Part shown: positions 1-64,000 of the stretch, in pieces
Position numbering within the stretch: the stretch's first letter is position 1
How the letters are laid out: each line of letters opens with the position of its first letter
Assembly (NCBI RefSeq): GCF_020010925.1
Contig: NZ_JAGJBZ010000001.1
Span: 3,082,001 to 3,146,000, forward strand
Direction: 5' to 3'
DNA length: 64,000 nucleotides
Source: Streptomyces griseiscabiei
GTDB lineage: Bacteria > Actinomycetota > Actinomycetes > Streptomycetales > Streptomycetaceae
The notes under the pieces: model-generated
Seen by the model: the letters and a program-made list of their open reading frames with translations, nothing else
Told to the model about the DNA's origin: nothing
Databases searched by the model: none
Made by a program: the position numbers and the translations under genes

Positions 1-921
1 GACGTTGACCTTGTAGCCGGCGCCGAGCTGCGTCGGGTTGGCGGTGTTGCGCAGGGTCGCGCCGATGAGCTTGGCGATACCGCCGAGCCGGGCGAGGGTG
101 CCCTCCATGTCCTCCGGGTCGAGCGTGGTGCCGAGCGCGTCGCCGAGTTCGTCGAGGAAGGCCCGGGTGGTCTTGGTGACCCGGACCGGGAACTGGTGGC
201 GGCCGAGGCGGGCGACGGCCTCCGACAGCTCGGTGATGGCGTTGTCCCGGTGGATCATCGAGCCGTGGCCGGCCGTACCGGCCACCGTGAGCTTCATCCA
301 GTGCATGCCCTTCTCGGCCGTCTGGATCAGGTAGAGCCGCCGCTGCTCGTTCACCGTGAAGGAGAACCCGCCGACCTCGCTGATCGCCTCGGTGACGCCC
401 TCGAAGAGATCGGCGTGGTTCTTCACGAGGTGCTTCGCCCCGTAGGTGCCGCCGGCCTCCTCGTCGGCGAGGAAGGCGAGCACGATGTCGCGCGGGGGCT
501 TGCGGCCGCTGCGCAGCCGGTCGCGGACGACCGCCAGCGTCATCGCGTCCATGTCCTTCATGTCGACGGCGCCCCGGCCCCACACACAGCCGTCCGCGAC
601 CTCGCCGGAGAAGGGGTGGTGGGTCCAGTCCGCCGCGTTGGCCGGGACGACGTCGGTGTGGCCGTGGATCAGCAGCGCGGGCCGGGACGGGTCCTCGCCC
701 TCGATACGGGCCACCGTCGAGGCGCGGCCCGGGTGCGACTCGAAGATCTTCGGCTCCAGCCCCACCTCGGCCAGCTTCTCGGCGACCCACTCGGCGGCCT
801 CGCGCTCACCCGGGCCCGAGTGGTCGCCGAAGTTGCTGGTGTCGATCCGGATCAGCTCGCGGCAGAGGTCGACGACCTCGTCCTCGCCGGTCACGTGCCT
901 GCCCGTGTCCGTCTCACTCAC
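1..921 (-). CDS. M20 family zinc peptidase/deacylase, C-terminus cut off
   Basis: Member of the M20 (ArgE/DapE/carboxypeptidase) clan, cytoplasmic enzymes that hydrolyse peptide or N-acyl bonds with two metal ions. Read leftward from a GTG at 921, preceded by a good GGGAGG ribosome site, the protein shows HGHTD (His88, Asp90 region), DMKD at 120-123 (bridging Asp) and DEEAGG at 153-158 (catalytic and metal-binding Glu), in the family order and spacing. A dimerisation domain follows with TAGHGSMIHR. The last visible residues are near 307, so roughly the final third, including the last metal-binding His, lies beyond the window. Substrate cannot be told; Streptomyces carry several paralogues. 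It points away from the tRNA gene and shares no operon visible here. Confidence 0.9.
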   Translation of the reverse strand, partial: MSETDTGRHVTGEDEVVDLCRELIRIDTSNFGDHSGPGEREAAEWVAEKLAEVGLEPKIFESHPGRASTVARIEGEDPSRPALLIHGHTDVVPANAADWTHHPFSGEVADGCVWGRGAVDMKDMDAMTLAVVRDRLRSGRKPPRDIVLAFLADEEAGGTYGAKHLVKNHADLFEGVTEAISEVGGFSFTVNEQRRLYLIQTAEKGMHWMKLTVAGTAGHGSMIHRDNAITELSEAVARLGRHQFPVRVTKTTRAFLDELGDALGTTLDPEDMEGTLARLGGIAKLIGATLRNTANPTQLGAGYKVNV

Positions 922-1121
922 GCTGGTTCCTCCCGCTGTCGCTGCTGGTGGTTCCCCCTCATCCTCCTCCTGCCCGGCGGTCCGCCCCAAGACCGGGACC
1001 GGCCCGTCACAAGCCGTTCACGCCCGCCCGCCCCCGGGAACAGGGTGTGATCGGGGGCCTCGGAAAGCCTGGTAATGTTTTCCTCGTCGCCGCGGGGAGC
1101 ACCCCGCACGACAGACACCTT

Positions 1122-1206
1122 GTCCGGGTGGCGGAATGGCAGACGCGCTAGCTTGAGGTGCTAGTGCCCTTTATCGGGCGTGGGGGTTCAAGTCCCCCCT
1201 CGGACA
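1122..1206 (+). tRNA. tRNA-Leu (anticodon GAG)
   Basis: The cloverleaf can be folded by eye: acceptor stem GTCCGGG pairing with CTCGGAC (one G-U), a D arm, anticodon stem CTAGC/GCTAG with loop TTGAGGT giving anticodon GAG, a long variable arm (TGCCC...GGGCG) as in class II tRNAs, and a T arm with GTTCAAGTC. Length is 85 nt with discriminator A at 1206; CCA is not encoded. It reads CUC and CUU leucine codons. A strong hairpin follows directly. Confidence 0.95.
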
Positions 1207-1213
1207 CATAGTG

Positions 1214-1247
1214 GCGAAGGCCGCGACCCCAGGGTCGCGGCCTTCGC
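1214..1247 (+). terminator. Strong hairpin terminator after tRNA-Leu
   Basis: A near-perfect inverted repeat of 16 bases (GCGAAGGCCGCGACCC and its complement, arms 1214-1229 and 1232-1247) starts eight bases after the tRNA end. There is no T-tract, which is usual for Streptomyces terminators. Confidence 0.75.
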
Positions 1248-1488
1248 GCGTTAGACTGACGAAATGTGGGCGACGTCTCTCCCCACCAGGAAAACCCCAG
1301 GTCAAGGCCCATGGTCCCGCTTCTCCGGGTCGCCCGGAGGTCACCCCCGCTTGGCCGATACGACAGGCCGTAGTCACCCGAGCACTAGAGTATTGGGCTT
1401 GTTCGGTGCCGATACGGAAATATCCCCAGGCAGACCTGTGGCCCCGTCGGCGCCCCCGGATGGTCCGGGTTCGAGAGGCGAGGATCCG

Positions 1489-4400
1489 ATGGCCGCCGTA
1501 TACGAGAGTCCTGACCTGACGCTGCTCGACGGGGAGCTGGCGGAGGGATCCGGGGGGTTCGGCGGGGCGGCGCGGTTCACGGCCGGTCCGGCGGCGTCCC
1601 CGCGCACGCTCGTGGATGTCTTCGAGGCGTCGGTGCGGTCGTATCCGGACGAGCCCGCGCTGGACGACGGGAAGCGGCGGCTGACCTACCGCGCGCTGGC
1701 GGTCGAGGTGGAGCAGCTGCGGCGGCGGCTGGGCGCGGCCGGGGTGGGGCTCGGGGACCGTGTCGGCGTGCGGGTGCCCTCGGGCACCAACGAGCTGTAT
1801 GTCGCCATCCTCGCGGTGCTCGCCGCCGGGGCGGCGTACGTACCGGTGGACGCCGAGGACCCCGACGAGCGGGCCGAGCTGGTGTTCGGCGAGGCCGGGG
1901 TACGGGCCGTCGTCGGGGCCGGGCACGAGCTGACCGTGCACGGCGCGTCCGACTCCCCCGCCGCACGGCCCGGGGTCGAGCACGACGCGTGGATCATCTT
2001 CACCTCCGGGTCGACGGGCAGGCCCAAGGGTGTGGCCGTCAGCCACCGCAGCGCCGCCGCGTTCGTGGACGCGGAGGCGGCGCTGTTCCTGGCCGAGGAG
2101 CCGATCGCGCCCGGGGACCGGGTGATGGCCGGTCTTTCCGTGGCCTTCGACGCGTCCTGCGAGGAGATGTGGCTGGCCTGGCGGTACGGCGCCTGTCTGG
2201 TGCCGGTGCCGCGCGCCCAGGTCAGGAGCGGCGCCGATCTGGGGCCCTGGCTGGTCGAGCAGGAGATCACCGTCGTGTCGACGGTGCCGACGCTGGCCGC
2301 GCTGTGGGAGCCCGAGACGCTCAACGACGTACGGCTGCTGATCTTCGGCGGTGAGGCGTGCCCGCCGGAGCTGGCGCAGCGGCTGGTGACGGAGGGCCGC
2401 GAGGTCTGGAACACCTACGGGCCGACCGAGGCGACCGTCGTCGCCTGTGCCTCGCTGATGTCCGGTGAGGAGCCGATCCGGATCGGGCTGCCGCTCGACG
2501 GCTGGGAGCTGGCCGTCGTCGACGAGGCCGGGGAGCCCGTGCCGATGGGCGGCAGCGGGCAGCTGGTGATCGGCGGTGTGGGGCTCGCGCGGTATCTCGA
2601 CGCCGAGAAGGACGCGGAGAAGTACGCGCCGCTGGAGTCGCTGGGCTGGGAGCGCGCCTACCGCAGTGGTGACCTGGTGAAGGCCGAGCCCGAGGGGCTG
2701 GTCTTCCTCGGGCGGGCCGACGAGCAGATCAAGCTCGGCGGGCGGCGGATCGAGCTGGGCGAGGTCGACGCCGCGCTGCAGGCGCTGCCCGGCGTCGCGG
2801 GCGCCGCGGCGGCCGTTCGGACCGCGCGGAGCGGGAACCAGCTGCTCGTCGGCTATGTGGTCACCCAGGACGGCTGGGACCAGGCGGCGGCGGTGGAGAA
2901 GCTGTGGGCGGAGCTGCCGGCCGCGCTGGTGCCGCTGCTGGCGCCGGTGGCGGAGCTGCCGACCCGGACGTCCGGGAAGGTCGACCGCGACGCGCTGCCG
3001 TGGCCGCTGGCGGAGCTGGAGACCGCGGGGCCGGCGGAGGAGCTGTACGGGACCGAGGCGTGGCTCGCCGAGCAGTGGGCCGAGGTCCTGGGGGTTCCGG
3101 TCGGCAGCGCTCAGGACGACTTCTTCGCGATCGGCGGCGGCAGCCTGGGCGCCGCCCAGCTGACGACACGGCTGCGGACGCGGTATCCGAGCGTCGCGGT
3201 GGTCGACATCTATCAGCGGCCCACGCTCAGGAAGCTGGCCCGGTATCTGGAGGCGTCCGGCGGGGAGGAAGGTCCCAGCCGGGACGTGGCACCCGTGCCC
3301 GTGCGGGCGCGGCTCGTGCAGCTGGCGCTGCTCGTCCCGCTGTTCACGCTGCTCGGGCTGCGCTGGATCGTTCCGCTGGCGGCGCTCGGGAATCTGCTGA
3401 CGCCGTACGCCTGGCTGCCGACCGCGTCCTGGTGGGCCGTGGCGGCCGGAGCGGTCCTCTTCTACACGCCGCCGGGTCGGCTGGCGATCGCGGCGGGCGG
3501 TGCGCGGCTGCTGCTGCGCGGGGTCGGGCCCGGACGGTACGCGCGCGGCGGGCGGGTGCACCTGCGGCTGTGGGCGGCGGAGCGGCTGGCCGAGTTCAGC
3601 GGGGCGACCTCGCTGACCGGGGTGTGGCTGGAACGGTACGCCCGTGCCCTGGGCGCCAAGGTCGGGGCCGAGGTCGATCTGCACGCGCTGCCGCCGGTGA
3701 CCGGGATGCTGAAGCTCGGGCGGGGCGCGGCCGTGGAGTCCGAGGTGGACCTCTCCGGGTACTGGCTGGACGGGGACCGGCTGGAGATCGGGTCCGTCAA
3801 GGTGGGCGCCGGTGCGGTGGTCGGGACGCGGAGCATGCTGCTGCCCGGGGCCCGGGTCGGCAAGCGGGCCGAGGTGGCGCCCGGCTCGGCGGTGGTCGGC
3901 CAGGTCCCCACGGGGCAGCGCTGGGCCGGGGCGCCGGCGGTGAAGCTGGGCAAGGCGAAGCGGAACTGGCCCAAGGAGCGGCCGCAGCGTGGCTTGTTCT
4001 GGCGGGTGTCGTACGGCGTGACCGGGGTCGGGCTGACCGCGCTGCCGGTGCTCGCCGGGGCCGCCGCGCTGGCCGTGCTGAGTCTGTTCGTGGACCCGGA
4101 CGCCGGGCTCGCCGTGGCGATGCGGGGGGCGGCGCTCGGGCTGGTGCCGGCCACGCTGGCGTTCGGGGCGGCGTACGCGCTGCTGCTGCTCGTCGCCGTA
4201 CGGCTGCTGAGCCTCGGGCTGCGGGAGGGTACGCACGCGACGCACAGCCGGGTCGGCTGGCAGGCGTGGACGGTCACACAGCTGATGGACCGGTCGCGGC
4301 AGACGCTGTTCCCGCTGTACGCGGGGCTGGTCACACCGGTGTGGCTGCGGCTGCTCGGGATGCGGATCGGAAAGGGCGCCGAAGTGTCGACCGTCCTTGC

Positions 4401-5364
4401 GCTGCCGAGTCTGACGACGGTCGGCGACGGGGCGTTCCTCGCGGACGACACTCTGACGGCGCCGTACGAGCTGGGTGGTGGCTGGCTGCGGATCGGGCGG
4501 GCGGAGATCGGGCGGCGGGCGTTCCTCGGGAACTCCGGGATGACCGCGCCGGGCCGTTCGGTGCCGGACGGCGGTCTGGTGGGTGTGCTGTCGGCGACGC
4601 CCAAGAAGGCCAAGAAGGGCAGCTCGTATCTGGGGCTGCCGCCGGTGCGGCTGCCCCGGTCGGTGGCGGACGGCGACCAGAGCCTGACGTACGAGCCGCC
4701 GGCGCGGCTGCTGTGGGCGCGGGCGCTGGTGGAGCTGTGCCGGATCGTGCCGGTGTTCTGCTCGGCAGGTCTCGCGCTGCTGACGGTGGCGGCGCTGAGC
4801 GCGCTGGACGGCTGGGCGTGGCCGCTGGGCGGGGTCGTGCTGCTCGGGGTGGGTGCGCTGGCCTGTGGGGTGTCCGTCGCCGCGAAGTGGCTGCTCGTGG
4901 GGCGGCACCGGACGGGTGAGCATCCGCTGTGGAGCGGTTTCGTGTGGCGCAACGAGCTGGCGGACACCTTCGTGGAGGTGCTGGCCGTGCCGTGGCTGGC
5001 CGGGTCGGTCCCGGGGACGCCGGTGCTGAACGTGTGGCTGCGCGGGCTGGGGGCGCGGATCGGCAGGGGGGTGTGGATCGAGAGTTATTGGCTACCCGAG
5101 ACCGACCTGGTCACGCTCGGGGACGGGGCCACGGTGAACCGGGGATGCGTCTTGCAGACCCACCTCTTCCACGACCGGATCTTGCGGACGGATACTGTTG
5201 AACTCCGTGAGGGTGCCACCTTGGGCCCGGGCGGAATCGTCCTGCCCGGCAGCGTGGTCGGGGCCCGCACCACCCTGGGTCCGGCGTCGCTGGTCATGGC
5301 CGCGGAGTCCGTTCCCGACGACACCCGGTGGCTGGGCAACCCGATCGAGGCATGGCGCCGCTGA
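1489..5364 (+). CDS. pls: Pls/PosA-type membrane nonribosomal peptide synthetase, predicted poly-lysine synthetase
   Basis: 1291-residue single-module synthetase with the architecture of epsilon-poly-L-lysine synthetase. The adenylation domain (about 40-510) has FTSGSTGRPKG near 168, FDASCEEMW near 218, NTYGPTEAT near 307, YRSGDL near 391 and RTSGKVDR near 493. A carrier domain follows with GGGSLG, phosphopantetheine site Ser552. Then come six membrane helices in three pairs (about 608-665, 845-905, 1085-1140) alternating with three soluble domains rich in hexapeptide-type repeats (for example LGDGATVNRG). By eye alignment with GrsA the ten pocket residues read D-A-E-S-I-G-T-V-V-K, close to the lysine code of bacitracin synthetase. 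No thioesterase or classical condensation domain is present, as in Pls. The ATG at 1489 has GAGAGGCGAGG upstream; an open frame continues upstream to 1264 but lacks family similarity. The product is expected to be a polymer joined by isopeptide bonds at the membrane (inference). Aminopeptidase gene follows. Confidence 0.85.
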   Translation: MAAVYESPDLTLLDGELAEGSGGFGGAARFTAGPAASPRTLVDVFEASVRSYPDEPALDDGKRRLTYRALAVEVEQLRRRLGAAGVGLGDRVGVRVPSGTNELYVAILAVLAAGAAYVPVDAEDPDERAELVFGEAGVRAVVGAGHELTVHGASDSPAARPGVEHDAWIIFTSGSTGRPKGVAVSHRSAAAFVDAEAALFLAEEPIAPGDRVMAGLSVAFDASCEEMWLAWRYGACLVPVPRAQVRSGADLGPWLVEQEITVVSTVPTLAALWEPETLNDVRLLIFGGEACPPELAQRLVTEGREVWNTYGPTEATVVACASLMSGEEPIRIGLPLDGWELAVVDEAGEPVPMGGSGQLVIGGVGLARYLDAEKDAEKYAPLESLGWERAYRSGDLVKAEPEGLVFLGRADEQIKLGGRRIELGEVDAALQALPGVAGAAAAVRTARSGNQLLVGYVVTQDGWDQAAAVEKLWAELPAALVPLLAPVAELPTRTSGKVDRDALPWPLAELETAGPAEELYGTEAWLAEQWAEVLGVPVGSAQDDFFAIGGGSLGAAQLTTRLRTRYPSVAVVDIYQRPTLRKLARYLEASGGEEGPSRDVAPVPVRARLVQLALLVPLFTLLGLRWIVPLAALGNLLTPYAWLPTASWWAVAAGAVLFYTPPGRLAIAAGGARLLLRGVGPGRYARGGRVHLRLWAAERLAEFSGATSLTGVWLERYARALGAKVGAEVDLHALPPVTGMLKLGRGAAVESEVDLSGYWLDGDRLEIGSVKVGAGAVVGTRSMLLPGARVGKRAEVAPGSAVVGQVPTGQRWAGAPAVKLGKAKRNWPKERPQRGLFWRVSYGVTGVGLTALPVLAGAAALAVLSLFVDPDAGLAVAMRGAALGLVPATLAFGAAYALLLLVAVRLLSLGLREGTHATHSRVGWQAWTVTQLMDRSRQTLFPLYAGLVTPVWLRLLGMRIGKGAEVSTVLALPSLTTVGDGAFLADDTLTAPYELGGGWLRIGRAEIGRRAFLGNSGMTAPGRSVPDGGLVGVLSATPKKAKKGSSYLGLPPVRLPRSVADGDQSLTYEPPARLLWARALVELCRIVPVFCSAGLALLTVAALSALDGWAWPLGGVVLLGVGALACGVSVAAKWLLVGRHRTGEHPLWSGFVWRNELADTFVEVLAVPWLAGSVPGTPVLNVWLRGLGARIGRGVWIESYWLPETDLVTLGDGATVNRGCVLQTHLFHDRILRTDTVELREGATLGPGGIVLPGSVVGARTTLGPASLVMAAESVPDDTRWLGNPIEAWRR

Positions 5365-5441
5365 ACGCGGCTCGTGCGGCGTCCGGGGAGCCGGGGGACG
5401 ATGGACGGCGTACGAGAGCGGAGCGGGGAGAGCAAGCGGCA

Positions 5442-6824
5442 GTGGCGGTTCAGCAGTCAGTGGGTCCGGACCCGTACTTCCCGGCGAACGGCGATTCCCG
5501 TTACCGGGTGCATCGGTACGAGCTGGCTGTGGACTACCGGCCGGGGCCCAACCGGCTGGCGGGCACCGCGCGGCTCAACGCCATAGCGGGCCGGGTCGCG
5601 CTCGCCGAGTTCCAGCTGAACCTCGCCGACTTCAAGATCGGCCGGGTGCGGGTGGACGGGCGGGCGCCCCACTACACGCACCGGGGCGGCAGGCTGCGGA
5701 TCCGGCCCGCGAAGCCGATCCGGCCGGGCGCGGCGTTCACGGTCGAGGTCCAGTGGTCGGGCAATCCCAAGCCGGTGAACAGCCCCTGGGGCGGCCTCGG
5801 TTGGGAGGAGCTGACCGACGGGGCGCTGGTGGCGAGCCAGCCGGTGGGGGCGCCGTCCTGGTATCCGTGCAACGACCGGCCCGCCGACAAGGCCTCGTAC
5901 CAGATCTCGGTCACGACGCCGTCGGCGTACCAGGTGGTGGCGGGCGGGCGGCTGCTCACCCGTACGGCGAAGGCGTCCACGACGACCTGGGTGTACGAGC
6001 AGTCGGCGCCGACGTCGAGCTATCTGGTCGGGCTGTCGATCGGCAAGTACCAGACGGTGCTGCTGGGCGATCCGCGGCCCGGCGGCATACCGCAGCACGG
6101 GCACATCCCGGCGCATCTGCTCACCGAGTTCTCCCGGGACTTCGCGCGGCAGCCCGCGATGATGGAGCTGTTCGAGGAGCTCTTCGGGCCGTACCCGTTC
6201 GGGGAGTACGCGGTGGTGGTGACCGAGGAGGAGCTCGATGTCCCCGTCGAGGCACAGGGGTTGTCGCTGTTCGGCGCCAACCATGTGGACGGGGCGCGGG
6301 GTTCGGAGCGGCTGGTGGCGCACGAGCTGGCGCACCAGTGGTTCGGGAACAGCGTGTCCATCGCGGACTGGCGGCACATCTGGCTGAACGAGGGGTTCGC
6401 CAAGTACGCGGAGTGGCTGTGGTCGGAGCGGTCCGGAGGGCGCACGGCGCATCAACTGGCCGCCGCCGCGCACCGGAAGCTCGCCGCGCTCCCCCAGGAT
6501 CTGCGGCTGGCCGACCCGGGCCGCAAGCTGATGTTCGACGACCGGCTCTACGAGCGCGGGGGGTTGACCGTGCACGCGGTGCGCTGCGCGCTCGGTGACG
6601 ACGCGTTCTTCCGGATGCTGCGCGGCTGGGCGACCGTCCATCGCGGGGGCGCGGTGACGACGCCCGGCTTCACCGCGCACGCGGGGCGCTACGCGGAAGA
6701 GCCGCTGGACGACCTGTTCCGGGCCTGGCTGCGGGAGCCCGCGCTGCCGCCGCTGCCCGTGCCGAAGGGGCCCGCGCTCCCGGCGCGCCCGACGTATCCG
6801 CCGACGAACGCGGGCTCGCCGTAG
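5442..6824 (+). CDS. M1 family zinc aminopeptidase, possible poly-lysine degrading enzyme
   Basis: 460-residue M1 metallopeptidase. It contains HELAHQ at 294-299 and WLNEGFAKY with Glu317, giving the HEXXH-x18-E zinc site. The beta-sandwich N domain (PYFPANGDSRYRVHRYEL) precedes it; it is shorter than PepN because it lacks the large C-terminal helical domain, as in the compact actinobacterial M1 subgroup. No signal peptide is evident. The GTG at 5442 with GGGGAG 11 bases upstream fits the family N-terminus; an in-frame ATG at 5352 would overlap the pls stop codon and allow coupled translation. Metal aminopeptidases that degrade epsilon-poly-lysine are known from producers, so a role in trimming or self-protection is a reasonable inference from position, not shown by sequence. 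Confidence 0.85.
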   Translation: MAVQQSVGPDPYFPANGDSRYRVHRYELAVDYRPGPNRLAGTARLNAIAGRVALAEFQLNLADFKIGRVRVDGRAPHYTHRGGRLRIRPAKPIRPGAAFTVEVQWSGNPKPVNSPWGGLGWEELTDGALVASQPVGAPSWYPCNDRPADKASYQISVTTPSAYQVVAGGRLLTRTAKASTTTWVYEQSAPTSSYLVGLSIGKYQTVLLGDPRPGGIPQHGHIPAHLLTEFSRDFARQPAMMELFEELFGPYPFGEYAVVVTEEELDVPVEAQGLSLFGANHVDGARGSERLVAHELAHQWFGNSVSIADWRHIWLNEGFAKYAEWLWSERSGGRTAHQLAAAAHRKLAALPQDLRLADPGRKLMFDDRLYERGGLTVHAVRCALGDDAFFRMLRGWATVHRGGAVTTPGFTAHAGRYAEEPLDDLFRAWLREPALPPLPVPKGPALPARPTYPPTNAGSP

Positions 6825-6855
6825 GGCCCTGCGGGCGGTCGGGAGCCGCAGGGCC
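6825..6855 (+). terminator. Hairpin terminator after the M1 peptidase gene
   Basis: GGCCCTGCGG (6825-6834) pairs perfectly with CCGCAGGGCC (6846-6855), beginning at the last base region of the peptidase gene. It closes the pls-aminopeptidase unit before the YchJ gene. Confidence 0.65.
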
Positions 6856-6895
6856 GGGAGGGCTCGTGCGGGACCGGGTGCGCGGGGCGGGCACA

Positions 6896-7342
6896 ATGGC
6901 GGGCATGTCGTCGCGTCGCAGCAGTTCCAAGGCCAGGTCGAAGAGCGGGACTTCCCGGGTCTCCTCACCGACCCCGCGCACCTGCCCCTGCGGGCTGCCC
7001 GAGGCGTACGAGGCCTGCTGCGGCCGGTACCACTCCGGCGGCGCCGCGCCGACCGCCGAGGCCCTGATGCGGTCCCGGTACAGCGCCTTCGTCGTCCGCG
7101 ACGAGGCGTATCTGCTCCGCAGCTGGCACCCCCGGACCCGGCCCGCCGACGTCGCCTTCGACACGACGATGCGCTGGACCGGCCTGGAGATCCTGGACAC
7201 CCGCGACGGCACCCCCTTCCACACCACCGGCACGGTCACCTTCCGCGCCTCGTTCCGGGGCGGCTCGATGCACGAGCGGAGCCGGTTCGAGCGGGTGGAC
7301 GGGCCCTGGGTGTATGTGGACGGGGAGTTCCTGGAGTCGTGA
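6896..7342 (+). CDS. YchJ family protein (UPF0225)
   Basis: 148-residue protein of the YchJ family: an N-terminal SEC-C-like zinc motif with CPCG...ACCGRYH (about 29-45), then the family block AEALMRSRYSAFVVRDEAYLLRSWHP and a cystatin/NTF2-like C-terminal half ending RFERVDGPWVYVDGEF. The family has no established enzymatic role; the Cys/His cluster is expected to bind zinc. ATG codons at 6896 and 6905 are both possible. The stop overlaps the next reading frame by GTGA, suggesting the two were co-translated before the neighbour broke. Confidence 0.88.
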   Translation: MAGMSSRRSSSKARSKSGTSRVSSPTPRTCPCGLPEAYEACCGRYHSGGAAPTAEALMRSRYSAFVVRDEAYLLRSWHPRTRPADVAFDTTMRWTGLEILDTRDGTPFHTTGTVTFRASFRGGSMHERSRFERVDGPWVYVDGEFLES

Positions 7343-7616
7343 CCCGCTGTTTCGACCCGCTCACGTCCCTCGGCGACGACCGGGAGGCGTTCGAGGGGCG
7401 TTGGGAGGACCGGCTCTGGTTGAACGGGAGTACCTGAGCGGGCGGCGCGGTGAGTGGGAGGAGTGCGACGCCCGGTCGGGGCAGGGGATCGTCGCGGCGG
7501 TGGGGGACTTCGAGGCGTACATCGCGGACGGGTTGGCGACGGACCTGCGGGTGTGTCTGTACTGGCTGGAGGAGCGCCGGTCGCCCGGGGTCGACGACCG
7601 GTTGCCCGTGCTGTAG
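7339..7616 (+). pseudogene. Broken small gene with frameshift and probable internal deletion
   Basis: A GTG at 7339 overlapping the YchJ stop begins TRCFDPLTSLGDDREAFEGR, continues through WEDRLWLN and ends at a TGA (7435-7437). A different frame picks up at about 7425 and gives EREYLSGRRGEWEE ... DGLATDLRVCLYWLEERR ... DRLPVL to 7616, which has strong coding character (acidic/aromatic composition, family-like ending). The two pieces look like the N- and C-terminal ends of one conserved actinobacterial protein whose middle is missing. I do not know its function. A sequencing error alone would not explain the shortness. Confidence 0.5.
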
Positions 7617-7624
7617 GAACCGGC

Positions 7625-7654
7625 GCCCGGCCGAGGGTCAGCCGGCGGCCGGGC
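7625..7654. terminator. Hairpin between convergent genes
   Basis: GCCCGGCCG (7625-7633) and CGGCCGGGC (7646-7654) form a 9-bp stem with a 12-base loop between the broken gene and the end of the convergent GntR gene, whose last codons it overlaps. It could stop transcription from both sides. Confidence 0.4.
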
Positions 7655-8363
7655 TCTGGCCGTTGGGCGCCAGGATGTCCAGTTCCTGGAGGGCGCCCGC
7701 GGTGATCTCGCGGGTGAGTTCCTCGGCGCGGGGGGCGTCGTGTGCGCGGATGGCCTCGGCGACCTGGACGTGGAGGGTGACGGCGGCGGGGTCGGGGTCG
7801 TCGAACATGACGGCGTGGTGGGTGCGGCCGGCGAGGACCTCCTCGACGACGTCGCCGAGGCGGGCGAACATCTCGTTGCCGGAGGCGTCGAGGATCAGCC
7901 GGTGGAAGGCGACGTCGTGGTGGAGGTAGCCCTCCAGCTTGTGGCCGCGTGAGTGGGCGACCATGCCGAGGGCGCACTCGGTGATCGCGGCGCACTGCTC
8001 GGCCGTGGCGTGGTGTGCGGCGAGACCCGCGGCGATCGGTTCGACGGCGCCCCGGAGCACGGTCAGCGAGCGCAGTTGCCGGGGGCGGTCCGTACCGGCC
8101 AGGCGCCAGCGGATGACCTGGGGGTCGTAGACGTTCCACTCGGCGGACGGGCGGACGATGACGCCGACCCGGCGGCGGGACTCGACGAGGTGCATGGACT
8201 CCAGGACGCGGACCGCCTCGCGCATCACCGAGCGGGAGACCTCGAAGGTCTGGGCGAGTTCGTCCGTGCGCAGCACGCTGGCGGGCGGGTACTCGCCCGC
8301 CGTGATCGCCGGTCCGAGGGTGTCGAGTACTCGGCCGTGCAGCCCCCGGCCCGGTGTGGTCAT
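7638..8363 (-). CDS. gntR: FadR-type GntR repressor of the gluconate genes
   Basis: 241-residue GntR-family regulator. The winged helix occupies about 5-75 (DELAQTFEVSRSVMREAVRVLES recognition region) and the all-helical FCD ligand domain about 95-230, with the metal-site histidines visible in HHDVAFHRLI and HVQVAEAI. It is divergent from gluconokinase and gluconate permease genes, the arrangement known for the gluconate repressor of actinobacteria, where gluconate or its phosphate releases DNA. The start is an ATG with GGAGAAGGG-type sequence nearby. Regulation of the neighbours is inferred from position. Confidence 0.85.
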   Translation of the reverse strand: MTTPGRGLHGRVLDTLGPAITAGEYPPASVLRTDELAQTFEVSRSVMREAVRVLESMHLVESRRRVGVIVRPSAEWNVYDPQVIRWRLAGTDRPRQLRSLTVLRGAVEPIAAGLAAHHATAEQCAAITECALGMVAHSRGHKLEGYLHHDVAFHRLILDASGNEMFARLGDVVEEVLAGRTHHAVMFDDPDPAAVTLHVQVAEAIRAHDAPRAEELTREITAGALQELDILAPNGQSPAAG

Positions 8364-8428
8364 GGGGAGAAGGGTACGAGGAACGGAGAGTGAAGAAAAA
8401 GTCAGACTTATTTGTGTCCGGGGCTTGA

Positions 8429-8444
8429 ATTAGTCGTACCTAAT
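8429..8444. promoter_or_regulatory. Probable GntR operator in the gluconate divergent promoter
   Basis: ATTAG-N6-CTAAT is a perfect inverted repeat centred between the repressor start (8363) and the kinase start (8507), and it encloses GT-N3-AC, the core of FadR-type GntR operators. The surrounding 60 bases are unusually AT-rich for this genome, as expected for a promoter region. Confidence 0.55.
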
Positions 8445-8506
8445 GGGTTTCAGTGTCGTCGGCGTCGGGTGACGTCCCCGTTGTCGACGAACACTGCGAG
8501 GTAGTG

Positions 8507-9025
8507 ATGCGTACCCCTCAGGTCGTCGTGGTCATGGGCGTGGCAGGGACCGGCAAGACCACGATCGGCCCCCTGCTCGCTGCCCGGCTCGGCGTTCCGT
8601 ACGCCGAGGGCGACGACTTCCACCCCGAGGCCAACATCGCCAAGATGTCGGCCGGAACACCGCTGGACGACGCGGACCGGGGGCCGTGGCTGGACGCCAT
8701 CGGGGCCTGGGCGCACGGCCGGGACGGACTCGGCGGGGTGGTCAGCTGTTCCGCGCTGAAGCGCGCCTACCGGGACCGGCTGCGGGCCGCCGCGCCCGGG
8801 GTCGTCTTCGTGCACCTCGCCGGGGACCGCGCGCTCATCGAGGACCGGATGTCGCACCGGCAGGGCCACTTCATGCCCACCGCGCTGCTCGACTCCCAGT
8901 TCGCCACGCTGCAGCCGCTCCGGGCGGACGAGGCGGGCGTGACGGTCGGTGTGGCGGGCACGCCCGAGGAGATCGCCGAGCGGGCGGTCGCCGCGCTGCG
9001 GGAGTTCGATCCGGCCGCCTCGTAA
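8507..9025 (+). CDS. gntK: Gluconokinase
   Basis: 172-residue carbohydrate kinase that phosphorylates D-gluconate to 6-phosphogluconate with ATP, feeding the pentose phosphate pathway. The P-loop GVAGTGKTT is near residue 10, followed by the family blocks EGDDFHPEANIAKMSAGTPL, DADRGPWLDAI, SCSALKRAYRDRLR and HRQGHFMPTALLDSQF, all typical of GntK/IdnK. The ATG at 8507 has GCGAGG five bases upstream; an in-frame upstream ATG at 8453 lies across the operator region and is unlikely. It is cotranscribed with the permease 56 bases downstream. Confidence 0.93.
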   Translation: MRTPQVVVVMGVAGTGKTTIGPLLAARLGVPYAEGDDFHPEANIAKMSAGTPLDDADRGPWLDAIGAWAHGRDGLGGVVSCSALKRAYRDRLRAAAPGVVFVHLAGDRALIEDRMSHRQGHFMPTALLDSQFATLQPLRADEAGVTVGVAGTPEEIAERAVAALREFDPAAS

Positions 9026-9081
9026 CTCCCTGTCCCACCCTCTCCCCCTCCCTCCCCTTCTCCCCCACTCAAGGATTCACC

Positions 9082-10479
9082 GTGACCAGACTCAACGTCG
9101 AGCTGCTGGCAGCGGACCCCGTCGAGCCGATCACCTCGGCCGGGCACGCGCAGCTGGGCATCGCCGTACTGGCGGGCATCGCCGTGATCGTCGTGCTCAT
9201 CACCAGGTTCAAGGTGCACGCCTTCCTGGCGCTGACCATCGGCTCGCTCGCGCTGGGCGCGTTCGCCGGGGCGCCGCTGGACAAGGCGATCGCCAGCTTC
9301 ACCACCGGGCTCGGGACGACCGTGGCCGGGGTGGGCGTCCTCATCGCGCTGGGTGCGATCCTCGGCAAGCTGCTGGCGGACTCCGGGGGCGCCGACGAGA
9401 TCGTCGACACGATCCTCGCGAAGGCCGGCGGGCGGGCGATGCCCTGGGCGATGGTGCTGATCGCCTCCGTGATCGGGCTGCCGCTGTTCTTCGAGGTCGG
9501 GATCGTGCTGCTGATCCCGGTCGTGCTGATGGTCGCCAAGCGCGGCAACTACTCGCTGATGCGTATCGGCATCCCGGCCCTCGCCGGTCTGTCCGTGATG
9601 CACGGGCTGATCCCGCCGCACCCCGGCCCGCTGGTCGCGATCGACGCCGTGGGGGCCAACCTGGGGGTCACGCTGGCGCTTGGCCTGGTCGTGGCGATAC
9701 CGACCGTGATCATCGCCGGGCCGCTGTTCTCGAAGTACGCGGCCCGCTGGGTGGACGTGCCGGTGCCCGAGCGGATGATTCCCCCGCGCGCCTCGGAGGA
9801 GCTGGAGAAGCGGCCCGGGTTCGGCGCGACCCTCGCGACCGTGCTGCTGCCGGTGGTGCTGATGCTGGCCAAGGCGCTGGTGGACATCGTCGTCGACGAT
9901 CCCGAGAACATGGTGCAGCGGGTCTTCGACGTGGCCGGCTCACCGCTGATCGCGCTGCTCGCGGCGGTGATCGTGGGCATGTTCACGCTCGGGCGGGCGG
10001 CCGGGTTCACCAAGGAGCGGCTGGGGTCGACCGTCGAGAAGTCCCTCGCGCCGATCGCGGGCATCCTGCTGATCGTCGGCGCGGGCGGCGGCTTCAAGCA
10101 GACGCTGATCGACTCCGGGGTCGGGCGGATGATCCTGGAGATCTCCGAGGACTGGTCCATCCCCGCGCTCGTCCTGGCCTGGCTGATCGCGGTCGCCATC
10201 CGGCTGGCGACGGGGTCGGCGACCGTCGCGACGATCTCGGCGGCCGGCCTGGTGGCCCCGCTCGCCGCGGACATGTCGACGACCCACACGGCCCTTCTCG
10301 TCCTCGCCATCGGCGCCGGCTCGCTCTTCTTCAGCCATGTCAACGACGCCGGGTTCTGGATGGTGAAGGAGTACTTCGGGATGACCGTCGGCCAGACCAT
10401 CAAGACCTGGTCGGTGATGGAGACGATCATCTCGGTGGTGGCGGGGGCGATCGTGCTGCTGCTGTCGCTGATCATCTAG
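9082..10479 (+). CDS. gntP: GntP family gluconate:H+ symporter
   Basis: 465-residue integral membrane permease with about 12-14 hydrophobic segments. Family signatures include GIGALLGKLL-like ALGAILGKLLADSGGA, IGLPLFFEVG, HGLIPPHPGPL and SATVATISAAGLVAPL, all characteristic of GntP gluconate transporters. It imports gluconate for the adjacent kinase. Start GTG at 9082 follows AAGG with suitable spacing. The gene ends before a bidirectional hairpin that separates it from the convergent cytochrome b gene. Confidence 0.92.
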   Translation: MTRLNVELLAADPVEPITSAGHAQLGIAVLAGIAVIVVLITRFKVHAFLALTIGSLALGAFAGAPLDKAIASFTTGLGTTVAGVGVLIALGAILGKLLADSGGADEIVDTILAKAGGRAMPWAMVLIASVIGLPLFFEVGIVLLIPVVLMVAKRGNYSLMRIGIPALAGLSVMHGLIPPHPGPLVAIDAVGANLGVTLALGLVVAIPTVIIAGPLFSKYAARWVDVPVPERMIPPRASEELEKRPGFGATLATVLLPVVLMLAKALVDIVVDDPENMVQRVFDVAGSPLIALLAAVIVGMFTLGRAAGFTKERLGSTVEKSLAPIAGILLIVGAGGGFKQTLIDSGVGRMILEISEDWSIPALVLAWLIAVAIRLATGSATVATISAAGLVAPLAADMSTTHTALLVLAIGAGSLFFSHVNDAGFWMVKEYFGMTVGQTIKTWSVMETIISVVAGAIVLLLSLII

Positions 10480-10522
10480 CTGGTCATCCGGACGGTACGG
10501 GACCAGGTCCTGTCCGAGGGAG

Positions 10523-10561
10523 CATCCGCTGTGTCCGGCGCTACGGCCGCCACAGCGGATG
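10523..10561. terminator. Bidirectional hairpin between gntP and the cytochrome b gene
   Basis: CATCCGCTGTG (10523-10533) is complementary to CACAGCGGATG (10551-10561), an 11-bp stem. It lies 44 bases after gntP and includes the last codons of the convergent cytochrome b gene, so it can serve both. Confidence 0.6.
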
Positions 10562-11164
10562 TTCTCTGTCCGCCCACTCCTTGCTCACGGAGCCCGTCCG
10601 CAGGCCCCGGCGGGCCTCCGGGTCGCCCAGGGCCATGCCGATGTGGCCGGCCAGGACGATGCCGATGGTCAGGGCCAGCCAGTCGTGGACGAAGGTCGCG
10701 CTGGTGCGCCACATCAGCGGGGTGAGGTGGGTGAACCACATCATCAGACCGGTGGCGAGCATGACGAGGGTGGCGCCCGCGATCCAGGAGGCGTAGAGCT
10801 TCTGGCCGGCGTTGAACTTGGCGGCGGGGCGGCCGCCGGGGGTGCGGCGGCGGGCGGCGCGGAGCCAGACGCGGTCGTGCGGGCCCCAGCGGTTGAGCCG
10901 GCCGAGGTCCGCGCGGAAGGCCCGGGAGGCGAGGCCCGCCAGGACCGGCAGGGGCAGCAGCAGGCCCGTCCACTTGTGGACCGTCACCACCAGGGCCCGG
11001 CGGCCGACCAGTTCGGCGAGGGCGGGGACGTAGAGACAGGCCGCCGTCACCACGCAGACGCCCATCAGGGCGGCCGTGGTGCGGTGGATCCAGCGTTCGG
11101 CGGCGGTGAAGCGCCGGACGCGGGCCTCCGATCGCACGGGGGGCTCGTCAAGTAGTGGGTTCAT
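10541..11164 (-). CDS. Cytochrome b561/b6-type membrane protein, redox partner of the molybdoenzyme
   Basis: 207-residue protein with four membrane segments (about 25-45, 65-85, 125-150, 160-180) and conserved histidines in ERWIHR, TVHKWTG, WFTH and FVHDW/AGHIG, the pattern of two-haem cytochrome b subunits of formate dehydrogenase gamma or YedZ type. Its start overlaps the end of the preceding molybdopterin oxidoreductase gene by 17 bases on the same strand, so the two are translationally coupled. The likely role is to pass electrons between the quinone pool and the exported molybdoenzyme. Confidence 0.85.
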   Translation of the reverse strand: MNPLLDEPPVRSEARVRRFTAAERWIHRTTAALMGVCVVTAACLYVPALAELVGRRALVVTVHKWTGLLLPLPVLAGLASRAFRADLGRLNRWGPHDRVWLRAARRRTPGGRPAAKFNAGQKLYASWIAGATLVMLATGLMMWFTHLTPLMWRTSATFVHDWLALTIGIVLAGHIGMALGDPEARRGLRTGSVSKEWADREHPLWRP

Positions 11165-11921
11165 CGTCCCGCCCGTTCGATCGGCCGACCCAGGCGTCGA
11201 TGTCGTAGCCCCGTTCCTCCCAGTAGCCGGGCTCGACCTCCTTCGTGACCTCGATGCCGGAGAGCCACTTGGCCGACTTGTAGAAGTACATGGGGGCCAC
11301 GTAGAGCCGGACCGGGCCGCCGTGGTTGTGGCTGATGTCCTTGTCCCGCATCCGCAGCGCCACCAGGACGTCCGCGCGGCGGGCCTGCTCCAGGGTGAGG
11401 CTCTCGCTGTACGCCCCGTCGAAGCAGGTGAACCGGACCGCGCCCGCCGAGGAGCGCACCCCGGCCGCGTCCAGCAGCGCGGAGAGCCGTACGCCCTCGA
11501 AGGGGGTGTCCGGGACCCGCCAGCCGGTGACGCACTGGACGTCCTTGACCATCCGGGTCTGCGGGAGGGCCCGCAGGTCGGCGAGGGTGTAGGAGGTGCG
11601 TCTTTCGACCAGGCCGCCGACGGTCAGGCGGTAGTTCTCCGCGTTCTTGCGGGGCACGGACGACGTCACCGAGTAGTAGCGGAAGCCGCCGCCGTTGGGG
11701 AGCAGACCGGTCAGACCGGTGGGGTCCTTCTGGGCCGCCTCTCCGAGGAACGCCTCCATGCCGCGCTGGAGGACGGGCGCGGAGACCACGCCGAGGGCGC
11801 CGAGGCCGAGGGTGCCGAGGAGGACACGGCGGCCGATGGGCGCGCCGTGCTCCCGTTGCCTGTCTTCGTCTTCGGGGGGTTCCGGCGGCGCCTGCCGCGC
11901 CGCGGGATGTTCAGGGTTCAC
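11148..11921 (-). CDS. Sulfite-oxidase-fold molybdopterin oxidoreductase, exported
   Basis: 257-residue enzyme of the sulfite oxidase/MsrP fold. The N-terminus has GRRVLLGTLGLGALGVVSAP, a twin-arginine-like membrane or signal segment, so the enzyme should act outside the membrane. The catalytic domain contains VKDVQCVTGW, whose Cys is the molybdenum ligand, followed by GGPVRLYVAPMYFYKSAKWL, a block conserved in YedY-like proteins. The C-terminal dimerisation domain of true sulfite oxidases is absent. It forms a two-gene unit with the downstream cytochrome b protein. The physiological substrate (methionine sulfoxide, sulfite or other) cannot be decided from sequence. Confidence 0.85.
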   Translation of the reverse strand: MNPEHPAARQAPPEPPEDEDRQREHGAPIGRRVLLGTLGLGALGVVSAPVLQRGMEAFLGEAAQKDPTGLTGLLPNGGGFRYYSVTSSVPRKNAENYRLTVGGLVERRTSYTLADLRALPQTRMVKDVQCVTGWRVPDTPFEGVRLSALLDAAGVRSSAGAVRFTCFDGAYSESLTLEQARRADVLVALRMRDKDISHNHGGPVRLYVAPMYFYKSAKWLSGIEVTKEVEPGYWEERGYDIDAWVGRSNGRDDEPTT

Positions 11922-12007
11922 CTAATGATTCGACCATCCGCCGCCCCTGTCCGGCCAGCGGCGGCGGAGATTCGTCAGAGTTCCGTAAGCCCCGGCGGGG
12001 CCGGGGC

Positions 12008-13663
12008 TCAGCCCGTCGCCTTCGCCGCCGCGCGGCCCGCCGTACGGCCGGAGAAGAGGCAGCCGCCGAGGAACGTGCCCTCCAGGGAGCGGTAGCCGTG
12101 CACACCGCCGCCGCCGAAGCCGGCCGCCTCACCGGCCGCGTACACGCCCTCCAGCGGGTCGCCGCCGTCGGTGAGGACACGGGAGGAGAGGTCGGTCTCC
12201 AGGCCGCCGAGGGTCTTGCGGGTCAGGATGTTCAGGCGGACGGCGATCAGCGGGCCCGCCTTGGGGTCGAGGATGCGGTGCGGGGTGGCGGTGCGGATGA
12301 GCTTGTCGCCGAGGTAGTTGCGGGCGCCCCGGATCGACATGACCTGGAGGTCCTTGGTGAAGGGGTTGGCGACCTCGCGGTCCCGGGAGACGATCTCGCG
12401 GCGCAGCTCGGCCTCGTCGATCAGCGGTTCCTTGGTGAGCGCGTTCATGCCGCGGACCAGGGCGCCGAGGTCCTTCTCGACGACGAAGTCGACGCCGTGG
12501 TCCATGAAGGCCTTCACCGGGCCGGGGACGTCCGCGCGGGCCCGGATGAAGACGTCCTTGACGGACTTCCCGGTGAGGTCGGGGTTCTGCTCGGAGCCGG
12601 AGAGGGCGAACTCCTTGCCGATGATCTTCTGGTCGAGGACGAACCACGTGTAGTCGTAGCCGGTCTTCATGATGTGTTCGAGGGTGCCGAGGGTGTCGAA
12701 GCCCGGGAAGAGCGGCACGGGCAGTCGCTTGCCGCGGGCGTCCAGCCAGAGCGAGGACGGGCCGGGCAGGACGCGGATGCCGTGGTTCTCCCAGATGGGG
12801 TTCCAGTTCTGGATGCCCTCGGTGTAGTGCCACATACGGTCGCGGTTGATCAGGTTGGCGCCCGCTTCCTCGGCGATGCCGAGCATCCGGCCGTCGACGT
12901 GCGCGGGCACCCCGGAGATCATCTTCTCCGGGGGGTTGCCGAGCCGCTCGGGCCAGTTGGCGCGGACGAGGTCGTGGTTGCCGCCGATGCCGCCGGAGGT
13001 GACGATCACGGCCTGGGCCTTCAGTTCGAAGGCGCCGGTGCCCGTGCGGCTGCTGGCCTGGCCGCGCTCGATCGTCGAGGCCTCCAGGATCTCGCCGGTG
13101 ACGGTGTCGACGGCGCCCGCGCTGCGCGACAGACCGGTCACCCGGTGCCGGAACTTCAGCTGGACCAGCCCCCGGGCCACACCCTCACGCACCCGCCGCT
13201 CGAAGGGGGCGACGAGGCCGGGGCCGGTGCCCCAGGTGATGTGGAAGCGGGGGACCGAGTTGCCGTGGCCGTTGGCGTCGTAGCCGCCGCGCTCGGCCCA
13301 GCCGACCACCGGGAAGAACCGCACGCCCTGCTGGTGGAGCCACGACCGCTTCTCGGTGGCCGCGAAGTTCACATAGGCCTCGGCCCATTTGCGCGGCCAG
13401 TGGTCCTCCTCGCGGTCGAAGGCGGCCGTGCCCATCCAGTCCTGGAGGGCGAGGGCGTGGCTGTCCTTGATCCGCAGGCGGCGCTGCTCGGGCGAGTCGA
13501 CGAAGAAGAGTCCGCCGAAGGACCAGTGCGCCTGGCCGCCGATCGACTGCTCCGGCTCCTGGTCGAGCAGGATGACCTTGCGGCCCGCGTCGACGAGCTC
13601 CGCGGTCGCCGCGAGCCCGGCGAGGCCCGCCCCGATCACGATCACATCTGCGTCGTACGACAT
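12008..13663 (-). CDS. FAD-binding dehydrogenase of the fumarate reductase/KstD-like family
   Basis: 551-residue flavoprotein. The N-terminus carries the dinucleotide motif GAGLAGLAATAEL and LLDQEPE (adenosine-binding acidic end); FAD_binding_2 family blocks follow, including VIVTSGGIGGNHDLVRANWP and the C-terminal GVYAAGEAAGFGGGGVHGYR with the second FAD contact. The length and these blocks match the large actinobacterial 'FAD-binding dehydrogenase' group near 3-ketosteroid-delta-1-dehydrogenase; a steroid substrate is not implied. It is a single transcription unit with its promoter toward 13.7 kb, where a TetR-like dyad is visible. Confidence 0.88.
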   Translation of the reverse strand: MSYDADVIVIGAGLAGLAATAELVDAGRKVILLDQEPEQSIGGQAHWSFGGLFFVDSPEQRRLRIKDSHALALQDWMGTAAFDREEDHWPRKWAEAYVNFAATEKRSWLHQQGVRFFPVVGWAERGGYDANGHGNSVPRFHITWGTGPGLVAPFERRVREGVARGLVQLKFRHRVTGLSRSAGAVDTVTGEILEASTIERGQASSRTGTGAFELKAQAVIVTSGGIGGNHDLVRANWPERLGNPPEKMISGVPAHVDGRMLGIAEEAGANLINRDRMWHYTEGIQNWNPIWENHGIRVLPGPSSLWLDARGKRLPVPLFPGFDTLGTLEHIMKTGYDYTWFVLDQKIIGKEFALSGSEQNPDLTGKSVKDVFIRARADVPGPVKAFMDHGVDFVVEKDLGALVRGMNALTKEPLIDEAELRREIVSRDREVANPFTKDLQVMSIRGARNYLGDKLIRTATPHRILDPKAGPLIAVRLNILTRKTLGGLETDLSSRVLTDGGDPLEGVYAAGEAAGFGGGGVHGYRSLEGTFLGGCLFSGRTAGRAAAKATG

Positions 13664-13737
13664 GGAGGACGTCCTCTCGGGAACGGGTCGGGCGGCCGGG
13701 GCGTGCCGGGGCAGGCCGGATACCGCCCAGCGCTTTG

Positions 13738-13755
13738 TTACTGGCCGGTCAGCAG
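13738..13755. promoter_or_regulatory. Possible TetR-type dyad upstream of the flavoprotein gene
   Basis: The sequence TTACTGGCCGGTCAGCAG has a dyad core ACTGGCCGGTCAG resembling TetR-family operators. It lies about 75 bases upstream of the FAD dehydrogenase start. No regulator gene is adjacent, so the cognate protein is unknown. Confidence 0.35.
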
Positions 13756-13908
13756 CTTTGTGGCATCAGATCCTTCGGTACCGGAGTGACCTAGTCAACT
13801 GCGGAGATGTGTCTCCTCTTACGGACAGGCCACGGCCGGGTGGTTAGAGTCCGAGGACAGACACATTGACCGTTTTGCCGCCTGTTGATCGTCAGAGGTG
13901 CTCGAACC

Positions 13909-14805
13909 GTGTCGGTTCTCGTCCTGATCCTCGCCGTGAGCGCAGCCTGCTGTCTGGGCTTCGGCTTCGTGCTCCAGCAGCAGGCCGCCGCGCACGCCCC
14001 GCTGAGCGACTTCCTCTCGCCCCGGCTGCTGCTGGACCTGATACGGGTGCCGCGCTGGCTCGGCGGGATCGGGCTGATGGTGTGCGGCATGGCCCTGGGC
14101 GCGGTCGCGCTCAGCCAGGGCGAGGTCACCCTCGTGGAACCGCTCCTCGCCACGAACCTCCTCTTCGCGCTCGCCCTCTCCCGCCGGCAGACCCGCCAGC
14201 CGCTGGGCCGCCAGGGCTGGGCGGGGCTGGTGCTGCTCGCGGGCGGTGTTACCGCGTTCATCGTCGCGGGACAGCCTCACGGCGGCGCCGCGGTGGGCGG
14301 ACCCTTCCGGCAGTGGCTGATCATCGGCGTCATGCTGGGGCTCGCACTGCTGCTCACGGCGTACGCGAAGCGGTCCCGGCTGAGCGCCGCGCCGGTGCTC
14401 CTGGCGGTGGCCGCCGGGCTCCTGTACGGCATCCAGGACGCGCTCACCCGGGTCAGCGGGCAGGTGTTCGGCGAGAGCGGCTGGGGCGGGCTGTTCACCA
14501 CGTGGCAGCCGTACGGGGTGGTGCTGCTCGGGGTGACCGGGCTGCTGCTCGTGCAGAGCGCGTTCGAGGCGGGGCCGCTGCGGATGTCGTTGCCTGCGCT
14601 GACGGCGGCGCAGCCGCTGGCCGGGATCGTGTGCGGGGTGGGGTTTCTCGGGGATCGGCTGCGGATGGACGCGGGGGCGTTGGCCTGGGAGGCCGCGGGG
14701 CTGGCGGGGGTTGTGGTGGGGGTGGTGCTGCTGGGGATGCATCCGGCCATGCCGTGCGGCTCCGCCGGGGGTGCGCGGGAGGGGTCTGGGGTTCGGGTCG
14801 TGTAG
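13909..14805 (+). CDS. DMT superfamily (EamA-like) transporter
   Basis: 298-residue polytopic membrane protein with about nine to ten hydrophobic helices in two similar halves, as in EamA/DMT transporters. Recognisable pieces are GFVLQQQAAAHAP early, GEVTLVEPLLATNLLFALALSRRQ in the first half and the matching LPALTAAQPLAGIVCGVGFLGDRLR in the second. This subgroup, with the GFVLQQ N-terminus, is common in Streptomyces and uncharacterised. The GTG at 13909 has AGAGG ten bases upstream; a TTG at 13885 is the alternative. A copy of the dispersed palindromic repeat follows the stop. Confidence 0.85.
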   Translation: MSVLVLILAVSAACCLGFGFVLQQQAAAHAPLSDFLSPRLLLDLIRVPRWLGGIGLMVCGMALGAVALSQGEVTLVEPLLATNLLFALALSRRQTRQPLGRQGWAGLVLLAGGVTAFIVAGQPHGGAAVGGPFRQWLIIGVMLGLALLLTAYAKRSRLSAAPVLLAVAAGLLYGIQDALTRVSGQVFGESGWGGLFTTWQPYGVVLLGVTGLLLVQSAFEAGPLRMSLPALTAAQPLAGIVCGVGFLGDRLRMDAGALAWEAAGLAGVVVGVVLLGMHPAMPCGSAGGAREGSGVRVV

Positions 14806-14882
14806 CGGGTGCGGGCCCGGTGGGGCTTCTCGCGCAGTTCCCCGCGCCCCTGAAAAAGCGGGGCTGCGCCCCTGCTTTTTCG
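14806..14882 (+). repeat. Dispersed GC-rich palindromic repeat, copy 1
   Basis: Shares the core CGCGCAGTTCCCCGCGCCCC with five other intergenic places in the window. Here the core is followed by a hairpin AAAAAGCGGGGC ... GCCCCTGCTTTTT that ends in a T-run, so this copy can act as an intrinsic terminator for the DMT gene. Confidence 0.8.
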
Positions 14883-14935
14883 GCCAGGAAGGGCCGTGGG
14901 CCCGCGGTCGAACACTCCCCTGCTTGGATGGGGCC

Positions 14936-15463
14936 ATGAGCGCCTCCGACGAGATCCTCGACATCGTGGACGAGAACGACCAGGTCATCGGGCAGGCACC
15001 CCGGGGTGAGGTGTATGCGCGGGGGATGCGGCATCGGGCCGTGTTCGTGCTGGTCAGGGATGGGGACGGGCGGGTGTTCGTGCATCGGCGGACGGCCACG
15101 AAGCTGGTCTTCCCGTCGCTGTACGACATGTTCGTGGGCGGGGTGGTCGGCGCGGGCGAGTCCTACGACGACGCGGCGCTGCGCGAGGCGGAGGAGGAGC
15201 TGGGGGTCTCGGGGCTCTCGCGCCCCGAGCCGCTGTTCAAGTTCCTGTACGACGACGGCGCCGGCGGCAGCTGGTGGTCGGCCGTGTACGAGGTCCGCTG
15301 TGAGCTGCCGGTGCGCCCCCAGGTGGAGGAGGTCGCCTGGCACGACTTCCTGACGGAGGCCGAGGTGGAGCGGCGGCTGGGCGAGTGGGAGTGGGTGCCG
15401 GACGGGAGGGCCGCGTACGAGCGGCTCAGGGCAGGCGGTCGATGGTCCGCGGGCGACCGGTAA
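14936..15463 (+). CDS. Nudix hydrolase (YfcD/IPP-isomerase-like)
   Basis: 175-residue Nudix protein. The Nudix box GGVVGAGESYDDAALREAEE plus ELGV sits at about 68-91 and has the full GX5EX7REUXEEXGU pattern, giving the Mg-binding helix. N-terminal DEILDIVDENDQVIG and RGMRHRAVFVLVRD match the YfcD subgroup. It hydrolyses an unknown nucleoside-diphosphate-linked compound. The ATG at 14936 is preceded by GGATGGGG. It is followed after ten bases by the DUF202 genes and may be cotranscribed with them. Confidence 0.9.
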   Translation: MSASDEILDIVDENDQVIGQAPRGEVYARGMRHRAVFVLVRDGDGRVFVHRRTATKLVFPSLYDMFVGGVVGAGESYDDAALREAEEELGVSGLSRPEPLFKFLYDDGAGGSWWSAVYEVRCELPVRPQVEEVAWHDFLTEAEVERRLGEWEWVPDGRAAYERLRAGGRWSAGDR

Positions 15464-15473
15464 TGTCCTGGAC

Positions 15474-15866
15474 GTGATCGAATTTGTGCGGAACGTCCGG
15501 CTCTGGTTCGCTCCCGCGGGGGTCCGGGAGGAGGGGCGGACCCCGGACTACCGGTTCTCCCTGGCCAATGAGCGGACCTTCCTGGCCTGGCTGCGCACCT
15601 CCCTCGCCCTCATCGGCGGCGGCTTCGCGGTGGACCAGTTCCTGCCGGACCTGCGCTGGGGCTGGCGGGTCGGGCTCGCGCTCGCGCTGCTGGCCGCCGG
15701 GGTGCTGTGCGCGCTGCGGGCGGTCAACCACTGGGTGCGCTGCGAGCGGGCGATGCGGCGCGGGGAGGACCTGCCGGTGTCCCGCTTCCCGGCGGTGCTC
15801 AGCCTCGTGGTCGCCGTGGTCGCCGTCGCGATGGTCGCGGTCGTCCTGCTCGGGTGGGAGGGGTGA
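15474..15866 (+). CDS. YidH family DUF202 membrane protein
   Basis: 130-residue protein with a soluble N-terminus followed by the DUF202 signature RFSLANERTFLAWLRTSLALIGGGFAV-type block (about 28-52) and three membrane helices. Function unknown across the family; YidH/VTC-like small domains are often membrane anchors or companions. The GTG start at 15474 lies ten bases after the Nudix gene, and the stop overlaps the next DUF202 gene by GTGA, so the pair is translationally coupled and may form a heteromer. Confidence 0.88.
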   Translation: MIEFVRNVRLWFAPAGVREEGRTPDYRFSLANERTFLAWLRTSLALIGGGFAVDQFLPDLRWGWRVGLALALLAAGVLCALRAVNHWVRCERAMRRGEDLPVSRFPAVLSLVVAVVAVAMVAVVLLGWEG

Positions 15867-16195
15867 TCCCGCCGCCCGCCGCCCCGGGGGCACCCGGCCG
15901 CGACCCCGGGCTCCAGCCCGAACGCACCCGGCTCGCCTGGCGTCGTACGACCCTCACGGGGGCCGTGGTCGCCGTACTCGCCGGGAAGTCCGCGCTGCAC
16001 GGCGGGCCGTCGGCGACGGGGGTGACGGCCGCCGCGCTGTGCGCCGCGCTGTGGCTGGGCCTCCTGGCGCTCGCCCACCGCCGGATCGACGCCCTGACGG
16101 CCGTCCGGCCGTCCGTCCTCGCGCCCCGGGCCGCCTCGGTGGCCGTCCTGTGCGTGATCGCCCTCGCGGTGTGCGGCGCGGCCGTGGTGTTCTGA
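15863..16195 (+). CDS. Second DUF202 membrane protein
   Basis: 110 residues. A proline/alanine-rich leader (PPPAAPGAPGRDPG) precedes the DUF202 core LQPERTRLAWRRTTLTGAVVA, in which the Arg-Thr-x-Leu-Ala-Trp-Arg-Arg-Thr motif is conserved with its upstream partner. Three membrane helices follow. The GTG start shares four bases with the previous stop. Paired divergent DUF202 proteins like this are frequent in actinobacteria; no function is known. Confidence 0.85.
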   Translation: MIPPPAAPGAPGRDPGLQPERTRLAWRRTTLTGAVVAVLAGKSALHGGPSATGVTAAALCAALWLGLLALAHRRIDALTAVRPSVLAPRAASVAVLCVIALAVCGAAVVF

Positions 16196-16296
16196 GGGGC
16201 AAGCCTTGGGGTGTGCATGGAGTTTCTAAAAGGAAGAACTGGGACTTCTGTGACTAGCCTGGATAAGTCACCCCCACCCCACCGAAGGTGAGCACG

Positions 16297-16593
16297 ATGA
16301 CCCTCCTGCACCAGGAACACCCCGTTCACGACCACGACCACGGCCCGACCTGCGGACATGTCGCCGTGTCGCACGGTGACCACACCGACTACGCGCACGA
16401 CGGGCATCTGCACCGCGAGCACTCCGGGCACTGGGACGAATGCGAGCCGAGCGAGCACACCGCGCACGACGGGCACGCCCACGAGCACGGCGAGGACTGC
16501 GGGCACCAGGCGGTCACGCACGGGGACCACGTGGACTATGTGCACGACGGCCACCGCCACGCCGCCCACGACGGCCACTGGGACGATCACTGA
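16297..16593 (+). CDS. Histidine-rich repeat protein, probable metal binder
   Basis: 98-residue protein with about 30 histidines and a few cysteines. It consists of an internal duplication: each half has the form CGHxAVxHGDHxDYxHDGHxHxxHxGHWD (first copy about 19-46, second about 68-96) joined by an acidic linker. The spacing of His, Asp and Cys suggests binding of several zinc, nickel or cobalt ions; it has no signal peptide. The ATG at 16297 follows GAAGG at eight bases; an in-frame GTG nine bases earlier is possible. A long hairpin separates it from an MBL-fold hydrolase on the same strand, which may share its control. No homologue with known function comes to mind. Confidence 0.85.
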   Translation: MTLLHQEHPVHDHDHGPTCGHVAVSHGDHTDYAHDGHLHREHSGHWDECEPSEHTAHDGHAHEHGEDCGHQAVTHGDHVDYVHDGHRHAAHDGHWDDH

Positions 16594-16611
16594 CACACCC
16601 CCCGGATTCCG

Positions 16612-16662
16612 CCGGATCGTCGTCGACTGGCAGGCTCTGACCACCAGTTGGCGACGATCCGG
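16612..16662 (+). other. Long imperfect hairpin between the His-rich and MBL genes
   Basis: Arms 16612-16630 and 16644-16662 are complementary at 17 of 19 positions (CCGGATCGTCG ... CGACGATCCGG, with ACTGG/CCAGT at the loop side) around a 13-base loop. It starts 19 bases after the His-rich stop and ends 19 bases before the MBL start; the MBL ribosome site AAGGGG at 16670-16675 lies just outside the stem. It may be a partial terminator, an mRNA processing site or an attenuator that sets different levels of the two proteins. Confidence 0.75.
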
Positions 16663-16681
16663 GGGGATGAAGGGGTTCACC

Positions 16682-17590
16682 ATGACCGCAGAAGAGCCGT
16701 ACACCGTCGAGCTCGCGAGCGATGTGTACGCGTATGTGCAGCCGGACGGCGGGTGGTGTCTGAACAACGCCGGATGGGTGAGCGACGGCGTCAGCACCCT
16801 GCTCGTGGACACGGCGGCGACCCAGCGGCGCGCCCGCGCGCTGTACCGGGCCCTTGAGGACACGACCGTTCCGGCACCGATGCTGCTGGTCAACACCCAT
16901 CACCACGGGGACCACACGTACGGCAACAAGGAGTTCATGCCGGCCACGATCGTCTCGCACGCGGCCTGCCGCCGTGAGGCGCTGGCCAGCGGACAGCACC
17001 TCCATCTGCTGTGGCCGCAGACCGACTACGGGGACGTCCCCGTCCTGGGCGCCGACATCACGTTCACGGACCGTACGACCCTCCATGTCAACGACATCGA
17101 GGTCGAGGTGATCCACCCGGGCATCTCGCACACCGTGGGCGACTCCTTCGTCTGGGTGCCGCACCGCCGGATCGTCTTCACCGGGGACCTGGTCTTCGAG
17201 GGCGGGACGCCGTTCTTCCTGATGGGCTCGCTGAGCGGTTCGCTCCGGGCGCTGGAGATGCTGCGGGAGCTGGGCGCCGAGACCGTCGTACCCGGGCACG
17301 GGCCGGTCACCGACCCCTCGTCGTTCGACCGGGCCGAGCGGTACATCCGGTTCGTGGCCGAGGTCGCCGAGAAGTCCCACGCGGCCGGTCTCACCCCGCT
17401 GGAGGCGGCGCTCGCGACCGACCTCGGGGAGTTCGCCGAACTGCGCGAGAGCGAGCGGCTGGTGGCGAACCTGCGCCGGGCCTACGCCGAGCTGGACGGG
17501 CACCCGGAGGGCGAGGGCGTGGACCCCTTCGCCGGGTTCATGGACATGGCGACCGTGAACGGCGGGGAGATGATGACCTGCCACGCGTGA
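16682..17590 (+). CDS. MBL-fold metallo-hydrolase
   Basis: 302-residue metallo-beta-lactamase fold protein. The zinc-binding motif NTHHHGDHTYGN lies near 76-87, the next ligands in HPGISHTVGDSFVWVP and FTGDLVF, and the last His in VPGHGPVT. N-terminal GGWCLNNAGWVSDG is typical of the cyclase/SoxH-like MBL group. Substrate unknown. The ATG at 16682 has AAGGGG six bases upstream, better than the ATG at 16667. It sits behind the His-rich metal-binding protein, which may supply or buffer its metal (inference only). Three 20-bp tandem repeats begin in its stop codon. Confidence 0.87.
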   Translation: MTAEEPYTVELASDVYAYVQPDGGWCLNNAGWVSDGVSTLLVDTAATQRRARALYRALEDTTVPAPMLLVNTHHHGDHTYGNKEFMPATIVSHAACRREALASGQHLHLLWPQTDYGDVPVLGADITFTDRTTLHVNDIEVEVIHPGISHTVGDSFVWVPHRRIVFTGDLVFEGGTPFFLMGSLSGSLRALEMLRELGAETVVPGHGPVTDPSSFDRAERYIRFVAEVAEKSHAAGLTPLEAALATDLGEFAELRESERLVANLRRAYAELDGHPEGEGVDPFAGFMDMATVNGGEMMTCHA

Positions 17591-17647
17591 CGGCACGGGC
17601 GCTCGTGTGACGGCACGGGCGCATGCGTGACGGCACGGGCGCTCGTG
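17588..17647 (+). repeat. Three tandem 20-bp repeats starting at a stop codon
   Basis: The unit TGACGGCACGGGCGCTCGTG occurs at 17588, 17608 (three mismatches) and 17628. The first TGA is the MBL stop codon; because 20 is not a multiple of three, successive copies place TGA in all three frames. It precedes a strong hairpin. Confidence 0.85.
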
Positions 17648-17660
17648 TGACTCTCCGCTG

Positions 17661-17690
17661 CGGGATCCGGCCGCTTCCGGCCGGATCCCG
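17661..17690 (+). terminator. Perfect 13-bp hairpin terminator
   Basis: CGGGATCCGGCCG (17661-17673) and CGGCCGGATCCCG (17678-17690) form a perfect stem with a CTTC tetraloop. It closes the MBL unit ahead of the acyl-CoA dehydrogenase operon promoter. Part of the right arm (GGATCCCGTCGA) is repeated immediately downstream. Confidence 0.75.
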
Positions 17691-17743
17691 TCGACCGGAT
17701 CCCGTCGAGACTCCGATCACTTTCACCTCACCCACTGGACGAC

Positions 17744-17761
17744 ATACCGACCGGTCGGCAT
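17744..17761. promoter_or_regulatory. TetR-type operator upstream of the phosphotransferase/acyl-CoA dehydrogenase operon
   Basis: ATACCGACCGGTCGGCAT is a dyad with perfect core CCGACCGGTCGG (17747-17758), 44 bases before the operon's first start codon. Almost the same sequence occurs before the SDR gene (21838), before a molybdopterin oxidoreductase (49159) and before an MHS transporter (38837). Confidence 0.7.
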
Positions 17762-17804
17762 CATGAGTGGGTACGGTCCCGGTAAACCGCGCGTAGGAGC
17801 GATG

Positions 17805-18857
17805 ATGCACCCAGACCACCCGCCAGGTCTCGACCTCGACCGGCTCCGCGCCCTGCTCGACACCGAGCGGCCCGGACTCGTGGGCGGCCCGCTCACCGGC
17901 CGGCTGATCGAGGGCGGACGGTCGAACCTGACGTACGAGGTCACGGACGGCACCGCGAGATGGGTCGTACGGCGGCCGCCGCTCGGCCATGTGCTGGCGA
18001 CCGCGCACGACATGAAGCGCGAGCACCGTGTGATCAGCGCGCTGCACCCGACGGACGTACCGGTGCCGCGACCCGTGCTGCTCTGCGACGACGAGGAGGT
18101 GCTCGGGGCGCCCTTCTACGTCATGGACTTCGTCGAGGGCACCCCCTACCGCACCGCCGAGCAGCTCGCCCCGCTCGGTCCGGAGCGCACCCGGGCCGCC
18201 GTGCTGGGCCTGGTCGACACCCTCGTCGAGCTGCACGCGGTGGACCCGGCCGAGGTGGGCCTCGCCGACTTCGGGCGCCCGGAGGGCTTCCTCGACCGTC
18301 AACTGCGGCGCTGGGGCAAGCAGCTGGACGCCTCCCGCAACCGCGAACTGTCCGGCATCGACGAGCTGCACGCGGCCCTCGGCCGACAGCTCCCCCACTC
18401 CCCCGCCGCGACCGTCGTGCACGGCGACTACCGCCTCGACAACGTCCTGCTGGGCGAGGACGACCGGATCCGGGCCATCCTCGACTGGGAGATGTCCACG
18501 CTCGGCGATCCGCTCACCGACCTGGGGCTGCTGGTGATGTACAGCGTGCCGCTGGCCCTGCCCGACTCGCCCGTCTCCACGACCGCGACGGCCGCCGGGC
18601 ACCCGGATCCGGCCGAGATCGTCGAGCGGTACGCGGCGCGCTCGGGCCGGGACGTCTCGGCGGTGTCCTGGTACACGGCGTTCGCGTGGTTCAAGCTCGC
18701 CGTGATCCTGGAGGGCATCCACTACCGGTACACCCTCGGCCAGACGGTCGGCCGCGGCTTCGACCGCATCGGCGACCTGGTCCCCGTCTTCATCGAACAC
18801 GGCCTGACGACTCTTCGTACCGGCCCCGGCTCCGGCTCCGCCTCCCAGGAGGGCTGA
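17805..18857 (+). CDS. Phosphotransferase family protein (APH/ACAD10-like)
   Basis: 350-residue aminoglycoside-phosphotransferase-fold kinase of the ACAD10/ACAD11 type. The N-lobe has GGRSNLTYEVTDG; the catalytic loop is VVHGDYRLDNVLL with Asp and Asn, and the metal-binding DWE lies in ILDWEMSTLGDPLTDLG. ACAD10/11-linked kinases phosphorylate 4-hydroxy fatty acyl-CoA, and the acyl-CoA dehydrogenase gene lies six bases downstream, so a role in handling hydroxy-acids is a reasoned guess. Start at 17805 is set by GGAG five bases upstream; ATG codons at 17802 and 17763 are alternatives, the last overlapping the operator edge. Confidence 0.88.
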   Translation: MHPDHPPGLDLDRLRALLDTERPGLVGGPLTGRLIEGGRSNLTYEVTDGTARWVVRRPPLGHVLATAHDMKREHRVISALHPTDVPVPRPVLLCDDEEVLGAPFYVMDFVEGTPYRTAEQLAPLGPERTRAAVLGLVDTLVELHAVDPAEVGLADFGRPEGFLDRQLRRWGKQLDASRNRELSGIDELHAALGRQLPHSPAATVVHGDYRLDNVLLGEDDRIRAILDWEMSTLGDPLTDLGLLVMYSVPLALPDSPVSTTATAAGHPDPAEIVERYAARSGRDVSAVSWYTAFAWFKLAVILEGIHYRYTLGQTVGRGFDRIGDLVPVFIEHGLTTLRTGPGSGSASQEG

Positions 18858-18863
18858 TCACCC

Positions 18864-20078
18864 ATGGACTTCGCATTCGACGCCCGTACGGAGGAGCTGC
18901 GCGGCAAGCTCCTCGCCTTCATGGACGCGCACGTCTACCCGGCCGAGGCCGTCGCCGAGGAGCAGCGGGCGGAGCTGGCCTCGCCGTGGGACACGCCCGC
19001 CGTGGTGGAGGAGCTGAAGGCCGAGGCCCGCAGGCAGGGCCTGTGGAACCTCTTCCTGCCCGACTCCGAGTACGGCGCCGGGCTCACCAACCTCCAGTAC
19101 GCGCCGCTCGCCGAGATCACCGGACGGTCCCCGCAGCTGGCGCCGACCGCGCTGAACTGCGCCGCGCCCGACACGGGGAACATGGAGGTGCTGACCCAGT
19201 TCGGCGACGAGGCGCAGAAGAAGCAGTGGCTGCAGCCGCTGCTGGCCGGTGAGATCCGGTCGGCGTTCGCGATGACCGAGCCGGAGGTGGCCTCCTCGGA
19301 CGCCACCAACATCACCACGCTCATCGAGCGGGACGGCGACGACTACGTCATCACCGGGCGCAAGTGGTACATCTCCGGGGCCATGAACCCGGACTGCCAG
19401 ATCTTCATCGTGATGGGCAAGACGGATCCGGGCGGGGCCGACGTCCGCCGCCAGCAGTCCATGATCCTGGTCCCGCGTGACACTCCCGGTGTCACGGTGA
19501 AGCGGGCGATGCGGGTGTTCGGGTACGAGGACCACTACCACGGCGGGCACGCCGAGGTGATCTTCGAGGGTGCGCGGGTGCCGGCGGCGAACCTGATCGG
19601 CGAGGAGGGCGGCGGCTTCGCCATCGCGCAGGCGCGGCTCGGGCCCGGCCGGATCCACCACTGCATGCGGCTCATCGGCATGGCCGAGCGGGCGATCGAG
19701 CTGATGTGCCGACGGGCGGTGACCCGGGAGGCCTTCGGCAAGTCGCTGGCCCAGCAGGGGGTCGTCCACAACTGGATCGCCGACGCGCGGGTGGCCGTCG
19801 AGCAGCTGCGGCTGCTGGTGCTGAAGACGGCCTGGATGATGGACACGGTCGGCAACAAGGGCGCCCACTCCGAGATCCAGGCGATCAAGATCGCGACGCC
19901 TCGGACGGTCGTGGACATCATCGACCGGGCGATCCAGTTGCACGGGGCGGGGGGTGTGAGTCAGGACTTCCCGCTGGCGGAGCTGTATGCGGGGGCGCGG
20001 ACGCTGATGATCGCGGACGGGCCTGATGAGGTGCATCAGCGGTCGTTGGCTCGGCGGGAGTTGAAGCGGTACGTGTGA
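18864..20078 (+). CDS. Acyl-CoA dehydrogenase
   Basis: 404-residue flavoenzyme of the ACAD family, closest in layout to ACAD10/11-like bacterial enzymes. It has the FAD/substrate blocks AFAMTEPEVASSDATNI, YVITGRKWYISGA, RMRVFGYEDHYHGGHAEV-like segment and the C-terminal IQLHGAGGVSQDFPLAELYAGARTL. It oxidises an acyl-CoA to the enoyl-CoA. The gene follows the phosphotransferase by six bases and is in the same operon. A palindromic repeat pair follows it, then a convergent TetR gene that is a candidate regulator. Confidence 0.92.
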   Translation: MDFAFDARTEELRGKLLAFMDAHVYPAEAVAEEQRAELASPWDTPAVVEELKAEARRQGLWNLFLPDSEYGAGLTNLQYAPLAEITGRSPQLAPTALNCAAPDTGNMEVLTQFGDEAQKKQWLQPLLAGEIRSAFAMTEPEVASSDATNITTLIERDGDDYVITGRKWYISGAMNPDCQIFIVMGKTDPGGADVRRQQSMILVPRDTPGVTVKRAMRVFGYEDHYHGGHAEVIFEGARVPAANLIGEEGGGFAIAQARLGPGRIHHCMRLIGMAERAIELMCRRAVTREAFGKSLAQQGVVHNWIADARVAVEQLRLLVLKTAWMMDTVGNKGAHSEIQAIKIATPRTVVDIIDRAIQLHGAGGVSQDFPLAELYAGARTLMIADGPDEVHQRSLARRELKRYV

Positions 20079-20118
20079 GGTTGGGCGCCTATTGATTCGG
20101 GGGCGCGGGATCTTCGGC

Positions 20119-20265
20119 GGGTGCGGGTGCGTCGTGGTTGCTCGCGCAGTTCCCCGCGCCCCTTAAGGGCCTACGGCCCTTTCGGGCCGAAAAGCACGGG
20201 GCGCAGCCCCTGCTTTTCAGGGGCGCGGGGAACTGCGCGAGAAGCCCCACCGGACCCGCACCCGA
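20119..20265. repeat. Dispersed palindromic repeat, copies 2 and 3 head to head
   Basis: A forward copy (GTGCGGGTGCG ... CGCGCAGTTCCCCGCGCCCC, about 20119-20165) and a reverse copy (about 20195-20265) face each other between two convergent genes. Together they could fold into a long cruciform or a bidirectional terminator. Confidence 0.8.
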
Positions 20266-20290
20266 CAACGCACCCCCGTTCGGCGGAGCC

Positions 20291-20893
20291 CTACGGCCGC
20301 AGCGCTCGCAGCAGCAGGTCGGCCAGGTGGTCCGCGACCTCCTGGGGGCTCATGGGGCCGTCGGGGCGGTACCACGTCGACAGGTGGTGGACCGAGCCGA
20401 AGTGGTAGTCGACGACGAGGTCCGCGGGGGTGGCCCTGGAGAAGACGCCCGTCTCCTGCCCCTCCTCCACGAGCGCCCGGAAGCGCTCGTGATACCGGCG
20501 GCGCTCCGCGCGGACCTGCTTGTTCTTCTCGGGGCTCAAGTGGTGCATGGACCGGAAGAAGATCATCGCGTCGTCGAGGTTGTCGATCGTGGTCACGACG
20601 ACATCCGCGGCGGCCCCCCGCAGCCGCTCCTCCACCGGCGCGTCGGCCCCCGCGAACGCGTCCAGCCGCTCCTGCTGGATCCGCAGCACGCGCGCGTACA
20701 CCTCGTGCAGCAGATCGTCCTTGGAACCGAAGTAGTGGTACAGCGCGCCCTTGGTGACACCGGCCGCCTCGACGATCTCCTGCACGGAGGTGCGGTCGTA
20801 GCCCCGCTCGGCGAAGAGCCGGGTGGCGGCGGCCAGCAGCCGCTGCGGGACGGGCGTACCGTCTCCGTCCGTGGTCCTGGGCACTGCCGCCAC
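20291..20893 (-). CDS. TetR/AcrR family regulator
   Basis: 200-residue repressor. The helix-turn-helix is at about 18-60: RLLAAATRLFAERGYDRTSVQEIVEAAGVTKGALYHYF, with the standard KGALYHYF recognition end. The C-terminal ligand domain is of the fatty-acid/acyl-CoA regulator type. It lies between the acyl-CoA dehydrogenase operon and the SDR gene, both of which carry the ATACCGACCGGTCGGTAT-type operator, so it is the most likely owner of that site. GTG codons at 20893 and 20884 are both possible; GGAAGG lies just upstream. The open frame continues much farther upstream but that part is out of phase with the real SDR gene. Confidence 0.85.
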   Translation of the reverse strand: MAAVPRTTDGDGTPVPQRLLAAATRLFAERGYDRTSVQEIVEAAGVTKGALYHYFGSKDDLLHEVYARVLRIQQERLDAFAGADAPVEERLRGAAADVVVTTIDNLDDAMIFFRSMHHLSPEKNKQVRAERRRYHERFRALVEEGQETGVFSRATPADLVVDYHFGSVHHLSTWYRPDGPMSPQEVADHLADLLLRALRP

Positions 20894-20939
20894 CTGCCTT
20901 CCGAGGTTCTGTTGTCGCCTTCTGGTCGCCCGCCGGCCG

Positions 20940-20958
20940 CCGATCGGTTCCCGATCGG
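20940..20958. terminator. Short perfect hairpin after the SDR gene
   Basis: CCGATCGG-TTC-CCGATCGG, an 8-bp self-complementary pair with a three-base loop, lies between the SDR stop and the TetR start on the minus strand. It may terminate the SDR transcript. Confidence 0.4.
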
Positions 20959-21024
20959 GCGGAATCGGGCGCTCCCGCCGGAGGATCATCCCACTCCCCG
21001 GCATTCGTCCGCCGGGCAGGGCGG

Positions 21025-21786
21025 TCAGCCGGCCGACTCCCACTTCTGCTGGATGTGGTTCATGTTCGTCAGCCAGCGGTCCGGGTCGGCGGCCCTGGCC
21101 TGGTAGTACCCGGCCACCTCGGGGTGCGGCAGGATCAGGAAGCGGTCCTTCTCGATGCCCTCGAAGAGCGCGTCGGCCACGTCCTCGGGCTCGATCGCGG
21201 TCGGCGCGAGCACCAGGTCGCCCGCGCTGCCGGAGGCGGTCAGCATGTCGGTGCGCACGCCCTGCGGGCAGATCGCGTGCACCTTGACGCCCCGGTGCCG
21301 GTAGGTGAGGGACAGCCACTCGGCGAAGGCGTACGCCCCGTGCTTGGTGACGCTGTAGGGCGCGGCGCCGATCATCGTCAGCAGCCCGGCCGCCGAGACG
21401 GTCGACACGAAACGCCCGCTGCCGCGCTCCAGCCACGCCGGGAGCAGTGCGTGGGCCGCCCGGACGTGCGCCATCACATTGACGTCCCAGGCGAGCGCCC
21501 ACACCTTCTCGTCGGCCGCCTCGGTCCCGCCGGAGGCCAGCCCGGCGTTCGCGCAGTACACGTCCACGGTGCCACCGAGCGCGTCGCGTGCCGCCGGGAC
21601 GATCGCCGAGGCGTCCCCGGACACCGCGATCCCGCCGATCTCGTCGGCCACGGCCTTCGCCCGGTCGGCGTCGAGGTCGTTCACGACGACCCGGGCGCCC
21701 GCCGCAGCGAACCGCCGCGCCAACGCGGCCCCGATCCCCCCACCGGCCCCGGTCACGACCACACCCGCACCCTGCACGGCTCCCAC
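21025..21786 (-). CDS. Short-chain dehydrogenase/reductase (SDR)
   Basis: 253-residue classical SDR. NAD(P)-binding TGAGGGIGAALARRF near residue 11, NAG motif in CANAGLASGG, catalytic Ser in STVSAAG and Tyr-x3-Lys in YSVTKHG (about 148-152). The substrate is unknown; actinobacterial SDRs beside acyl-CoA dehydrogenases often act on fatty or alicyclic alcohols. The GTG at 21786 has GGAGA six bases upstream. A TetR-type operator lies about 50 bases upstream, and the candidate TetR gene follows downstream on the same strand. Confidence 0.9.
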   Translation of the reverse strand: MGAVQGAGVVVTGAGGGIGAALARRFAAAGARVVVNDLDADRAKAVADEIGGIAVSGDASAIVPAARDALGGTVDVYCANAGLASGGTEAADEKVWALAWDVNVMAHVRAAHALLPAWLERGSGRFVSTVSAAGLLTMIGAAPYSVTKHGAYAFAEWLSLTYRHRGVKVHAICPQGVRTDMLTASGSAGDLVLAPTAIEPEDVADALFEGIEKDRFLILPHPEVAGYYQARAADPDRWLTNMNHIQQKWESAG

Positions 21787-21835
21787 GATCGGTCTCCTCA
21801 CGACGCGACACAACGACAACGACCACCAAGAGGCT

Positions 21836-21856
21836 CAGACTAACCGGTCGGTATGT
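21836..21856. promoter_or_regulatory. TetR-type operator upstream of the SDR gene
   Basis: On the minus strand the site reads ACATACCGACCGGTTAGT, matching 16 of 18 bases of the operator consensus ATACCGACCGGTCGGTAT in its left and central part. It lies about 50 bases before the SDR start. Confidence 0.6.
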
Positions 21857-21875
21857 CCCAGAGAAAGGGTGCCGC

Positions 21876-21932
21876 CACCCCGCCCCAAAGGGGCGCGGGG
21901 AACTGCGCGACCAGCCACACGCGACCCGCAGA
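21876..21932 (-). repeat. Dispersed palindromic repeat, copy 4 (reverse)
   Basis: GGGGCGCGGGGAACTGCGCG with flanking CCAGCCACACGCGACCCGCA matches the reverse form of the repeat family. It lies between the divergent SDR and NamZ-like genes, which is unusual because most copies follow gene ends. Confidence 0.75.
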
Positions 21933-22002
21933 CTACAAACCACCTGCGGAAGCGCTTAGCTTGCACATAGCACCGCTCCCCGCGATGACGGAGGTCACCC
22001 CC

Positions 22003-23256
22003 ATGCACCTCTCCCGCCGCACCTTCCTCGCCGCCTCCACGGCAGCCACCGCCTCGACGGCGGCCACCGCCGGCCTCACCACCGCACCCCCCGCCGAGGC
22101 AGCCCGCCCAGGGCTCCGCACCGGCTTCGAGCGCCTGGCCGGGGACGGCTACAAGCTCCTCGGCGGCCAGAAGGTCGGCATCGTCACCAACCCGACCGGC
22201 GTCACCCGCGACGCCCGGCACATCGTCGACGTGATGCACGCGGACGACCGGGTGGACCTGAGGGCCGTCTTCGGCCCGGAGCACGGCTTTCGCGGCACCG
22301 CCCAGGCCGGCGGCTCGGAGGGCCGGCACGACGACCCGGCGACCGGGCTGCCCGTGTACGACACGTACCAGAAGAGCGGCCGGCCCCTCGCGGACATCTT
22401 CACCGCCTCAGGCGTGGACACCGTCGTCTTCGACATCCAGGACGTGGGCGCCCGCTTCTACACGTACATCTGGACGCTGTACGACTGCATGGAGGCGGCC
22501 CAGCTGGCCGGGAAGGGCTTCGTCGTACTGGACCGGCCCAACCCGGTGACCGGACGCGGCGCCCAGGGGCCGGTCCTGCACAAGGAGTTCGCGACCTTCG
22601 TCGGGCGGCAGCCCGTCGCGCAGGCGCACGGGATGACGGTGGCGGAGCTGGCGCGGCTGTTCAACGGGGAGTTCCTCACCACGCCCGTACCGCTGCGGAC
22701 CGTGCTGATGTCGGGGTGGAGGCGGTCGCGGTTCTACGACTCCTCGGGGCTGCCCTGGGTGCCGCCGAGCCCCAACATGCCGACGCCGGACACCGCGCTC
22801 GTGTACGCGGGGACGTGTCTCTTCGAGGGGACGAACCTGTCGGAGGGGCGGGGCACCACTCGGCCGTTCGAACTGCTGGGAGCGGAGGGTGTCGACCGGC
22901 GGTGGGCGGCGGCGGCGAACGAACTCGGGCTGCCCGGTGTGCGGTTCAGGGAGGCGTACTTCGCGCCGACGTTCTCCAAGTTCCAGGGGAAGACCATCGG
23001 GGGCGTACAGCTCCATGTCCACGACCGGGTGGCGTTCGACCCGGTGCGTACCGGCATCGGGCTGCTGGTGACCGCGAAGCGGGTGTGGAGCGGCTTCGCC
23101 TGGCGTGCCGACCACTGGATCGACAGGCTGACCGGTTCGGCCCGGGTACGGACGATGATCGACGCGGGGGCGGACACGGACGAGGTCGTGGCGGGCTGGC
23201 AGGAGGAACTGGCGGCGTTCCGCAGGGTGCGCGAGGAGTATCTGCTGTACCGGTAG
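22003..23256 (+). CDS. DUF1343 exo-beta-N-acetylmuramidase (NamZ-like), exported
   Basis: 417-residue protein of the DUF1343/NamZ family, which removes N-acetylmuramic acid from the ends of peptidoglycan fragments. The N-terminus HLSRRTFLAASTAATASTAA is a twin-arginine signal followed by an alanine-rich segment and cleavage region APPAEAARP, so it is exported. Family blocks seen: VGIVTNPTGVTRD, FGPEHGFRG, DIQDVGARFYTY, VVLDRPNPV, WVPPSPNMPT, TNLSEGRGTTRPFE. The ATG at 22003 has GGAGG eight bases upstream. It is probably a single-gene unit for cell-wall recycling. Confidence 0.9.
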   Translation: MHLSRRTFLAASTAATASTAATAGLTTAPPAEAARPGLRTGFERLAGDGYKLLGGQKVGIVTNPTGVTRDARHIVDVMHADDRVDLRAVFGPEHGFRGTAQAGGSEGRHDDPATGLPVYDTYQKSGRPLADIFTASGVDTVVFDIQDVGARFYTYIWTLYDCMEAAQLAGKGFVVLDRPNPVTGRGAQGPVLHKEFATFVGRQPVAQAHGMTVAELARLFNGEFLTTPVPLRTVLMSGWRRSRFYDSSGLPWVPPSPNMPTPDTALVYAGTCLFEGTNLSEGRGTTRPFELLGAEGVDRRWAAAANELGLPGVRFREAYFAPTFSKFQGKTIGGVQLHVHDRVAFDPVRTGIGLLVTAKRVWSGFAWRADHWIDRLTGSARVRTMIDAGADTDEVVAGWQEELAAFRRVREEYLLYR

Positions 23257-23373
23257 CCGGTCGTCGGCGGCCCGGGGCCCGGACTGGCCCGTACGTGACG
23301 TATGGCCATCTTTCGCCGTTGGCAGGACCATGCGCCTGAGCGCACCACCAACGGGGGCCGAAGGGGGCTCGTC

Positions 23374-24693
23374 ATGGCGGATCCGGGAATGAGCGTGACT
23401 CCCTACTGGGAACTGACCTTCGACGCGGACGGGGACGTGGACGGCGGTCAGCGGGACCGGCTGCTCGGCGGGGTCGGCAAGCGCGGGGTGGCGGATCTGG
23501 TCGTGTTCGCGCACGGCTGGAACAGCGACCGGTCCGGGGCGACCGGGCTCTACAGCCGCTTCTTCGCCCCGTTCCCGGCGCTGGCACCGCAGGCGAGGCT
23601 GGGGTACGTGGGTGTGCTGTGGCCCTCGATGCGGTTCTCGGACGAGCCGATCCCGGACTTCAAGCCGGTCCCGGCCGTGGCGCCGAGCCGTCTCGCCCTG
23701 GACAAGAACACCCGGCACGGCCTCCTGGAGGTCTTCCCCGGACGAGCCGTCGTCGTCGAGCAGTTGGCCCGGCTGCTGGAGCAACGGCCGGACGACGGAC
23801 CCGCGTTGGAGGAGTTCGGGCGGCTCGTACGGCTGCTGGTGGAGGTGGAGCCGCAGGGGCCGCAGGGCGCGTTCACGGCGGACACCCTGACGGCGGGGGT
23901 GCCGGAGGGTACGCCCGGGATGCTGTGCGGGGACGCGGTGACGGTGTGTACGGACTTCGCGGCGGCGCTGGCGGAGGTGGGGACGACCGAGGTGCCGACC
24001 GGGGCCGCCGTCACCCCTCCCCAGGCCTGGGACGGCGCCCATGAACTCCTGCGGCAGGCCACGTACTTCGCGATGAAGCGGCGGGCGGGGACGGTCGGCG
24101 AGCGGGGACTCGGGCGGCTGCTCGGGCAGCTCGCGGAGCGGGCGCCGAAGGTACGGGTCCACCTCGTGGGACACAGCTTCGGGGCGCGGCTCGTGTCGTT
24201 CGCGCTGCGCGGGCTGCCCGAAGGGGTGCGTACGGTGAAGTCGGTGACGCTCCTTCAGGCCGCCTTCTCCCACTACGCGTTCGCGGCCCGGCTGCCCCAC
24301 GACAGCAGGGCGAGCGGAGTGCTGAACGGCCAGCAGAAGCGGATCGACGGCCCGTTGGTGTGCTGCCACTCCAAGCACGACTCGGCGCTCGGCACGATCT
24401 ACCCGCTGGCCTCCCGGATGGCGGGCGACGCGCGGACGGTGCTGGGGCTGAGCGTGAACAGCCTGCTGGGCGCGAAATGGGGCGCCCTCGGCTACAGCGG
24501 TGTCCAGGCGGTCAGGGGCACCCGGTCGTTCAAGCTGGCCGACGCCCTCAAGGCCCAGCTGCCGACGGCGGGTTGTGTGAACGTCGACGCCTCGGCGGTG
24601 GTGAAGCGGGGCGGCGCGCCCTCCGGCGCCCACAGCGACATCTGCCACCGGGAGCTGGCCCGGGTGGTGCTGGCGGCGGGCCGGATCGTCTGA
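23374..24693 (+). CDS. Alpha/beta hydrolase-fold protein of unknown substrate
   Basis: 439-residue protein. VVFAHGWNSDRSG near 45 gives an oxyanion-loop HGW and VRVHLVGHSFGARLVS near 265 a GxSxG nucleophile elbow; a His near the C-terminus (SGAHSDICHRELARVVL) can complete the triad. No signal peptide is seen, so it is probably cytoplasmic. The length and long insertion between the two motifs resemble a Streptomyces-conserved serine hydrolase group without known activity. Start ATG 23374 follows AAGGGGG by six bases. It is convergent with the acylase gene; 54 bases separate their ends. Confidence 0.8.
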   Translation: MADPGMSVTPYWELTFDADGDVDGGQRDRLLGGVGKRGVADLVVFAHGWNSDRSGATGLYSRFFAPFPALAPQARLGYVGVLWPSMRFSDEPIPDFKPVPAVAPSRLALDKNTRHGLLEVFPGRAVVVEQLARLLEQRPDDGPALEEFGRLVRLLVEVEPQGPQGAFTADTLTAGVPEGTPGMLCGDAVTVCTDFAAALAEVGTTEVPTGAAVTPPQAWDGAHELLRQATYFAMKRRAGTVGERGLGRLLGQLAERAPKVRVHLVGHSFGARLVSFALRGLPEGVRTVKSVTLLQAAFSHYAFAARLPHDSRASGVLNGQQKRIDGPLVCCHSKHDSALGTIYPLASRMAGDARTVLGLSVNSLLGAKWGALGYSGVQAVRGTRSFKLADALKAQLPTAGCVNVDASAVVKRGGAPSGAHSDICHRELARVVLAAGRIV

Positions 24694-24747
24694 TCCCGGC
24701 CCGCCGCCGGCACGTGCGCGCCGGGACCTACCGGCGTCCGTGGGCGC

Positions 24748-27561
24748 TCACCTGTGCGAGGGGAACTCCACGACCTGCTGGTAGGTCGGCCGGTTCTGCC
24801 AGCTGATCTTGTTGTGCTTGATGCCGCCGAGGGGCTGCTGGATGATCGAGTCGGCGCACCACTGGTCGCCCGCCGAGCAGAACGCGTCGCCGGGGTAGAC
24901 CTGTGCGGCGGTCTTGCCCGCCGCCGCCTTGAGGGTGTCGATCAGGAGGGTGCGACAGGCGCCGAGGCTGCCGCCGCCGCAGTACTCGTTCGCGAGCGGA
25001 CCCTGCACCGGGTCGCCCAGCACCGAGCGGATGTCCTTGTCGACATAGCTCCACCAGCCGTACTGGAAGGAGCTGCCGGCGTGGGAGCCGGTCGGGCCGT
25101 GCGCGGCCGACGGGGACTCGTCGATGGGCAGGTTGGCGGTGATGGCGGTGTACAGGTCGGTGCCGAGGCCGGGTTCGAACTGGGCCTTCACCAGCAGCGG
25201 CCACCAGGCGTCCAGGATGCGGATGGCCTCGGCGTGGGCGTAGGTCTTGGAGCCGGCCGAGGTCTCGGTGCGTTTGGAGCCGGAGGTGACCCAGGCCTGG
25301 AGCTTGGCGACCGCCGCGGCGGCCGCGGAGTCCGTGACCGCGCTGCTGTTGACGACCCTGAGCAGGTCCGGGACGACGTCCTCGGCCCGCAGGTCGGCGA
25401 GGCCCGCCTCGGCCATCGCCTTGGTGAGCGTGGCACGGGTGACACCGCCGACGGCGACCAGCATCTTCACCCGGTCGTCGAGGAGGTCGCCGCGGTGCAC
25501 GGAGCCGTTGCCCCAGGGGGCGGTGGTGTAGTCGGCGGCCTGCTTGTTGTTCCAGGAGATGTAGTAGTCCTGGTCGACGGAGTTGGGGTGGGCGGAGGGC
25601 GGGGTGTAGTCGGCGGTGTTGGTGGCGGGGTTCCAGTTCCGCCACTCGTTGGCCGCCTGCGCCCAGGCCGGGAACTCCGGGTCGACGTGCGCGGCGCGCA
25701 CCGGGTTGTCACCGCTGTTGTAGTACGCGGTGTGGGTGGAGTCGGCGTAGAACCAGTTGAAGGTGTAGTTGATGTTCTGGACGGCCTTCTGGAAGGTCTC
25801 CGGGCCCTTGACGTAGTCCGGGTCGTTCAGCATCTGGAAGCCGATGATCGACTCGGCCTCGTTCAGGTAGGAGGAGCGCAGGGTGGTGTAGGCGACCTTC
25901 TTGCCGCCGACCGTGGCGCGGTGGGTGACGGGGCCGTACTTGGTGCGCCAGACCTGCATCCGGTACGAGCCGGCCGGGGTGGAGTCGGCGGTGGTGGGCT
26001 TCCAGGCGTTGGTCTGCTCGATCTTCTCCATGGCCGTGCAGGTGCCGTGGTAGAGGTAGTGGACGTCGTCCTGGCACAGCTCGACCGCGTACGAGTCGAT
26101 GATGTCCTGGCCGGAGGTGGTGGCGCTCCAGGCGTAGTCCTGGCCCCGGCCGAGTTCGACGTACATGCTCAGGCCCGCGAAGGAGGCGCCGCGGGCGCTG
26201 ATGCCCGGCCCCTGGATCTCCTGGAGCATCAGCAGCTGCGGGGCGAAGTAGCCGGTCTGCGGGCCGAAGACGGCGACGGGGCGGCCGCTCGCGGTGTGCT
26301 TGCCGCTGACCACGAGGGCGTTGGACATGCCGCGCCGGGCCGAGCTGAGGGCGCTGTCGGTGGCCTCGGAGGAGACGTTCGTGGAGGCGGCGCCGGCCGC
26401 GCTGCCGGTGCGGTCGTACACGAGGGGTTCCTCGGCGACCGTGCCGTCGTCGGGGAGGGCCATGCCCTCGGGGTTCGCGGGCTTGGTGGCGTAGGGGAAG
26501 CTGCCGTCGTGGACGGTGAGGGCGGCCTCGGGGTCGTTGCGCTCGCGGAAGGACTCCCAGACCTTGGTGCCCTCGGTGACGCCGTACTTCTCCTGGGCGG
26601 CCAGCAGGGACAGGGCGTTGTTGACCTCGCCGCCGCCGCCGGAGCCGAAGAGGGCGCCGATGACGGAGGCCAGGGCGACCAGGTCGGTGGGCTTGAACTT
26701 CTCGATGGTGCCGGCGTTGGTGACGGAGTCCTTGTGGCCGGTCAGGACGTACTCGCCGGGGAAGTAGCGGCCGCTGTCGGAGGCGTCGATGTAGGCGTTG
26801 ATCCCGGCGACGTACGCGTTGACGTCGGCGAGGGCGAGCTGGCCGCGCTCGCCGTTGGAGGCGACGGCCTTGTCGATCTGGGCCTGGAGGTCGGCCTCGG
26901 TGTAGGGGGCGTGGCGCCAGAACTCCTGCTCCAGGCCCTGGTTGGAGGGGGCGCCGCCGGCGAACGGGGTGAGCTTGCCGCGGCCGACGTGCCGGAAGAC
27001 GTCCATCAGCCACAGCCGGTCCTGGGCGGCGGCGTAGCCCGCGCCGAACTCGGTGCCGTAGCGGGTGGTGCCCGTGATGTGCGGCACACCGGTCTTCTTG
27101 TCGCGGACGATCGTGACGTCGGTGCGGCCGGCCGGGTTCAGGGTGGAGGCGACCTGGCCGGCGGCGACGCCGAAGGAGGCGTCGTTGAAGAAGGTGTTGA
27201 TGGTGGAGTTGGTGAGACCGGGGTAGCCGGTGGCCAGGTTGTTGTAGGGGCCGAGCTGGTTGCTCGCGTTCTCCGGCATGGAGCCGAAGGCCTGGTTGAG
27301 GAGGATCTGGGCGAGGGTGGCGTTGCCGTTCTGGCCGGGCGGCAGGATGTCGGAGCACTGTCCGCCGCAGTAGTCGGTCACCGCCGCGGCCTGCACCGCG
27401 TCGGTGTCGGCGGCCGCGGCCGGGGAAGCCGGGGAAAGAGGCGACAAAAGACCGGCAACGAGTGCGCATATGGAGGCGGCCTTGAGGAACTCCGGGAATC
27501 TACGGGGAGTTCTCAGTCTGTCCGGTGCGGTGCGTGAGGTGCGTGGGGTGCGCCAGGGCAT
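24748..27561 (-). CDS. Secreted penicillin acylase family Ntn-hydrolase
   Basis: 937-residue precursor of the penicillin/acyl-homoserine-lactone acylase family. A secretion signal with hydrophobic core ICALVAGLLSPLSPASPAAA lies at about 30-50. The alpha chain includes DVTIVRDKKTGVPHITG and GAGYAAAQDRLWLMDVFRH. The autocleavage site is RRGMS|NALVVSG (Ser nucleophile; cleavage before it gives the beta chain), followed by FGPQTGYFAPQLLMLQEIQG and the catalytic Asn region in the beta chain. The paired cysteines near the N-terminus and at the C-terminus fit an extracellular enzyme. The amide substrate (penicillin, AHL, lipopeptide or other) is undetermined. It is monocistronic. Confidence 0.92.
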   Translation of the reverse strand: MPWRTPRTSRTAPDRLRTPRRFPEFLKAASICALVAGLLSPLSPASPAAAADTDAVQAAAVTDYCGGQCSDILPPGQNGNATLAQILLNQAFGSMPENASNQLGPYNNLATGYPGLTNSTINTFFNDASFGVAAGQVASTLNPAGRTDVTIVRDKKTGVPHITGTTRYGTEFGAGYAAAQDRLWLMDVFRHVGRGKLTPFAGGAPSNQGLEQEFWRHAPYTEADLQAQIDKAVASNGERGQLALADVNAYVAGINAYIDASDSGRYFPGEYVLTGHKDSVTNAGTIEKFKPTDLVALASVIGALFGSGGGGEVNNALSLLAAQEKYGVTEGTKVWESFRERNDPEAALTVHDGSFPYATKPANPEGMALPDDGTVAEEPLVYDRTGSAAGAASTNVSSEATDSALSSARRGMSNALVVSGKHTASGRPVAVFGPQTGYFAPQLLMLQEIQGPGISARGASFAGLSMYVELGRGQDYAWSATTSGQDIIDSYAVELCQDDVHYLYHGTCTAMEKIEQTNAWKPTTADSTPAGSYRMQVWRTKYGPVTHRATVGGKKVAYTTLRSSYLNEAESIIGFQMLNDPDYVKGPETFQKAVQNINYTFNWFYADSTHTAYYNSGDNPVRAAHVDPEFPAWAQAANEWRNWNPATNTADYTPPSAHPNSVDQDYYISWNNKQAADYTTAPWGNGSVHRGDLLDDRVKMLVAVGGVTRATLTKAMAEAGLADLRAEDVVPDLLRVVNSSAVTDSAAAAAVAKLQAWVTSGSKRTETSAGSKTYAHAEAIRILDAWWPLLVKAQFEPGLGTDLYTAITANLPIDESPSAAHGPTGSHAGSSFQYGWWSYVDKDIRSVLGDPVQGPLANEYCGGGSLGACRTLLIDTLKAAAGKTAAQVYPGDAFCSAGDQWCADSIIQQPLGGIKHNKISWQNRPTYQQVVEFPSHR

Positions 27562-27906
27562 GGCAGCTCCTCCCGAAGGGGGTGGGCCGGATGTTACCGC
27601 CGGTATCCCCGGCTTTGAAGATGAACATGCGTCACGTTTTTGGGATCACCGTCGACGGACAGGTGACCCACAGCGTGAACAGGTACTCAGAAGTAGTCGT
27701 AAGCCCAAGAAGAAGAAGTCCGAAGCAGTCAGGCGTAGGCAGACGTAGGCAGGAACGGTCCGTGAACGGCTCAGCAGACGACTTATGGAGGTCATCGGAA
27801 ATCGGATGGAGCCGAATCGCGTGTCGATACGTCTATTCGGCGACGTCCCGACGACGACGCCGAAGTGACCGAAGTACAGGTGCAGGTGTGACGGAGGTGC
27901 AGGGCG
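27562..27906. other. 345-base divergent intergenic region
   Basis: No gene is supported here. It holds the upstream regions of the acylase (minus) and of the zinc-ribbon gene (plus), an A/G-rich stretch at about 27700-27725 (unusual for this genome), a direct repeat of CGTAGGCAG at 27734 and 27744, and a 6-bp inverted repeat CCGAAT/ATTCGG (27812-27841). No clear promoter boxes could be assigned. Confidence 0.5.
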
Positions 27907-28509
27907 ATGGCGGGTTTCCGGAGTCTGGCAAGACAGGTGCGAGATCCCAGGTGCGACCTGGCACTGCGGCGTTATTCGCTGCGCAAGTGCCTTGAGAGGT
28001 TCGCCCCCTACGGGCATCGGGCGACATGGGACCACTTGTGCTCGCGGGCCGGGTTCGGCCCCGAGGACCGCAACCCCGACCCGGCGCGGCTCGTGGCCGC
28101 GCTGGAGGAGTTGGAAGAGGCCCGGTCCGTCTGGCTCGACTACGAGACACAGTTCGCGCAGCGCCGCAAGAAGGAGAAGTACGACGGGCTGCGCAGGCCG
28201 GGCAGTGTCGACGACTGGCACCGGCTGACCTGGGGCGGGTTCGGGGTCGCCTGGTGCGACGACCCGAAGGTCCATCCCCGGGAACCGATGGCGGAGGTGC
28301 TGCGCCGGCTCATCGCCGCGCTGGAGCGCGAACCGGGCTCGTGCTGCCCGGTGTGCGAGGGCGAGCGCCTCGTCTACATGTACGACCTGGCCCATGAACC
28401 GTCCTCGGGCCCGGTCTGCACGGAGTGCGGAATCGTGGTGCCGCGACCGGTGCTCACACCCGAGGCCCTGGCGGAGTCCAGGCGCGGACGGCTGCTGATC
28501 TCGGCGTAG
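27907..28509 (+). CDS. Uncharacterised protein with C-terminal zinc ribbon
   Basis: 200 residues, not recognised as a named family. The N-terminal two thirds are helical and charged (LRRYSLRKCLERFAPYGHRA, EELEEARSVWLDYETQFAQR). The C-terminus has two CxxC pairs, CCPVCEGE near 147-153 and CTECG near 172-176, forming a probable zinc ribbon, so nucleic-acid or protein binding is possible. GGAGG lies at suitable distance from the ATG. It stands alone between the acylase and another unknown gene on the opposite strand, close to an RNA ligase. Confidence 0.7.
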   Translation: MAGFRSLARQVRDPRCDLALRRYSLRKCLERFAPYGHRATWDHLCSRAGFGPEDRNPDPARLVAALEELEEARSVWLDYETQFAQRRKKEKYDGLRRPGSVDDWHRLTWGGFGVAWCDDPKVHPREPMAEVLRRLIAALEREPGSCCPVCEGERLVYMYDLAHEPSSGPVCTECGIVVPRPVLTPEALAESRRGRLLISA

Positions 28510-28511
28510 CA

Positions 28512-28545
28512 CGGCGGGGGTGCGCCGGGGATGCCGCACCCCCGT
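28512..28545 (+). terminator. Hairpin terminator after the zinc-ribbon gene
   Basis: GGGGGTGCG (28516-28524) pairs with CGCACCCCC (28535-28543) right after the stop codon at 28509. Confidence 0.65.
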
Positions 28546-28562
28546 GTATGAGCGGACATGCA

Positions 28563-28610
28563 TGCGCAGGAACGCGCGTGAGCAGGAACGCGCATGTGCA
28601 GGAACGGCGC
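28563..28610. repeat. Three tandem 16-bp repeats
   Basis: Unit TGNGCAGGAACGCGCR repeated at 28563, 28579 and 28595 between two convergent genes; the third copy has a small change (ACGGCGC). Function unknown; it lies five bases from the end of the downstream minus-strand gene. Confidence 0.75.
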
Positions 28611-28615
28611 GACGG

Positions 28616-29137
28616 CTACGGTTTCTTGACGTCCGTGTGGATGGCGAGCTTGAACTCGGCGAGGGTGAGCGTCGTGGCCCGCCTGGTGTCCCCCGACCCA
28701 CGCGCGGATGTCTTCAGGCCGAGCGGCATGCCCTTGTGCACGAACATCTGCCACATGAAGGTGCGGTACTGACCACCCCGGGTCGGCGCGCTGTCCGTGG
28801 TGGCGGTCGAGTCGTACTTCTTCTTCGTCAGGCTCAGCGGGTCCCGTACGAAGCGGGCGCGGTACTCCAGCGTCTTCGGGTCCGCCTCCCAGAACACCAT
28901 CGCCGAGAGCACGCCCCAGCCGTCGTGGCTGGGCCAGATCAGTCCGGAGCGCGGGTCGGGGAAGGCCGAGGCGGTGTCGCCGCCGTTCGCCGGGTCGTGC
29001 ATGTTCCAGGGGTCGTACGCCTCCTCGGTCTTCTCGTACGGGAAGCGCACCAGGTGGTAGCCGTCCGAGTCGTAGGTGAGCCGCTGCGTCCCGGAGTGCG
29101 CCTTCTCCCATTTCAGCGAACAGATGACGACGCTCAT
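28616..29137 (-). CDS. Uncharacterised 173-residue protein
   Basis: Not recognised. The protein is rich in aromatic residues and polar strands (SLKWEKAHSGTQRLTYDSDG, RFPYEKTEEAYDPWNMHD, SAMVFWEADPKTLEYRARFV), with no signal peptide, membrane segment or Cys cluster, so a beta-rich cytoplasmic domain is likely. The ATG at 29137 has AAGGGG about seven bases upstream. Codon use is normal for the genome. It is divergent from the RNA ligase gene, with a dispersed repeat in between, and convergent with the zinc-ribbon gene. Confidence 0.7.
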   Translation of the reverse strand: MSVVICSLKWEKAHSGTQRLTYDSDGYHLVRFPYEKTEEAYDPWNMHDPANGGDTASAFPDPRSGLIWPSHDGWGVLSAMVFWEADPKTLEYRARFVRDPLSLTKKKYDSTATTDSAPTRGGQYRTFMWQMFVHKGMPLGLKTSARGSGDTRRATTLTLAEFKLAIHTDVKKP

Positions 29138-29244
29138 CGGCGCCCCTTCCCTGCCGGGGGCGGGATCGTGCCACCCCTCCGTGTCCATGACACATTCTCG
29201 ACGGGGGTGTTCGCTTCGCGGCAGGGGGTGGGGGGAGCGGTGCG

Positions 29245-29330
29245 TGGGCGGGTGCGGGTCCGGTGGGGCTTCTCGCGCGGTTCCCCGCGCCCCTGAAAAA
29301 CAGGGGCTGCGCCCCGTGCTTCTCAGCCTG
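29245..29330 (+). repeat. Dispersed palindromic repeat, copy 5
   Basis: Contains CGGTGGGGCTTCTCGCGCGG, TTCCCCGCGCCCC and a hairpin CAGGGGCTGCGCCCC, matching copy 1 almost base for base. It fills the middle of the 317-base gap between divergent genes; the rest of the gap shows no gene. Confidence 0.8.
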
Positions 29331-29454
29331 CCGCCCCTCGGCCGGGTCCAGGACCCTAGCAGGGGCGAAATCGGTCGCTCCACCCCTTTCCCGTCAGGAC
29401 AGTTGGGGGCGATGACACAGCCCTGAGCCTGGCCGGAAACTGAGGAGTGCCCCG

Positions 29455-30531
29455 ATGTCGACGCTGCGCGTCACCGCCGAAGTGCTGACGATCCACGACC
29501 ACCCGAACGCCGACGCGCTCGAACTGGCCCAGGTGGGCCTGTACCGGGCCGTGGTGGCGAAGGGCGCGTTCCGCACCGGTGACACCGCCGTCTACATCCC
29601 CGAGCAGTCCGTGCTCCCGGCCGCGCTGATCGAGGAGCTGGGGCTGACCGGACGGCTCGCGGGCGGCAAGGCGGACCGGGTGAAGGCCGTACGGCTGCGC
29701 GGAGAGCTGTCCCAGGGCATCGTCTGCCGGCCCCGGGCCCTCACGGACGTGGACCTGACGGCCGCCGTCACCGACGGCACGGACTTCGCGGAGCGGCTCG
29801 GCATCGTCAAGTGGGTGCCGCCGATCCCGCCCACCATGAGCGGCGAGATCGAGTCGGCGCCGGAGCTGCTGCCCTGGGTCGACATCGAGAACATCCAGCG
29901 CTACCCGGACATCTTCACGCCCGGCGAGCGGATCGTCCTGACGGAGAAGCTGCACGGCACGGCCTGCCTGGTGACGTACTTCGCCGAGGACGGCCGCGTC
30001 CAGGTCTCCTCGAAGGGCTTCGGCTCGAAGTCCCTCGCTCTGAAGGAGGATCCGCGCAATCTGTACTGGCGGGCCGTCCACGGCCACCGGGTCACCGAGG
30101 CCGCGGCCCGGCTCGCCGAGCGGCTCGGCGCCCGCAGGGTCGGTGTCTTCGGCGAGGTGTACGGCGCCGGGGTGCAGGACCTGACGTACGGCGCCGACGG
30201 CCGGAGCGAGACGCTCGGGTACGCCGTGTTCGACGTCTCCGCCGAGATCGACGGCCGGGTCCGCTGGCTGGACCAGGCCGAGCTGACCGAACTGCTCGAC
30301 GGCGAACTGCCGCTGGTACCCCGGCTGTACGAGGGCCCGTACGCCGTCGACCGGGTGCTGGAGGTGGCCACCGGCCGGGAGACGGTCTCCGGCCGCGATC
30401 TGCATCTGCGTGAGGGGGTAGTGATCCGGCCGGCCACCGAGCGGTACAGCCCGGTGACCGGTGGACGCGCGGTGGCCAAGGCGGTCAGCCCGGCGTATCT
30501 GACCCGCAAGGGCGGCACGGAGTACGAGTGA
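29455..30531 (+). CDS. ATP-dependent RNA ligase, Deinococcus DraRnl (Rnl5) type
   Basis: 358-residue nucleotidyltransferase-fold RNA ligase that seals RNA (in DraRnl, 3'-OH/5'-phosphate nicks) through a lysine-AMP intermediate. The N-terminal OB-fold module (about 1-130: STLRVTAEVLTIHDHPNADA) is the hallmark of the DraRnl family. Motif I is TEKLHGTA near 165 with the adenylated Lys; motif III-like GVFGEVYG near 240, motif IV REGVVIRP near 325 and motif V GRAVAKAVS near 345 follow. GAGGAG lies before the ATG. The natural RNA substrate is unknown. It is a single gene beside two unknown proteins and SoxR, so a link to damage repair is possible but unproven. Confidence 0.85.
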   Translation: MSTLRVTAEVLTIHDHPNADALELAQVGLYRAVVAKGAFRTGDTAVYIPEQSVLPAALIEELGLTGRLAGGKADRVKAVRLRGELSQGIVCRPRALTDVDLTAAVTDGTDFAERLGIVKWVPPIPPTMSGEIESAPELLPWVDIENIQRYPDIFTPGERIVLTEKLHGTACLVTYFAEDGRVQVSSKGFGSKSLALKEDPRNLYWRAVHGHRVTEAAARLAERLGARRVGVFGEVYGAGVQDLTYGADGRSETLGYAVFDVSAEIDGRVRWLDQAELTELLDGELPLVPRLYEGPYAVDRVLEVATGRETVSGRDLHLREGVVIRPATERYSPVTGGRAVAKAVSPAYLTRKGGTEYE

Positions 30532-30640
30532 GGCCCGGGAGCCCGGGAGCCGCTCACGGCAGCTCCCGGGCTCCTTCTCCTGCCGTCCCCTCTCCTGCCG
30601 TTCCTCTCCTGCCGCTCCCGCTCTGCTACCGCTCCCTCTC

Positions 30641-31126
30641 CTACCGCCCCTTCTCCTGTACGGCCGGCCTCCGGCGCTCGACCAGGAGGCGGGAGCCGCT
30701 CTGCCGTTCGCCGAAGGCGTCGTCGGGGTTGGAGAGCACACAGGTGGCGAGGGAGAGGCAGCCGCAGCCGATGCAGTCGGTGAGGTGGTCGCGCAGCCGG
30801 TTGAGCTGCTTGATCCGCTCGTCCAGTTCGGAGCGCCAGACCTCGGAGAGGTGGGCCCAGTCCTCACGGGTCGGCGTCCGCTCCTCGGGCAGCTCGGCGA
30901 GGGCCTCGCGGATCGTGGCGAGCGGGATGCCGACGCGCTGCGCGGCCCGTACGAACGCGACGCGCCGCAGGGTGTCCCGGCTGTAGCGGCGTTGGTTGCC
31001 CGTGGTGCGGCGGCTGCTGATCAGCCCCTTGGACTCGTAGAAGTGCAGCGCGGAGACGGCGGCACCGCTACGGGCCGACAGCTGGCCGACGGTCAACTCG
31101 TGGATCTTCTCAGGGATCTGGGGCAC
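30641..31126 (-). CDS. soxR: SoxR, [2Fe-2S] redox-sensing MerR-family activator
   Basis: 161-residue MerR-type regulator. The winged helix at the N-terminus ([27 protein letters not shown]) is followed by a dimerisation helix and the cluster-binding motif [12 protein letters not shown], the exact Cx2CxCx5C pattern of SoxR. In Streptomyces SoxR responds to redox-active secondary metabolites rather than to superoxide as such. The GTG at 31126 fits the family N-terminus ([11 protein letters not shown]) but has GGAGG almost touching it; a GTG at 31144 is the alternative. It is divergent from a MaoC gene. Confidence 0.93.
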
Positions 31127-31165
31127 CCCTCCGAGACTACCCACACCCGAGGGGGGCGCGGTCCG

Positions 31166-31208
31166 TTGACAGGGACCTCTCGGCCGACCATGCTAAGCAG
31201 TTGCTTAG
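31166..31208 (+). promoter_or_regulatory. Promoter of the MaoC gene with perfect operator palindrome
   Basis: TTGACA at 31166-31171, a 17-base spacer and CATGCT at 31189-31194 resemble a housekeeping promoter. The perfect palindrome CTAAGCA-GT-TGCTTAG (31193-31208) overlaps the -10 region, an arrangement typical of TetR-type repression. A matching half-conserved site lies before the TetR gene at 34003. Confidence 0.65.
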
Positions 31209-31247
31209 GTATATGGGTCAGACATCTGGGTTCAGGGAGGCCGGGAC

Positions 31248-31709
31248 ATGGCAGAGCCGAGGATCTTCACGTCCGCCGAGGAGCTGAAGGCGGCGGTGGG
31301 CGAGCAGCTGGGGTACAGCGACTGGCTGGAGGTGGACCAGAAGCGGATCGATCTCTTCGCCGAGGCCACCGGTGACCACCAGTGGATCCATGTGGACCCG
31401 GAGAAGGCGGCGGCCGGGCCCTTCGGCACGACCATCGCCCACGGCTATCTGACCCTGTCCCTGCTGCCGCTGTTCGTGCCGCAGGTGCTGAAGGTCGACA
31501 ACGTGAAGATGGGTGTCAACTACGGCACCAACAAGGTGCGTTTCCCCGGACCGGTCCCGGTGGGCTCGCGTCTGCGGGCCACCGCCACACTCCAGGAGGT
31601 CGCCGAGGCGGGCGGCGGGGTGCAGGTCACGGCGGCCGTGGTGGTGGAGCGCGAGGGCGCCGACAAGCCGGTCTGCGTGGCGGAGTCGGTGTCGCGGTAC
31701 TACTTCTGA
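31248..31709 (+). CDS. MaoC family hydratase/dehydratase
   Basis: 153-residue single hot-dog domain of the MaoC/(R)-specific enoyl-CoA hydratase group. The hydratase motif is visible as DLFAEATGDHQWIHVDPEKA with catalytic Asp and His, followed by GPFGTTIAHGYLTLSLLP. It adds water to an enoyl-CoA or acts in the reverse direction. The ATG is preceded by GGGAGG. Its promoter carries the CTAAGC-N4-GCTTAG palindrome, which suggests control by the TetR protein encoded at 33377-34003. Confidence 0.9.
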   Translation: MAEPRIFTSAEELKAAVGEQLGYSDWLEVDQKRIDLFAEATGDHQWIHVDPEKAAAGPFGTTIAHGYLTLSLLPLFVPQVLKVDNVKMGVNYGTNKVRFPGPVPVGSRLRATATLQEVAEAGGGVQVTAAVVVEREGADKPVCVAESVSRYYF

Positions 31710-31763
31710 GGGCCGAACGACCGGTGGTGCGGTGGGAGGCCCCCTCGCACCACCGGTGAGGCG

Positions 31764-32468
31764 CTATCCGGGCGCTACGGCCCGGCCGGTCTGCGGCGAG
31801 ATCATGCCGGCGCACAGACCGCGACCGGCCAGCCCCTGCGCGATGCGCGGGATCGCCGCGAGGGTGTTGGCGGACCAGTCGTGCATGAGGATGACCTGGC
31901 CCGCCGTGAGCCGGGCCGCCGCCCGCACGATCGCGTCCGTGCCGGCGCCGTTCCAGTCCTCGGAGTCGACCTGCCAGAGGACCTCGGTCAGGCCGTACCG
32001 GGACGCGACCGCCTTCACCGTCGCGTTGGTCTCGCCGTACGGCGGCCGGAACAGCTTCGGGGTGCCGCCGCCCGCACCCGCGATCGCCGTCTGGGTCCGG
32101 GAGATCTCCGAGTCGATCTGCGCCTGGCCCAGCTGGGTCAGATGCGGGTGGGTGTAGCTGTGGTTGGCCACCCACATCCCGGCGGTGACCTGGGCCCGTA
32201 CCTGGTCGGGGCGGGCGGCGGCGTACTGGCCCTGGTTGAACATGGTGGCCCGCAGCCCGTTGCCGCGGAGTGCGCCGAGCAGGGCCGGGGTGTTCCCGGA
32301 CGGGCCGTCGTCGAACGTGAGCCCGACATAGCCGGTGCAGGCGGCTGCCCGCGCCGGGGCGGCCCCGGCGGTCGTGAGCGCGAGCGGCGCGATGCTCGCC
32401 AGGACCGCCGCGACGACGGCCGACCGTCTGCCGGGAAGCCGGGGCGAGCGGCGCGCTCCGGTGCTCAC
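31764..32468 (-). CDS. Secreted NodB-type polysaccharide deacetylase, acetyl-xylan-esterase-like
   Basis: 234-residue CE4 deacetylase. A signal sequence ([20 protein letters not shown], cleavage near APARAAACT) is followed by the NodB domain: motif 1 TFDDGPSG, motif 2 HSYTHPHL, motif 3 RPPYGETN, motif 4 DSEDWNG and motif 5 VILMHDW. It removes acetyl groups from xylan or chitin-type polymers outside the cell. The GTG start overlaps the preceding xylanase stop by four bases, so the two are coupled, like xlnB-axeA of S. lividans, but the carbohydrate-binding module of AxeA is missing. Confidence 0.9.
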
Positions 32469-33169
32469 GCGGCCACCGTGATGGTGGAGTTGCCGCTGCT
32501 CCGGTATCCCTCGGTGGCCATGATCATGTAGTACCTGAAGCTGCCGAGGGGCATTCCGGCGCGGGCCCACGCGTCGAAGTGGTTGCCGGTGGTGATGCTG
32601 CCGCCGGTGCGCTTCGACTGACGGACGCTCCAGTACTGGTCGAAGGTGCGGATGCCCTCGACGGAGGGGGCGTTGTACCGCGTGGTCCGGTAGATGTCGT
32701 ACGTGCCGCCGTCGCTGGTGACCGTGCCCTTGTACGTTCCCGTGGGCCGGTAGGTGCCCCAGCTGTCGACGATGTAGTACTCGACGAGCGGACCGGCCGT
32801 CCAGCCGTAGAGCGTCAGATAGGCGTTGCCGGACGGGTTGAAGCTGCCCGAGTAGCGCACGGTCCGGCGGGAGCCGTTGCTCCAGCCCTTGCCGGCGACG
32901 AAGTTCCCGGTGTTGCTCCAGGAGGTCCGGTAGTTGCCACCGGAGGAGAGGGTCATGGAGACCGTGCCCGGGGCGTCGGTCCAGAACGAGTAGTAGAAGC
33001 CGTTGTCGGTGCCGGTCTTGTTGGAGGTGACGACCGTGTCCGCCCGGGCGGTGCCGGGCAGGGCCAGCGTCGTCGCGGCGGCCAGCGCGGTCGCGCCGAG
33101 GCCGCCCAGGAAGAGCCTGCGGCTCGGGGGCGGGGTGGGAGTGGCTGAGGGTGCGGGTGCGTCGTTCAT
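32465..33169 (-). CDS. Twin-arginine-exported GH11 endo-1,4-beta-xylanase
   Basis: 234-residue precursor. [20 protein letters not shown] at about 15-35 is a twin-arginine signal, as in XlnC. The mature part is a complete GH11 jelly roll with [20 protein letters not shown], the nucleophile Glu in [16 protein letters not shown] and the acid/base Glu in [12 protein letters not shown]. No binding module follows. It cleaves internal xylan bonds. The ATG at 33169 has GAGGAGG upstream. It is the first gene of an operon with the deacetylase; two dyads upstream resemble xylanase regulator sites. Confidence 0.93.
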
Positions 33170-33246
33170 GTGCGCGCGTCCTCCTCGGGGCTCGTGGGGG
33201 TTCGCCCTGTCACCCGGGGAGTGTTGGCCTGCCCCTGCCAACTGTC

Positions 33247-33274
33247 AATGCTTTCGGCATTGATCCCGAAACAT
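33247..33274. promoter_or_regulatory. Candidate xylan-regulator operator, proximal
   Basis: TTTCGG (33252-33257) and CCGAAA (33266-33271) form an inverted repeat extended by AATG and CATT on the outside, about 85 bases before the xylanase start. CGAAA/TTTCG arms are typical of Streptomyces xylanase promoters. Confidence 0.5.
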
Positions 33275-33338
33275 TCGCGGGTCACACCAGCGAAGACGCG
33301 CCAAGACCGTCAGAAGGGGGGTCGGACGGACGTCAGGA

Positions 33339-33359
33339 CTCTTCGAATGTTTCGAAGAG
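33339..33359. promoter_or_regulatory. Perfect dyad CTCTTCGAA-N3-TTCGAAGAG
   Basis: A perfect 9-3-9 inverted repeat between the TetR gene end and the xylanase promoter, 170 bases upstream of the xylanase start. It could be a distal LacI-type operator for the xylanase operon or a terminator for the TetR gene; the TTCGAA arms favour the former. Confidence 0.5.
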
Positions 33360-33376
33360 GCGCCCGATCGCCCGCG

Positions 33377-34003
33377 TCACTTCTTCGCGCCCACCATGCG
33401 CAGCACGAGATCGGCGTACAGGGCGCCCACCTCGTCGGGGGTGCGCGATCCGTTGACGTTGAACCAGCGGGCCACGTCGATGCAGAGCGAGAGGACGGCG
33501 ACGGTGGTGCCGCGGACGTCGGGGACGTCGAAGTCGCCGGAGGCGACACCGTCCTCGATGATGCCGCGCACGGCCGCGTCGTTCTCGCGGCGGAGGGTGA
33601 CGATCTCGGCGCGGGCGTCGGGGCCGAGGGCGTCCAGCTCGTACTGGACGACACGGGCGACGGTGTGCTGACCGGCGTGCCAGCGGACGAAGGACCGTAC
33701 GGCCTCGGCGAGCCGGTCGGCCGGGCCGCCCTCGGACTGCGCCGCCGTGCGCAGCACGTCGAGGGCCTTCTCGTGGCCGATGCGGCTGATCCGGTGGAGC
33801 AGCTCTTCCTTCGTCTTGTAGTGGATGTACAGCGCGGCGGGGCTCATCCCCGCGCGGCCCGCGATGTCACGGGTCGTCGTCGCGTGGTAGCCGCGCTCGG
33901 CGAAGGCCTCCACGGCGGCCACCAGCAGCCGCCGGGCCGCGTCCGGGTTGACCTCGCCCCAAGGCTGGGGCTCGTCGCCCGCCGTGTCCTCCGCCGTACT
34001 CAT
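33377..34003 (-). CDS. TetR/AcrR family regulator
   Basis: 208-residue TetR protein. HTH region at about 25-65: LLVAAVEAFAERGYHATTTRDIAGRAGMSPAALYIHYKTKEELL, then a KstR2-like C-terminal domain (VVQYELDALGPDARAEIVTLRR). The ATG is preceded by GGAAGGGGCGAACGAG. A CTAAGC-N4-GCTCAC site lies 49 bases upstream, similar to the MaoC operator, suggesting autoregulation and control of the MaoC gene. Ligand probably an acyl-CoA, by family. Confidence 0.88.
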   Translation of the reverse strand: MSTAEDTAGDEPQPWGEVNPDAARRLLVAAVEAFAERGYHATTTRDIAGRAGMSPAALYIHYKTKEELLHRISRIGHEKALDVLRTAAQSEGGPADRLAEAVRSFVRWHAGQHTVARVVQYELDALGPDARAEIVTLRRENDAAVRGIIEDGVASGDFDVPDVRGTTVAVLSLCIDVARWFNVNGSRTPDEVGALYADLVLRMVGAKK

Positions 34004-34051
34004 CGCTCGTTCGCCCCTTCCGATGGCTGGGCACCACCATACCGCCGAAGG

Positions 34052-34067
34052 GTGAGCGAGCGCTTAG
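34052..34067. promoter_or_regulatory. Probable TetR autoregulatory operator
   Basis: On the minus strand CTAAGC-GCTC-GCTCAC, an imperfect version of the perfect CTAAGC-N4-GCTTAG palindrome found before the MaoC gene at 31193. Confidence 0.5.
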
Positions 34068-34108
34068 AAGGCCCGTTCAGCGCGGGCGACGCCGGGGCGG
34101 TGCCGCGC

Positions 34109-34396
34109 TCAGAGCTTCTCGAAGGGGTCGTGTTCCGCGAGGAGTTTCTCCAGTCTGGCCTGGTCGACCCGGCTGACGATCCGCCCGGCCTCCTGCCGGT
34201 CGCGGATGACCTTGGCCAGGGTGAAGGACGAGGTCACGAGGTAGAGGACCGCGACGGCCAGGAAGGCGCGGACCCAGGCATCGGCGTCGAGGTTGTAGAT
34301 GCCGACGGTGGTGGCCGCCATGGCGACGGCGAAGGAGGCGACGGCCTGACCGTAGAAGGCCGCCGTGTTCTGCTGCTTGACCGGTGTCTCACTCAT
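34109..34396 (-). CDS. YiaAB family two-helix membrane protein
   Basis: 95-residue protein with two membrane helices (about 15-37 FYGQAVASFAVAMAATTVGI and 45-65 AFLAVAVLYLVTSSFTLAK) and a charged C-terminus, matching the YiaA/YiaB domain. Function unknown; the family is widespread. The ATG at 34396 fits the family start although no strong ribosome site is visible. It is on its own between a TetR gene and an acyl-CoA dehydrogenase gene. Confidence 0.8.
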   Translation of the reverse strand: MSETPVKQQNTAAFYGQAVASFAVAMAATTVGIYNLDADAWVRAFLAVAVLYLVTSSFTLAKVIRDRQEAGRIVSRVDQARLEKLLAEHDPFEKL

Positions 34397-34476
34397 GGGG
34401 ACATGGTCCGGCGGGTGTGGCACGGCCCACATCCGTGCGGATACTCAGATCGGCGCACGGCGCGGGCCCTGCCTAC

Positions 34477-35628
34477 TCAGAACGCCGAAACCCCGGTCAG
34501 CGCCCGCCCGATGAGCAGTTTCTGTATCTGGCTGGTGCCCTCGTAGAGGGTCATCACCCGGGCGTCGCGCAGGAGCTTGCCGGCCGGGTACTCGTCGATG
34601 TAGCCGTAGCCGCCGAAGACCTGGAGGGCGTTGTTCGCGGCGCGGACCGCCGCCTCGGAGGCGAAGAGCTTGGCCTTGCTCGCCTCGGTGGCGAAGGGCC
34701 GCCCCCGGTCGACGAGGTCGGCGACGCGCCAGGTCAGCAGGCGGGCCGCGTCGACGTCCACCGCGATGTCGCTCAGGAGTTCCTGGACGAGCTGGTGATG
34801 GGCGATGGCCCTGCCGAACTGCTCGCGCTCGCCCGCGTAGCGCACCGCCACGTCCAGCGCGGCCTGGGCGATGCCGACACAGCCGGCGGCGACCGACATC
34901 CGGCCCTTGGCGAGCGCGGACATGGCGACGGTGAAGCCCTTGCCCTCGGGGCCGAGCAGCGCGGAGGCGGGGACGCGGACCTCGTCGAGGACCAGCTCGG
35001 CGGTGGCCTGGCCGCGCAGACCGAGCTTGCCGTGCAGGGCGCGGCGGGTCAGGCCGGGGGTGTCGGTGGGGACGAGGAAGGCGGAGACGCCCTTGTGGCC
35101 GGGGGCGTCGGTGGAGCGGGCGAAGAGGAGGACGACGTCCGCCCAGGTGCCGTTGGTGATGAACATCTTGGTGCCACTGATGACGAAGTCGCCGCCGTCG
35201 CGGACCGCCCGGGTGGTGAGTTCGCCGGCGTCGGAGCCGGTGCCCGGTTCGGTGAGGCCGAAGCAGCCGACGTACTCCCCCGCCGTGAGCCCCGGCAGCC
35301 AGCGGCGCTTGTGCTCCTCGTCGCCCCAGGCCGCGATCGTCTTCGCGACCAGGCCGAGGGAGACGGAGACGATGCCGCGCACGGAGGAGTCGCCCCGGCC
35401 GAGCTCCTCGGTGACCAGGCAGTACGCGAGATGGTCGCCGCCGGAGCCGCCGTACTCCTCGTCGACGGTGAGCCCGAGGAAGCCGACCTCGCCGAGCTTC
35501 TTCACGATGCCCCGGTCGACGCTCTCGGCGCGGTCCCAGGCGACGACGTGCGGGGTGATCTCCCGCTCCACGAAGTCCCTCGCGAGCCGGCGTACGGCGG
35601 TCTGCTCCTCGCTCGGCTCCAGGTTCAT
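34477..35628 (-). CDS. Acyl-CoA dehydrogenase
   Basis: 383-residue standard-length ACAD. FAD and substrate motifs CFGLTEPGTGSDAGEL and FVISGTKMFITNG, then YAGEREQFGRAI and the C-terminal ALQVFGGYGYIDEYPAGKLLRDA. The catalytic Glu is in TLYEGTSQIQKLLIGRAL. It oxidises short or medium acyl-CoA to enoyl-CoA. It is divergent from a TetR gene with a palindromic operator between, and is probably repressed by it. Confidence 0.94.
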   Translation of the reverse strand: MNLEPSEEQTAVRRLARDFVEREITPHVVAWDRAESVDRGIVKKLGEVGFLGLTVDEEYGGSGGDHLAYCLVTEELGRGDSSVRGIVSVSLGLVAKTIAAWGDEEHKRRWLPGLTAGEYVGCFGLTEPGTGSDAGELTTRAVRDGGDFVISGTKMFITNGTWADVVLLFARSTDAPGHKGVSAFLVPTDTPGLTRRALHGKLGLRGQATAELVLDEVRVPASALLGPEGKGFTVAMSALAKGRMSVAAGCVGIAQAALDVAVRYAGEREQFGRAIAHHQLVQELLSDIAVDVDAARLLTWRVADLVDRGRPFATEASKAKLFASEAAVRAANNALQVFGGYGYIDEYPAGKLLRDARVMTLYEGTSQIQKLLIGRALTGVSAF

Positions 35629-35676
35629 GCCACCCCGCCCTTCGGCCGGTGCCCTGCGGACCGGCGGATCACCCTT

Positions 35677-35696
35677 AAATTACCACTGCTAGTTTT
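35677..35696. promoter_or_regulatory. TetR operator between divergent acyl-CoA dehydrogenase and TetR genes
   Basis: AAATTA-CCACTGC-TAGTTTT is an imperfect dyad in an unusually AT-rich stretch. It shares arms and seven-base spacing with the perfect site AAAACTA-N7-TAGTTTT upstream of the aldehyde dehydrogenase at 41546. Confidence 0.65.
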
Positions 35697-35721
35697 ATGG
35701 TGCAGCCCTACTATGTGCGCC

Positions 35722-36369
35722 ATGGCCCGACCGCGCAAGCCCCTGCTGAGCACCGACCGCATCGTGGAGACGGCGCGGGCCCTGGTCGACTCGGAGGGGC
35801 TGGCGGCGGTCTCCACGCGACGGCTCGCCGCCGAGCTGGGGGTCAGCGGGCCCTCCCTCTACAACCACTTCCGGACCATGGACCAGATCCTGGAGGCGGT
35901 CGCCGACTCGGTGAGCGCGCAGGTCGATCTCTCGATGTTCGAGGACGGTCGGGACTGGCGGACCGCGCTGCACGACTGGGCGGTCTCCTACCGGGCCGCC
36001 CTGCGCGACCACCCGAACATCGTGCCCGTCCTCGCCCGGGGGCCCGGACGCCGGCCCGCCGGTCTGAAGGTCGCCGACGTCGTGTTCGGGGCGATGGTCG
36101 CGGCCGGCTGGCCGGCGGCACAGGCCACCTCCATCGGGGCGTTGCTGCGGTACTTCATCATGGGCTCCGCGATCGGGTCGTTCGCCGGGGGCTTCGTGGA
36201 CGACGAGAGCGCGTACGACCCGGCCGACTATCCCCATCTCGGGCAGGCCCATCTGCTGGCCGAACAGCAGGAGAAGGTGGACGAGCGGGCGTTCGAGGTG
36301 GGGCTGCGGGCACTGCTGGACGGGTTGGAGCGGCAGTACGAGGAGGTCGTACGGCCACCCGGTGCCTGA
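35722..36369 (+). CDS. TetR/AcrR family regulator
   Basis: 215-residue regulator: ARPRKPLLSTDRIVETARAL, LVDSEGLAAVSTRRLAAELG and VSGPSLYNHFRTMDQIL form the N-terminal HTH (about 10-55). The C-terminal part has the TetR_C layout with WRTALHDWAVSYRAALRDHP. The ATG at 35722 fits the family start; weak ribosome site, so a leaderless transcript is possible. It is divergent from the acyl-CoA dehydrogenase; the shared operator recurs before the aldehyde dehydrogenase operon 6 kb away, so it may control both. Confidence 0.88.
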   Translation: MARPRKPLLSTDRIVETARALVDSEGLAAVSTRRLAAELGVSGPSLYNHFRTMDQILEAVADSVSAQVDLSMFEDGRDWRTALHDWAVSYRAALRDHPNIVPVLARGPGRRPAGLKVADVVFGAMVAAGWPAAQATSIGALLRYFIMGSAIGSFAGGFVDDESAYDPADYPHLGQAHLLAEQQEKVDERAFEVGLRALLDGLERQYEEVVRPPGA

Positions 36370-36425
36370 GGTGGGCGTCCGAAAACCGCGAGCCCTCGCG
36401 CGCTCCCCCGCCTAGCCTCGACCCC

Positions 36426-37415
36426 ATGACTGACGACTCCCGGGCCGCGCCCACCCGCAAGGTAGAGCTGCTCGCGGCGGGGGCGGCCGCCGTCACCGTC
36501 GTGCTGTGGGCGTCGGCGTTCGTGTCGATCCGCAGTGCCGGGGAGGCGTACTCGCCGGGCGCGCTGGCGCTCGGGCGGCTGCTGGCCGGGGCGGTGGCGC
36601 TGGGGGCGATCTGGCTGTGGCGCCGGGAGGGACTGCCGCCGAGGGCCGCGTGGCGGGGCATCGCGGTGTCCGGGGTGCTGTGGTTCGGCTTCTACATGGT
36701 CGCCCTGAACTGGGGCGAGCAGCAGGTGGACGCGGGCACGGCGGCGCTGGTGGTGAACATCGGGCCGATCCTCATCGCCCTGCTCGGCGCCCGGCTGCTG
36801 GGCGACGCGATGCCGCCCCGGCTGCTCGCGGGCATGGCGGTGTCGTTCGCGGGCGCGGTCGCCGTGGGGCTGTCGATGTCCGGCGAGGGGGGCGCCTCGG
36901 TGCTGGGCGTCGTCCTGTGCGTGCTCGCGGCCTTCGGGTACGCGGCCGGGGTCGTCGCGCAGAAGCCCGCGCTGGGCTCGGCGAGCCCGCTCCAGGTGAC
37001 GACCTTCGGCTGTCTCGTGGGCGCGGTGGTGTGTCTGCCGTTCGCCGGGCAGCTGTGGCGGGAGGCGGCGGACGCGCCGGCCTCGGCGACGCTCAACATG
37101 GTGTATCTGGGCGTGTTCCCGACCGCCCTCGCCTTCACCACCTGGGCCTACGCCCTCGCCCGGACCACCGCGAGCCGGATGGGCGCGACCACGTACGCCG
37201 TGCCCGCGCTGGTCGTGCTGATGTCCTGGCTGGCGCTGGGCGAGGTGCCGGGGGCGCTCACGCTGGCCGGTGGCGCGCTGTGTCTGGCGGGGGTGGCCGT
37301 GTCCCGCTCCCGGGCGCGTACCCGGGAGGCGGTGCCGGGCGCCGGGGCCGAGGACGGCGTCGCGGCCCCGGAGACCCTTCCGGAACCGCGACCCGGACAG
37401 CGCGCGCAGAGCTAG
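36426..37415 (+). CDS. EamA (DMT superfamily) exporter
   Basis: 329-residue membrane protein with ten hydrophobic helices in two EamA repeats: VTVVLWASAFVSIRSAGEAY, LNWGEQQVDAGTAALVVNIGPIL, and in the second half YLGVFPTALAFTTWAYALARTTASRMG and AVPALVVLMSWLALGEVPG. Probable exporter of amino acids or metabolites. TAGCCT nine bases before the ATG suggests a leaderless mRNA. A hydrophilic tail of about 35 residues ends the protein. It may be read from the TetR gene 56 bases upstream. Confidence 0.88.
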   Translation: MTDDSRAAPTRKVELLAAGAAAVTVVLWASAFVSIRSAGEAYSPGALALGRLLAGAVALGAIWLWRREGLPPRAAWRGIAVSGVLWFGFYMVALNWGEQQVDAGTAALVVNIGPILIALLGARLLGDAMPPRLLAGMAVSFAGAVAVGLSMSGEGGASVLGVVLCVLAAFGYAAGVVAQKPALGSASPLQVTTFGCLVGAVVCLPFAGQLWREAADAPASATLNMVYLGVFPTALAFTTWAYALARTTASRMGATTYAVPALVVLMSWLALGEVPGALTLAGGALCLAGVAVSRSRARTREAVPGAGAEDGVAAPETLPEPRPGQRAQS

Positions 37416-37472
37416 CGCCGCGACAGGCAACGGACGCCGCTCCTTGACGGGCAAACGTTGCCTGCCGCGGCA

Positions 37473-38798
37473 CTAGCCGTCCTCTCCTGAACCCGCCCTC
37501 CCCGCGAGGATCTTGATCGAGATCAGGGCGATCACCGAGAGCCCGATGATGTACGCCGACACGGACAGGGACGTCCCGGTGGTCTCCAGCAGCAGGACCA
37601 TCAGGAACGGGGCGAGGCCGCCGCCGAACACCGCCGCGATCTGGTAGCCGAGGGAGGCGCCGGTGTAGCGCATCTCGGGGGTGAACAGTTCGGCGAACAG
37701 GGCGGCCTGAGGCCCGTACATGATGCTGAGGAAGCAGCCCGCGACGAAGGTGCTGACCGCGAGCCAGAGCAGGGAGCCGGTGTCGATGAGCAGGAACATC
37801 GGGACGGCCCACAGGGCGATACCGGCCGCGCCGAACGCGTAGATCCGGATCCGGCCGACGCGGTCGGAGAGGGCCGCGGCGGCGGGGATCAGCACCAGCT
37901 GGGTGAGGCTGACGCACAGGGAGACGGCGAGGACCGAGCCGCGCTTCATGTCGAGTTCGCGGGTGGTGTAGTCGAGGACGCCGGTGATGAGGATGTAGAA
38001 GGTCGCGGTGTTCACGGCGAAGGAGCCGCCGGCCAGGAAGACCGTGCCGAGATGGCCCCGCATGATCGTCCTGAGCGGGGAACTCTTCTCACCGCTCTCC
38101 TTCTCCGCCAACTCCCTCTCCGCCGCCCGGAATTCGGGGGTCTCCTCGACATGGCGGTGGATGTACCAGGCGAGGCCGAGGACGAACAGGCCGACCAGGA
38201 ACGGCACCCGCCAGCCCCAGGCGGAGAACGCCGAGTCATCGGTGGCGGCGCCCACGACGAGGAACATCGTGTTGGCGCTCACCACGCCGATGGGCACACC
38301 GAGCTGGACGAAGCTGCCGTAGACCCCGCGCTTGCCCTCGGGGGCGTACTCGGTGGCCAGCAGCATCGCGCCGCCCCACTGGGCGCCGACGGCGATGCCC
38401 TGGGCGACGCGGAGAAGGACTAGCAGGATCGGAGCGGCGATCCCGATGGTCTCGTAGGTGGGGAGCAGGCCGATGCCGGTGGTGGCGAGGCCCATCAGGG
38501 TGAGGGCCAGGACCAGCATCGGCTTGCGGCCCCGCTTGTCGCCGAGGTGTCCGGCGACGATGCCGCCGAGGGGGCGGGCGAGGAAGCCGACGGCGAAGGT
38601 GGCGAACGCGGCGAGGACTCCCGCGGAGGAGCTGCCGGCCGGGAAGTACAGGTCGCCCAGCACGAGGGCGGCGGCTATGCCGAAGACGAAGTAGTCGTAC
38701 CACTCGACCGCCGAGGCGAGGGCCGCGGCGGTGGCCACCTTGCGGTGGCTCTGGGGGCGGGCGGGGGTGACGGGGGTGGAGACGGGAGCGGTGTCCAT
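37473..38798 (-). CDS. MHS family MFS transporter (metabolite:H+ symporter)
   Basis: 441-residue transporter with 12 membrane helices. The MHS signatures are clear: ASAVEWYDYFVFGIAAALVL near 30, RPLGGIVAGHLGDKRGRKPML (loop 2-3 motif), GAQWGGAMLLATEYAPEGKRG and GVSANTMF-like LGVPIGVVSANTMF. Relatives import shikimate, alpha-ketoglutarate, citrate, proline or betaine; the cargo here is unknown. ATG at 38798. A TetR-type dyad about 40 bases upstream suggests repression. Confidence 0.92.
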   Translation of the reverse strand: MDTAPVSTPVTPARPQSHRKVATAAALASAVEWYDYFVFGIAAALVLGDLYFPAGSSSAGVLAAFATFAVGFLARPLGGIVAGHLGDKRGRKPMLVLALTLMGLATTGIGLLPTYETIGIAAPILLVLLRVAQGIAVGAQWGGAMLLATEYAPEGKRGVYGSFVQLGVPIGVVSANTMFLVVGAATDDSAFSAWGWRVPFLVGLFVLGLAWYIHRHVEETPEFRAAERELAEKESGEKSSPLRTIMRGHLGTVFLAGGSFAVNTATFYILITGVLDYTTRELDMKRGSVLAVSLCVSLTQLVLIPAAAALSDRVGRIRIYAFGAAGIALWAVPMFLLIDTGSLLWLAVSTFVAGCFLSIMYGPQAALFAELFTPEMRYTGASLGYQIAAVFGGGLAPFLMVLLLETTGTSLSVSAYIIGLSVIALISIKILAGRAGSGEDG

Positions 38799-38836
38799 GC
38801 GAGCACACTCCGGGGGACGGGGACGTTCCGGGGAAC

Positions 38837-38854
38837 GTACTGACCGGACGGTAT
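38837..38854. promoter_or_regulatory. Diverged TetR-type operator upstream of the MHS transporter
   Basis: Read on the minus strand ATACCGTCCGGTCAGTAC matches 15 of 18 bases of ATACCGACCGGTCGGTAT. It lies about 40 bases before the transporter start codon. Confidence 0.5.
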
Positions 38855-38904
38855 GGAGGTCAACGGTCGTGCGCCGGTTGCTTCGCCGGATGGGGGTGCG
38901 TTCT

Positions 38905-38985
38905 TCGGGTGCGGGTCCGGTGGGGCTTGTCGCGCGGTTCCCCGCGCCCCTGAGAGGCAGGGGCTGCGCCCCTGCCTCTCGTCCG
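38905..38985 (+). repeat. Dispersed palindromic repeat, copy 6
   Basis: CGGGTCCGGTGGGGCTTGTCGCG variant with CGGTTCCCCGCGCCCC and the hairpin GAGAGGCAGGGGC ... GCCCCTGCCTCTC (13-bp stem). It lies between two minus-strand genes; the alcohol dehydrogenase ends 17 bases beyond it. Confidence 0.8.
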
Positions 38986-39001
38986 TCGTGCGCGTCCGGG
39001 G

Positions 39002-40087
39002 CTAGAACGTCACCAGCGCCCGGCCGCCCTTCCCCGCCCGCATGTTGTCGAAGGCCACCGGGATGTCGTCCAGGGCGATGCGGTCGGTCACCAGGGTGGA
39101 GAGGTCCAGGCGGCCGGCGCGGATGTGGTCGGCGAGGACCGGGACGTCGCGGGCCGGGTCGGAGTTGCCGTAGACGCAGCCGGAGAGGGTGCGGCCCCAG
39201 TGGAAGATCTCCAGCGCGTTGAAGGTGACCTGCTGGTCCTTGCCGCCGATGCCGACGACGGTGGTGCGGCCCCCGCGCCGGGTCGACTCCCAGGCCGTAC
39301 GGATGGTGACCGCGCGGCCGACGCACTCCACGGCCACGTCCACGCCCTGCTTGCCGGTGAGCGCGCGGATCTCGCGGGCGGTGTCCTCGGAGGCGACGAC
39401 GTACTCCGTGGCGCCCGCCACCCGCGCCAGCTCCTCCTTCGCCGGGGAGACGTCCACCGCGACGATCCGGGACGCGCCCGCGATCCGCGCCGCCTGCAGC
39501 GCGGCCAGCCCCACGCCGCCCACCCCGAACACGGCGACGGTCTCGCCCTGCCGGACCCGGGCCGCGTGGTGGACCGCGCCGTAGCCGGTGAGGACGGCGC
39601 AGCCGAGCAGCGCCGCGTCGGTGAGCGGGACGCCGTCGGGGGCGGGGAGCACGCACCCGGCGGCCACGACGGTCTCCTCCGCGAAGGCGGCCACGTTGAG
39701 ACCGGGGTGGAGGTCGGTGCCGTCGGAGGCGCGGCGGGCGTACACGTTCCCGGCGCCGACGAGCGCGTTCGCGCACAGCCACACCTCGCCGAGCGAGCAG
39801 GCGTGACACCTCCCGCAGGAGGGCGCCCAGTTGAGGACCACACCGTCGCCGGGGGCGACATGGGCGACGCCGTCGCCGACCGCGAGGACGGTGCCCGCGC
39901 CCTCGTGGCCGAGCACGGCGGGCACCGGCACCCGCATGGTGCCGTCGGACAGCGACAGGTCGGAGTGGCAGACCCCGGCGGCGGCGAGCCGCACCCGGAC
40001 CTGGCCGGGCCCGGGGTCCGGCAGCTCGATCCCGGTGATCTCCAGCGGGGCTCCGACGGCGGGCAGGACGGCGGCTCGAACGGCCAT
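39002..40087 (-). CDS. Zinc-dependent alcohol dehydrogenase (MDR family)
   Basis: 361-residue medium-chain dehydrogenase. Catalytic zinc ligands: Cys in GVCHSDLS, His-Glu in GHEGAGTV and Cys in LGCAVLTGYGAV. Structural zinc lobe CGRCHACSLGEVWLC has its four cysteines. The Rossmann motif GVGGVGLAALQAARIAG binds NAD. It resembles class III/mycothiol- or NDMA-dependent alcohol dehydrogenases. It lies 32 bases after the aldehyde dehydrogenase gene in one operon, so the pair can oxidise an alcohol to the acid. Confidence 0.92.
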   Translation of the reverse strand: MAVRAAVLPAVGAPLEITGIELPDPGPGQVRVRLAAAGVCHSDLSLSDGTMRVPVPAVLGHEGAGTVLAVGDGVAHVAPGDGVVLNWAPSCGRCHACSLGEVWLCANALVGAGNVYARRASDGTDLHPGLNVAAFAEETVVAAGCVLPAPDGVPLTDAALLGCAVLTGYGAVHHAARVRQGETVAVFGVGGVGLAALQAARIAGASRIVAVDVSPAKEELARVAGATEYVVASEDTAREIRALTGKQGVDVAVECVGRAVTIRTAWESTRRGGRTTVVGIGGKDQQVTFNALEIFHWGRTLSGCVYGNSDPARDVPVLADHIRAGRLDLSTLVTDRIALDDIPVAFDNMRAGKGGRALVTF

Positions 40088-40119
40088 GGTGCGACTCTCC
40101 TCGGATGCGCTCGGACCGG

Positions 40120-41508
40120 TCAGAACTGGAGGGACTTGGTCTGCAGATACTCCGTCAGGCCGTGCGCGCCGAGTTCGCGCCCCACTCCCGACTGCTTGTA
40201 ACCGCCGAACGGGGCCAGCGGGTTGAAGCGTCCGCCGTTGATGTCGACCTGTCCGGTGTCCATCCGGCGGGCGAAGGCCACGGCCTCGCTCTCGTCACCG
40301 GCCCAGACCGCGCCGGCCAGCCCGTAGACGGTGCCGTTGGCGATGCGCAGAGCGTCGTCCTCGTCCTCGTAGCGGAGGATCGACAGGACCGGGCCGAAGA
40401 TCTCCTCCTGGGCGATCGTCATCTCGGGGGTCACGTCGGCGAAGACCGTGGGGCTGACGAAGTAGCCCTGCTCGCGCGGGGGTTCGGCGCCGCCCGCCAC
40501 CAGGCGGGCCCCCTCGGCGACCCCCTGCTCGATGTAACCCCGCACCCGCGCCCACTGCTTGGCGTTGACCAGCGGGCCGATGCGGTCGCCGTACTTCGCG
40601 GCGGCCTGCGCGGCCAGCTCGACGGCCTCCTCGTACCGGGAGGCGTGGACGAGCATCCGGGTCCAGGCGCTGCACGTCTGGCCGGAGTTGGACATGACGT
40701 TGGCGACGCCGACGCTCACCGCCCTGGCGAGGTCGGCGCTCGGGAGGATGACGTTGGCGGACTTGCCGCCGAGTTCCAGGGCGACCTTCTTGACCGCGGC
40801 CCCGGCGGTCGCGGCGATCCGCCGGCCCACCGCCGTGGAGCCGGTGAAGGAGACCAGGTCGACGCCCTCGTGCTCGGCGAGCGCCTGTCCGGCGACCGGG
40901 CCGAGGCCGGTGACGAGGTTGAACACCCCGGCGGGCACGCCCGCCTCGTGGACGGCCTCGGCGAAGAGCCGGGCGACGAGCGGGGTGTCCTCGGCGGGCT
41001 TGAGGACGACCGTGCAGCCGGCGGCGAGGGCCGGGGCGACCTTGGCGACGATCTGGTGCAGCGGGTAGTTCCAGGGGGTGATCGCGCCGACGACGCCGAT
41101 GGGCTCGTGGTGGACGGTCGAGTTGCCGACCCGCTCCTCGAAGGCGTGCTTCGCGGCCAGGTCGGCGTACGACCCGGCGACCGCGACCGGCAGGTCCGCG
41201 TGCACCTTCTGGGAGAACGGCAGCGGTGAGCCCAGCTCCGCGGTCACCGTCGCGGCGATCTCCTCCCGGCGCGCGGCGAGCACGTCGCGCAGGGCGCCGA
41301 TCAGCGCGCCCCGTTCGGCGGGCGGGGTCGCGGCCCAGCCGGGCAGGGCGGCACGGGCCGCGCGGACGGCGGCGTCGACGTCCTCGGCGGTGCCCGCCGG
41401 GACCCGGGCGATCACCTGCTCGTCGGCCGGGTTCACGACCTCGATGGTGTCGGTCCCGGCGGCGGGCCGCCAGCTGCCGCCGATGTACATGCCGTCGTGT
41501 GCCTTCAT
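40120..41508 (-). CDS. NAD(P)-dependent aldehyde dehydrogenase
   Basis: 462-residue ALDH superfamily enzyme. Motifs: TPWNYPLHQIVAKVAPALAA, PAEDTPL, FTGSTAVGRRI, catalytic Glu in ALELGGKSANVI and nucleophile Cys in SGQTCSAWTR, then EEIFGPVLSI and PFGGYKQSGVGRELG. The ATG at 41508 follows GGAGG by eight bases. It is the first gene of the operon with the alcohol dehydrogenase and is preceded by a perfect palindrome likely bound by the TetR at 35722. Confidence 0.93.
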   Translation of the reverse strand: MKAHDGMYIGGSWRPAAGTDTIEVVNPADEQVIARVPAGTAEDVDAAVRAARAALPGWAATPPAERGALIGALRDVLAARREEIAATVTAELGSPLPFSQKVHADLPVAVAGSYADLAAKHAFEERVGNSTVHHEPIGVVGAITPWNYPLHQIVAKVAPALAAGCTVVLKPAEDTPLVARLFAEAVHEAGVPAGVFNLVTGLGPVAGQALAEHEGVDLVSFTGSTAVGRRIAATAGAAVKKVALELGGKSANVILPSADLARAVSVGVANVMSNSGQTCSAWTRMLVHASRYEEAVELAAQAAAKYGDRIGPLVNAKQWARVRGYIEQGVAEGARLVAGGAEPPREQGYFVSPTVFADVTPEMTIAQEEIFGPVLSILRYEDEDDALRIANGTVYGLAGAVWAGDESEAVAFARRMDTGQVDINGGRFNPLAPFGGYKQSGVGRELGAHGLTEYLQTKSLQF

Positions 41509-41545
41509 CCTGCTGCCTCCCGGGCGGGCGTGGTCGTCCGCCCCA

Positions 41546-41566
41546 AAAACTAGCCCTGATAGTTTT
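41546..41566. promoter_or_regulatory. Perfect operator AAAACTA-N7-TAGTTTT
   Basis: Seven-base arms with a seven-base centre, 38 bases upstream of the aldehyde dehydrogenase start, in an AT-rich patch. Same arm sequence and spacing as the site at 35677, which points to the same TetR protein. Confidence 0.7.
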
Positions 41567-41636
41567 CCGGCACCAGAGCATCGGGGAGTGAGGCAGGACT
41601 CGTCGGCGGCACCGGCCGGCGGGAAGCCGCCCCGCC

Positions 41637-42119
41637 TCAGAAGTCGACCCGCTTCCTGTCGTCCACCCGCGCCACCGCCTCCTGGGCGAACTCCTTCAGA
41701 TAGTCGTCCCGGATCTCCTCGATCTTCCGGTCGCTCGCGGCGGCGGCCGACACCGGATACAGCAGGATCAGCTCGTACGACCGCTCCTTCTCGATCGTCC
41801 CGCTCGCGTCCCGCCACTGCCCGCGCCCCTCCCGCACGGTCAGCCCGTCCGGGAACCCGGGGGTGACCTCCCGGTCGACGAAGGCCATGAACTGCTCGTC
41901 GGTGACGTCCGGACCGCCGTCGGGCCGCTCGGTGCCGAAGAGGAGCCGGGTCTCGACGTACGGCGTCCCGCCCGCCGGGGCGACCACGGAACCGCCGGGA
42001 GCCTTCTCGTCGAGGGTGGCGTACGCGGCCGGGGCGGCGACGGTCAGCAGACAGACGGTGGCCGCGAGGGCGACCCGGGTGCGGGTGAGGCGGCCGGTAC
42101 GGGTGGAGTGCGAAGTCAT
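41637..42119 (-). CDS. Secreted DUF3574 protein
   Basis: 160-residue protein. The N-terminus (RTRVALAATVCLLTVAAPAAYA) is a signal peptide. The mature part is one DUF3574 domain: YVETRLLFGTERPDGGPDVT, FMAFVDREVTPGFPDGLTV, GQWRDASG and ERSYELILLYP. Function unknown for the family. It has a weak ribosome site (GAG-CTGGGCCC) before the ATG at 42119. It probably forms a single-gene unit upstream of the aldehyde dehydrogenase operon in the direction of transcription ends. Confidence 0.85.
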   Translation of the reverse strand: MTSHSTRTGRLTRTRVALAATVCLLTVAAPAAYATLDEKAPGGSVVAPAGGTPYVETRLLFGTERPDGGPDVTDEQFMAFVDREVTPGFPDGLTVREGRGQWRDASGTIEKERSYELILLYPVSAAAASDRKIEEIRDDYLKEFAQEAVARVDDRKRVDF

Positions 42120-42241
42120 GGGCCCAGCTCTAGCGGGACCGACGGTTCCGGATCCGTCGGCCGCGCCGGGGCCGGGCCGTGCGCACTCCTGTACGCCCCC
42201 GGGGCTCGTGGCGACCGTGGTCGCGCGCCCCGCGCTCCGGT

Positions 42242-43198
42242 TCACGGCTTGCGCGCGGGCTCCCGGGTCGCCGTGAGATGGGCGAAGACGACGACGTTGC
42301 TCGCGTACCCCTTGCGCCGGTCGTAGGTCCCGCCGCAGGTGATCAGCCGCAGTTCGGGGCGGGCGCGGTGGCCGTACACCTCCTTGCTGGGGAAGCGGTC
42401 CTTCTCGTACGACTTCACGGCGTCCACGGTGTAGACGGCCGTGCGGCCGTCGGCCCGCAGCACCTCCACGACGCGGCCGGGCTTGATCACGTCCAGGGCG
42501 GCGAAGACGGCGGGGCCCGTCCGGGTGTCCCGGTGCCCGACGACGACCGCCGTGCCGGGCCCGCCGGGCGCGGGCCCCTCCGTGTACCAGCCGACCAGCT
42601 TGGGCTTGTCGTCCGGCGGCGCGGGCAGCCGCCGCCGCGCGTCCAGGCGCAGCCCGGTCACCGGGGCCTCGATGCCGAGGTACGGGACGGAGACGGTCCT
42701 CGCCGGGGAGGGCGGCAGCGTACGGGGCCGGGCGGGGCTCTTCGGTTCCGCCGGCTCGGGGGTGGGCGCGGGCCGCACGGACTCGGCGGCGGGTTTCGGC
42801 GCGGCGGGGGTGACGGGCGCCGGTCCGGTGGGGGTGGCCGGAGCCGTGGGGGTGGCCGGCCCGGTGGGGGTGGTGGCGGCAGTCCGTTGGGCGGGGTCGG
42901 CGGGTTCGCCGGGCCCGGCGGAGGCAGCGTCCCCGGCGGACGCGTTCCCCTCGGCGCGCGCCGGATCGTCGGGCGGCGGGGGCGTGAGGTACAGGGACGC
43001 CTGGGCGCGCGGTGCCCCCGCATCGCGCGCCCCGGTGCCGGCCCAGGCGGAGGAGGCCTCGGCGGAACCGGTCCGCCCCCTGTCCTCCGCCAGGTGGACG
43101 CCGCCCACCACCAGCACGACGGTCATCGCGGCCGTCCGTGTCAGGCGGTAGGCGCGCGTCCGGTACCAGGGCCTCGGCCGGCGTCTACGCGGCGCCAT
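42242..43198 (-). CDS. Class F sortase
   Basis: 318-residue sortase. An N-terminal membrane helix (AMTVVLVVGGVHLA) is followed by a long proline/alanine/threonine linker with repeated TPTGPA-type units (about 60-165). The C-terminal catalytic domain begins VSVPYLGIEAPVTGL; catalytic His is in VVVGHRDTRTGP, Cys in LRLITCGGTYDRRKGY with Arg nearby. Class F sortases are actinobacterial and their natural substrates are mostly unknown. The start overlaps the end of the preceding membrane-anchored protein gene by 14 bases, so that protein is the obvious candidate partner. Confidence 0.9.
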   Translation of the reverse strand: MAPRRRRPRPWYRTRAYRLTRTAAMTVVLVVGGVHLAEDRGRTGSAEASSAWAGTGARDAGAPRAQASLYLTPPPPDDPARAEGNASAGDAASAGPGEPADPAQRTAATTPTGPATPTAPATPTGPAPVTPAAPKPAAESVRPAPTPEPAEPKSPARPRTLPPSPARTVSVPYLGIEAPVTGLRLDARRRLPAPPDDKPKLVGWYTEGPAPGGPGTAVVVGHRDTRTGPAVFAALDVIKPGRVVEVLRADGRTAVYTVDAVKSYEKDRFPSKEVYGHRARPELRLITCGGTYDRRKGYASNVVVFAHLTATREPARKP

Positions 43199-43811
43199 CG
43201 GCGCGGCGACGGCGCAGCCGCAGATAGGCCACCCCGCCGACCGCGGCGAGGCCCACGGCCGCAGCGCCGGCGACCGGCGAGAAGTTCTGGGTCAGCGCGA
43301 GACCGCCGCCACCGGCGGGGACGGCGCCCTCGGGGCCGGCGAGACCGGCGAGCGGGCAGGTGACGTTGATCTCCCTGCGCCCCTCCTCCAGCGCCCCGCC
43401 GATGGTCCTCCAGGTCAGCACGTACTCCCCGTTGGGCAGGCGTGCCGCGTTCTCGGGCGCGACGGGCGTGCTGTGGCCGGTGCCGTCGGCGGCGAGCGTG
43501 ATCTCACCCGTGGCCACGGGGTCGGTGCGCGGCGCGGGTGGCTGGTTGTCGATGGTCCAGGCGATGCGCTGCGCCGGCCTGGAGTTCTCGGGGAAGTTGA
43601 AGGCGGAGAGGTAGAAGTCGCAGACCAGCGGCTGGTTGCGCTCGTTGTCGAACGGGAAGCCCACCTTGTGGATCACGACGTCGGGGTCGCCCGGGGCGGC
43701 GACGGCGGCCGGTGCCGTGATCAGGCTGGCTCCCGTGACGGTGAGTGCCGCGAGGACGGCGGCGGCACTCGCGCGCACTCCGGCGGGGCGCGGGCGGGAC
43801 GAGGTGGACAT
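43185..43811 (-). CDS. Exported protein with C-terminal membrane anchor, coupled to the sortase
   Basis: 208-residue protein with a signal peptide (ASAAAVLAALTVTGASLITAPAAVAA), an extracellular domain starting GDPDVVIHKVGFPFDNERNQ with two cysteines (CDFYLSAF, VTCPLAG), and a C-terminal hydrophobic helix AAAVGLAAVGGVAYLRL followed by RRRRADGAA. This is the layout of a cell-wall sorting signal, but no LPXTG-like motif stands directly before the helix (sequence there is LALTQNFSPVAG). It may be a membrane-anchored cargo of the overlapping class F sortase or a non-standard substrate. GGAGG six bases before the ATG at 43811. Confidence 0.8.
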   Translation of the reverse strand: MSTSSRPRPAGVRASAAAVLAALTVTGASLITAPAAVAAPGDPDVVIHKVGFPFDNERNQPLVCDFYLSAFNFPENSRPAQRIAWTIDNQPPAPRTDPVATGEITLAADGTGHSTPVAPENAARLPNGEYVLTWRTIGGALEEGRREINVTCPLAGLAGPEGAVPAGGGGLALTQNFSPVAGAAAVGLAAVGGVAYLRLRRRRADGAA

Positions 43812-43911
43812 GCAGAACCTCCGAGTCAGACGATTTTCACACAAATCGCTCTTTCGCCTGACTCTCTGTCACATCACACCGGGCACGGGGGGAGCCGCGC
43901 CCGACGCCCCA

Positions 43912-45162
43912 TCAGATGTCCCCCTTCCGGCCCAGGGACACACCGGGCGGCGCGCTCTCCGTCCTCGGCCTCCCGCGCCCGCCGCTCCCCCGCCCCGGCT
44001 CCGCCGGCGAGCGCAGGGCGATGCCCGCCGACACCAGCAGCAGCGCGCCGAGCATCACGAACGGCGCGGCCACGCCCGCGACCCCGGCGATCAGACCGGC
44101 CGCGGCGGGCGCCCCGGCCTGCCCCAGACGGTTCCCGGTCAGCCGCAGCGCGAGGGCGGTGGACCGCGCCTCGTCCGGCGCGGCCTGCACCACCGTGGTC
44201 ATGGACAGCGGCTGGCCGACCCCGAGGCAGAACCCGAGGGCGGCGAGGATCAGGGCCAGCGCCCACACCGGCACCGGCAGCGCGATCCCGGCGCAGAGCA
44301 CGGCCCCGAGCACACAGGTGACGGTGAGCAGCGCGGTCCGGCCGAGCAGGCGCAGCATGGGGGTCATCACCAGACGGCAGGCGATGGTCGCCGCCGCGCG
44401 CAGGCTCAGCAGGAGGCCGATCGCCGAGGGGGCGATGCCCCGGTGCTCACCGACCACCGGCAGATACGCGGTGAGGATGTCCGTGGCCGACAGCACGGCG
44501 AGGCTGATGAAGATGCCGCCGGGCACACCGCGGGTCCGCAGTATCCGGTGCACCGGGACCCGATCGCCGCGCGCCGTACGGGACTTGGGGTCGACGGGAC
44601 GCTCTATGCGCCACAGCGAGGTGAACGAGACCGCCGCCCCCGCGCCGGCCGCCACCAGCGCCAGCGCGCTCGTACGGGCCATGTCCTGGCCGCCGATCAG
44701 GGCGCCGGCGGCGACGGGGCCGACGAGCTGGCCGAGGGAGGCGCCGATGGTGAAGTGGCCGAAGTTGCGGTCGTGTTCGTGCGGCGCGGACTGGCGGGCC
44801 ACCAGGGACTGGGCGCCGATGACGAAGGAGAGGTGGCCGAGGCCCATCACCCCGCTCCATACGGCCATCGCGGCCAGGGAGTTCGCCAGGCCGCTCATGA
44901 CACAGCCGCCGGATATCAGGACGACGCCGATCGGCAGCAGCGGCGCGCACCGGCCCTGGTCGGTCCTGCGGCCGAGCGGGACGGCGGCGAACAGCGGGAG
45001 CAGGGCGTAGACCCCCGCGATCACACCGATCGCCCGCTCGTCGGCACCCAGCGCGAGGGCCCGGTAGGACACGGCGGGCCGGGCCATCGACACCGCCCCC
45101 TGCGCGAAGCTGAAGGCGATGACGAGGCGGAGCAGCCAGCCGCGGTTCCTACCGGGCCTCAC
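43912..45162 (-). CDS. MFS transporter
   Basis: 416-residue protein with 12 hydrophobic helices of the major facilitator fold. Motif A is seen between helices 2 and 3 as FAAVPLGRRTDQGR, and loop 8-9 as LRLLGRTALL. Residues LVGPVAAGALIGGQD and TALALRLTGNRLGQAGAPAAAG are typical of drug/metabolite efflux MFS proteins of Streptomyces. The cargo is unknown. The GTG at 45162 is the family-like start. It lies 61 bases after the citrate transporter gene on the same strand and may be read with it. Confidence 0.87.
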   Translation of the reverse strand: MRPGRNRGWLLRLVIAFSFAQGAVSMARPAVSYRALALGADERAIGVIAGVYALLPLFAAVPLGRRTDQGRCAPLLPIGVVLISGGCVMSGLANSLAAMAVWSGVMGLGHLSFVIGAQSLVARQSAPHEHDRNFGHFTIGASLGQLVGPVAAGALIGGQDMARTSALALVAAGAGAAVSFTSLWRIERPVDPKSRTARGDRVPVHRILRTRGVPGGIFISLAVLSATDILTAYLPVVGEHRGIAPSAIGLLLSLRAAATIACRLVMTPMLRLLGRTALLTVTCVLGAVLCAGIALPVPVWALALILAALGFCLGVGQPLSMTTVVQAAPDEARSTALALRLTGNRLGQAGAPAAAGLIAGVAGVAAPFVMLGALLLVSAGIALRSPAEPGRGSGGRGRPRTESAPPGVSLGRKGDI

Positions 45163-45223
45163 GATGCGGGTCCTCCTCGGGGACGTTCACGCCGGTTCCG
45201 GTCCAAGGGGTCCGGTCCCACGG

Positions 45224-46690
45224 TCAGATGATGCCGAAGAGTACGCCCGCGGCCAGGATGATCAGCGAGGTGGCCGCCGCCCACTTCACCACGAACCTGG
45301 TGTGGTCGCCGAACTCGACCTTGGCCATACCGACGAGCACGTACACGGCGGGCACCAGCGGGCTGGACATGTGCAGCGGCTGGCCGACGAGGGAGGCGCG
45401 GGCGATCTCCAGCGGCGACACCCCGTGCGCGGCGCCGGCCTCGGCGAGGACCGGCAGGACACCGAAGTAGAAGCCGTCGTTGGACATGAAGTAGGTGAGC
45501 GGCAGGCTCAGGAAGCCGGTGACGAGGGCCATGTGCGGGCCCATGCCGCCGGGGATGCCGTCGACGATCCACTTGGCCATCGAGTCGACCATGCCGGTGC
45601 CCTGGAGGACGCCGGTGAAGACGGCGGCGGCGAAGACCATTCCGGAGACGTTGAGGACGTTGTCCGCGTGGGCGGCGAGGCGGTCCTTCTGGTCGGGGAT
45701 GTGGGGGAAGTTGACGGTCAGGGCGAGCGCGGCGCCGAGCAGGAAGAGCACCGGGATCGGCAGCAGCTCCATGATCATGGCGGTGAGCAGCGCGACCGTG
45801 AGCAGCGCGTTGAACCAGTACAGCTTGGGGCGCAGCGTCGGGCGGTTGGGGTCCAGGCCCTGGAGGCGGGCGTCGTCCTCGTCGTCGTCCTCGGTATCGG
45901 CGTCGGTACCGGAGCCCGCGCCGCCCGTGGTCTTCGCCGTACGGCCCTTGTCGTCACCGGAGCCGGAACCGGCGGCGGACGCGGCGCCCGCGCCAACGAG
46001 GACGGTCTCCTCGGACCCGGAGGTCTCCTCGTCCTTGACGATCTTCTCCTGCTCCAGCACCTCGTCGAGGCTCAGCACACCGAGGCGCTTGCGCTCGCGC
46101 AGACCGAGGAAGTAGGCGAGGACGAAGACGAAGAGCAGACCGACCGCGAGCGCGGGGATCATCGGGACGAAGATGTCGCCGGCGTCGAGCTTGAGCGCGG
46201 TGGCGGCGCGGGCGGTCGGGCCGCCCCAGGGCAGCGTGTTCATCACGCCGTTGGCGGTGGCGGCGACACCGGTCATCACGACCAGGCTCATCTTCAGGCG
46301 CTTGTACAGCGGGTACATCGCCGAGACGGTGATCATGAAGGTGGTGGAGCCGTCGCCGTCCAGGGAGACGATCGCGGCGAGCAGGGCCGTACCGACGACG
46401 ATGCGCAGCGGGTCGGCCTTGCAGAACTTCAGGATGCCCCGGACGATCGGGTCGAAGAGACCGACGTCGATCATCAGGCCGAAGTAGACGATGGCGAACA
46501 TCAGCATCGCGGCGGTGGGCGCGAGGTTGCCCACCCCCTCGATGACGTAGTCGCCGAGATGGGCTCCCTTTCCGACGAACACGCAGAAGAGCGCGGGGAT
46601 CAGTACGAGCGCCGCGATCGGCGACATCTTCTTCATCATGATCAGGACCAGGAAGGTCGCGATCATGGCGAAGCCGAGGATGGTCAACAT
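45224..46690 (-). CDS. CitMHS family citrate-metal:H+ symporter
   Basis: 488-residue permease with about 12 membrane segments; the N-terminal half has LTILGFAMIATFLVLIMMKK and LDGDGSTTFMITVSAMYPLY, and NTLPWGGPTARAATAL, which are CitM/CitH hallmarks. A large acidic cytoplasmic loop (about 205-265, ending EDDDEDDARLQGLDPNRPT) separates the halves and is longer and more acidic than in Bacillus CitM. The C-terminal half has SNDGFYFGVLPVLAEAGAAHG and QPLHMSSPLVPAVYVLVGM. It imports citrate complexed to Mg or Ca. The ATG at 46690 follows AGG at seven bases. Confidence 0.92.
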   Translation of the reverse strand: MLTILGFAMIATFLVLIMMKKMSPIAALVLIPALFCVFVGKGAHLGDYVIEGVGNLAPTAAMLMFAIVYFGLMIDVGLFDPIVRGILKFCKADPLRIVVGTALLAAIVSLDGDGSTTFMITVSAMYPLYKRLKMSLVVMTGVAATANGVMNTLPWGGPTARAATALKLDAGDIFVPMIPALAVGLLFVFVLAYFLGLRERKRLGVLSLDEVLEQEKIVKDEETSGSEETVLVGAGAASAAGSGSGDDKGRTAKTTGGAGSGTDADTEDDDEDDARLQGLDPNRPTLRPKLYWFNALLTVALLTAMIMELLPIPVLFLLGAALALTVNFPHIPDQKDRLAAHADNVLNVSGMVFAAAVFTGVLQGTGMVDSMAKWIVDGIPGGMGPHMALVTGFLSLPLTYFMSNDGFYFGVLPVLAEAGAAHGVSPLEIARASLVGQPLHMSSPLVPAVYVLVGMAKVEFGDHTRFVVKWAAATSLIILAAGVLFGII

Positions 46691-46811
46691 GTGGATACCT
46701 AACGTTCGCCCTTGAACTCCCACCAGGGCACCGGCGGTGCGACGACGTTAGGGCGGGCCCACAAGTCTTAACAAGGAGTTGACATGCGAGCAATAAGAGC
46801 AGAACTCCAGG

Positions 46812-49079
46812 TCACAGCGTTGCGCCTGCTCGGGCGGCCATCGGGGTCAGCTCCACGGGGATGCCGTTGAGGACCGCGTTGCCGGAGAGCGGGTCGAGCA
46901 GGGAGCCGTCGAGGAGCTGATTGACGTTGACGCCCGGGTCGAGCGCCGCGTGGCTCATCCGGGTGCCGGGACGGTCGTGTCCCCAGCCGTGCGGAAGGCT
47001 GACGACACCACGGCGTACGACGTCGGTGACCTCGACCGGAGCGGTGACCTCTCCCCCGGCGCCCTTGATCCGTACGGCGTCCCCGTCGGTGAGGCCGAGG
47101 CGGTCCGCGTCGTCGGGGTGGATGTGCAGGGTGCAGCGGTTGGTGCCGCCGGTGAGGGCGGGGATGTTGTGCAGCCAGCTGTTGTTGGAGCGCAGATGGC
47201 GGCGGCCGATGAGGACCAGACCCTCGGGGCGCTCCCGCAGGGCGGTGCGCAGCCTCGGCAGGTCGTCGGCGATCGGCCCCGGCAGCAGTTCGACCTTGCC
47301 GCTGACCGTCTTCAGCGGCTGCGGCAGCCTCGGCTTCAGCGGTCCGAGGTCGATGCCGTGCGGGTGGGCGAGCAGCTTCGTGAGGGTCAGGCCCTGCGGG
47401 TCGGCGCCGAAGCCGTCGCCGTACGGGCCGAGGCGCAGCATCAGGTCGAGGCGGCGCTCGGGGCCGCTGTCGCCCGTGAGCAGGGCGGCGAGTTCCTTCG
47501 GGTCGCGGCCGTGGACGGGTGAGTGGGCCTCTTTCACGGCCTTGCCGAGGGTCTGGCCGATGACCAGGTCGTCCACGGCGGACGGGTCGGCGCCGTGCGT
47601 CCCGGTGGCGGCGAGGACGAGGCGCGCGAGGATCTCCGTCTCGGCCATGCGGCCGTCCTCCAGGGGGACGGCGGCGCGGTTGTAGCGGACCTGGTTGCGG
47701 ACGGCCAGGGTGTTGAGCGCGAAGTCGTAGTGCGGGGCCTGGGAGGGCGGGGGCGGCGGGAGGACGACATCGGCGTGGCGGGCGGTCTCGCCGAGGTAGG
47801 GGTCGACGCTGACCATGAAGTCCAGGGAGTCGAGGGCCTTGTCGAGGCGGTCGCCGTCGGGGGCGGAGAGGACCGGGTTGGCGGCGATGGTGATGAGCGC
47901 GCGGATCGGGCCGCCCTCGGGGGTGGCGGTGTCGATCTCCTCGGCGAGCGCGGACAGCGGCAGTTCGCCCTTGGCCTCGGGGTGCCCGCCGACCCGGCTG
48001 TGCCAGCGGCCGAGCGCGAAGCCGCGGCCGGGGCCCGCGGGCCGGGGCGTCTTGTCGGTGGCGGACTGCGGGAAGAGGGCGCCGCCGGGCCGGTCGAGGT
48101 TGCCGGTGAGGATGTTGAGGACGTCGACGAGCCAGCTGGCGAGGGTGCCGTGCGGGACGGTGCAGCTGCCGATGCGGCCGTATACGGCGGCGGTGGGCGC
48201 GGCGGCCAGTTCGCGGGCCAGCGCGCGGATGGTGTCCGCGTCGACGTCACAGGCGCCGGCGACCGCCTCGGGCGTGAACTCCCGTACGGCGGCGGCCAGT
48301 TCCTCGACCCCCTGCACCTGCGGGGCGAGGTGCCCCAGATCGGTCAGGTTCTCCTCGAAGAGGACGTGGGCCATCGCTGCGAGCAGCAGCGCGTCCGTGC
48401 CGGGGCGGATCGCCACGTGCCGGTCGGCGAGCTTGGCCGTCCGGGTCCTGCGCGGGTCGACGACCGTGAGGGTGCCGCCGCGCGCCTTCAGGGCCTTGAG
48501 CTTGCCGGGGAAGTCGGGGGCGGTGCACAGACTGCCGTTGGACTCCAGCGGGTTGGCGCCGAGGAGCAGCAGATGGTCGGTGCGGTCGAGGTCGGGCACG
48601 GGGATGGCGTTGGCGTCGCCGTAGAGCAGTCCGCTGGAGACGTGCTTGGGCATCTGGTCGACCGTGGAGGCGCTGAACAGGCTGCGGGTGCCGAGTCCGG
48701 CGAGGAGCACGGGCGGGTAGAGGCCGCCGGCCACGGTGTGGACGTTCGGGTTGCCGAGGACGATGCCGACGGCGTGCGGGCCGTGGGCCTCGACGACGGG
48801 CCGGATTCCGGCGGCGACGGCGTCGAAGGCCTCCTGCCAGGTGGCCTCCCGCAGTTCGCCGTCCCTGCGGACCAGCGGGGTGCGCAGCCGGTCCGGGTCG
48901 CCGTCGGCCGCGCCCAGGGAGGCGCCCTTCGGGCAGATGAACCCCTTGCTGAACACATCGTCCCGGTCGCCGCGCGCCTTGGTCACCCGGGTCCCCTCGA
49001 TGGTGAGGGTGAGCCCGCAGGTCGCCTCGCAGAGCGGGCAGACGCGCAGGGCGGTGCGGGAGTCGATGGTGGTGGACAC
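46812..49079 (-). CDS. Molybdopterin oxidoreductase of the DMSO reductase superfamily
   Basis: 755-residue cytoplasmic enzyme with an N-terminal [4Fe-4S] motif CPLCEATC ... FICPKG, then bis-MGD binding domains (LLLLGANPLESNGS, VVDPRRTRTAKLADRHVAIRPGTDALLL, GALFPQS, ANPVLSAPDGDRLDKAL) and the C-terminal dinucleotide-binding domain (RHLRSNNSWLHNIP, LPHGWGHDRPGTRMSHAA, VNVNQLLDG). Where nitrate reductases and formate dehydrogenases carry Cys or Sec as molybdenum ligand, this protein reads STVDQMPKHVSSG, without a Cys, so the ligand is different. No signal peptide. GTG at 49079 has GGAGG upstream. A TetR gene and an operator lie upstream; substrate unknown. Confidence 0.88.
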   Translation of the reverse strand: MSTTIDSRTALRVCPLCEATCGLTLTIEGTRVTKARGDRDDVFSKGFICPKGASLGAADGDPDRLRTPLVRRDGELREATWQEAFDAVAAGIRPVVEAHGPHAVGIVLGNPNVHTVAGGLYPPVLLAGLGTRSLFSASTVDQMPKHVSSGLLYGDANAIPVPDLDRTDHLLLLGANPLESNGSLCTAPDFPGKLKALKARGGTLTVVDPRRTRTAKLADRHVAIRPGTDALLLAAMAHVLFEENLTDLGHLAPQVQGVEELAAAVREFTPEAVAGACDVDADTIRALARELAAAPTAAVYGRIGSCTVPHGTLASWLVDVLNILTGNLDRPGGALFPQSATDKTPRPAGPGRGFALGRWHSRVGGHPEAKGELPLSALAEEIDTATPEGGPIRALITIAANPVLSAPDGDRLDKALDSLDFMVSVDPYLGETARHADVVLPPPPPSQAPHYDFALNTLAVRNQVRYNRAAVPLEDGRMAETEILARLVLAATGTHGADPSAVDDLVIGQTLGKAVKEAHSPVHGRDPKELAALLTGDSGPERRLDLMLRLGPYGDGFGADPQGLTLTKLLAHPHGIDLGPLKPRLPQPLKTVSGKVELLPGPIADDLPRLRTALRERPEGLVLIGRRHLRSNNSWLHNIPALTGGTNRCTLHIHPDDADRLGLTDGDAVRIKGAGGEVTAPVEVTDVVRRGVVSLPHGWGHDRPGTRMSHAALDPGVNVNQLLDGSLLDPLSGNAVLNGIPVELTPMAARAGATL

Positions 49080-49158
49080 GGGTCCTCCCGGAGGGGCGGC
49101 GGCGACGGTGACGCTCGGACGGGTCCCGCGCACGGGGAGGCGCACGGTACCGGGCCGA

Positions 49159-49176
49159 GCATACCGACCGGTATGC
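49159..49176. promoter_or_regulatory. Near-perfect TetR-type dyad upstream of the molybdopterin oxidoreductase
   Basis: GCATACCGACCGGTATGC, symmetrical except at the central two bases, about 80 bases before the GTG. It belongs to the same motif family as the sites at 17744, 21838 and 38837. The adjacent TetR gene is the obvious candidate regulator. Confidence 0.65.
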
Positions 49177-49273
49177 AGCGCGGGGAGGGGCTGCCGGGGG
49201 TCTTGTCGGGAAATCGCGGGCCCCCCGGCCCGGCGCGAGCGCGGGACCGCCCTCACGGGGCCCCGGCCCGGCG

Positions 49274-49891
49274 TCAGTCCAGCACCCGCGCCAGATACGC
49301 CCGCAGCAGCTCCCGCATCTCCTGGATGACCCGGGCGTCGCCCTCCGGGGAGACACGGAAGGCCAGGTGGACGAGGGTGTCGGCGGTCTCGACGGCGATG
49401 AGGAAGGTGCGGCGCAGATCCTCGTCGGGGGTGCGGTCGATGAACGCGGAGAGCAGGTCGGACAGCCGGTCGGCGACGCGGTGGTTGGGTTCCTGGCGGC
49501 GCCCGCCGACCGGGATCTGGTTGCCGAAGTCGATGAGGGCGAAGCCGGGGGCGTTGCGCTTCATGTCGAGGTACTCGTCGAGCACGGCGTCCATCGCGGT
49601 GCGCCAGTCCCGGCCGCCCGTGGCCTGGAGGCGGCGGGTGACCCGGTCGGTGAATCGGTCCAGATTGCGTTCGGCGAGCGCGTCGGCCATGGCGCGCTTG
49701 TTGCCGAAGAAGCGGTAGACGGAGCCGATGGGCACACCCGCGCGCAGCGCCACGGCACGGGTGCTCAGCGCGTCGTAGCCCACCTCGTCGAGGAGGTCGG
49801 CGCAGGCGTCGAGGATCCTGGTCAGTCGTTCGGCACTGCGCCGCTGCACTGGCGCGCGGCGCAGGGAGGTCGCCTGGGACACGGGCTTCAT
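49274..49891 (-). CDS. TetR/AcrR family regulator
   Basis: 205-residue regulator with the HTH at about 25-65 (RILDACADLLDEVGYDALST, RAVALRAGVPIGSVYRFFGN). The ligand domain has FALIDFGNQIPVGGRRQEPN and ends REL-LRAYLARVLD. It lies 195 bases upstream of the molybdopterin oxidoreductase on the same strand, with the operator in the gap, so it probably represses that gene; autoregulation would need another site. The ATG at 49891 is preceded by GGAAAGGC-like sequence. Confidence 0.87.
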   Translation of the reverse strand: MKPVSQATSLRRAPVQRRSAERLTRILDACADLLDEVGYDALSTRAVALRAGVPIGSVYRFFGNKRAMADALAERNLDRFTDRVTRRLQATGGRDWRTAMDAVLDEYLDMKRNAPGFALIDFGNQIPVGGRRQEPNHRVADRLSDLLSAFIDRTPDEDLRRTFLIAVETADTLVHLAFRVSPEGDARVIQEMRELLRAYLARVLD

Positions 49892-50162
49892 GATGCCTTT
49901 CCGCCGAGGTCCGATGAACTGTCCGAATATCAGTACGGGCGCTGCCGCCGATCCCGCTCACTGGTGGAGCGACACGGACAGCGAACATCCGCGCGACCAC
50001 AGCCTGCCGGGAGACTAGAGCACCGCACTGACAGGACGGATCTCCAGGCGGTCCGGTTCTCCCTCTCCGTCCGATGCACCCGATCTGTGGACGCGCCACC
50101 GGCGTCCGGTTGTCGCCCCGTGCCCCTGCCGCCCTGCCGCCGTGCCCTTGCGCCCGCGGCGA
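49892..50162. other. Divergent intergenic region between TetR and hmgA genes
   Basis: About 320 bases separate the TetR and hmgA starts. Apart from the dyad just before hmgA no gene or repeat could be supported; the left part holds the TetR promoter, with an AT-rich patch TCCGAATATCAGTACG near 49920. Confidence 0.5.
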
Positions 50163-50192
50163 CCGAATCCTACGGTGAAGCATAGGAATCGG
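50163..50192. promoter_or_regulatory. Inverted repeat upstream of hmgA
   Basis: CCGAATCCTA (50163-50172) and TAGGAATCGG (50183-50192) are complementary at nine of ten positions around a ten-base spacer, ending 18 bases before the hmgA start. A good candidate operator for the downstream GntR regulator. Confidence 0.55.
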
Positions 50193-50210
50193 GATCGCGA
50201 GGGAGCGGGC

Positions 50211-51527
50211 ATGAGCGGGGACGCCAGGAAGACGGCCGAGGGACTCGACTACCTCACCGGTTTCGGCAACGAACACACCTCGGAGGCGGTCCCGGGCGCC
50301 CTGCCGCACGGCCGCAACTCCCCGCAGCGCGCCCCGCTGGGCCTCTACGCGGAGCAGCTCAGCGGTACCGCGTTCACCGAGCCGAGGGCCCACAACCGCC
50401 GCTCCTGGCTCTACCGGATCCGCCCCTCGGCCGCCCACCCGGCGTTCACCCGCGCGGACAACGGCGCCCTGCGCACGGCCCCCTTCACCGAGACGGTCCC
50501 CGACCCCAACCGGCTGCGCTGGAACCCCCTGCCGGAGCCTTTGGCCGGCACCGACTTCCTCGGCGGCCTGTGGACCCTCGGCGGCAACGGCGACGCGGCG
50601 CTGCGCTCGGGCATGGCGGTGCACCTGTATCACGCCAATTCCGGCATGGAGCGGGTCTTCGGCGACGCGGACGGCGAACTGCTGATCGTCCCGGAGCGCG
50701 GCGGCCTCCTGCTGCGCACGGAGTTCGGCCTGCTCCACGCCGGGCCGGGCGAGATCGCCCTGATCCCCCGGGGTGTCCGCTTCCGCGTCGACCTGCTGGA
50801 CGGCACCGCCCGCGGCTATGTCTGCGAGAACTACGGCGCCCCCTTCCGCCTCCCCGACCTCGGCCCGATCGGCGCCAACGGCCTGGCGAACGCCCGTGAC
50901 TTCCGGGCGCCGGTGGCCGCGTACGAGGACGTCGAGGGCCCGGTGGAGGTGGTGAACAAGTACTGCGGCAACCTCTGGACGGCCACCTACGACCACTCCC
51001 CCCTCGATGTGGTCGCCTGGCACGGCAACCACACCCCGTACGTCTACGACCTGCACCGTTTCAACGTCATCGGGACCATCTCGTACGACCACCCGGACCC
51101 GTCGATCTTCACGGTGCTGACCTCGCCGAGCGACACCCCCGGTCTGGCGGGAGTGGACTTCGTGGTGTTCGCGCCGCGCTGGCTGGTGGGTGAGGACACG
51201 TTCCGGCCGCCGTACTTCCACCGGAACGTGATGAGCGAGTACATGGGCCTGATCGAGGGCGCGTACGACGCCAAGGCGGAGGGCTTCGTGCCGGGCGGCG
51301 GCTCGCTGCACGGCATGATGTCGGCGCACGGACCGGACCAGGAGACCTTCGACCGGGCGAGCGCGGCGGAGCTGAGGCCCCAGCGGGTGGACGACGGGCT
51401 GGCGTTCATGTTCGAGACCCGCTGGCCCATCCTCACGACCGCGCAGGCGGCCCACGCGGAGCACCTGCAGCAGGGGTACGACGACGTGTGGTCCGGGCTC
51501 CGGCGCCACTTCGGCCCGTTGCGCTGA
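50211..51527 (+). CDS. hmgA: Homogentisate 1,2-dioxygenase
   Basis: 438-residue iron dioxygenase that opens the ring of homogentisate to maleylacetoacetate in tyrosine and phenylalanine breakdown. Family blocks: [19 protein letters not shown] at the start, [38 protein letters not shown]-like [25 protein letters not shown], iron-ligand region [18 protein letters not shown] with His and Glu, and ESRWP-like ETRWPIL. Length equals the usual 430-445. ATG preceded by GGGAGC. Followed after 28 bases by a HutC-type GntR gene that probably regulates it; the rest of the pathway is outside the window. Confidence 0.96.
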
Positions 51528-51555
51528 ACACGCCGGGCCGGGTACGGATTCCGTC

Positions 51556-52305
51556 ATGACCTCCTTCGCTCCGGACTCGCTCGTCCTGAACCGCAAACTG
51601 CCGCTCTGGTATCAGGTGTCGCAGTCCCTGCGCGCCTCGATACTCGGCCGGTCGGCCCAGGACCCCCTGCGGCTGCCGACCGAGGAGCAGCTGGCCGGGC
51701 ACTACGGGGTGAGCGTGCTGACCATGCGGCAGGCGCTGAAGGAGCTGGAGGGGGAAGGGCTGATCACCCGGCACCGCCGGCGGGGCACCTTCATCGAGCC
51801 GAGCGCGCGACGGGGTTCGCCGGTGCGGCTGCTCGGGTCGGTGGACGCGATCGTGGCCCAGCAGTCGGGGATGACGACCGAGCTGCTGGACCAGGGCAGC
51901 ACCCCCCTGTCGGGTGAACTCTCGGAGTACTTCCCCGACTTGACCGAGGTGGCCACGTACCACCGGCTGCGCGGCGACGAGCGGACGGGCGAGCCGACCA
52001 ACCACGCCCGCAACTACGTCCGTCCCGAGCTGGCCGAACGCATCGACCGCGACGATCTGCTGCGCTGGCCGATGACCAAGGTCCTGCGGGATGTGGTGGG
52101 GGTGGGCATCAGCCGGATCACCGACACCGTGGAGGCCCGTATCGCCGACCCGGAGACCGCGCGCCTCCTCCGGGTCCCCCTCCTCAGCCCGATCCTGCAC
52201 TACACGGGCGTCACCTACGACGACTCCGGCCGCGTCCTGGACGTGGCGGTCATCCACTACCGGGGCGACCGCTTCTCGTTCACCGTGACCCTCGACGCGC
52301 ATTAG
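51556..52305 (+). CDS. HutC/UTRA-type GntR regulator
   Basis: 249-residue GntR protein. Winged helix at about 15-80 (LPLWYQVSQSLRASILG, LPTEEQLAGHYGVSVLTMRQ, ALKELEGEGLITRHRRRGTF) and a UTRA ligand domain (VIHYRGDRFSFTVTL at the end). UTRA domains of this group bind small organic effectors. Directly after hmgA on the same strand, 28 bases apart, so it is the likely tyrosine-catabolism regulator acting on the dyad at 50163-50192. Confidence 0.88.
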   Translation: MTSFAPDSLVLNRKLPLWYQVSQSLRASILGRSAQDPLRLPTEEQLAGHYGVSVLTMRQALKELEGEGLITRHRRRGTFIEPSARRGSPVRLLGSVDAIVAQQSGMTTELLDQGSTPLSGELSEYFPDLTEVATYHRLRGDERTGEPTNHARNYVRPELAERIDRDDLLRWPMTKVLRDVVGVGISRITDTVEARIADPETARLLRVPLLSPILHYTGVTYDDSGRVLDVAVIHYRGDRFSFTVTLDAH

Positions 52306-52317
52306 CGAGGTCGTACG

Positions 52318-53514
52318 ATGCCCAGCGTGACGCCCGACGACGCTCCGCTGCTCGCGGACCTCATGCCGTGGTCCGTCGCACCGCCACGGCTGGGCCGGGG
52401 GTGGCCGACGGGTCCCGACGCGGCTTCCCTGAAGGCCCGCTGGGACGCCCTGGTGAAGGCCGAGGGCCCGGACCGCGAGACCCTGTTCGCGCCCACCCGG
52501 TCCCGTACGCTCACCTCCGCGGTGACCCAGCTGCCGGGGCAGTCCAGCGGCACCGGGCGGCTGGCCCGCGCGTCGGGGCCCTGTCCCGAGCCCGTACGGG
52601 TCCTGGCCGCCCCGTTCGACGAGCAGTGGCTCATCCCCGACCACCGTCTGATCGACTCCGCCCGCCCGGAGCTGTGGCGGGTGGCGGACGAGCGGCAGGT
52701 CTTCGTGGTCGAGCAGCCGGTCGCCGCCCCCGAGCCCCGGGGCCCGGTCCTGCTCGCCTCCCCCGTGCTGCCGCTGCTGCCGCTCCACGGCCCGCGCGTC
52801 GGCCGCGTCCGCCCGCTGTACCGGCGGCCGGGCGGCCTGGAGCCCAACCTGGCGCCGGGCCTGCCGGAGCATCTCGGCGAACGCCTCGGCACCGGCCCCG
52901 CCGACCCCGTCGACGTCCTCGCCTGGATCCTGGTCGCGGCGCGCCCCGGCCCCCGCGGGGTCGAGGTGCCCCTCCCCGCCGCCCCGCGGACCTGGTCCCA
53001 CGGCGTCGAACGGGGCCGCCGCACCCTCTGGCTGCTGCGCCGCGACGGCGACCGCCCCAAACTCCCCGGTGGCCGGCGCCCCTACGTCCGCGCCCCGCTG
53101 CCCGCGCGCCCCCTCGAACTGCGTTACGACCGCGAGGAGGAGAGCCTCCTCATGGGCGAGGGCCGTATCTCCCCCGTGCCGTCCGAGGCATGGGACTTCC
53201 ATGTGGGCGGTGTGCGTGTCCTGGAGGAGTGGTTCGTCCGCCGCACGGAACCGGCCGAGCCGGGCACCCTGGAGGCGATCCGCCCGCCGACCTGGCCGCA
53301 GACCTGGACGTCGGAGCTGCTGGAGCTGATCACCGTGCTGGCCCTGCTGGCGGAACTGCGGCCGGGGCAGGACGAGTCGACGGTGGACCGGCCGGTCACC
53401 GCGGCCGAGCTGCGCGAGGCGGGCGTGCTCCCGGTGCCGGACGCGTACCGCAGGCCCGCCTCGGTCCTGGACCACCACGAGGAGGGGCCGGAGGGGCAGT
53501 TCACGCTGTTGTGA
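52318..53514 (+). CDS. Type-ISP restriction-modification C-terminal-domain-like protein, stand-alone
   Basis: 398-residue protein whose features (PDHRLIDSARPELWRVADER, VLPLLPLHGPRVGRVRPLYR, the C-terminal WDFHVGGVRVLEEWFVRRT and ELITVLALLAELRPGQD) match the C-terminal specificity/coupling domain of type ISP restriction enzymes (LlaBIII class). The helicase, nuclease and methyltransferase parts that normally precede it are absent: no SNF2 or NPPY-type motif occurs here or in neighbouring genes. Similar stand-alone proteins are common in Streptomyces and their role is unknown. ATG follows GCGAGG. It follows the GntR gene by 12 bases. Confidence 0.7.
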   Translation: MPSVTPDDAPLLADLMPWSVAPPRLGRGWPTGPDAASLKARWDALVKAEGPDRETLFAPTRSRTLTSAVTQLPGQSSGTGRLARASGPCPEPVRVLAAPFDEQWLIPDHRLIDSARPELWRVADERQVFVVEQPVAAPEPRGPVLLASPVLPLLPLHGPRVGRVRPLYRRPGGLEPNLAPGLPEHLGERLGTGPADPVDVLAWILVAARPGPRGVEVPLPAAPRTWSHGVERGRRTLWLLRRDGDRPKLPGGRRPYVRAPLPARPLELRYDREEESLLMGEGRISPVPSEAWDFHVGGVRVLEEWFVRRTEPAEPGTLEAIRPPTWPQTWTSELLELITVLALLAELRPGQDESTVDRPVTAAELREAGVLPVPDAYRRPASVLDHHEEGPEGQFTLL

Positions 53515-53549
53515 GGAAGAGGGTTCCGTTCGAGCGCCGGCCCAGGAGT

Positions 53550-53604
53550 CTTCAGGGGCGCGGGGAACTGCGCGAGCAACCCCCACCGAACCCGCAGCCG
53601 CCCA
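53550..53604 (-). repeat. Dispersed palindromic repeat, copy 7 (reverse, short)
   Basis: TTCAGGGGCGCGGGGAACTG, CGCGAGCAACCCCACCGAAC and CCGCAG match the reverse form of the repeat. It lies between convergent genes, without the extra hairpin of the long copies. Confidence 0.7.
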
Positions 53605-53617
53605 CCCGCCGCTCCCA

Positions 53618-54325
53618 CTACGGCGCGAACGACTCCAGCACCCTCCCCAGCATCCACTCGAACGCGGCGTCCAGATCGATCGGCCCCGGGTCCTCCATGA
53701 ACGCCGCGGCCAGCCGGGGATACGCACCGCTCGCGATCCGCCCCCCGAGATAGGCGATCCGTACCGCGTTCTCCCGCTCCTCCGACCACGGCAGCGACCG
53801 CACCCGCTCGGCCGTCGCCAGTTCGTTCGCTACGTAGGTCGTCACACAGCCGTTGACCATCCCAAGCAGCTGCATCTTCGTCCCGTACGGCGCGTCGAGC
53901 GAGTCCATGCAGGTCATGCAGTGCTCCAGATACCGCAGCCCGTTGGGGCTGAAGCCGTAGACCGGCGACATCAGCCGCGGCATCCAGGGGTGCCGGCGCA
54001 GCAGGGTCCGCGTCTGGTGGGCCACCCGCCGCATCTCGGCCCGCCAGTCGTCGCCGGGCTCCCACAGCTCGTGCTCGCCGCCGACCGCGTCGACCATCAG
54101 CTCGTACAGGTCCTCCTTGCGCGGCACGTAGTTGTAGAGCGACATCGTGCCGCAGCCCAGCTCGGCCGCCACATGCCGCATGGACACCGCGTCCAGTCCG
54201 CCCGCGTCGGCCAGCCGCACCGCCGCCGCCGCGATGTCCGCGCGGCTGAACGCGGGCCTCGGGCCCCGGCCGGTGCGCTCGGGGCGCGCCCAGATCACTT
54301 CGGGTTCGGCCGCTCGGCCCGCCAT
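53618..54325 (-). CDS. TetR/AcrR repressor with TetR_C domain, controls the exporter
   Basis: 235-residue repressor. N-terminal HTH at about 28-70 (FSRADIAAAAVRLADAGGLDAVSMRHVAAELGCGTMSLYNYVPRK), then the TetR_C layout with HPWMPRLMSPVYGFSPNGLRYLEH. It is divergent from a two-gene DrrAB-like exporter. The perfect palindrome TTACGTAC-GGC-GTACGTAA lies in the gap, and a second imperfect copy is inside the exporter's first codons; both are likely its binding sites. The inducer is probably the exported drug. Confidence 0.9.
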   Translation of the reverse strand: MAGRAAEPEVIWARPERTGRGPRPAFSRADIAAAAVRLADAGGLDAVSMRHVAAELGCGTMSLYNYVPRKEDLYELMVDAVGGEHELWEPGDDWRAEMRRVAHQTRTLLRRHPWMPRLMSPVYGFSPNGLRYLEHCMTCMDSLDAPYGTKMQLLGMVNGCVTTYVANELATAERVRSLPWSEERENAVRIAYLGGRIASGAYPRLAAAFMEDPGPIDLDAAFEWMLGRVLESFAP

Positions 54326-54352
54326 CGGTCATCACCTCGCCCACCATCGTAG

Positions 54353-54371
54353 TTACGTACGGCGTACGTAA
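54353..54371. promoter_or_regulatory. Primary operator TTACGTAC-GGC-GTACGTAA
   Basis: Perfect 8-3-8 palindrome between the divergent TetR and ABC exporter genes. TATGGT at 54377-54382, seven bases before the ATG, is a -10-like box, so the operator covers the region of the -35 box of a leaderless exporter promoter. Confidence 0.75.
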
Positions 54372-54388
54372 TGCGCTATGGTCGACCC

Positions 54389-55363
54389 ATGACTACTACG
54401 TACGCTGTACTTAGTGAGGGTCTGGAGAAGCGTTTCGGGGAGGTCCACGCCGTCCGCGGCCTGGATCTGGCCGTGGCGGAGGGCACGGTGGTCGGGATGC
54501 TCGGCCCGAACGGCGCGGGCAAGACGACGGCCGTCCGGCTGCTGGCGACGCTGCTGCGGCCGGACGCGGGCTCGGCGCGGATCGCCGGCCACGACCTGGT
54601 GCGCGAGCCGGGGGCGGTCCGGCGGGCGATCGGGGTGACCGGGCAGTACGCGTCGGTGGACGGGGACCTGACCGGGCGGCAGAACCTGCGGCTGTTCGCG
54701 CGGCTGCACCGGGTCCGTGACACGGCGGCCCGCGCGGGCGAACTCCTCGACCGGTTCGGCCTGACCGAGGCCGCCGACCGGCCGGCCTCCACCTACTCGG
54801 GCGGTATGCGCCGCCGGCTCGACCTCGCCGCCAGCCTGATCCGGCACCCGGCGGTGCTCTTCCTCGACGAGCCCACGACCGGGCTGGACCCGGTCAGCCG
54901 CAACCAGATATGGGACGCCGTGCGCGCCCTGAAGACGGAGGGCACGACCGTGCTGCTCACCACGCAGTATCTGGAGGAGGCGGACCAACTCGCCGACCGG
55001 ATCGTGCTGATGGAGCGTGGGCGCATCGCGCACAGCGGCTCGCCGCCCCAGCTCAAGGCGCTCATCGGCTCGTACGCGGAGGCCGTCGTCGCCCACCCGG
55101 ACGCGCTGACCGGGGCGGCGGCCGTCCTCGACCGGCTCACGGGCGCGGAGCCCTCGTTCGACCACGAGCGGAACGCGGTGGGCGCGGTCACCCTGGACCC
55201 GACGCTCACGCTCCCCCGGCTGGTCCGCGAACTCGACGCGGCGGGCGTCGCGTTGGTCGACGCGAGCCTGCGCCCGCCGACCCTCGACGACGTGTTCCTC
55301 CGGCTGACGGCCGGTACGGACGCCAGGACCGGTTCCGTGGACCTCAAGGAGCGTGTGGCATGA
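54389..55363 (+). CDS. DrrA-type ABC transporter ATPase
   Basis: 324-residue ATPase of the daunorubicin-resistance (DrrA) class. Walker A GPNGAGKTT near 38, signature YSGGMRRRL near 142, Walker B VLFLDEPTTGLDP, and the DrrA-type C-terminal tail (PPTLDDVFLRLT). It drives export of a lipophilic drug or peptide through the next gene's permease. The ATG at 54389 lies seven bases after a TATGGT box (leaderless), and the first codons contain an operator. Codons 2-11 use ACT, CTT, AGT and GTA, rare in this genome, because they overlap the operator. Confidence 0.93.
   Translation: MTTTYAVLSEGLEKRFGEVHAVRGLDLAVAEGTVVGMLGPNGAGKTTAVRLLATLLRPDAGSARIAGHDLVREPGAVRRAIGVTGQYASVDGDLTGRQNLRLFARLHRVRDTAARAGELLDRFGLTEAADRPASTYSGGMRRRLDLAASLIRHPAVLFLDEPTTGLDPVSRNQIWDAVRALKTEGTTVLLTTQYLEEADQLADRIVLMERGRIAHSGSPPQLKALIGSYAEAVVAHPDALTGAAAVLDRLTGAEPSFDHERNAVGAVTLDPTLTLPRLVRELDAAGVALVDASLRPPTLDDVFLRLTAGTDARTGSVDLKERVA
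54397..54413. promoter_or_regulatory. Secondary operator inside the ABC ATPase gene
   Basis: TACGTAC-GCT-GTACTTA, one mismatch per arm end relative to the primary site, at codons 3-8. The rare codons here suggest the operator constrains the protein-coding sequence. Confidence 0.55.
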
Positions 55364-56142
55364 GCGCGTTGGCGTACGACGGCACGGCGATGCTGGGCCG
55401 GCAGCTGCGGCGGGTGCGGAACAACCCGGGGCTGCTGATCCTCACCCAGGTCATGCCGATCTCGATGCTGCTGTTCTTCGGGTACGTCTTCGGCAGCGCG
55501 CTGGCCGTGCCGGGCGAGGAGTACCGGCGGTTCCTGGTGCCGGGGCTGCTGGTGGCGACGGCGTCCGGCGGGATCATGACCGGGATGTTCCAGGCCGCCG
55601 GGGACACGCACCGGGGTGTGATGGACCGCTTCCGCACGCTGCCGATGAGCCGGGCCGCCGTGCCGCTCGGGCAGGCGCTGGCGGACGTCCTCGTCACCGC
55701 GCTGGGGACGGTGCCGTTCCTGCTGGTCGGGCTCGCGGTGGGCTGGCGGGTCGAGGGGGGCGCGCTCGCGGCGGCCGGGGCCTTCGGGCTGTTGCTGCTG
55801 TTCCGGTTCGCGTGCGTGTGGATCGGCATCTTCCTGGGGCTGCTGACCCGCAGCGAGGACGCGGCCGGGCAGCTGGGCGGTGCCACCTTCCTGCTGCCGC
55901 TGCTGTCCAGCGCGTACATCCCGACCGAGGGGCTGCCCGGCTGGCTGCGCACGGTCGCCGAGTGGAACCCGATCAGCGCGGTCGCCACGGCCCTGCGCGA
56001 CCTCTTCGGGAACGCGCCCGTACCGGTGGAGGCCGCCTGGCCGGTGGCCCATCCCGTCGCCGGGTCGCTGCTGTGGTGCGCCGTCCTGCTCGCGGTGTTC
56101 GTACCGCTCACGGTCCGCACCTACGCGGCCGGGGCGAAGTGA
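55360..56142 (+). CDS. DrrB-type ABC transporter permease
   Basis: 260-residue ABC-2 permease with six membrane helices: LLILTQVMPISMLLFFGYVFGSA, FLVPGLLVATASGGIMTGMF, ALGTVPFLLVGLAVGW, FACVWIGIFLGLLTRS, ATFLLPLLSSAYIPTEGLPGWL and LLWCAVLLAVFVPLTVRTYA. The conserved MDRFRTLPMSRAAV and WNPISAVATALRDLFGN blocks identify the DrrB family. Start ATG overlaps the ATPase stop by four bases (ATGA), coupling the two subunits of the exporter. Drug specificity unknown; together with the TetR repressor it is probably a drug-induced self-resistance set. Confidence 0.92.
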   Translation: MSALAYDGTAMLGRQLRRVRNNPGLLILTQVMPISMLLFFGYVFGSALAVPGEEYRRFLVPGLLVATASGGIMTGMFQAAGDTHRGVMDRFRTLPMSRAAVPLGQALADVLVTALGTVPFLLVGLAVGWRVEGGALAAAGAFGLLLLFRFACVWIGIFLGLLTRSEDAAGQLGGATFLLPLLSSAYIPTEGLPGWLRTVAEWNPISAVATALRDLFGNAPVPVEAAWPVAHPVAGSLLWCAVLLAVFVPLTVRTYAAGAK

Positions 56143-56286
56143 CCTCCGGCCCGCCCCGGTGACCTCCGGCCCGTTCGGGGGACGGGCCGGACCCCGGGTC
56201 CCCGGCGGCCGGACCTCCGGGGACCGGGGACACGCGCGGCACGGCCCTGGTGACAACACGGGCCCGGCGGGGACATGATCCACGGC

Positions 56287-57513
56287 ATGCGCCCATCGTC
56301 CGGCCCCACCGAACCCCCGCCCACCGATCCCCTGCCCCTCGACGGCCTCACCGTCGTCGCCGTGGAGCAGGCCGTCGCGGCGCCCTTCGCCACCCGTCAG
56401 CTCGCCGATCTGGGGGCCCGGGTGATCAAGGTGGAGCGGGTGGACGGCGGTGACTTCGCCCGCGGCTACGACACGGCCGCCCGGGGCCTGGCCTCGCATT
56501 TCGTGTGGTGCAACCGGGGCAAGGAGTCCCTGGCGCTGGACCTGAAGGACCCGCGGGGCCTCGCCGTCGTCCGGCGGCTGGTGGCGGACGCGGACGTGTT
56601 CGTGCAGAACCTCGCGCACGGGGCGGCGGCCCGGCTCGGCCTGGACGCCGCCACGCTGTGCGCCGCGCACCCCCGGCTGATCGCGGTGGACATCTCGGGC
56701 TACGGGGCGTCGGGGCCGTACGCGGACAAGCGGGCGTACGACATGCTCGTGCAGTGCGAGGCCGGTCTGGTGTCGGTGACGGGGACACCGGAGCGGCCGG
56801 TGAAGGCGGGCATCCCGGCGGCGGACATCGCGGCCGGGATGTACGCGTTCTCGGGGGTGCTCGCGGCGCTCGTCCGGCGGGGCACGACCGGGCGGGGCGG
56901 GCCGGTGGAGGTGTCGATGCTGGAGGCGCTCGCCGAGTGGATGGGGCATCCGCTGCACCACGCGATGCACGGGGGAAGCGCGCCGGCGCGCACGGGGCTC
57001 GGACACGCGGTGATCGCGCCGTACGACGCCTATCCGACGGCGGACGGCGGGCGGGTGCTGCTGTCGGTGCAGAACGACCGGGAGTGGCGGCGGCTCGCCG
57101 AACAGGTGCTGGGGCGGCCGGAGTTGGCGGACGATCCGGAGTTCGCGACGAATCCGGCACGGGTCGAGCGCCGGGACCGTACGGACGCGCTGGTCGGGGA
57201 GGCGCTCGGGGTGCTGGGCACCGACGAGGCGGTGGCGCGGCTGGAGGCGGCGGGGATCGCCTGTGCGCGACTACGGGATGTCACGGAGGTGGCGGAGCAT
57301 CCGCAGTTGGCGGCCCGGGACCGGTGGCGGGAGGTGGGTTCACCGGTGGGTCCGCTGAGGGCCTTGCTGCCGCCGATCACGCTGCCGGGCGGGGACGGGG
57401 CGCGGATGGGAGCGGTGCCCGCACTCGGGGAGCACACCGGGTCGCTGCTGCGTGCCGCGGGGATGACGGACGAGGAGATCGCAGCGCTGCGCCGGGACGG
57501 TGTGGTCGCCTGA
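56287..57513 (+). CDS. Class III CoA-transferase (CaiB/BaiF family)
   Basis: 408-residue CoA transferase. Family blocks: VVAVEQAVAAPFATRQLADLGARVIKVE, CNRGKESLALDLK, and the catalytic Asp in KRAYDMLVQCEAGLVSVTG, followed by IPAADIAAGMYAF and the C-terminal LGEHTGSLLRAAGMTDEEIA. It moves CoA between carboxylic acids; the specific acid is not known. ATG at 56275 and 56287 are possible; CATGAT seven bases before 56287 looks like the -10 of a leaderless transcript, favouring the latter. Confidence 0.92.
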   Translation: MRPSSGPTEPPPTDPLPLDGLTVVAVEQAVAAPFATRQLADLGARVIKVERVDGGDFARGYDTAARGLASHFVWCNRGKESLALDLKDPRGLAVVRRLVADADVFVQNLAHGAAARLGLDAATLCAAHPRLIAVDISGYGASGPYADKRAYDMLVQCEAGLVSVTGTPERPVKAGIPAADIAAGMYAFSGVLAALVRRGTTGRGGPVEVSMLEALAEWMGHPLHHAMHGGSAPARTGLGHAVIAPYDAYPTADGGRVLLSVQNDREWRRLAEQVLGRPELADDPEFATNPARVERRDRTDALVGEALGVLGTDEAVARLEAAGIACARLRDVTEVAEHPQLAARDRWREVGSPVGPLRALLPPITLPGGDGARMGAVPALGEHTGSLLRAAGMTDEEIAALRRDGVVA

Positions 57514-57554
57514 GCGCGGGCCCTCCTGCGGAAAAGCCCTTGGGTACTGGGGTG

Positions 57555-57821
57555 CTAGCGGCTGCCGAACAGCGAGCGGCGCAGCCTCTTCAGGGGTGCG
57601 AACAGCGAGACCCGGCCGACGCGCGTGTCCTTGCGGCTGCTGCGCTCCTGCGGGGAACGTGACGTTATCTCACGCATCAGCGAGGTCGCCTCGGCCGCCT
57701 CGCGCTGCGGCACCGCGGGGCCGCTCAGCACCGAGAGATGGCGGTCGAGACGCGAACTGGTCGCGCTGCTCCCGCACGTGATCGCAGGGACTCGCGCCCT
57801 GCGCACTGCTATCTGTTCCAT
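57555..57821 (-). CDS. Small basic protein of unknown function
   Basis: 88 residues, not recognised. Starts at an ATG with GGGGAGTGAC upstream, reads EQIAVRRARVPAITCGSSAT near the start and ends SLFAPLKRLRRSLFGSR, an amphipathic basic tail. It is convergent with the CoA transferase and lies downstream of the sigma-factor pair on the same strand, 115 bases after rskA. Codon use and the good ribosome site make it a real gene; the length makes domain detection impossible. Confidence 0.65.
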   Translation of the reverse strand: MEQIAVRRARVPAITCGSSATSSRLDRHLSVLSGPAVPQREAAEATSLMREITSRSPQERSSRKDTRVGRVSLFAPLKRLRRSLFGSR

Positions 57822-57936
57822 GTCACTCCCCACCCGTACGAGTCCACCCGGCCCGGGCAGCGTAACCATATCGCCCCGTTGGAGCACTCGGGAATCACGG
57901 TCCCACTCTTCCTCTACCCCGTGACAGGGTTGTTGA

Positions 57937-58749
57937 CTACTCTCCGAATCCGACCGATTCCAGGGCGAGTTGGACAACTGGCTGGCTGGTGGGTTGCGCT
58001 GATCCACCGTCGGGTTCGACGGTCACCGCGAGTGACGTCGCGTCGGTGTTCATTCCGCTGGTGACCAAGGGCGTGTCGCCGTCGAAGAGACCGAGGGAGC
58101 GTGGTTGCACGTCGGGGCGCATGAGCCAGAGTTGATGCACCCGGTTCTTCGGGAGGTTCTTGAATCCGCCGAGGGTCACGATCGCGCTCCCCTCGTCAGC
58201 GGAAGCGATCACTCCGATTCGATGGCCCTCCGTGTCCTGGTCGCTGGTCGCCCGGGCGTCCGGCGCGGCGAGAACGTGGGCGATCTCACTGGCCCGGTCC
58301 CGCTCGGCGGCCAGTTCGTCCCGGGTGCGGTCGGCCTGCACGGCGAAGAGGGACGCCACGACGAGTGCGCCGGCGGCCGTGACGGTGGCCAGCGGGACGA
58401 GGAAAGAGCGCAGACGGGGCGCACGGGCGCGTGCCTTCGGTGGCGGCTCGGTGCCCCACACATGCCGGGGCAGATGCCCCTCCCTCGCGGGCTGCGCGCT
58501 CCAGGAGCGGTTCTCCTGGGGTGTGGCGCGTACGGCGGCGAAGACCCGGTCGCGCATCGCCGCGGGTGCCGGGGCGGCCGTCGACCAGGCCAGGCGGACC
58601 GCGTCCTCGGACAGGGCGCGCACCTCCGCGGGGCAGCGGTCGCAGCGCTCCAGGTGCTGCTCGAAGCGGCGCCGCTCGTCGGGCTCCAGGGCGTCGAGCG
58701 CGTAGGGGGCGGCGAAGGAGTGGAGGTCCTCGCGACGGAAGAGACTCAC
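57937..58749 (-). CDS. rskA: RskA-type anti-sigma-K factor
   Basis: 270-residue membrane anti-sigma factor. N-terminal zinc anti-sigma motif FEQHLERCDRCPAEV (HxxxCxxC, about 35-48), a single membrane helix SFLVPLATVTAAGALVVASLFAV (about 115-137), then an extracytoplasmic RskA domain with VTLGGFKNLPKNRVHQLWLMRP and LGLFDGDTPLV. It holds SigK inactive until regulated proteolysis. It starts 34 bases after sigK in the same transcript. GGAGG lies before the GTG at 58749. Confidence 0.9.
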   Translation of the reverse strand: MSLFRREDLHSFAAPYALDALEPDERRRFEQHLERCDRCPAEVRALSEDAVRLAWSTAAPAPAAMRDRVFAAVRATPQENRSWSAQPAREGHLPRHVWGTEPPPKARARAPRLRSFLVPLATVTAAGALVVASLFAVQADRTRDELAAERDRASEIAHVLAAPDARATSDQDTEGHRIGVIASADEGSAIVTLGGFKNLPKNRVHQLWLMRPDVQPRSLGLFDGDTPLVTSGMNTDATSLAVTVEPDGGSAQPTSQPVVQLALESVGFGE

Positions 58750-58783
58750 CCGGCACCTCCCCCGGGCCGGCCGATCAGGGCGC

Positions 58784-59326
58784 TCATGCGACTCCTCCCA
58801 GGCATTCGCGCAGCCGTGTGAGTCCGTCGCGCATACGGGTCTTGACCGTGCCGAGCGGCAGTGAGAGCCGTTCGGCCACTTCTCGGTAGGTGTAGCCGTC
58901 GTAGTAGGCGAGGGTGACGGACTCGCGCTGGAGGGTGGTGAGCTTCTCCAGGCAGTGGCGCACCCACTGGCGTTCGAGACCGGCCTCGACCTCTTCGGCG
59001 ACCTGGTCGAAGGCGGGGTGGTGGTTGCGGCGTCCCTCGCGCTGCTCGCGCTCGGTGGCGGCGCGGGCGCTGCGCACCCGGTCGACCGCGCGCCGGTGCG
59101 CGAGGGTGAGTATCCAGGACAGCGCGCTGCCGCGGGAGGGGTCGAACCGGCCCGCGGAACGCCAGAGTTCGAGCAGCACCTCCTGGGCCACCTCCTCCGA
59201 CTGCGCGGGGTCCCGCACCACCCGGCGGACCAGCCCGAACACAGGGCCGGACACCAGTGCGTACAGCTCCTCGAACGCCCGTTGGTCGCCTCCGGCCACC
59301 CGGACCAGAAGCTTGTCCGCCTCCAC
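58784..59326 (-). CDS. sigK: ECF sigma factor SigK
   Basis: 180-residue ECF sigma factor. Region 2 (about 15-80: AFEELYALVSGPVFGLVRRV, EVAQEVLLELWRSAGRFDPSRGSALSWILTLAHRRAVDRVR) and region 4 (CLEKLTTLQRESVTLAYYDGYTYREVAERLSLPLGTVKTRMRDGLTRLRE split by a variable linker). The paired RskA identifies it as the SigK group. The GTG at 59326 has GGGAGAG upstream. A SigK-like promoter on the minus strand lies about 45 bases upstream of the start, so it is probably autoregulated. Confidence 0.92.
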   Translation of the reverse strand: MEADKLLVRVAGGDQRAFEELYALVSGPVFGLVRRVVRDPAQSEEVAQEVLLELWRSAGRFDPSRGSALSWILTLAHRRAVDRVRSARAATEREQREGRRNHHPAFDQVAEEVEAGLERQWVRHCLEKLTTLQRESVTLAYYDGYTYREVAERLSLPLGTVKTRMRDGLTRLRECLGGVA

Positions 59327-59375
59327 TCGCTCTCCCTCGCCTCCGGCCGAGCACGGCCATCCCCGCGCGTAAGGC

Positions 59376-59402
59376 ATTCGCAACCGACCCACCTCCGGAT
59401 GG
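59376..59402 (-). promoter_or_regulatory. Predicted SigK-dependent promoter of sigK-rskA
   Basis: On the minus strand CCATCC (59402-59397), a 15-base spacer and GCGAAT (59381-59376), matching the mycobacterial SigK consensus CCATCC-N15-17-CCGAAT in 11 of 12 positions. Transcript start would be about 40-45 bases before the sigK GTG. Confidence 0.7.
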
Positions 59403-59538
59403 GGTTACGGATCAGACTGCCCAAAACTCGGGTCTCCGGTCGACCGATCCGGCCGACCGATCCGAACATCGGATCAACGAATGTCGCTCTCCGCTGAGAC
59501 AACCTTTCAAACGCGCCGTAAGAACGTTTGGGATTCGA

Positions 59539-59566
59539 CCAATCCACCCTGCCGACCGCACCGAAT
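59539..59566 (+). promoter_or_regulatory. Predicted SigK-dependent promoter of the DUF4331 gene line
   Basis: CAATCC (59540-59545), a 15-base spacer and CCGAAT (59561-59566), one mismatch from the SigK consensus. Start point would be about 33 bases before the DUF4331 ATG at 59605. Confidence 0.7.
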
Positions 59567-59604
59567 GGCGTTCGTCAGGCAAGTTGGGACAGAGGACGGA
59601 CGGC

Positions 59605-61128
59605 ATGACGACACCTACTTCCAGGAGCGGCTCGGGACGGCGGAGCATCGCCTCTCTCATCTGTGCTTCGCTGGCCGCCGGAGGGCTCGCAGCCGCCGGC
59701 GTGACCGTGCTCGAACCGGGGACAGCCTCCGCTTCCAGCCACCGTGAGGCACCGCTGATCTCCGGTGAGCCCCAGTTCGACAACACCGACGTGTACGCGT
59801 TCGTCAGCCCGGACAAGCCGGACACGACGACGGTCATCGCGAACTGGATCCCCTTCGAGGAGCCCGCGGGCGGACCGAACTTCTTCACCTTCTCCGAGGA
59901 CGCGGAGTACGACATCCGCGTCGACCAGGACGGTGACGCGCAGGAAGACCTGATCTTCCGGTACACGTTCAAGACCAAGACGAAGAACGACAAGACGTTC
60001 CTGTACAACACGGGCGTCGTGGAGAGCCTCGACGACGCGGACCTGAACATCACGCAGACGTACGACATCGACCTCATCAAGCTGAAGGACCGCCGCGCGG
60101 TCTCCAAGACGAAGCTGGCGGACGATGTGTGGGTGGCGCCGTCGAACGTCGGCAAGGCGTCGATGCCGGACTTCAAGAAGCTGCGCGACGAGGCGGTGTA
60201 CAAGACGGCGAGCGGGGTGACCACGTACGCCGGCCAGGCCGACGACCCGTTCTTCCTGGACCTGCGCGTCTTCGACCTGCTGTACGGCGGTGACCTCTCC
60301 GAGGTCGGCCGGGACACGCTCAAGGGCTACAACGTCAACTCGATCGCCCTGCAGGTCCCGAGCGAGGCGCTCGTCCAGTCCAAGGACCAGCCGATCGTCG
60401 GCATCTGGTCGACGACCCAGCGCCAGGGCGCCGACGGCCAGTACCACCAGGTGTCGCGCCTCGGCATGCCGCTGGTGAACGAGGTCGTCAACCCCATCGG
60501 CGACAAGGACAAGTTCAACGCGTCCTCGCCGGTGGACGACGCGCAGTTCCTGAAGAACGTCACCGAGCCGGAGCTGCCCAAGCTCATCGAGGCGATCTAC
60601 AAGATCCCGGCGCCGGCCGAGCCGCGCAACGACCTCGTCGACGTCTTCCTCAAGGGTGTCGAGGGCCTCAACCAGCCGCCGCACGTGACGCCTTCGGAGC
60701 AGCTGCGCCTCAACACCTCGATCGAGCCCACCAAGAAGCCGAAGCGGCTCGGTGTGCTGGACGGTGACAACCAGGGCTTCCCGAACGGACGCCGGCTCAC
60801 CGACGACGTGATCGACATCGCGCTGCAGGTGGTCGAGGGCGAGCTGGTCGACGCCCCGAACGACCTGGGTGACGCGGTCGACAAGAACGACAAGAAGTTC
60901 GGCAAGTCCTTCCCGTACGTCGGTCTGCCGACGGCCGGTTCGCGCGGCAAGACCGTCAAGGGCAACACCACGAACAACGTCCGCAGCGCGCTCGGCGGCG
61001 GTGTCGAGAGCGGCACCGACGACACCACGCTGATCGCCGCCTCGGCGGGTGCCGGCGCTGCCGGTGTCCTGCTGATCGGCTCGGGCCTGCTGTGGTGGCG
61101 CCGTCGGAACGACCGCGCCTACTACTAG
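59605..61128 (+). CDS. Exported DUF4331 protein, predicted SigK target
   Basis: 507-residue exported protein. Signal peptide RRSIASLICASLAAGGLAAAGV with cleavage near GTASASSHREAP. The DUF4331 core follows: ISGEPQFDNTDVYAFVSPDKPD, NFFTFSEDAEYDIRVDQDGD, then VSRLGMPLVNEVVNPIGDKD and PNGRRLTDDVIDIALQVVEG. C-terminal membrane anchor AGAAGVLLIGSGLLWWRRRN holds it at the outer face of the membrane. Function unknown; it is convergent in theme with SigK-regulated secreted proteins of mycobacteria. GAGGAC precedes the ATG. Two genes follow (TPR protein and NicO transporter). Confidence 0.92.
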   Translation: MTTPTSRSGSGRRSIASLICASLAAGGLAAAGVTVLEPGTASASSHREAPLISGEPQFDNTDVYAFVSPDKPDTTTVIANWIPFEEPAGGPNFFTFSEDAEYDIRVDQDGDAQEDLIFRYTFKTKTKNDKTFLYNTGVVESLDDADLNITQTYDIDLIKLKDRRAVSKTKLADDVWVAPSNVGKASMPDFKKLRDEAVYKTASGVTTYAGQADDPFFLDLRVFDLLYGGDLSEVGRDTLKGYNVNSIALQVPSEALVQSKDQPIVGIWSTTQRQGADGQYHQVSRLGMPLVNEVVNPIGDKDKFNASSPVDDAQFLKNVTEPELPKLIEAIYKIPAPAEPRNDLVDVFLKGVEGLNQPPHVTPSEQLRLNTSIEPTKKPKRLGVLDGDNQGFPNGRRLTDDVIDIALQVVEGELVDAPNDLGDAVDKNDKKFGKSFPYVGLPTAGSRGKTVKGNTTNNVRSALGGGVESGTDDTTLIAASAGAGAAGVLLIGSGLLWWRRRNDRAYY

Positions 61129-61174
61129 GCCGACCCGCCTGCGGCCAGGCCCTCCGCCGACCCGCAGGCAGCCC

Positions 61175-61203
61175 GACCGGGCCCTCCCCCATGGGGCCCG
61201 GTC
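61175..61203 (+). terminator. Hairpin after the DUF4331 gene
   Basis: GACCGGGCCC (61175-61184) pairs with GGGCCCGGTC (61194-61203), a 10-bp stem with a nine-base loop, 47 bases after the stop codon. It may reduce readthrough into the TPR gene. Confidence 0.6.
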
Positions 61204-61315
61204 CCCGTGACCGGCGCGGCCCGCTCGTATCCATCCCCCACGGCGCGGGCCGCGCCCCATGACCGTCACAGCACGTCTCGATCACCGCACTCGGCAAGGA
61301 TGTTGAGGAGAGGGC

Positions 61316-63025
61316 ATGTCCTCGGGTACGAACGACAGCGCGCCGCAGAACGGGCGTCCGCGTCCCGACGAGGGGACTCCCGAGACCGACGTCCCCGACC
61401 TCGCGGTCACCGGGTCGGACACCGGGTCCGCTGCCGAGACCGGCTCCGGTTCCGGAGCCGGCGCGTCCGGGCCGACGTCCGACGCGGTGGACAGCCCCGG
61501 GTCCGCGTCCGAAGCCCCCCGCACTTCCGGCCTCGGCCCCGAAGCCGGTGCCGGGGACGGCGCCGAAGCCGGAGGCGACGTCGTCGAGTCCGGTCTCGCG
61601 GCGAGGAGCGAGGCCGGACCGGAACCCGCTCCGGGAGCTGGGCACGGTACCGATGCCGGTGCCGGGCGCAGCCGTCGGCCCGCGCCCGAGTCGGCCCGGC
61701 GGCGGCTGGTGCGGGTCACCGCGTGCGCGGTGGCGCTGGCCGTCGCGTTCACCGGGTTCGCCGTGGCGCTCGGGGCCAAGGACGACGACCGGACGGTCGC
61801 CATGTCGTCCTCGCCGGGGGTCTCGGCGGCGCAGCTCGCCGGGGGCGACCTCGACACGGCGGTCGAGCGGTTGCAGACCCATCTCAAGGAACAGCCCAAG
61901 GACTTCGGCTCCTGGTCCACCCTCGGCCTCGCCTATGTGGAACAGGCCCGGGTGAAGGGCGACCCGTCCCGCTACCCGCAGGCCGAGAAGGCGCTGGAGC
62001 GCTCGCTGAAGCTGCGGCCGGACAACGACCCGGCGCTCGCCGGCCTCGCCGCGCTCGCCGCCGCCCGCCACGAGTTCGAGGACGCCCTGCGCTACGCGGA
62101 CAAGGCGCTCAAGGAGAACCCGTACAGCGAGCGGGCGTTGTGCAGCCGCGTCGACGCGCTGGTCGAACTCGGCCGCTACGACGACGCGTTGAAGGCCGTG
62201 AAGCTCGCCGACACCCGCCGCCCCGGCATCCCCGTCTTCACCCGGTACGCCTATGTGTACGAGCTGCGCGGCGATGTGAAGACCGCCCGGCGCGTCCTGG
62301 AACGGGCCCTCGACTCGGCGGCCACCCGGGGCGACATCGCCTACGTGGCCACCCAGCTCGGCCAACTCGCCTGGAAGCAGGGCGACTACAAGACCTCGCT
62401 CGACCACTACGCCCGCGCCCTCGGCGCCGACGACACCTACCTCCCCGCCCTGGAGGGCCGCGCCCGCGCCCAGGCCGCGAGCGGCGACGGCGCGGAGGCG
62501 ATCCGCGGCCTGGAGCAGGTCGTGTCCTCCTACCCGCTGCCCGGCCCCTTGGTCGTACTCGGCGAGCTGTACGAGGCGAAGGGCGACAAGACGCGGGCGG
62601 GCGACCAGTACGCACTGGTGGACGCCTACACCGCCATCGCCCGCGCCAACGGCGTCAACGCCGACCTCGACACCGCGCTCGCCGCCGCCGACCACGGCGA
62701 CACCAAGGCCGCGCTGCGCGCCGCCGAGGCCGAGTGGAAGCGCCGGGAGACGGTCCACACGGCGGACGCCCTCGCCTGGGCCCTGCACGTCAACGGCCGC
62801 GACGACGAGGCCCTGCCGTACGCCCGCCGCGCCACCGCCACCGGGTACAAGGACGCCACGTTCCTGTACCACCGGGGGATGGTCGAGTACGCGGCCGGCG
62901 ACAAGAAGGAGGCCCGTGCCTCCCTCAAGGCGGCGCTCGACCTCAACGCCGGCTTCTCGCCGCTCGGCGCGGCGCAGGCCCGGAAGACCCTCAAGGCACT
63001 GCAGGCTCAGGAGACCGCCAAGTGA
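61316..63025 (+). CDS. Membrane-anchored TPR repeat protein
   Basis: 569-residue protein. The first 125 residues are acidic and low in complexity (repeated AGTGSGSGAG/GPAPE-like units), then a single membrane helix (VRVTACAVALAVAFTGFAVALG, about 137-158) and at least five tetratricopeptide units (for example DFGSWSTLGLAYVEQARVKG, PALAGLAALAAARHEFEDAL, YIAKLGQLAWKQGDY-like segments) on the outside. TPR arrays assemble protein complexes. Stop overlaps the NicO gene by four bases, so the two are coupled. GAGGAGAGGG before the ATG. Confidence 0.88.
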   Translation: MSSGTNDSAPQNGRPRPDEGTPETDVPDLAVTGSDTGSAAETGSGSGAGASGPTSDAVDSPGSASEAPRTSGLGPEAGAGDGAEAGGDVVESGLAARSEAGPEPAPGAGHGTDAGAGRSRRPAPESARRRLVRVTACAVALAVAFTGFAVALGAKDDDRTVAMSSSPGVSAAQLAGGDLDTAVERLQTHLKEQPKDFGSWSTLGLAYVEQARVKGDPSRYPQAEKALERSLKLRPDNDPALAGLAALAAARHEFEDALRYADKALKENPYSERALCSRVDALVELGRYDDALKAVKLADTRRPGIPVFTRYAYVYELRGDVKTARRVLERALDSAATRGDIAYVATQLGQLAWKQGDYKTSLDHYARALGADDTYLPALEGRARAQAASGDGAEAIRGLEQVVSSYPLPGPLVVLGELYEAKGDKTRAGDQYALVDAYTAIARANGVNADLDTALAAADHGDTKAALRAAEAEWKRRETVHTADALAWALHVNGRDDEALPYARRATATGYKDATFLYHRGMVEYAAGDKKEARASLKAALDLNAGFSPLGAAQARKTLKALQAQETAK

Positions 63026-64000
63026 TCTCATCCCGGCGCGTGTTCGCCTCCGGCACGGCGGTCCTGGTGGCCGCCTGCGCGCTCGTCCTCGGCCCCGCCC
63101 AGGCCGCAAGCGCCCATCCGCTCGGCAACTTCACCGTCAACCGGTACGACGGCCTGGTCGCCGCCCCCGGAGAGCTGAGGATCTTCCATGTGGAGGACCT
63201 CGCGGAGATCCCGGCGACCCAGGCCGCGCCCGCCATCAAGCGGCAGGGCAAGGAGAGCTGGGCCGAAGCGCGGTGCGAGAAGGCCGCCGAGGGCAGTGAG
63301 GTCACCGTCGACGGGAGCGCCGTCGAGGTGGCGCTGAAGTCGAGCCGCGCCGAGGAACGGCCGGGCCAGGCGGGGCTGAAGACCCTGCGGGTGGAGTGCC
63401 GGCTGACGGCCGCGCTGCCGGACCGGGCCGCCGACGTGGGCTTCCACGCGGCCGTGGACTCCGGGCCCGGCTGGCGCGAGGTCACCGCGCGGGGCGACCG
63501 GACGACCCTGACCGGGTCGGATGTGCCGGAGGAGTCGGTCTCGAACCAACTCACCGAGTACCCGGCGGAGTTGCTGCAGTCGCCGGAGGACACGGCGAAG
63601 GCCTCCCTCCAGGTGGAGCCCGGTGGTCCCGCGCTGGCCGAGCAGGAGGGCGCGGCGCCGGGCGCCTCGATCCTGCCGCGCGGCGCGGACCGCTGGACCA
63701 GGGCCCTCGACGACCTGGTCTCCAGCCAGGACCTCACCCTCGGCTTCGGCGCCCTGGCCTTCGGGATCGCCATGTTCCTGGGCGCCATGCACGCGCTCGG
63801 CCCCGGCCACGGCAAGACCCTGATGGCCGCGACGGCCGCCGCGCGCGACCGGGCCCGGATGCGCGACGTCCTGCCCATGGCCGCGTCGGTGACGGTCACC
63901 CACACCCTGGGCGTCGTCGCCCTCGGCCTCCTCGTGCTGGCCGGTTCCGCCGCCGCCCCGTCCGTGATCACCTGGCTGGGCATCGCGAGCGGCCTGTTCG
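63022..64000 (+). CDS. NicO family nickel/cobalt transporter, cut off by the window
   Basis: First 326 residues of a NicO/RcnA-type exporter. Signal-like segment RRVFASGTAVLVAACALVLG, then AHPLGNFTVNRYDGLVA, an extracellular beta domain (about 35-235), and at least two membrane helices carrying HALGPGHGKTLMAATAAARD, the family's metal-pathway motif (H-x4-GHGK). The GTG start shares four bases with the TPR stop. It continues past base 64000. Metal is nickel or cobalt by family; direction of transport not certain. Confidence 0.9.
   Translation, partial: MISSRRVFASGTAVLVAACALVLGPAQAASAHPLGNFTVNRYDGLVAAPGELRIFHVEDLAEIPATQAAPAIKRQGKESWAEARCEKAAEGSEVTVDGSAVEVALKSSRAEERPGQAGLKTLRVECRLTAALPDRAADVGFHAAVDSGPGWREVTARGDRTTLTGSDVPEESVSNQLTEYPAELLQSPEDTAKASLQVEPGGPALAEQEGAAPGASILPRGADRWTRALDDLVSSQDLTLGFGALAFGIAMFLGAMHALGPGHGKTLMAATAAARDRARMRDVLPMAASVTVTHTLGVVALGLLVLAGSAAAPSVITWLGIASGLF

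Follow-up and report, generated by a model that had tools for sequence, protein, structure and literature searches.

The window analyzed here, a 64,000-nucleotide stretch of the genome of the soil bacterium Streptomyces griseiscabiei, carries two adjacent forward-strand genes: pls (1489-5364), which encodes a 1291-residue synthetase of the Pls/PosA family according to NCBIfam, structure-sequence and protein matches, and a gene for a PldII-type M1 zinc peptidase (P0002; 5352-6824, 490 residues if read from the ATG at 5352). A tRNA-Leu (GAG) gene lies just upstream of pls on the same strand (1122-1207); of the 80 named loci described below, 60 were scanned for such a gene, and 26 of these 60 likewise have it upstream. 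Beside the operon, the region 7638-10479 holds a GntR-type regulator on the reverse strand and a gluconokinase (190 aa; TIGR01313, 185.9 bits), after which comes a long open frame that by eye resembles a gluconate permease.

The pls product consists of an adenylation (A) domain (residues 31-508; 1579-3012, forward strand), a carrier (PCP) domain assigned by Pfam and motif (residues 525-587; 3061-3249, forward strand), and the Pls/PosA membrane polymerisation domain (residues 610-1286; 3316-5346, forward strand), in which the NCBIfam match and a predicted model indicate helices in the membrane together with three putative domains, C1-C3, of the hexapeptide (left-handed beta-helix) type. The family profile TIGR02353 matches residues 610-1286 with 837.8 bits (NCBIfam cut-off, 423.1), and Pfam detects AMP-binding (212.9 bits), PP-binding (48.5 bits) and Hexapep (36.9 bits, residues 770-802). 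The motifs SGSTGRPKG (173), NTYGPTE (308), YRSGDL (391), SGKVD (495) and the carrier GGGS (549) are all intact. Standard NRPS condensation domains were ruled out, given that no Pfam match to a condensation domain was obtained in the pls product at E <= 0.1. A protein search with this product yielded E <= 0.001 for 7716 of the 8000 candidates scored, namely those with the most words in common with the query, so that the similarity is not due to chance. By these matches, the product of 1489-5364 is a complete Pls-type synthetase, as an earlier note based on the sequence had concluded; the system is of a known kind.

Among solved structures, the top sequence match is 7wew_A, "Epsilon-poly-L-lysine synthase", with 646 bits across residues 31-508; we take it to be the S. 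albulus protein. Read at the ten GrsA pocket positions, the A domain has D221, A222, E225, S264, I285, G287, T309, V317, V318 and K497, that is, DAESIGTVVK, identical to the code read in the earlier note. The comparison with an epsilon-poly-lysine synthetase that the note had proposed, run here against 7WEW, gave 66% identity over 477 columns (tblastn). All ten pocket residues, read off the alignment from the structure match, are shared with 7WEW, a better comparison than the eight of ten with BacB given in the note, and this backs the assignment to the lysine type; the substrate of the A domain is accordingly predicted to be lysine. Seven pocket residues are numbered for PosA from Acinetobacter baumannii (excerpt of PMC10522769): four of them (D, A, E, S) are spaced exactly as in the window protein, and the other three (I, T, second V) fall into line once a gap of one residue is allowed.

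Because the substrate varies within the Pls/PosA family (excerpts of PMC10522769 and PMC4668381), the synthetase could activate another basic amino acid, such as ornithine, diaminobutyrate, diaminopropionate or arginine, and make a different cationic polymer, but we consider this very improbable and rejected a different substrate on the identity of the pocket with that of 7WEW. The ornithine code of PosA, DMEHNGTVSK (excerpt of PMC10522769), differs from the window at four of the ten positions, and the three non-lysine synthetases described in PMC8117764 have a different gene context that lacks a peptidase. A Pls relative of 34% identity with the pocket DFECLSAVTK (L116, 6359-10309, reverse strand) also has no M1 match in its stretch; its genome additionally encodes a lysine-type Pls (L118), so that the L116 product is possibly a second cationic polymer in that genome.

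Within the membrane domain, hydropathy maxima of at least 1.6 number five in the C-terminal part of Pls, with one more, a false one, in the soluble A domain, and the helices of the model can be grouped into three pairs, with a single long helix standing for the last pair. Of the three soluble domains, C1 matches solved hexapeptide acyltransferases in a fold search, in addition to its Pfam Hexapep match, and C2 and C3 have a strand pattern like that of C1 in the predicted model only. The earlier suggestion that these are hexapeptide-type rather than condensation domains is thus supported for C1 and, for C2 and C3, extends as far as the modelled strands; beta-helix C1-C3 domains of this type have been modelled before for PosA (excerpt of PMC10522769). 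The matched stretches further define a conserved C3 patch, E1204...Q1223-T-H1225-L-F-H1228-D1229-R1230 (5098-5178, forward strand), in which E1204, Q1223, H1225 and D1229 are unchanged in 128 of 128 stretches, the window copies counted in. H1225 is the only invariant histidine of the membrane domain and the likely base in polymerisation. It is not the sole candidate: two histidines beyond C3, H691 and H732, are nearly as conserved, each being retained in 31 of 33 sequences, as is H1228. At the position aligned with H1225, C1 and C2 have a tyrosine; these two domains are probably structural, with C3 most likely being the catalytic unit. The chain-length residues reported for S. albulus Pls are W646 and L883 (excerpt of PMC8506220); counted in its own numbering, the relative L118 has P and V at 646 and 883.

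The locus itself is ordinary. A synthetase match at E <= 1e-100 was found in 79 of 199 sampled Streptomyces genomes, the window genome included, and the best 120 protein matches to the pls product are 86-95% identical, the closest named ones among the matches listed (about 95%) including S. europaeiscabiei and S. deccanensis. In GTDB genomes, at least 592 stretches were confirmed, and the best 80 of these were kept as named loci; each of the 80 combines a DAESIGTVVK pocket with an M1 match immediately downstream. A view of the locus as unusual is not upheld by this pairing, which has moreover been described in S. albulus (excerpt of PMC9223678) and Corynebacterium variabile (PMC8117764). Together, the frequency among sampled genomes and the constancy of pocket and pair in the loci kept make the locus an established part of many Streptomyces genomes.

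The downstream protein P0002 matches PF01433 with 88.3 bits and carries the zinc-binding signature HELAH-X18-E at residue 332, in agreement with the note's proposal of an M1 zinc aminopeptidase directly after the synthetase. Read from its best start, ATG 5352, the gene runs across the pls stop (5362-5364) and shares 13 bases with pls; the alternative start is GTG 5442, and the overlap, which is likely, holds only if ATG 5352 is used. This ATG results from the GCA codon with which pls encodes the alanine ahead of its C-terminal tryptophan. GCA accounts for 2.3% of alanine codons in these genes, yet it is used at this place in 25 of 47 relatives (those of the 55 loci of at least 75% identity that have Ala-Trp there), an excess whose computed probability treats the relatives as independent and is for that reason too small; the remainder have GCC (12 of 47), which gives no start, or GCG (10 of 47), which gives GTG, as in the nearest relative, L063. 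In 59 of the 80 named loci, an in-phase start falls in the interval from 15 bases ahead of the pls stop to its last base; the other 21 have no start codon overlapping the stop, which counts against coupling by overlap. The pls-peptidase overlap shows signs of selection.

Given that M1 peptidases are common, with eight matches in the window genome, P0002 might be a housekeeping aminopeptidase that merely adjoins pls. We hold this to be quite unlikely, and a chance neighbour was rejected, considering the pairing in 80 of the 80 loci kept (the best 80 of at least 592) and the signs of a selected overlap. A further set of 14 lysine-type loci (L117-L130) has the pair in all but one case, and P0002 is 45% identical to the PldII-type P0267 of S. 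noursei, compared with 24-38% for the genome's seven other M1 enzymes. P0267 is itself taken as PldII because its 467 residues equal the length encoded by the published 1404-bp pldII frame (excerpt of PMC9223678).

The enzyme of S. albulus acts on the cell surface (excerpt of PMC9205021), and the earlier note had predicted a secreted polymer with its own trimming enzyme. This step is only partly supported, and an extracellular site for the enzyme is not: ahead of the conserved domain, none of the open readings is hydrophobic (the highest mean over 14 residues is 0.20), so that a hidden upstream start supplying a signal was also rejected, and an N-terminal export signal like that of the S. albulus-type lineage is absent from the window peptidase by hydropathy, the measure used for all signal calls here in place of a trained predictor. 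By the same measure, three other short M1 peptidases of this genome score 2.08-2.26 and have hydrophobic N-termini. Among the 80 named loci, where peptidase starts were read only within 60 bases before the pls stop, none has a hydrophobic peptidase N-terminus, ten of the stretches being too short to score.

M1 proteins of the S. albulus-type lineage, in contrast, begin with a segment of the twin-arginine type, such as MTRCSRRALIRGAALLPFAATVADG in P0267. Among the new peptidase matches listed for an S. albulus-type query, 62 of 113 have a hydrophobic start, 56 of these with RR. The remaining 51 fall below the hydropathy threshold, which counts against our reading; some of them are distant relatives, and at least one (P0260, S. 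griseofuscus) does have a twin-arginine start. The window-peptidase query gave a hydrophobic start in 0 of 120 among the matches listed. The extra loci, read from the DNA and hence independent of annotated starts, show a signal in 8 of the 13 with an M1 gene (L117, L118 and L122-L127) and none in the other 5, and a twin-arginine-type signal is present in all eight S. albulus-type loci with an M1 gene. L119, with an S. albulus-type Pls, has no M1 match in the stretch fetched, and the Pls match in L120 falls into two pieces, possibly two reading frames.

In a quick Pls tree of 57 rows (the window, 42 of the 80 named loci, 13 extra loci and the 7WEW domain), 7WEW and the eight signal loci form one branch (SH-aLRT 98), and the window and 46 signal-less rows form another (SH-aLRT 99). 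The tree leaves out 38 named loci for size, L119 and L120, whose matches are in pieces, and L115, which lacks a whole Pls; its outgroup, L116, is very long, with a long-branch warning for L116, L084 and L121, so that the tree bears on the split and not on its direction, gain or loss of the signal. These Pls loci thus appear to form two lineages, with the peptidase of the window's lineage predicted to be cytosolic, a predicted change of compartment common to the rest of that lineage as sampled. Because it lacks an export signal, the window peptidase most likely works inside the cell. A signal-less protein can still sit at the membrane.

That the synthetase acts as described but the peptidase works outside like S. 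albulus PldII, through non-classical export or at the outer membrane face, strikes us as rather unlikely, if less so than the other alternatives. One of the 80 named loci with the window-type pair, L071 (81%), belongs to S. virginiae NRRL ISP-5094, presumably the same type strain as IFO12827. The latter is a reported epsilon-PL producer with high epsilon-PL-degrading activity and, like the surface location of the S. albulus enzyme, speaks for action outside (excerpt of PMC9205021). Set against this are the 0 of 80 hydrophobic N-termini, ten stretches being too short to score. The same measure does register signals in the genome's three remaining short M1 enzymes, as well as in every one of the eight S. 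albulus-type loci that carry an M1 gene. The missing signal lowers the likelihood of a surface enzyme, not that of epsilon-PL degradation. Those three short M1 peptidases, at L135, L136 and L138 (open frames of 494-504 aa, hydrophobic N-termini, one lipoprotein-like by eye), are candidates for a surface epsilon-PL-degrading activity in this strain. As to the trimming role likewise proposed in the note, chain length in S. albulus is reportedly set by Pls rather than by peptidases (excerpt of PMC8506220, citing Yamanaka 2010), which argues against it, but this conflicts with the longer chains reported upon pldII repression (excerpt of PMC9223678).

The best explanation of the locus, and in our judgment probably the correct one, is a lysine-type Pls with C3/H1225 catalysis and a cytosolic M1 peptidase that degrades the polymer, the activities being assigned from sequence comparison. 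The A domain would adenylate L-lysine and load the carrier domain, and C3 would then polymerise, with H1225 as general base surrounded by E1204, Q1223 and D1229. The second, overlapping gene would supply an M1 peptidase for degrading the polymer; most likely located in the cytosol, it would act there on polymer that is unexported or has leaked back, and such inner degradation may protect the producer and recycle lysine. A producer could need an inner peptidase because, in mammalian cells, epsilon-PL passes directly through the membrane and becomes distributed in the cytosol (excerpt of PMC9606270). Its M1 fold would point to an enzyme that removes residues from the free amino end, in contrast to the endo-type action reported for S. 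albulus PldII (excerpts of PMC8506220 and PMC9223678). The wider proposal, in which the S. albulus type exports its peptidase, the window's lineage keeps a cytosolic safeguard, and in both a single C3 histidine forms the isopeptide bond, we regard as evenly balanced between right and wrong.

Among known systems, Pls-PldII of S. albulus shares the domain plan, the ten pocket residues (7WEW) and an M1 gene directly downstream with overlapping frames (excerpts of PMC4361855 and PMC9223678), the pair being called translationally coupled (excerpt of PMC9223678); the window differs in an A domain 66% identical and on a separate tree branch, in a peptidase without the twin-arginine-type start, and in an overlap of 13 bases rather than 4 (excerpt of PMC4361855). 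The C. variabile operon, likened here by description and from another genus, also joins Pls to a peptidase, and expressing it in S. coelicolor demonstrated epsilon-PL as the product; Pls can also be silent (PMC8117764). PosA has the family and membrane domain in common with the window but makes delta-poly-ornithine (excerpt of PMC10522769). The poly-diaminopropionate synthetase of S. albulus PD-1 has the A-PCP-membrane plan and three soluble domains (excerpt of PMC4668381), but differs in substrate and, per PMC8117764, in gene context. The window genome also encodes a second Pls-family protein without an adenylation domain (L115, 2188-10649, reverse strand; G000:C2, about 1523187-1531648), a 918-aa frame with a carrier domain and TIGR02353 (786.9 bits). 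At E <= 1e-60, 32 of 101 Streptomyces genomes contain matches to this protein, a few of them in longer frames. It is followed by a separate A + carrier gene (code DIWQSTADDK by alignment), and L115 also holds a TauD-type dioxygenase and SbnB- and SbnA-type diaminopropionate genes above curated cut-offs, consistent with a split Pls-like machine with a predicted diaminopropionate supply.

Epsilon-polylysine is an antimicrobial polymer used commercially as a food preservative, for which neither the survival of the producers nor the control of chain length is yet explained. The pls-pldII pair and the hexapeptide-type C domains were already known; what distinguishes the window and its lineage is the predicted change of peptidase compartment, and no report of a cytosolic PldII was found among the papers listed from the open-licence PMC literature. 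With two lineages that differ in predicted peptidase compartment, self-protection can be tested directly by relocating the signal. The C3 patch offers a target for point mutations in the unexplained polymerisation step.
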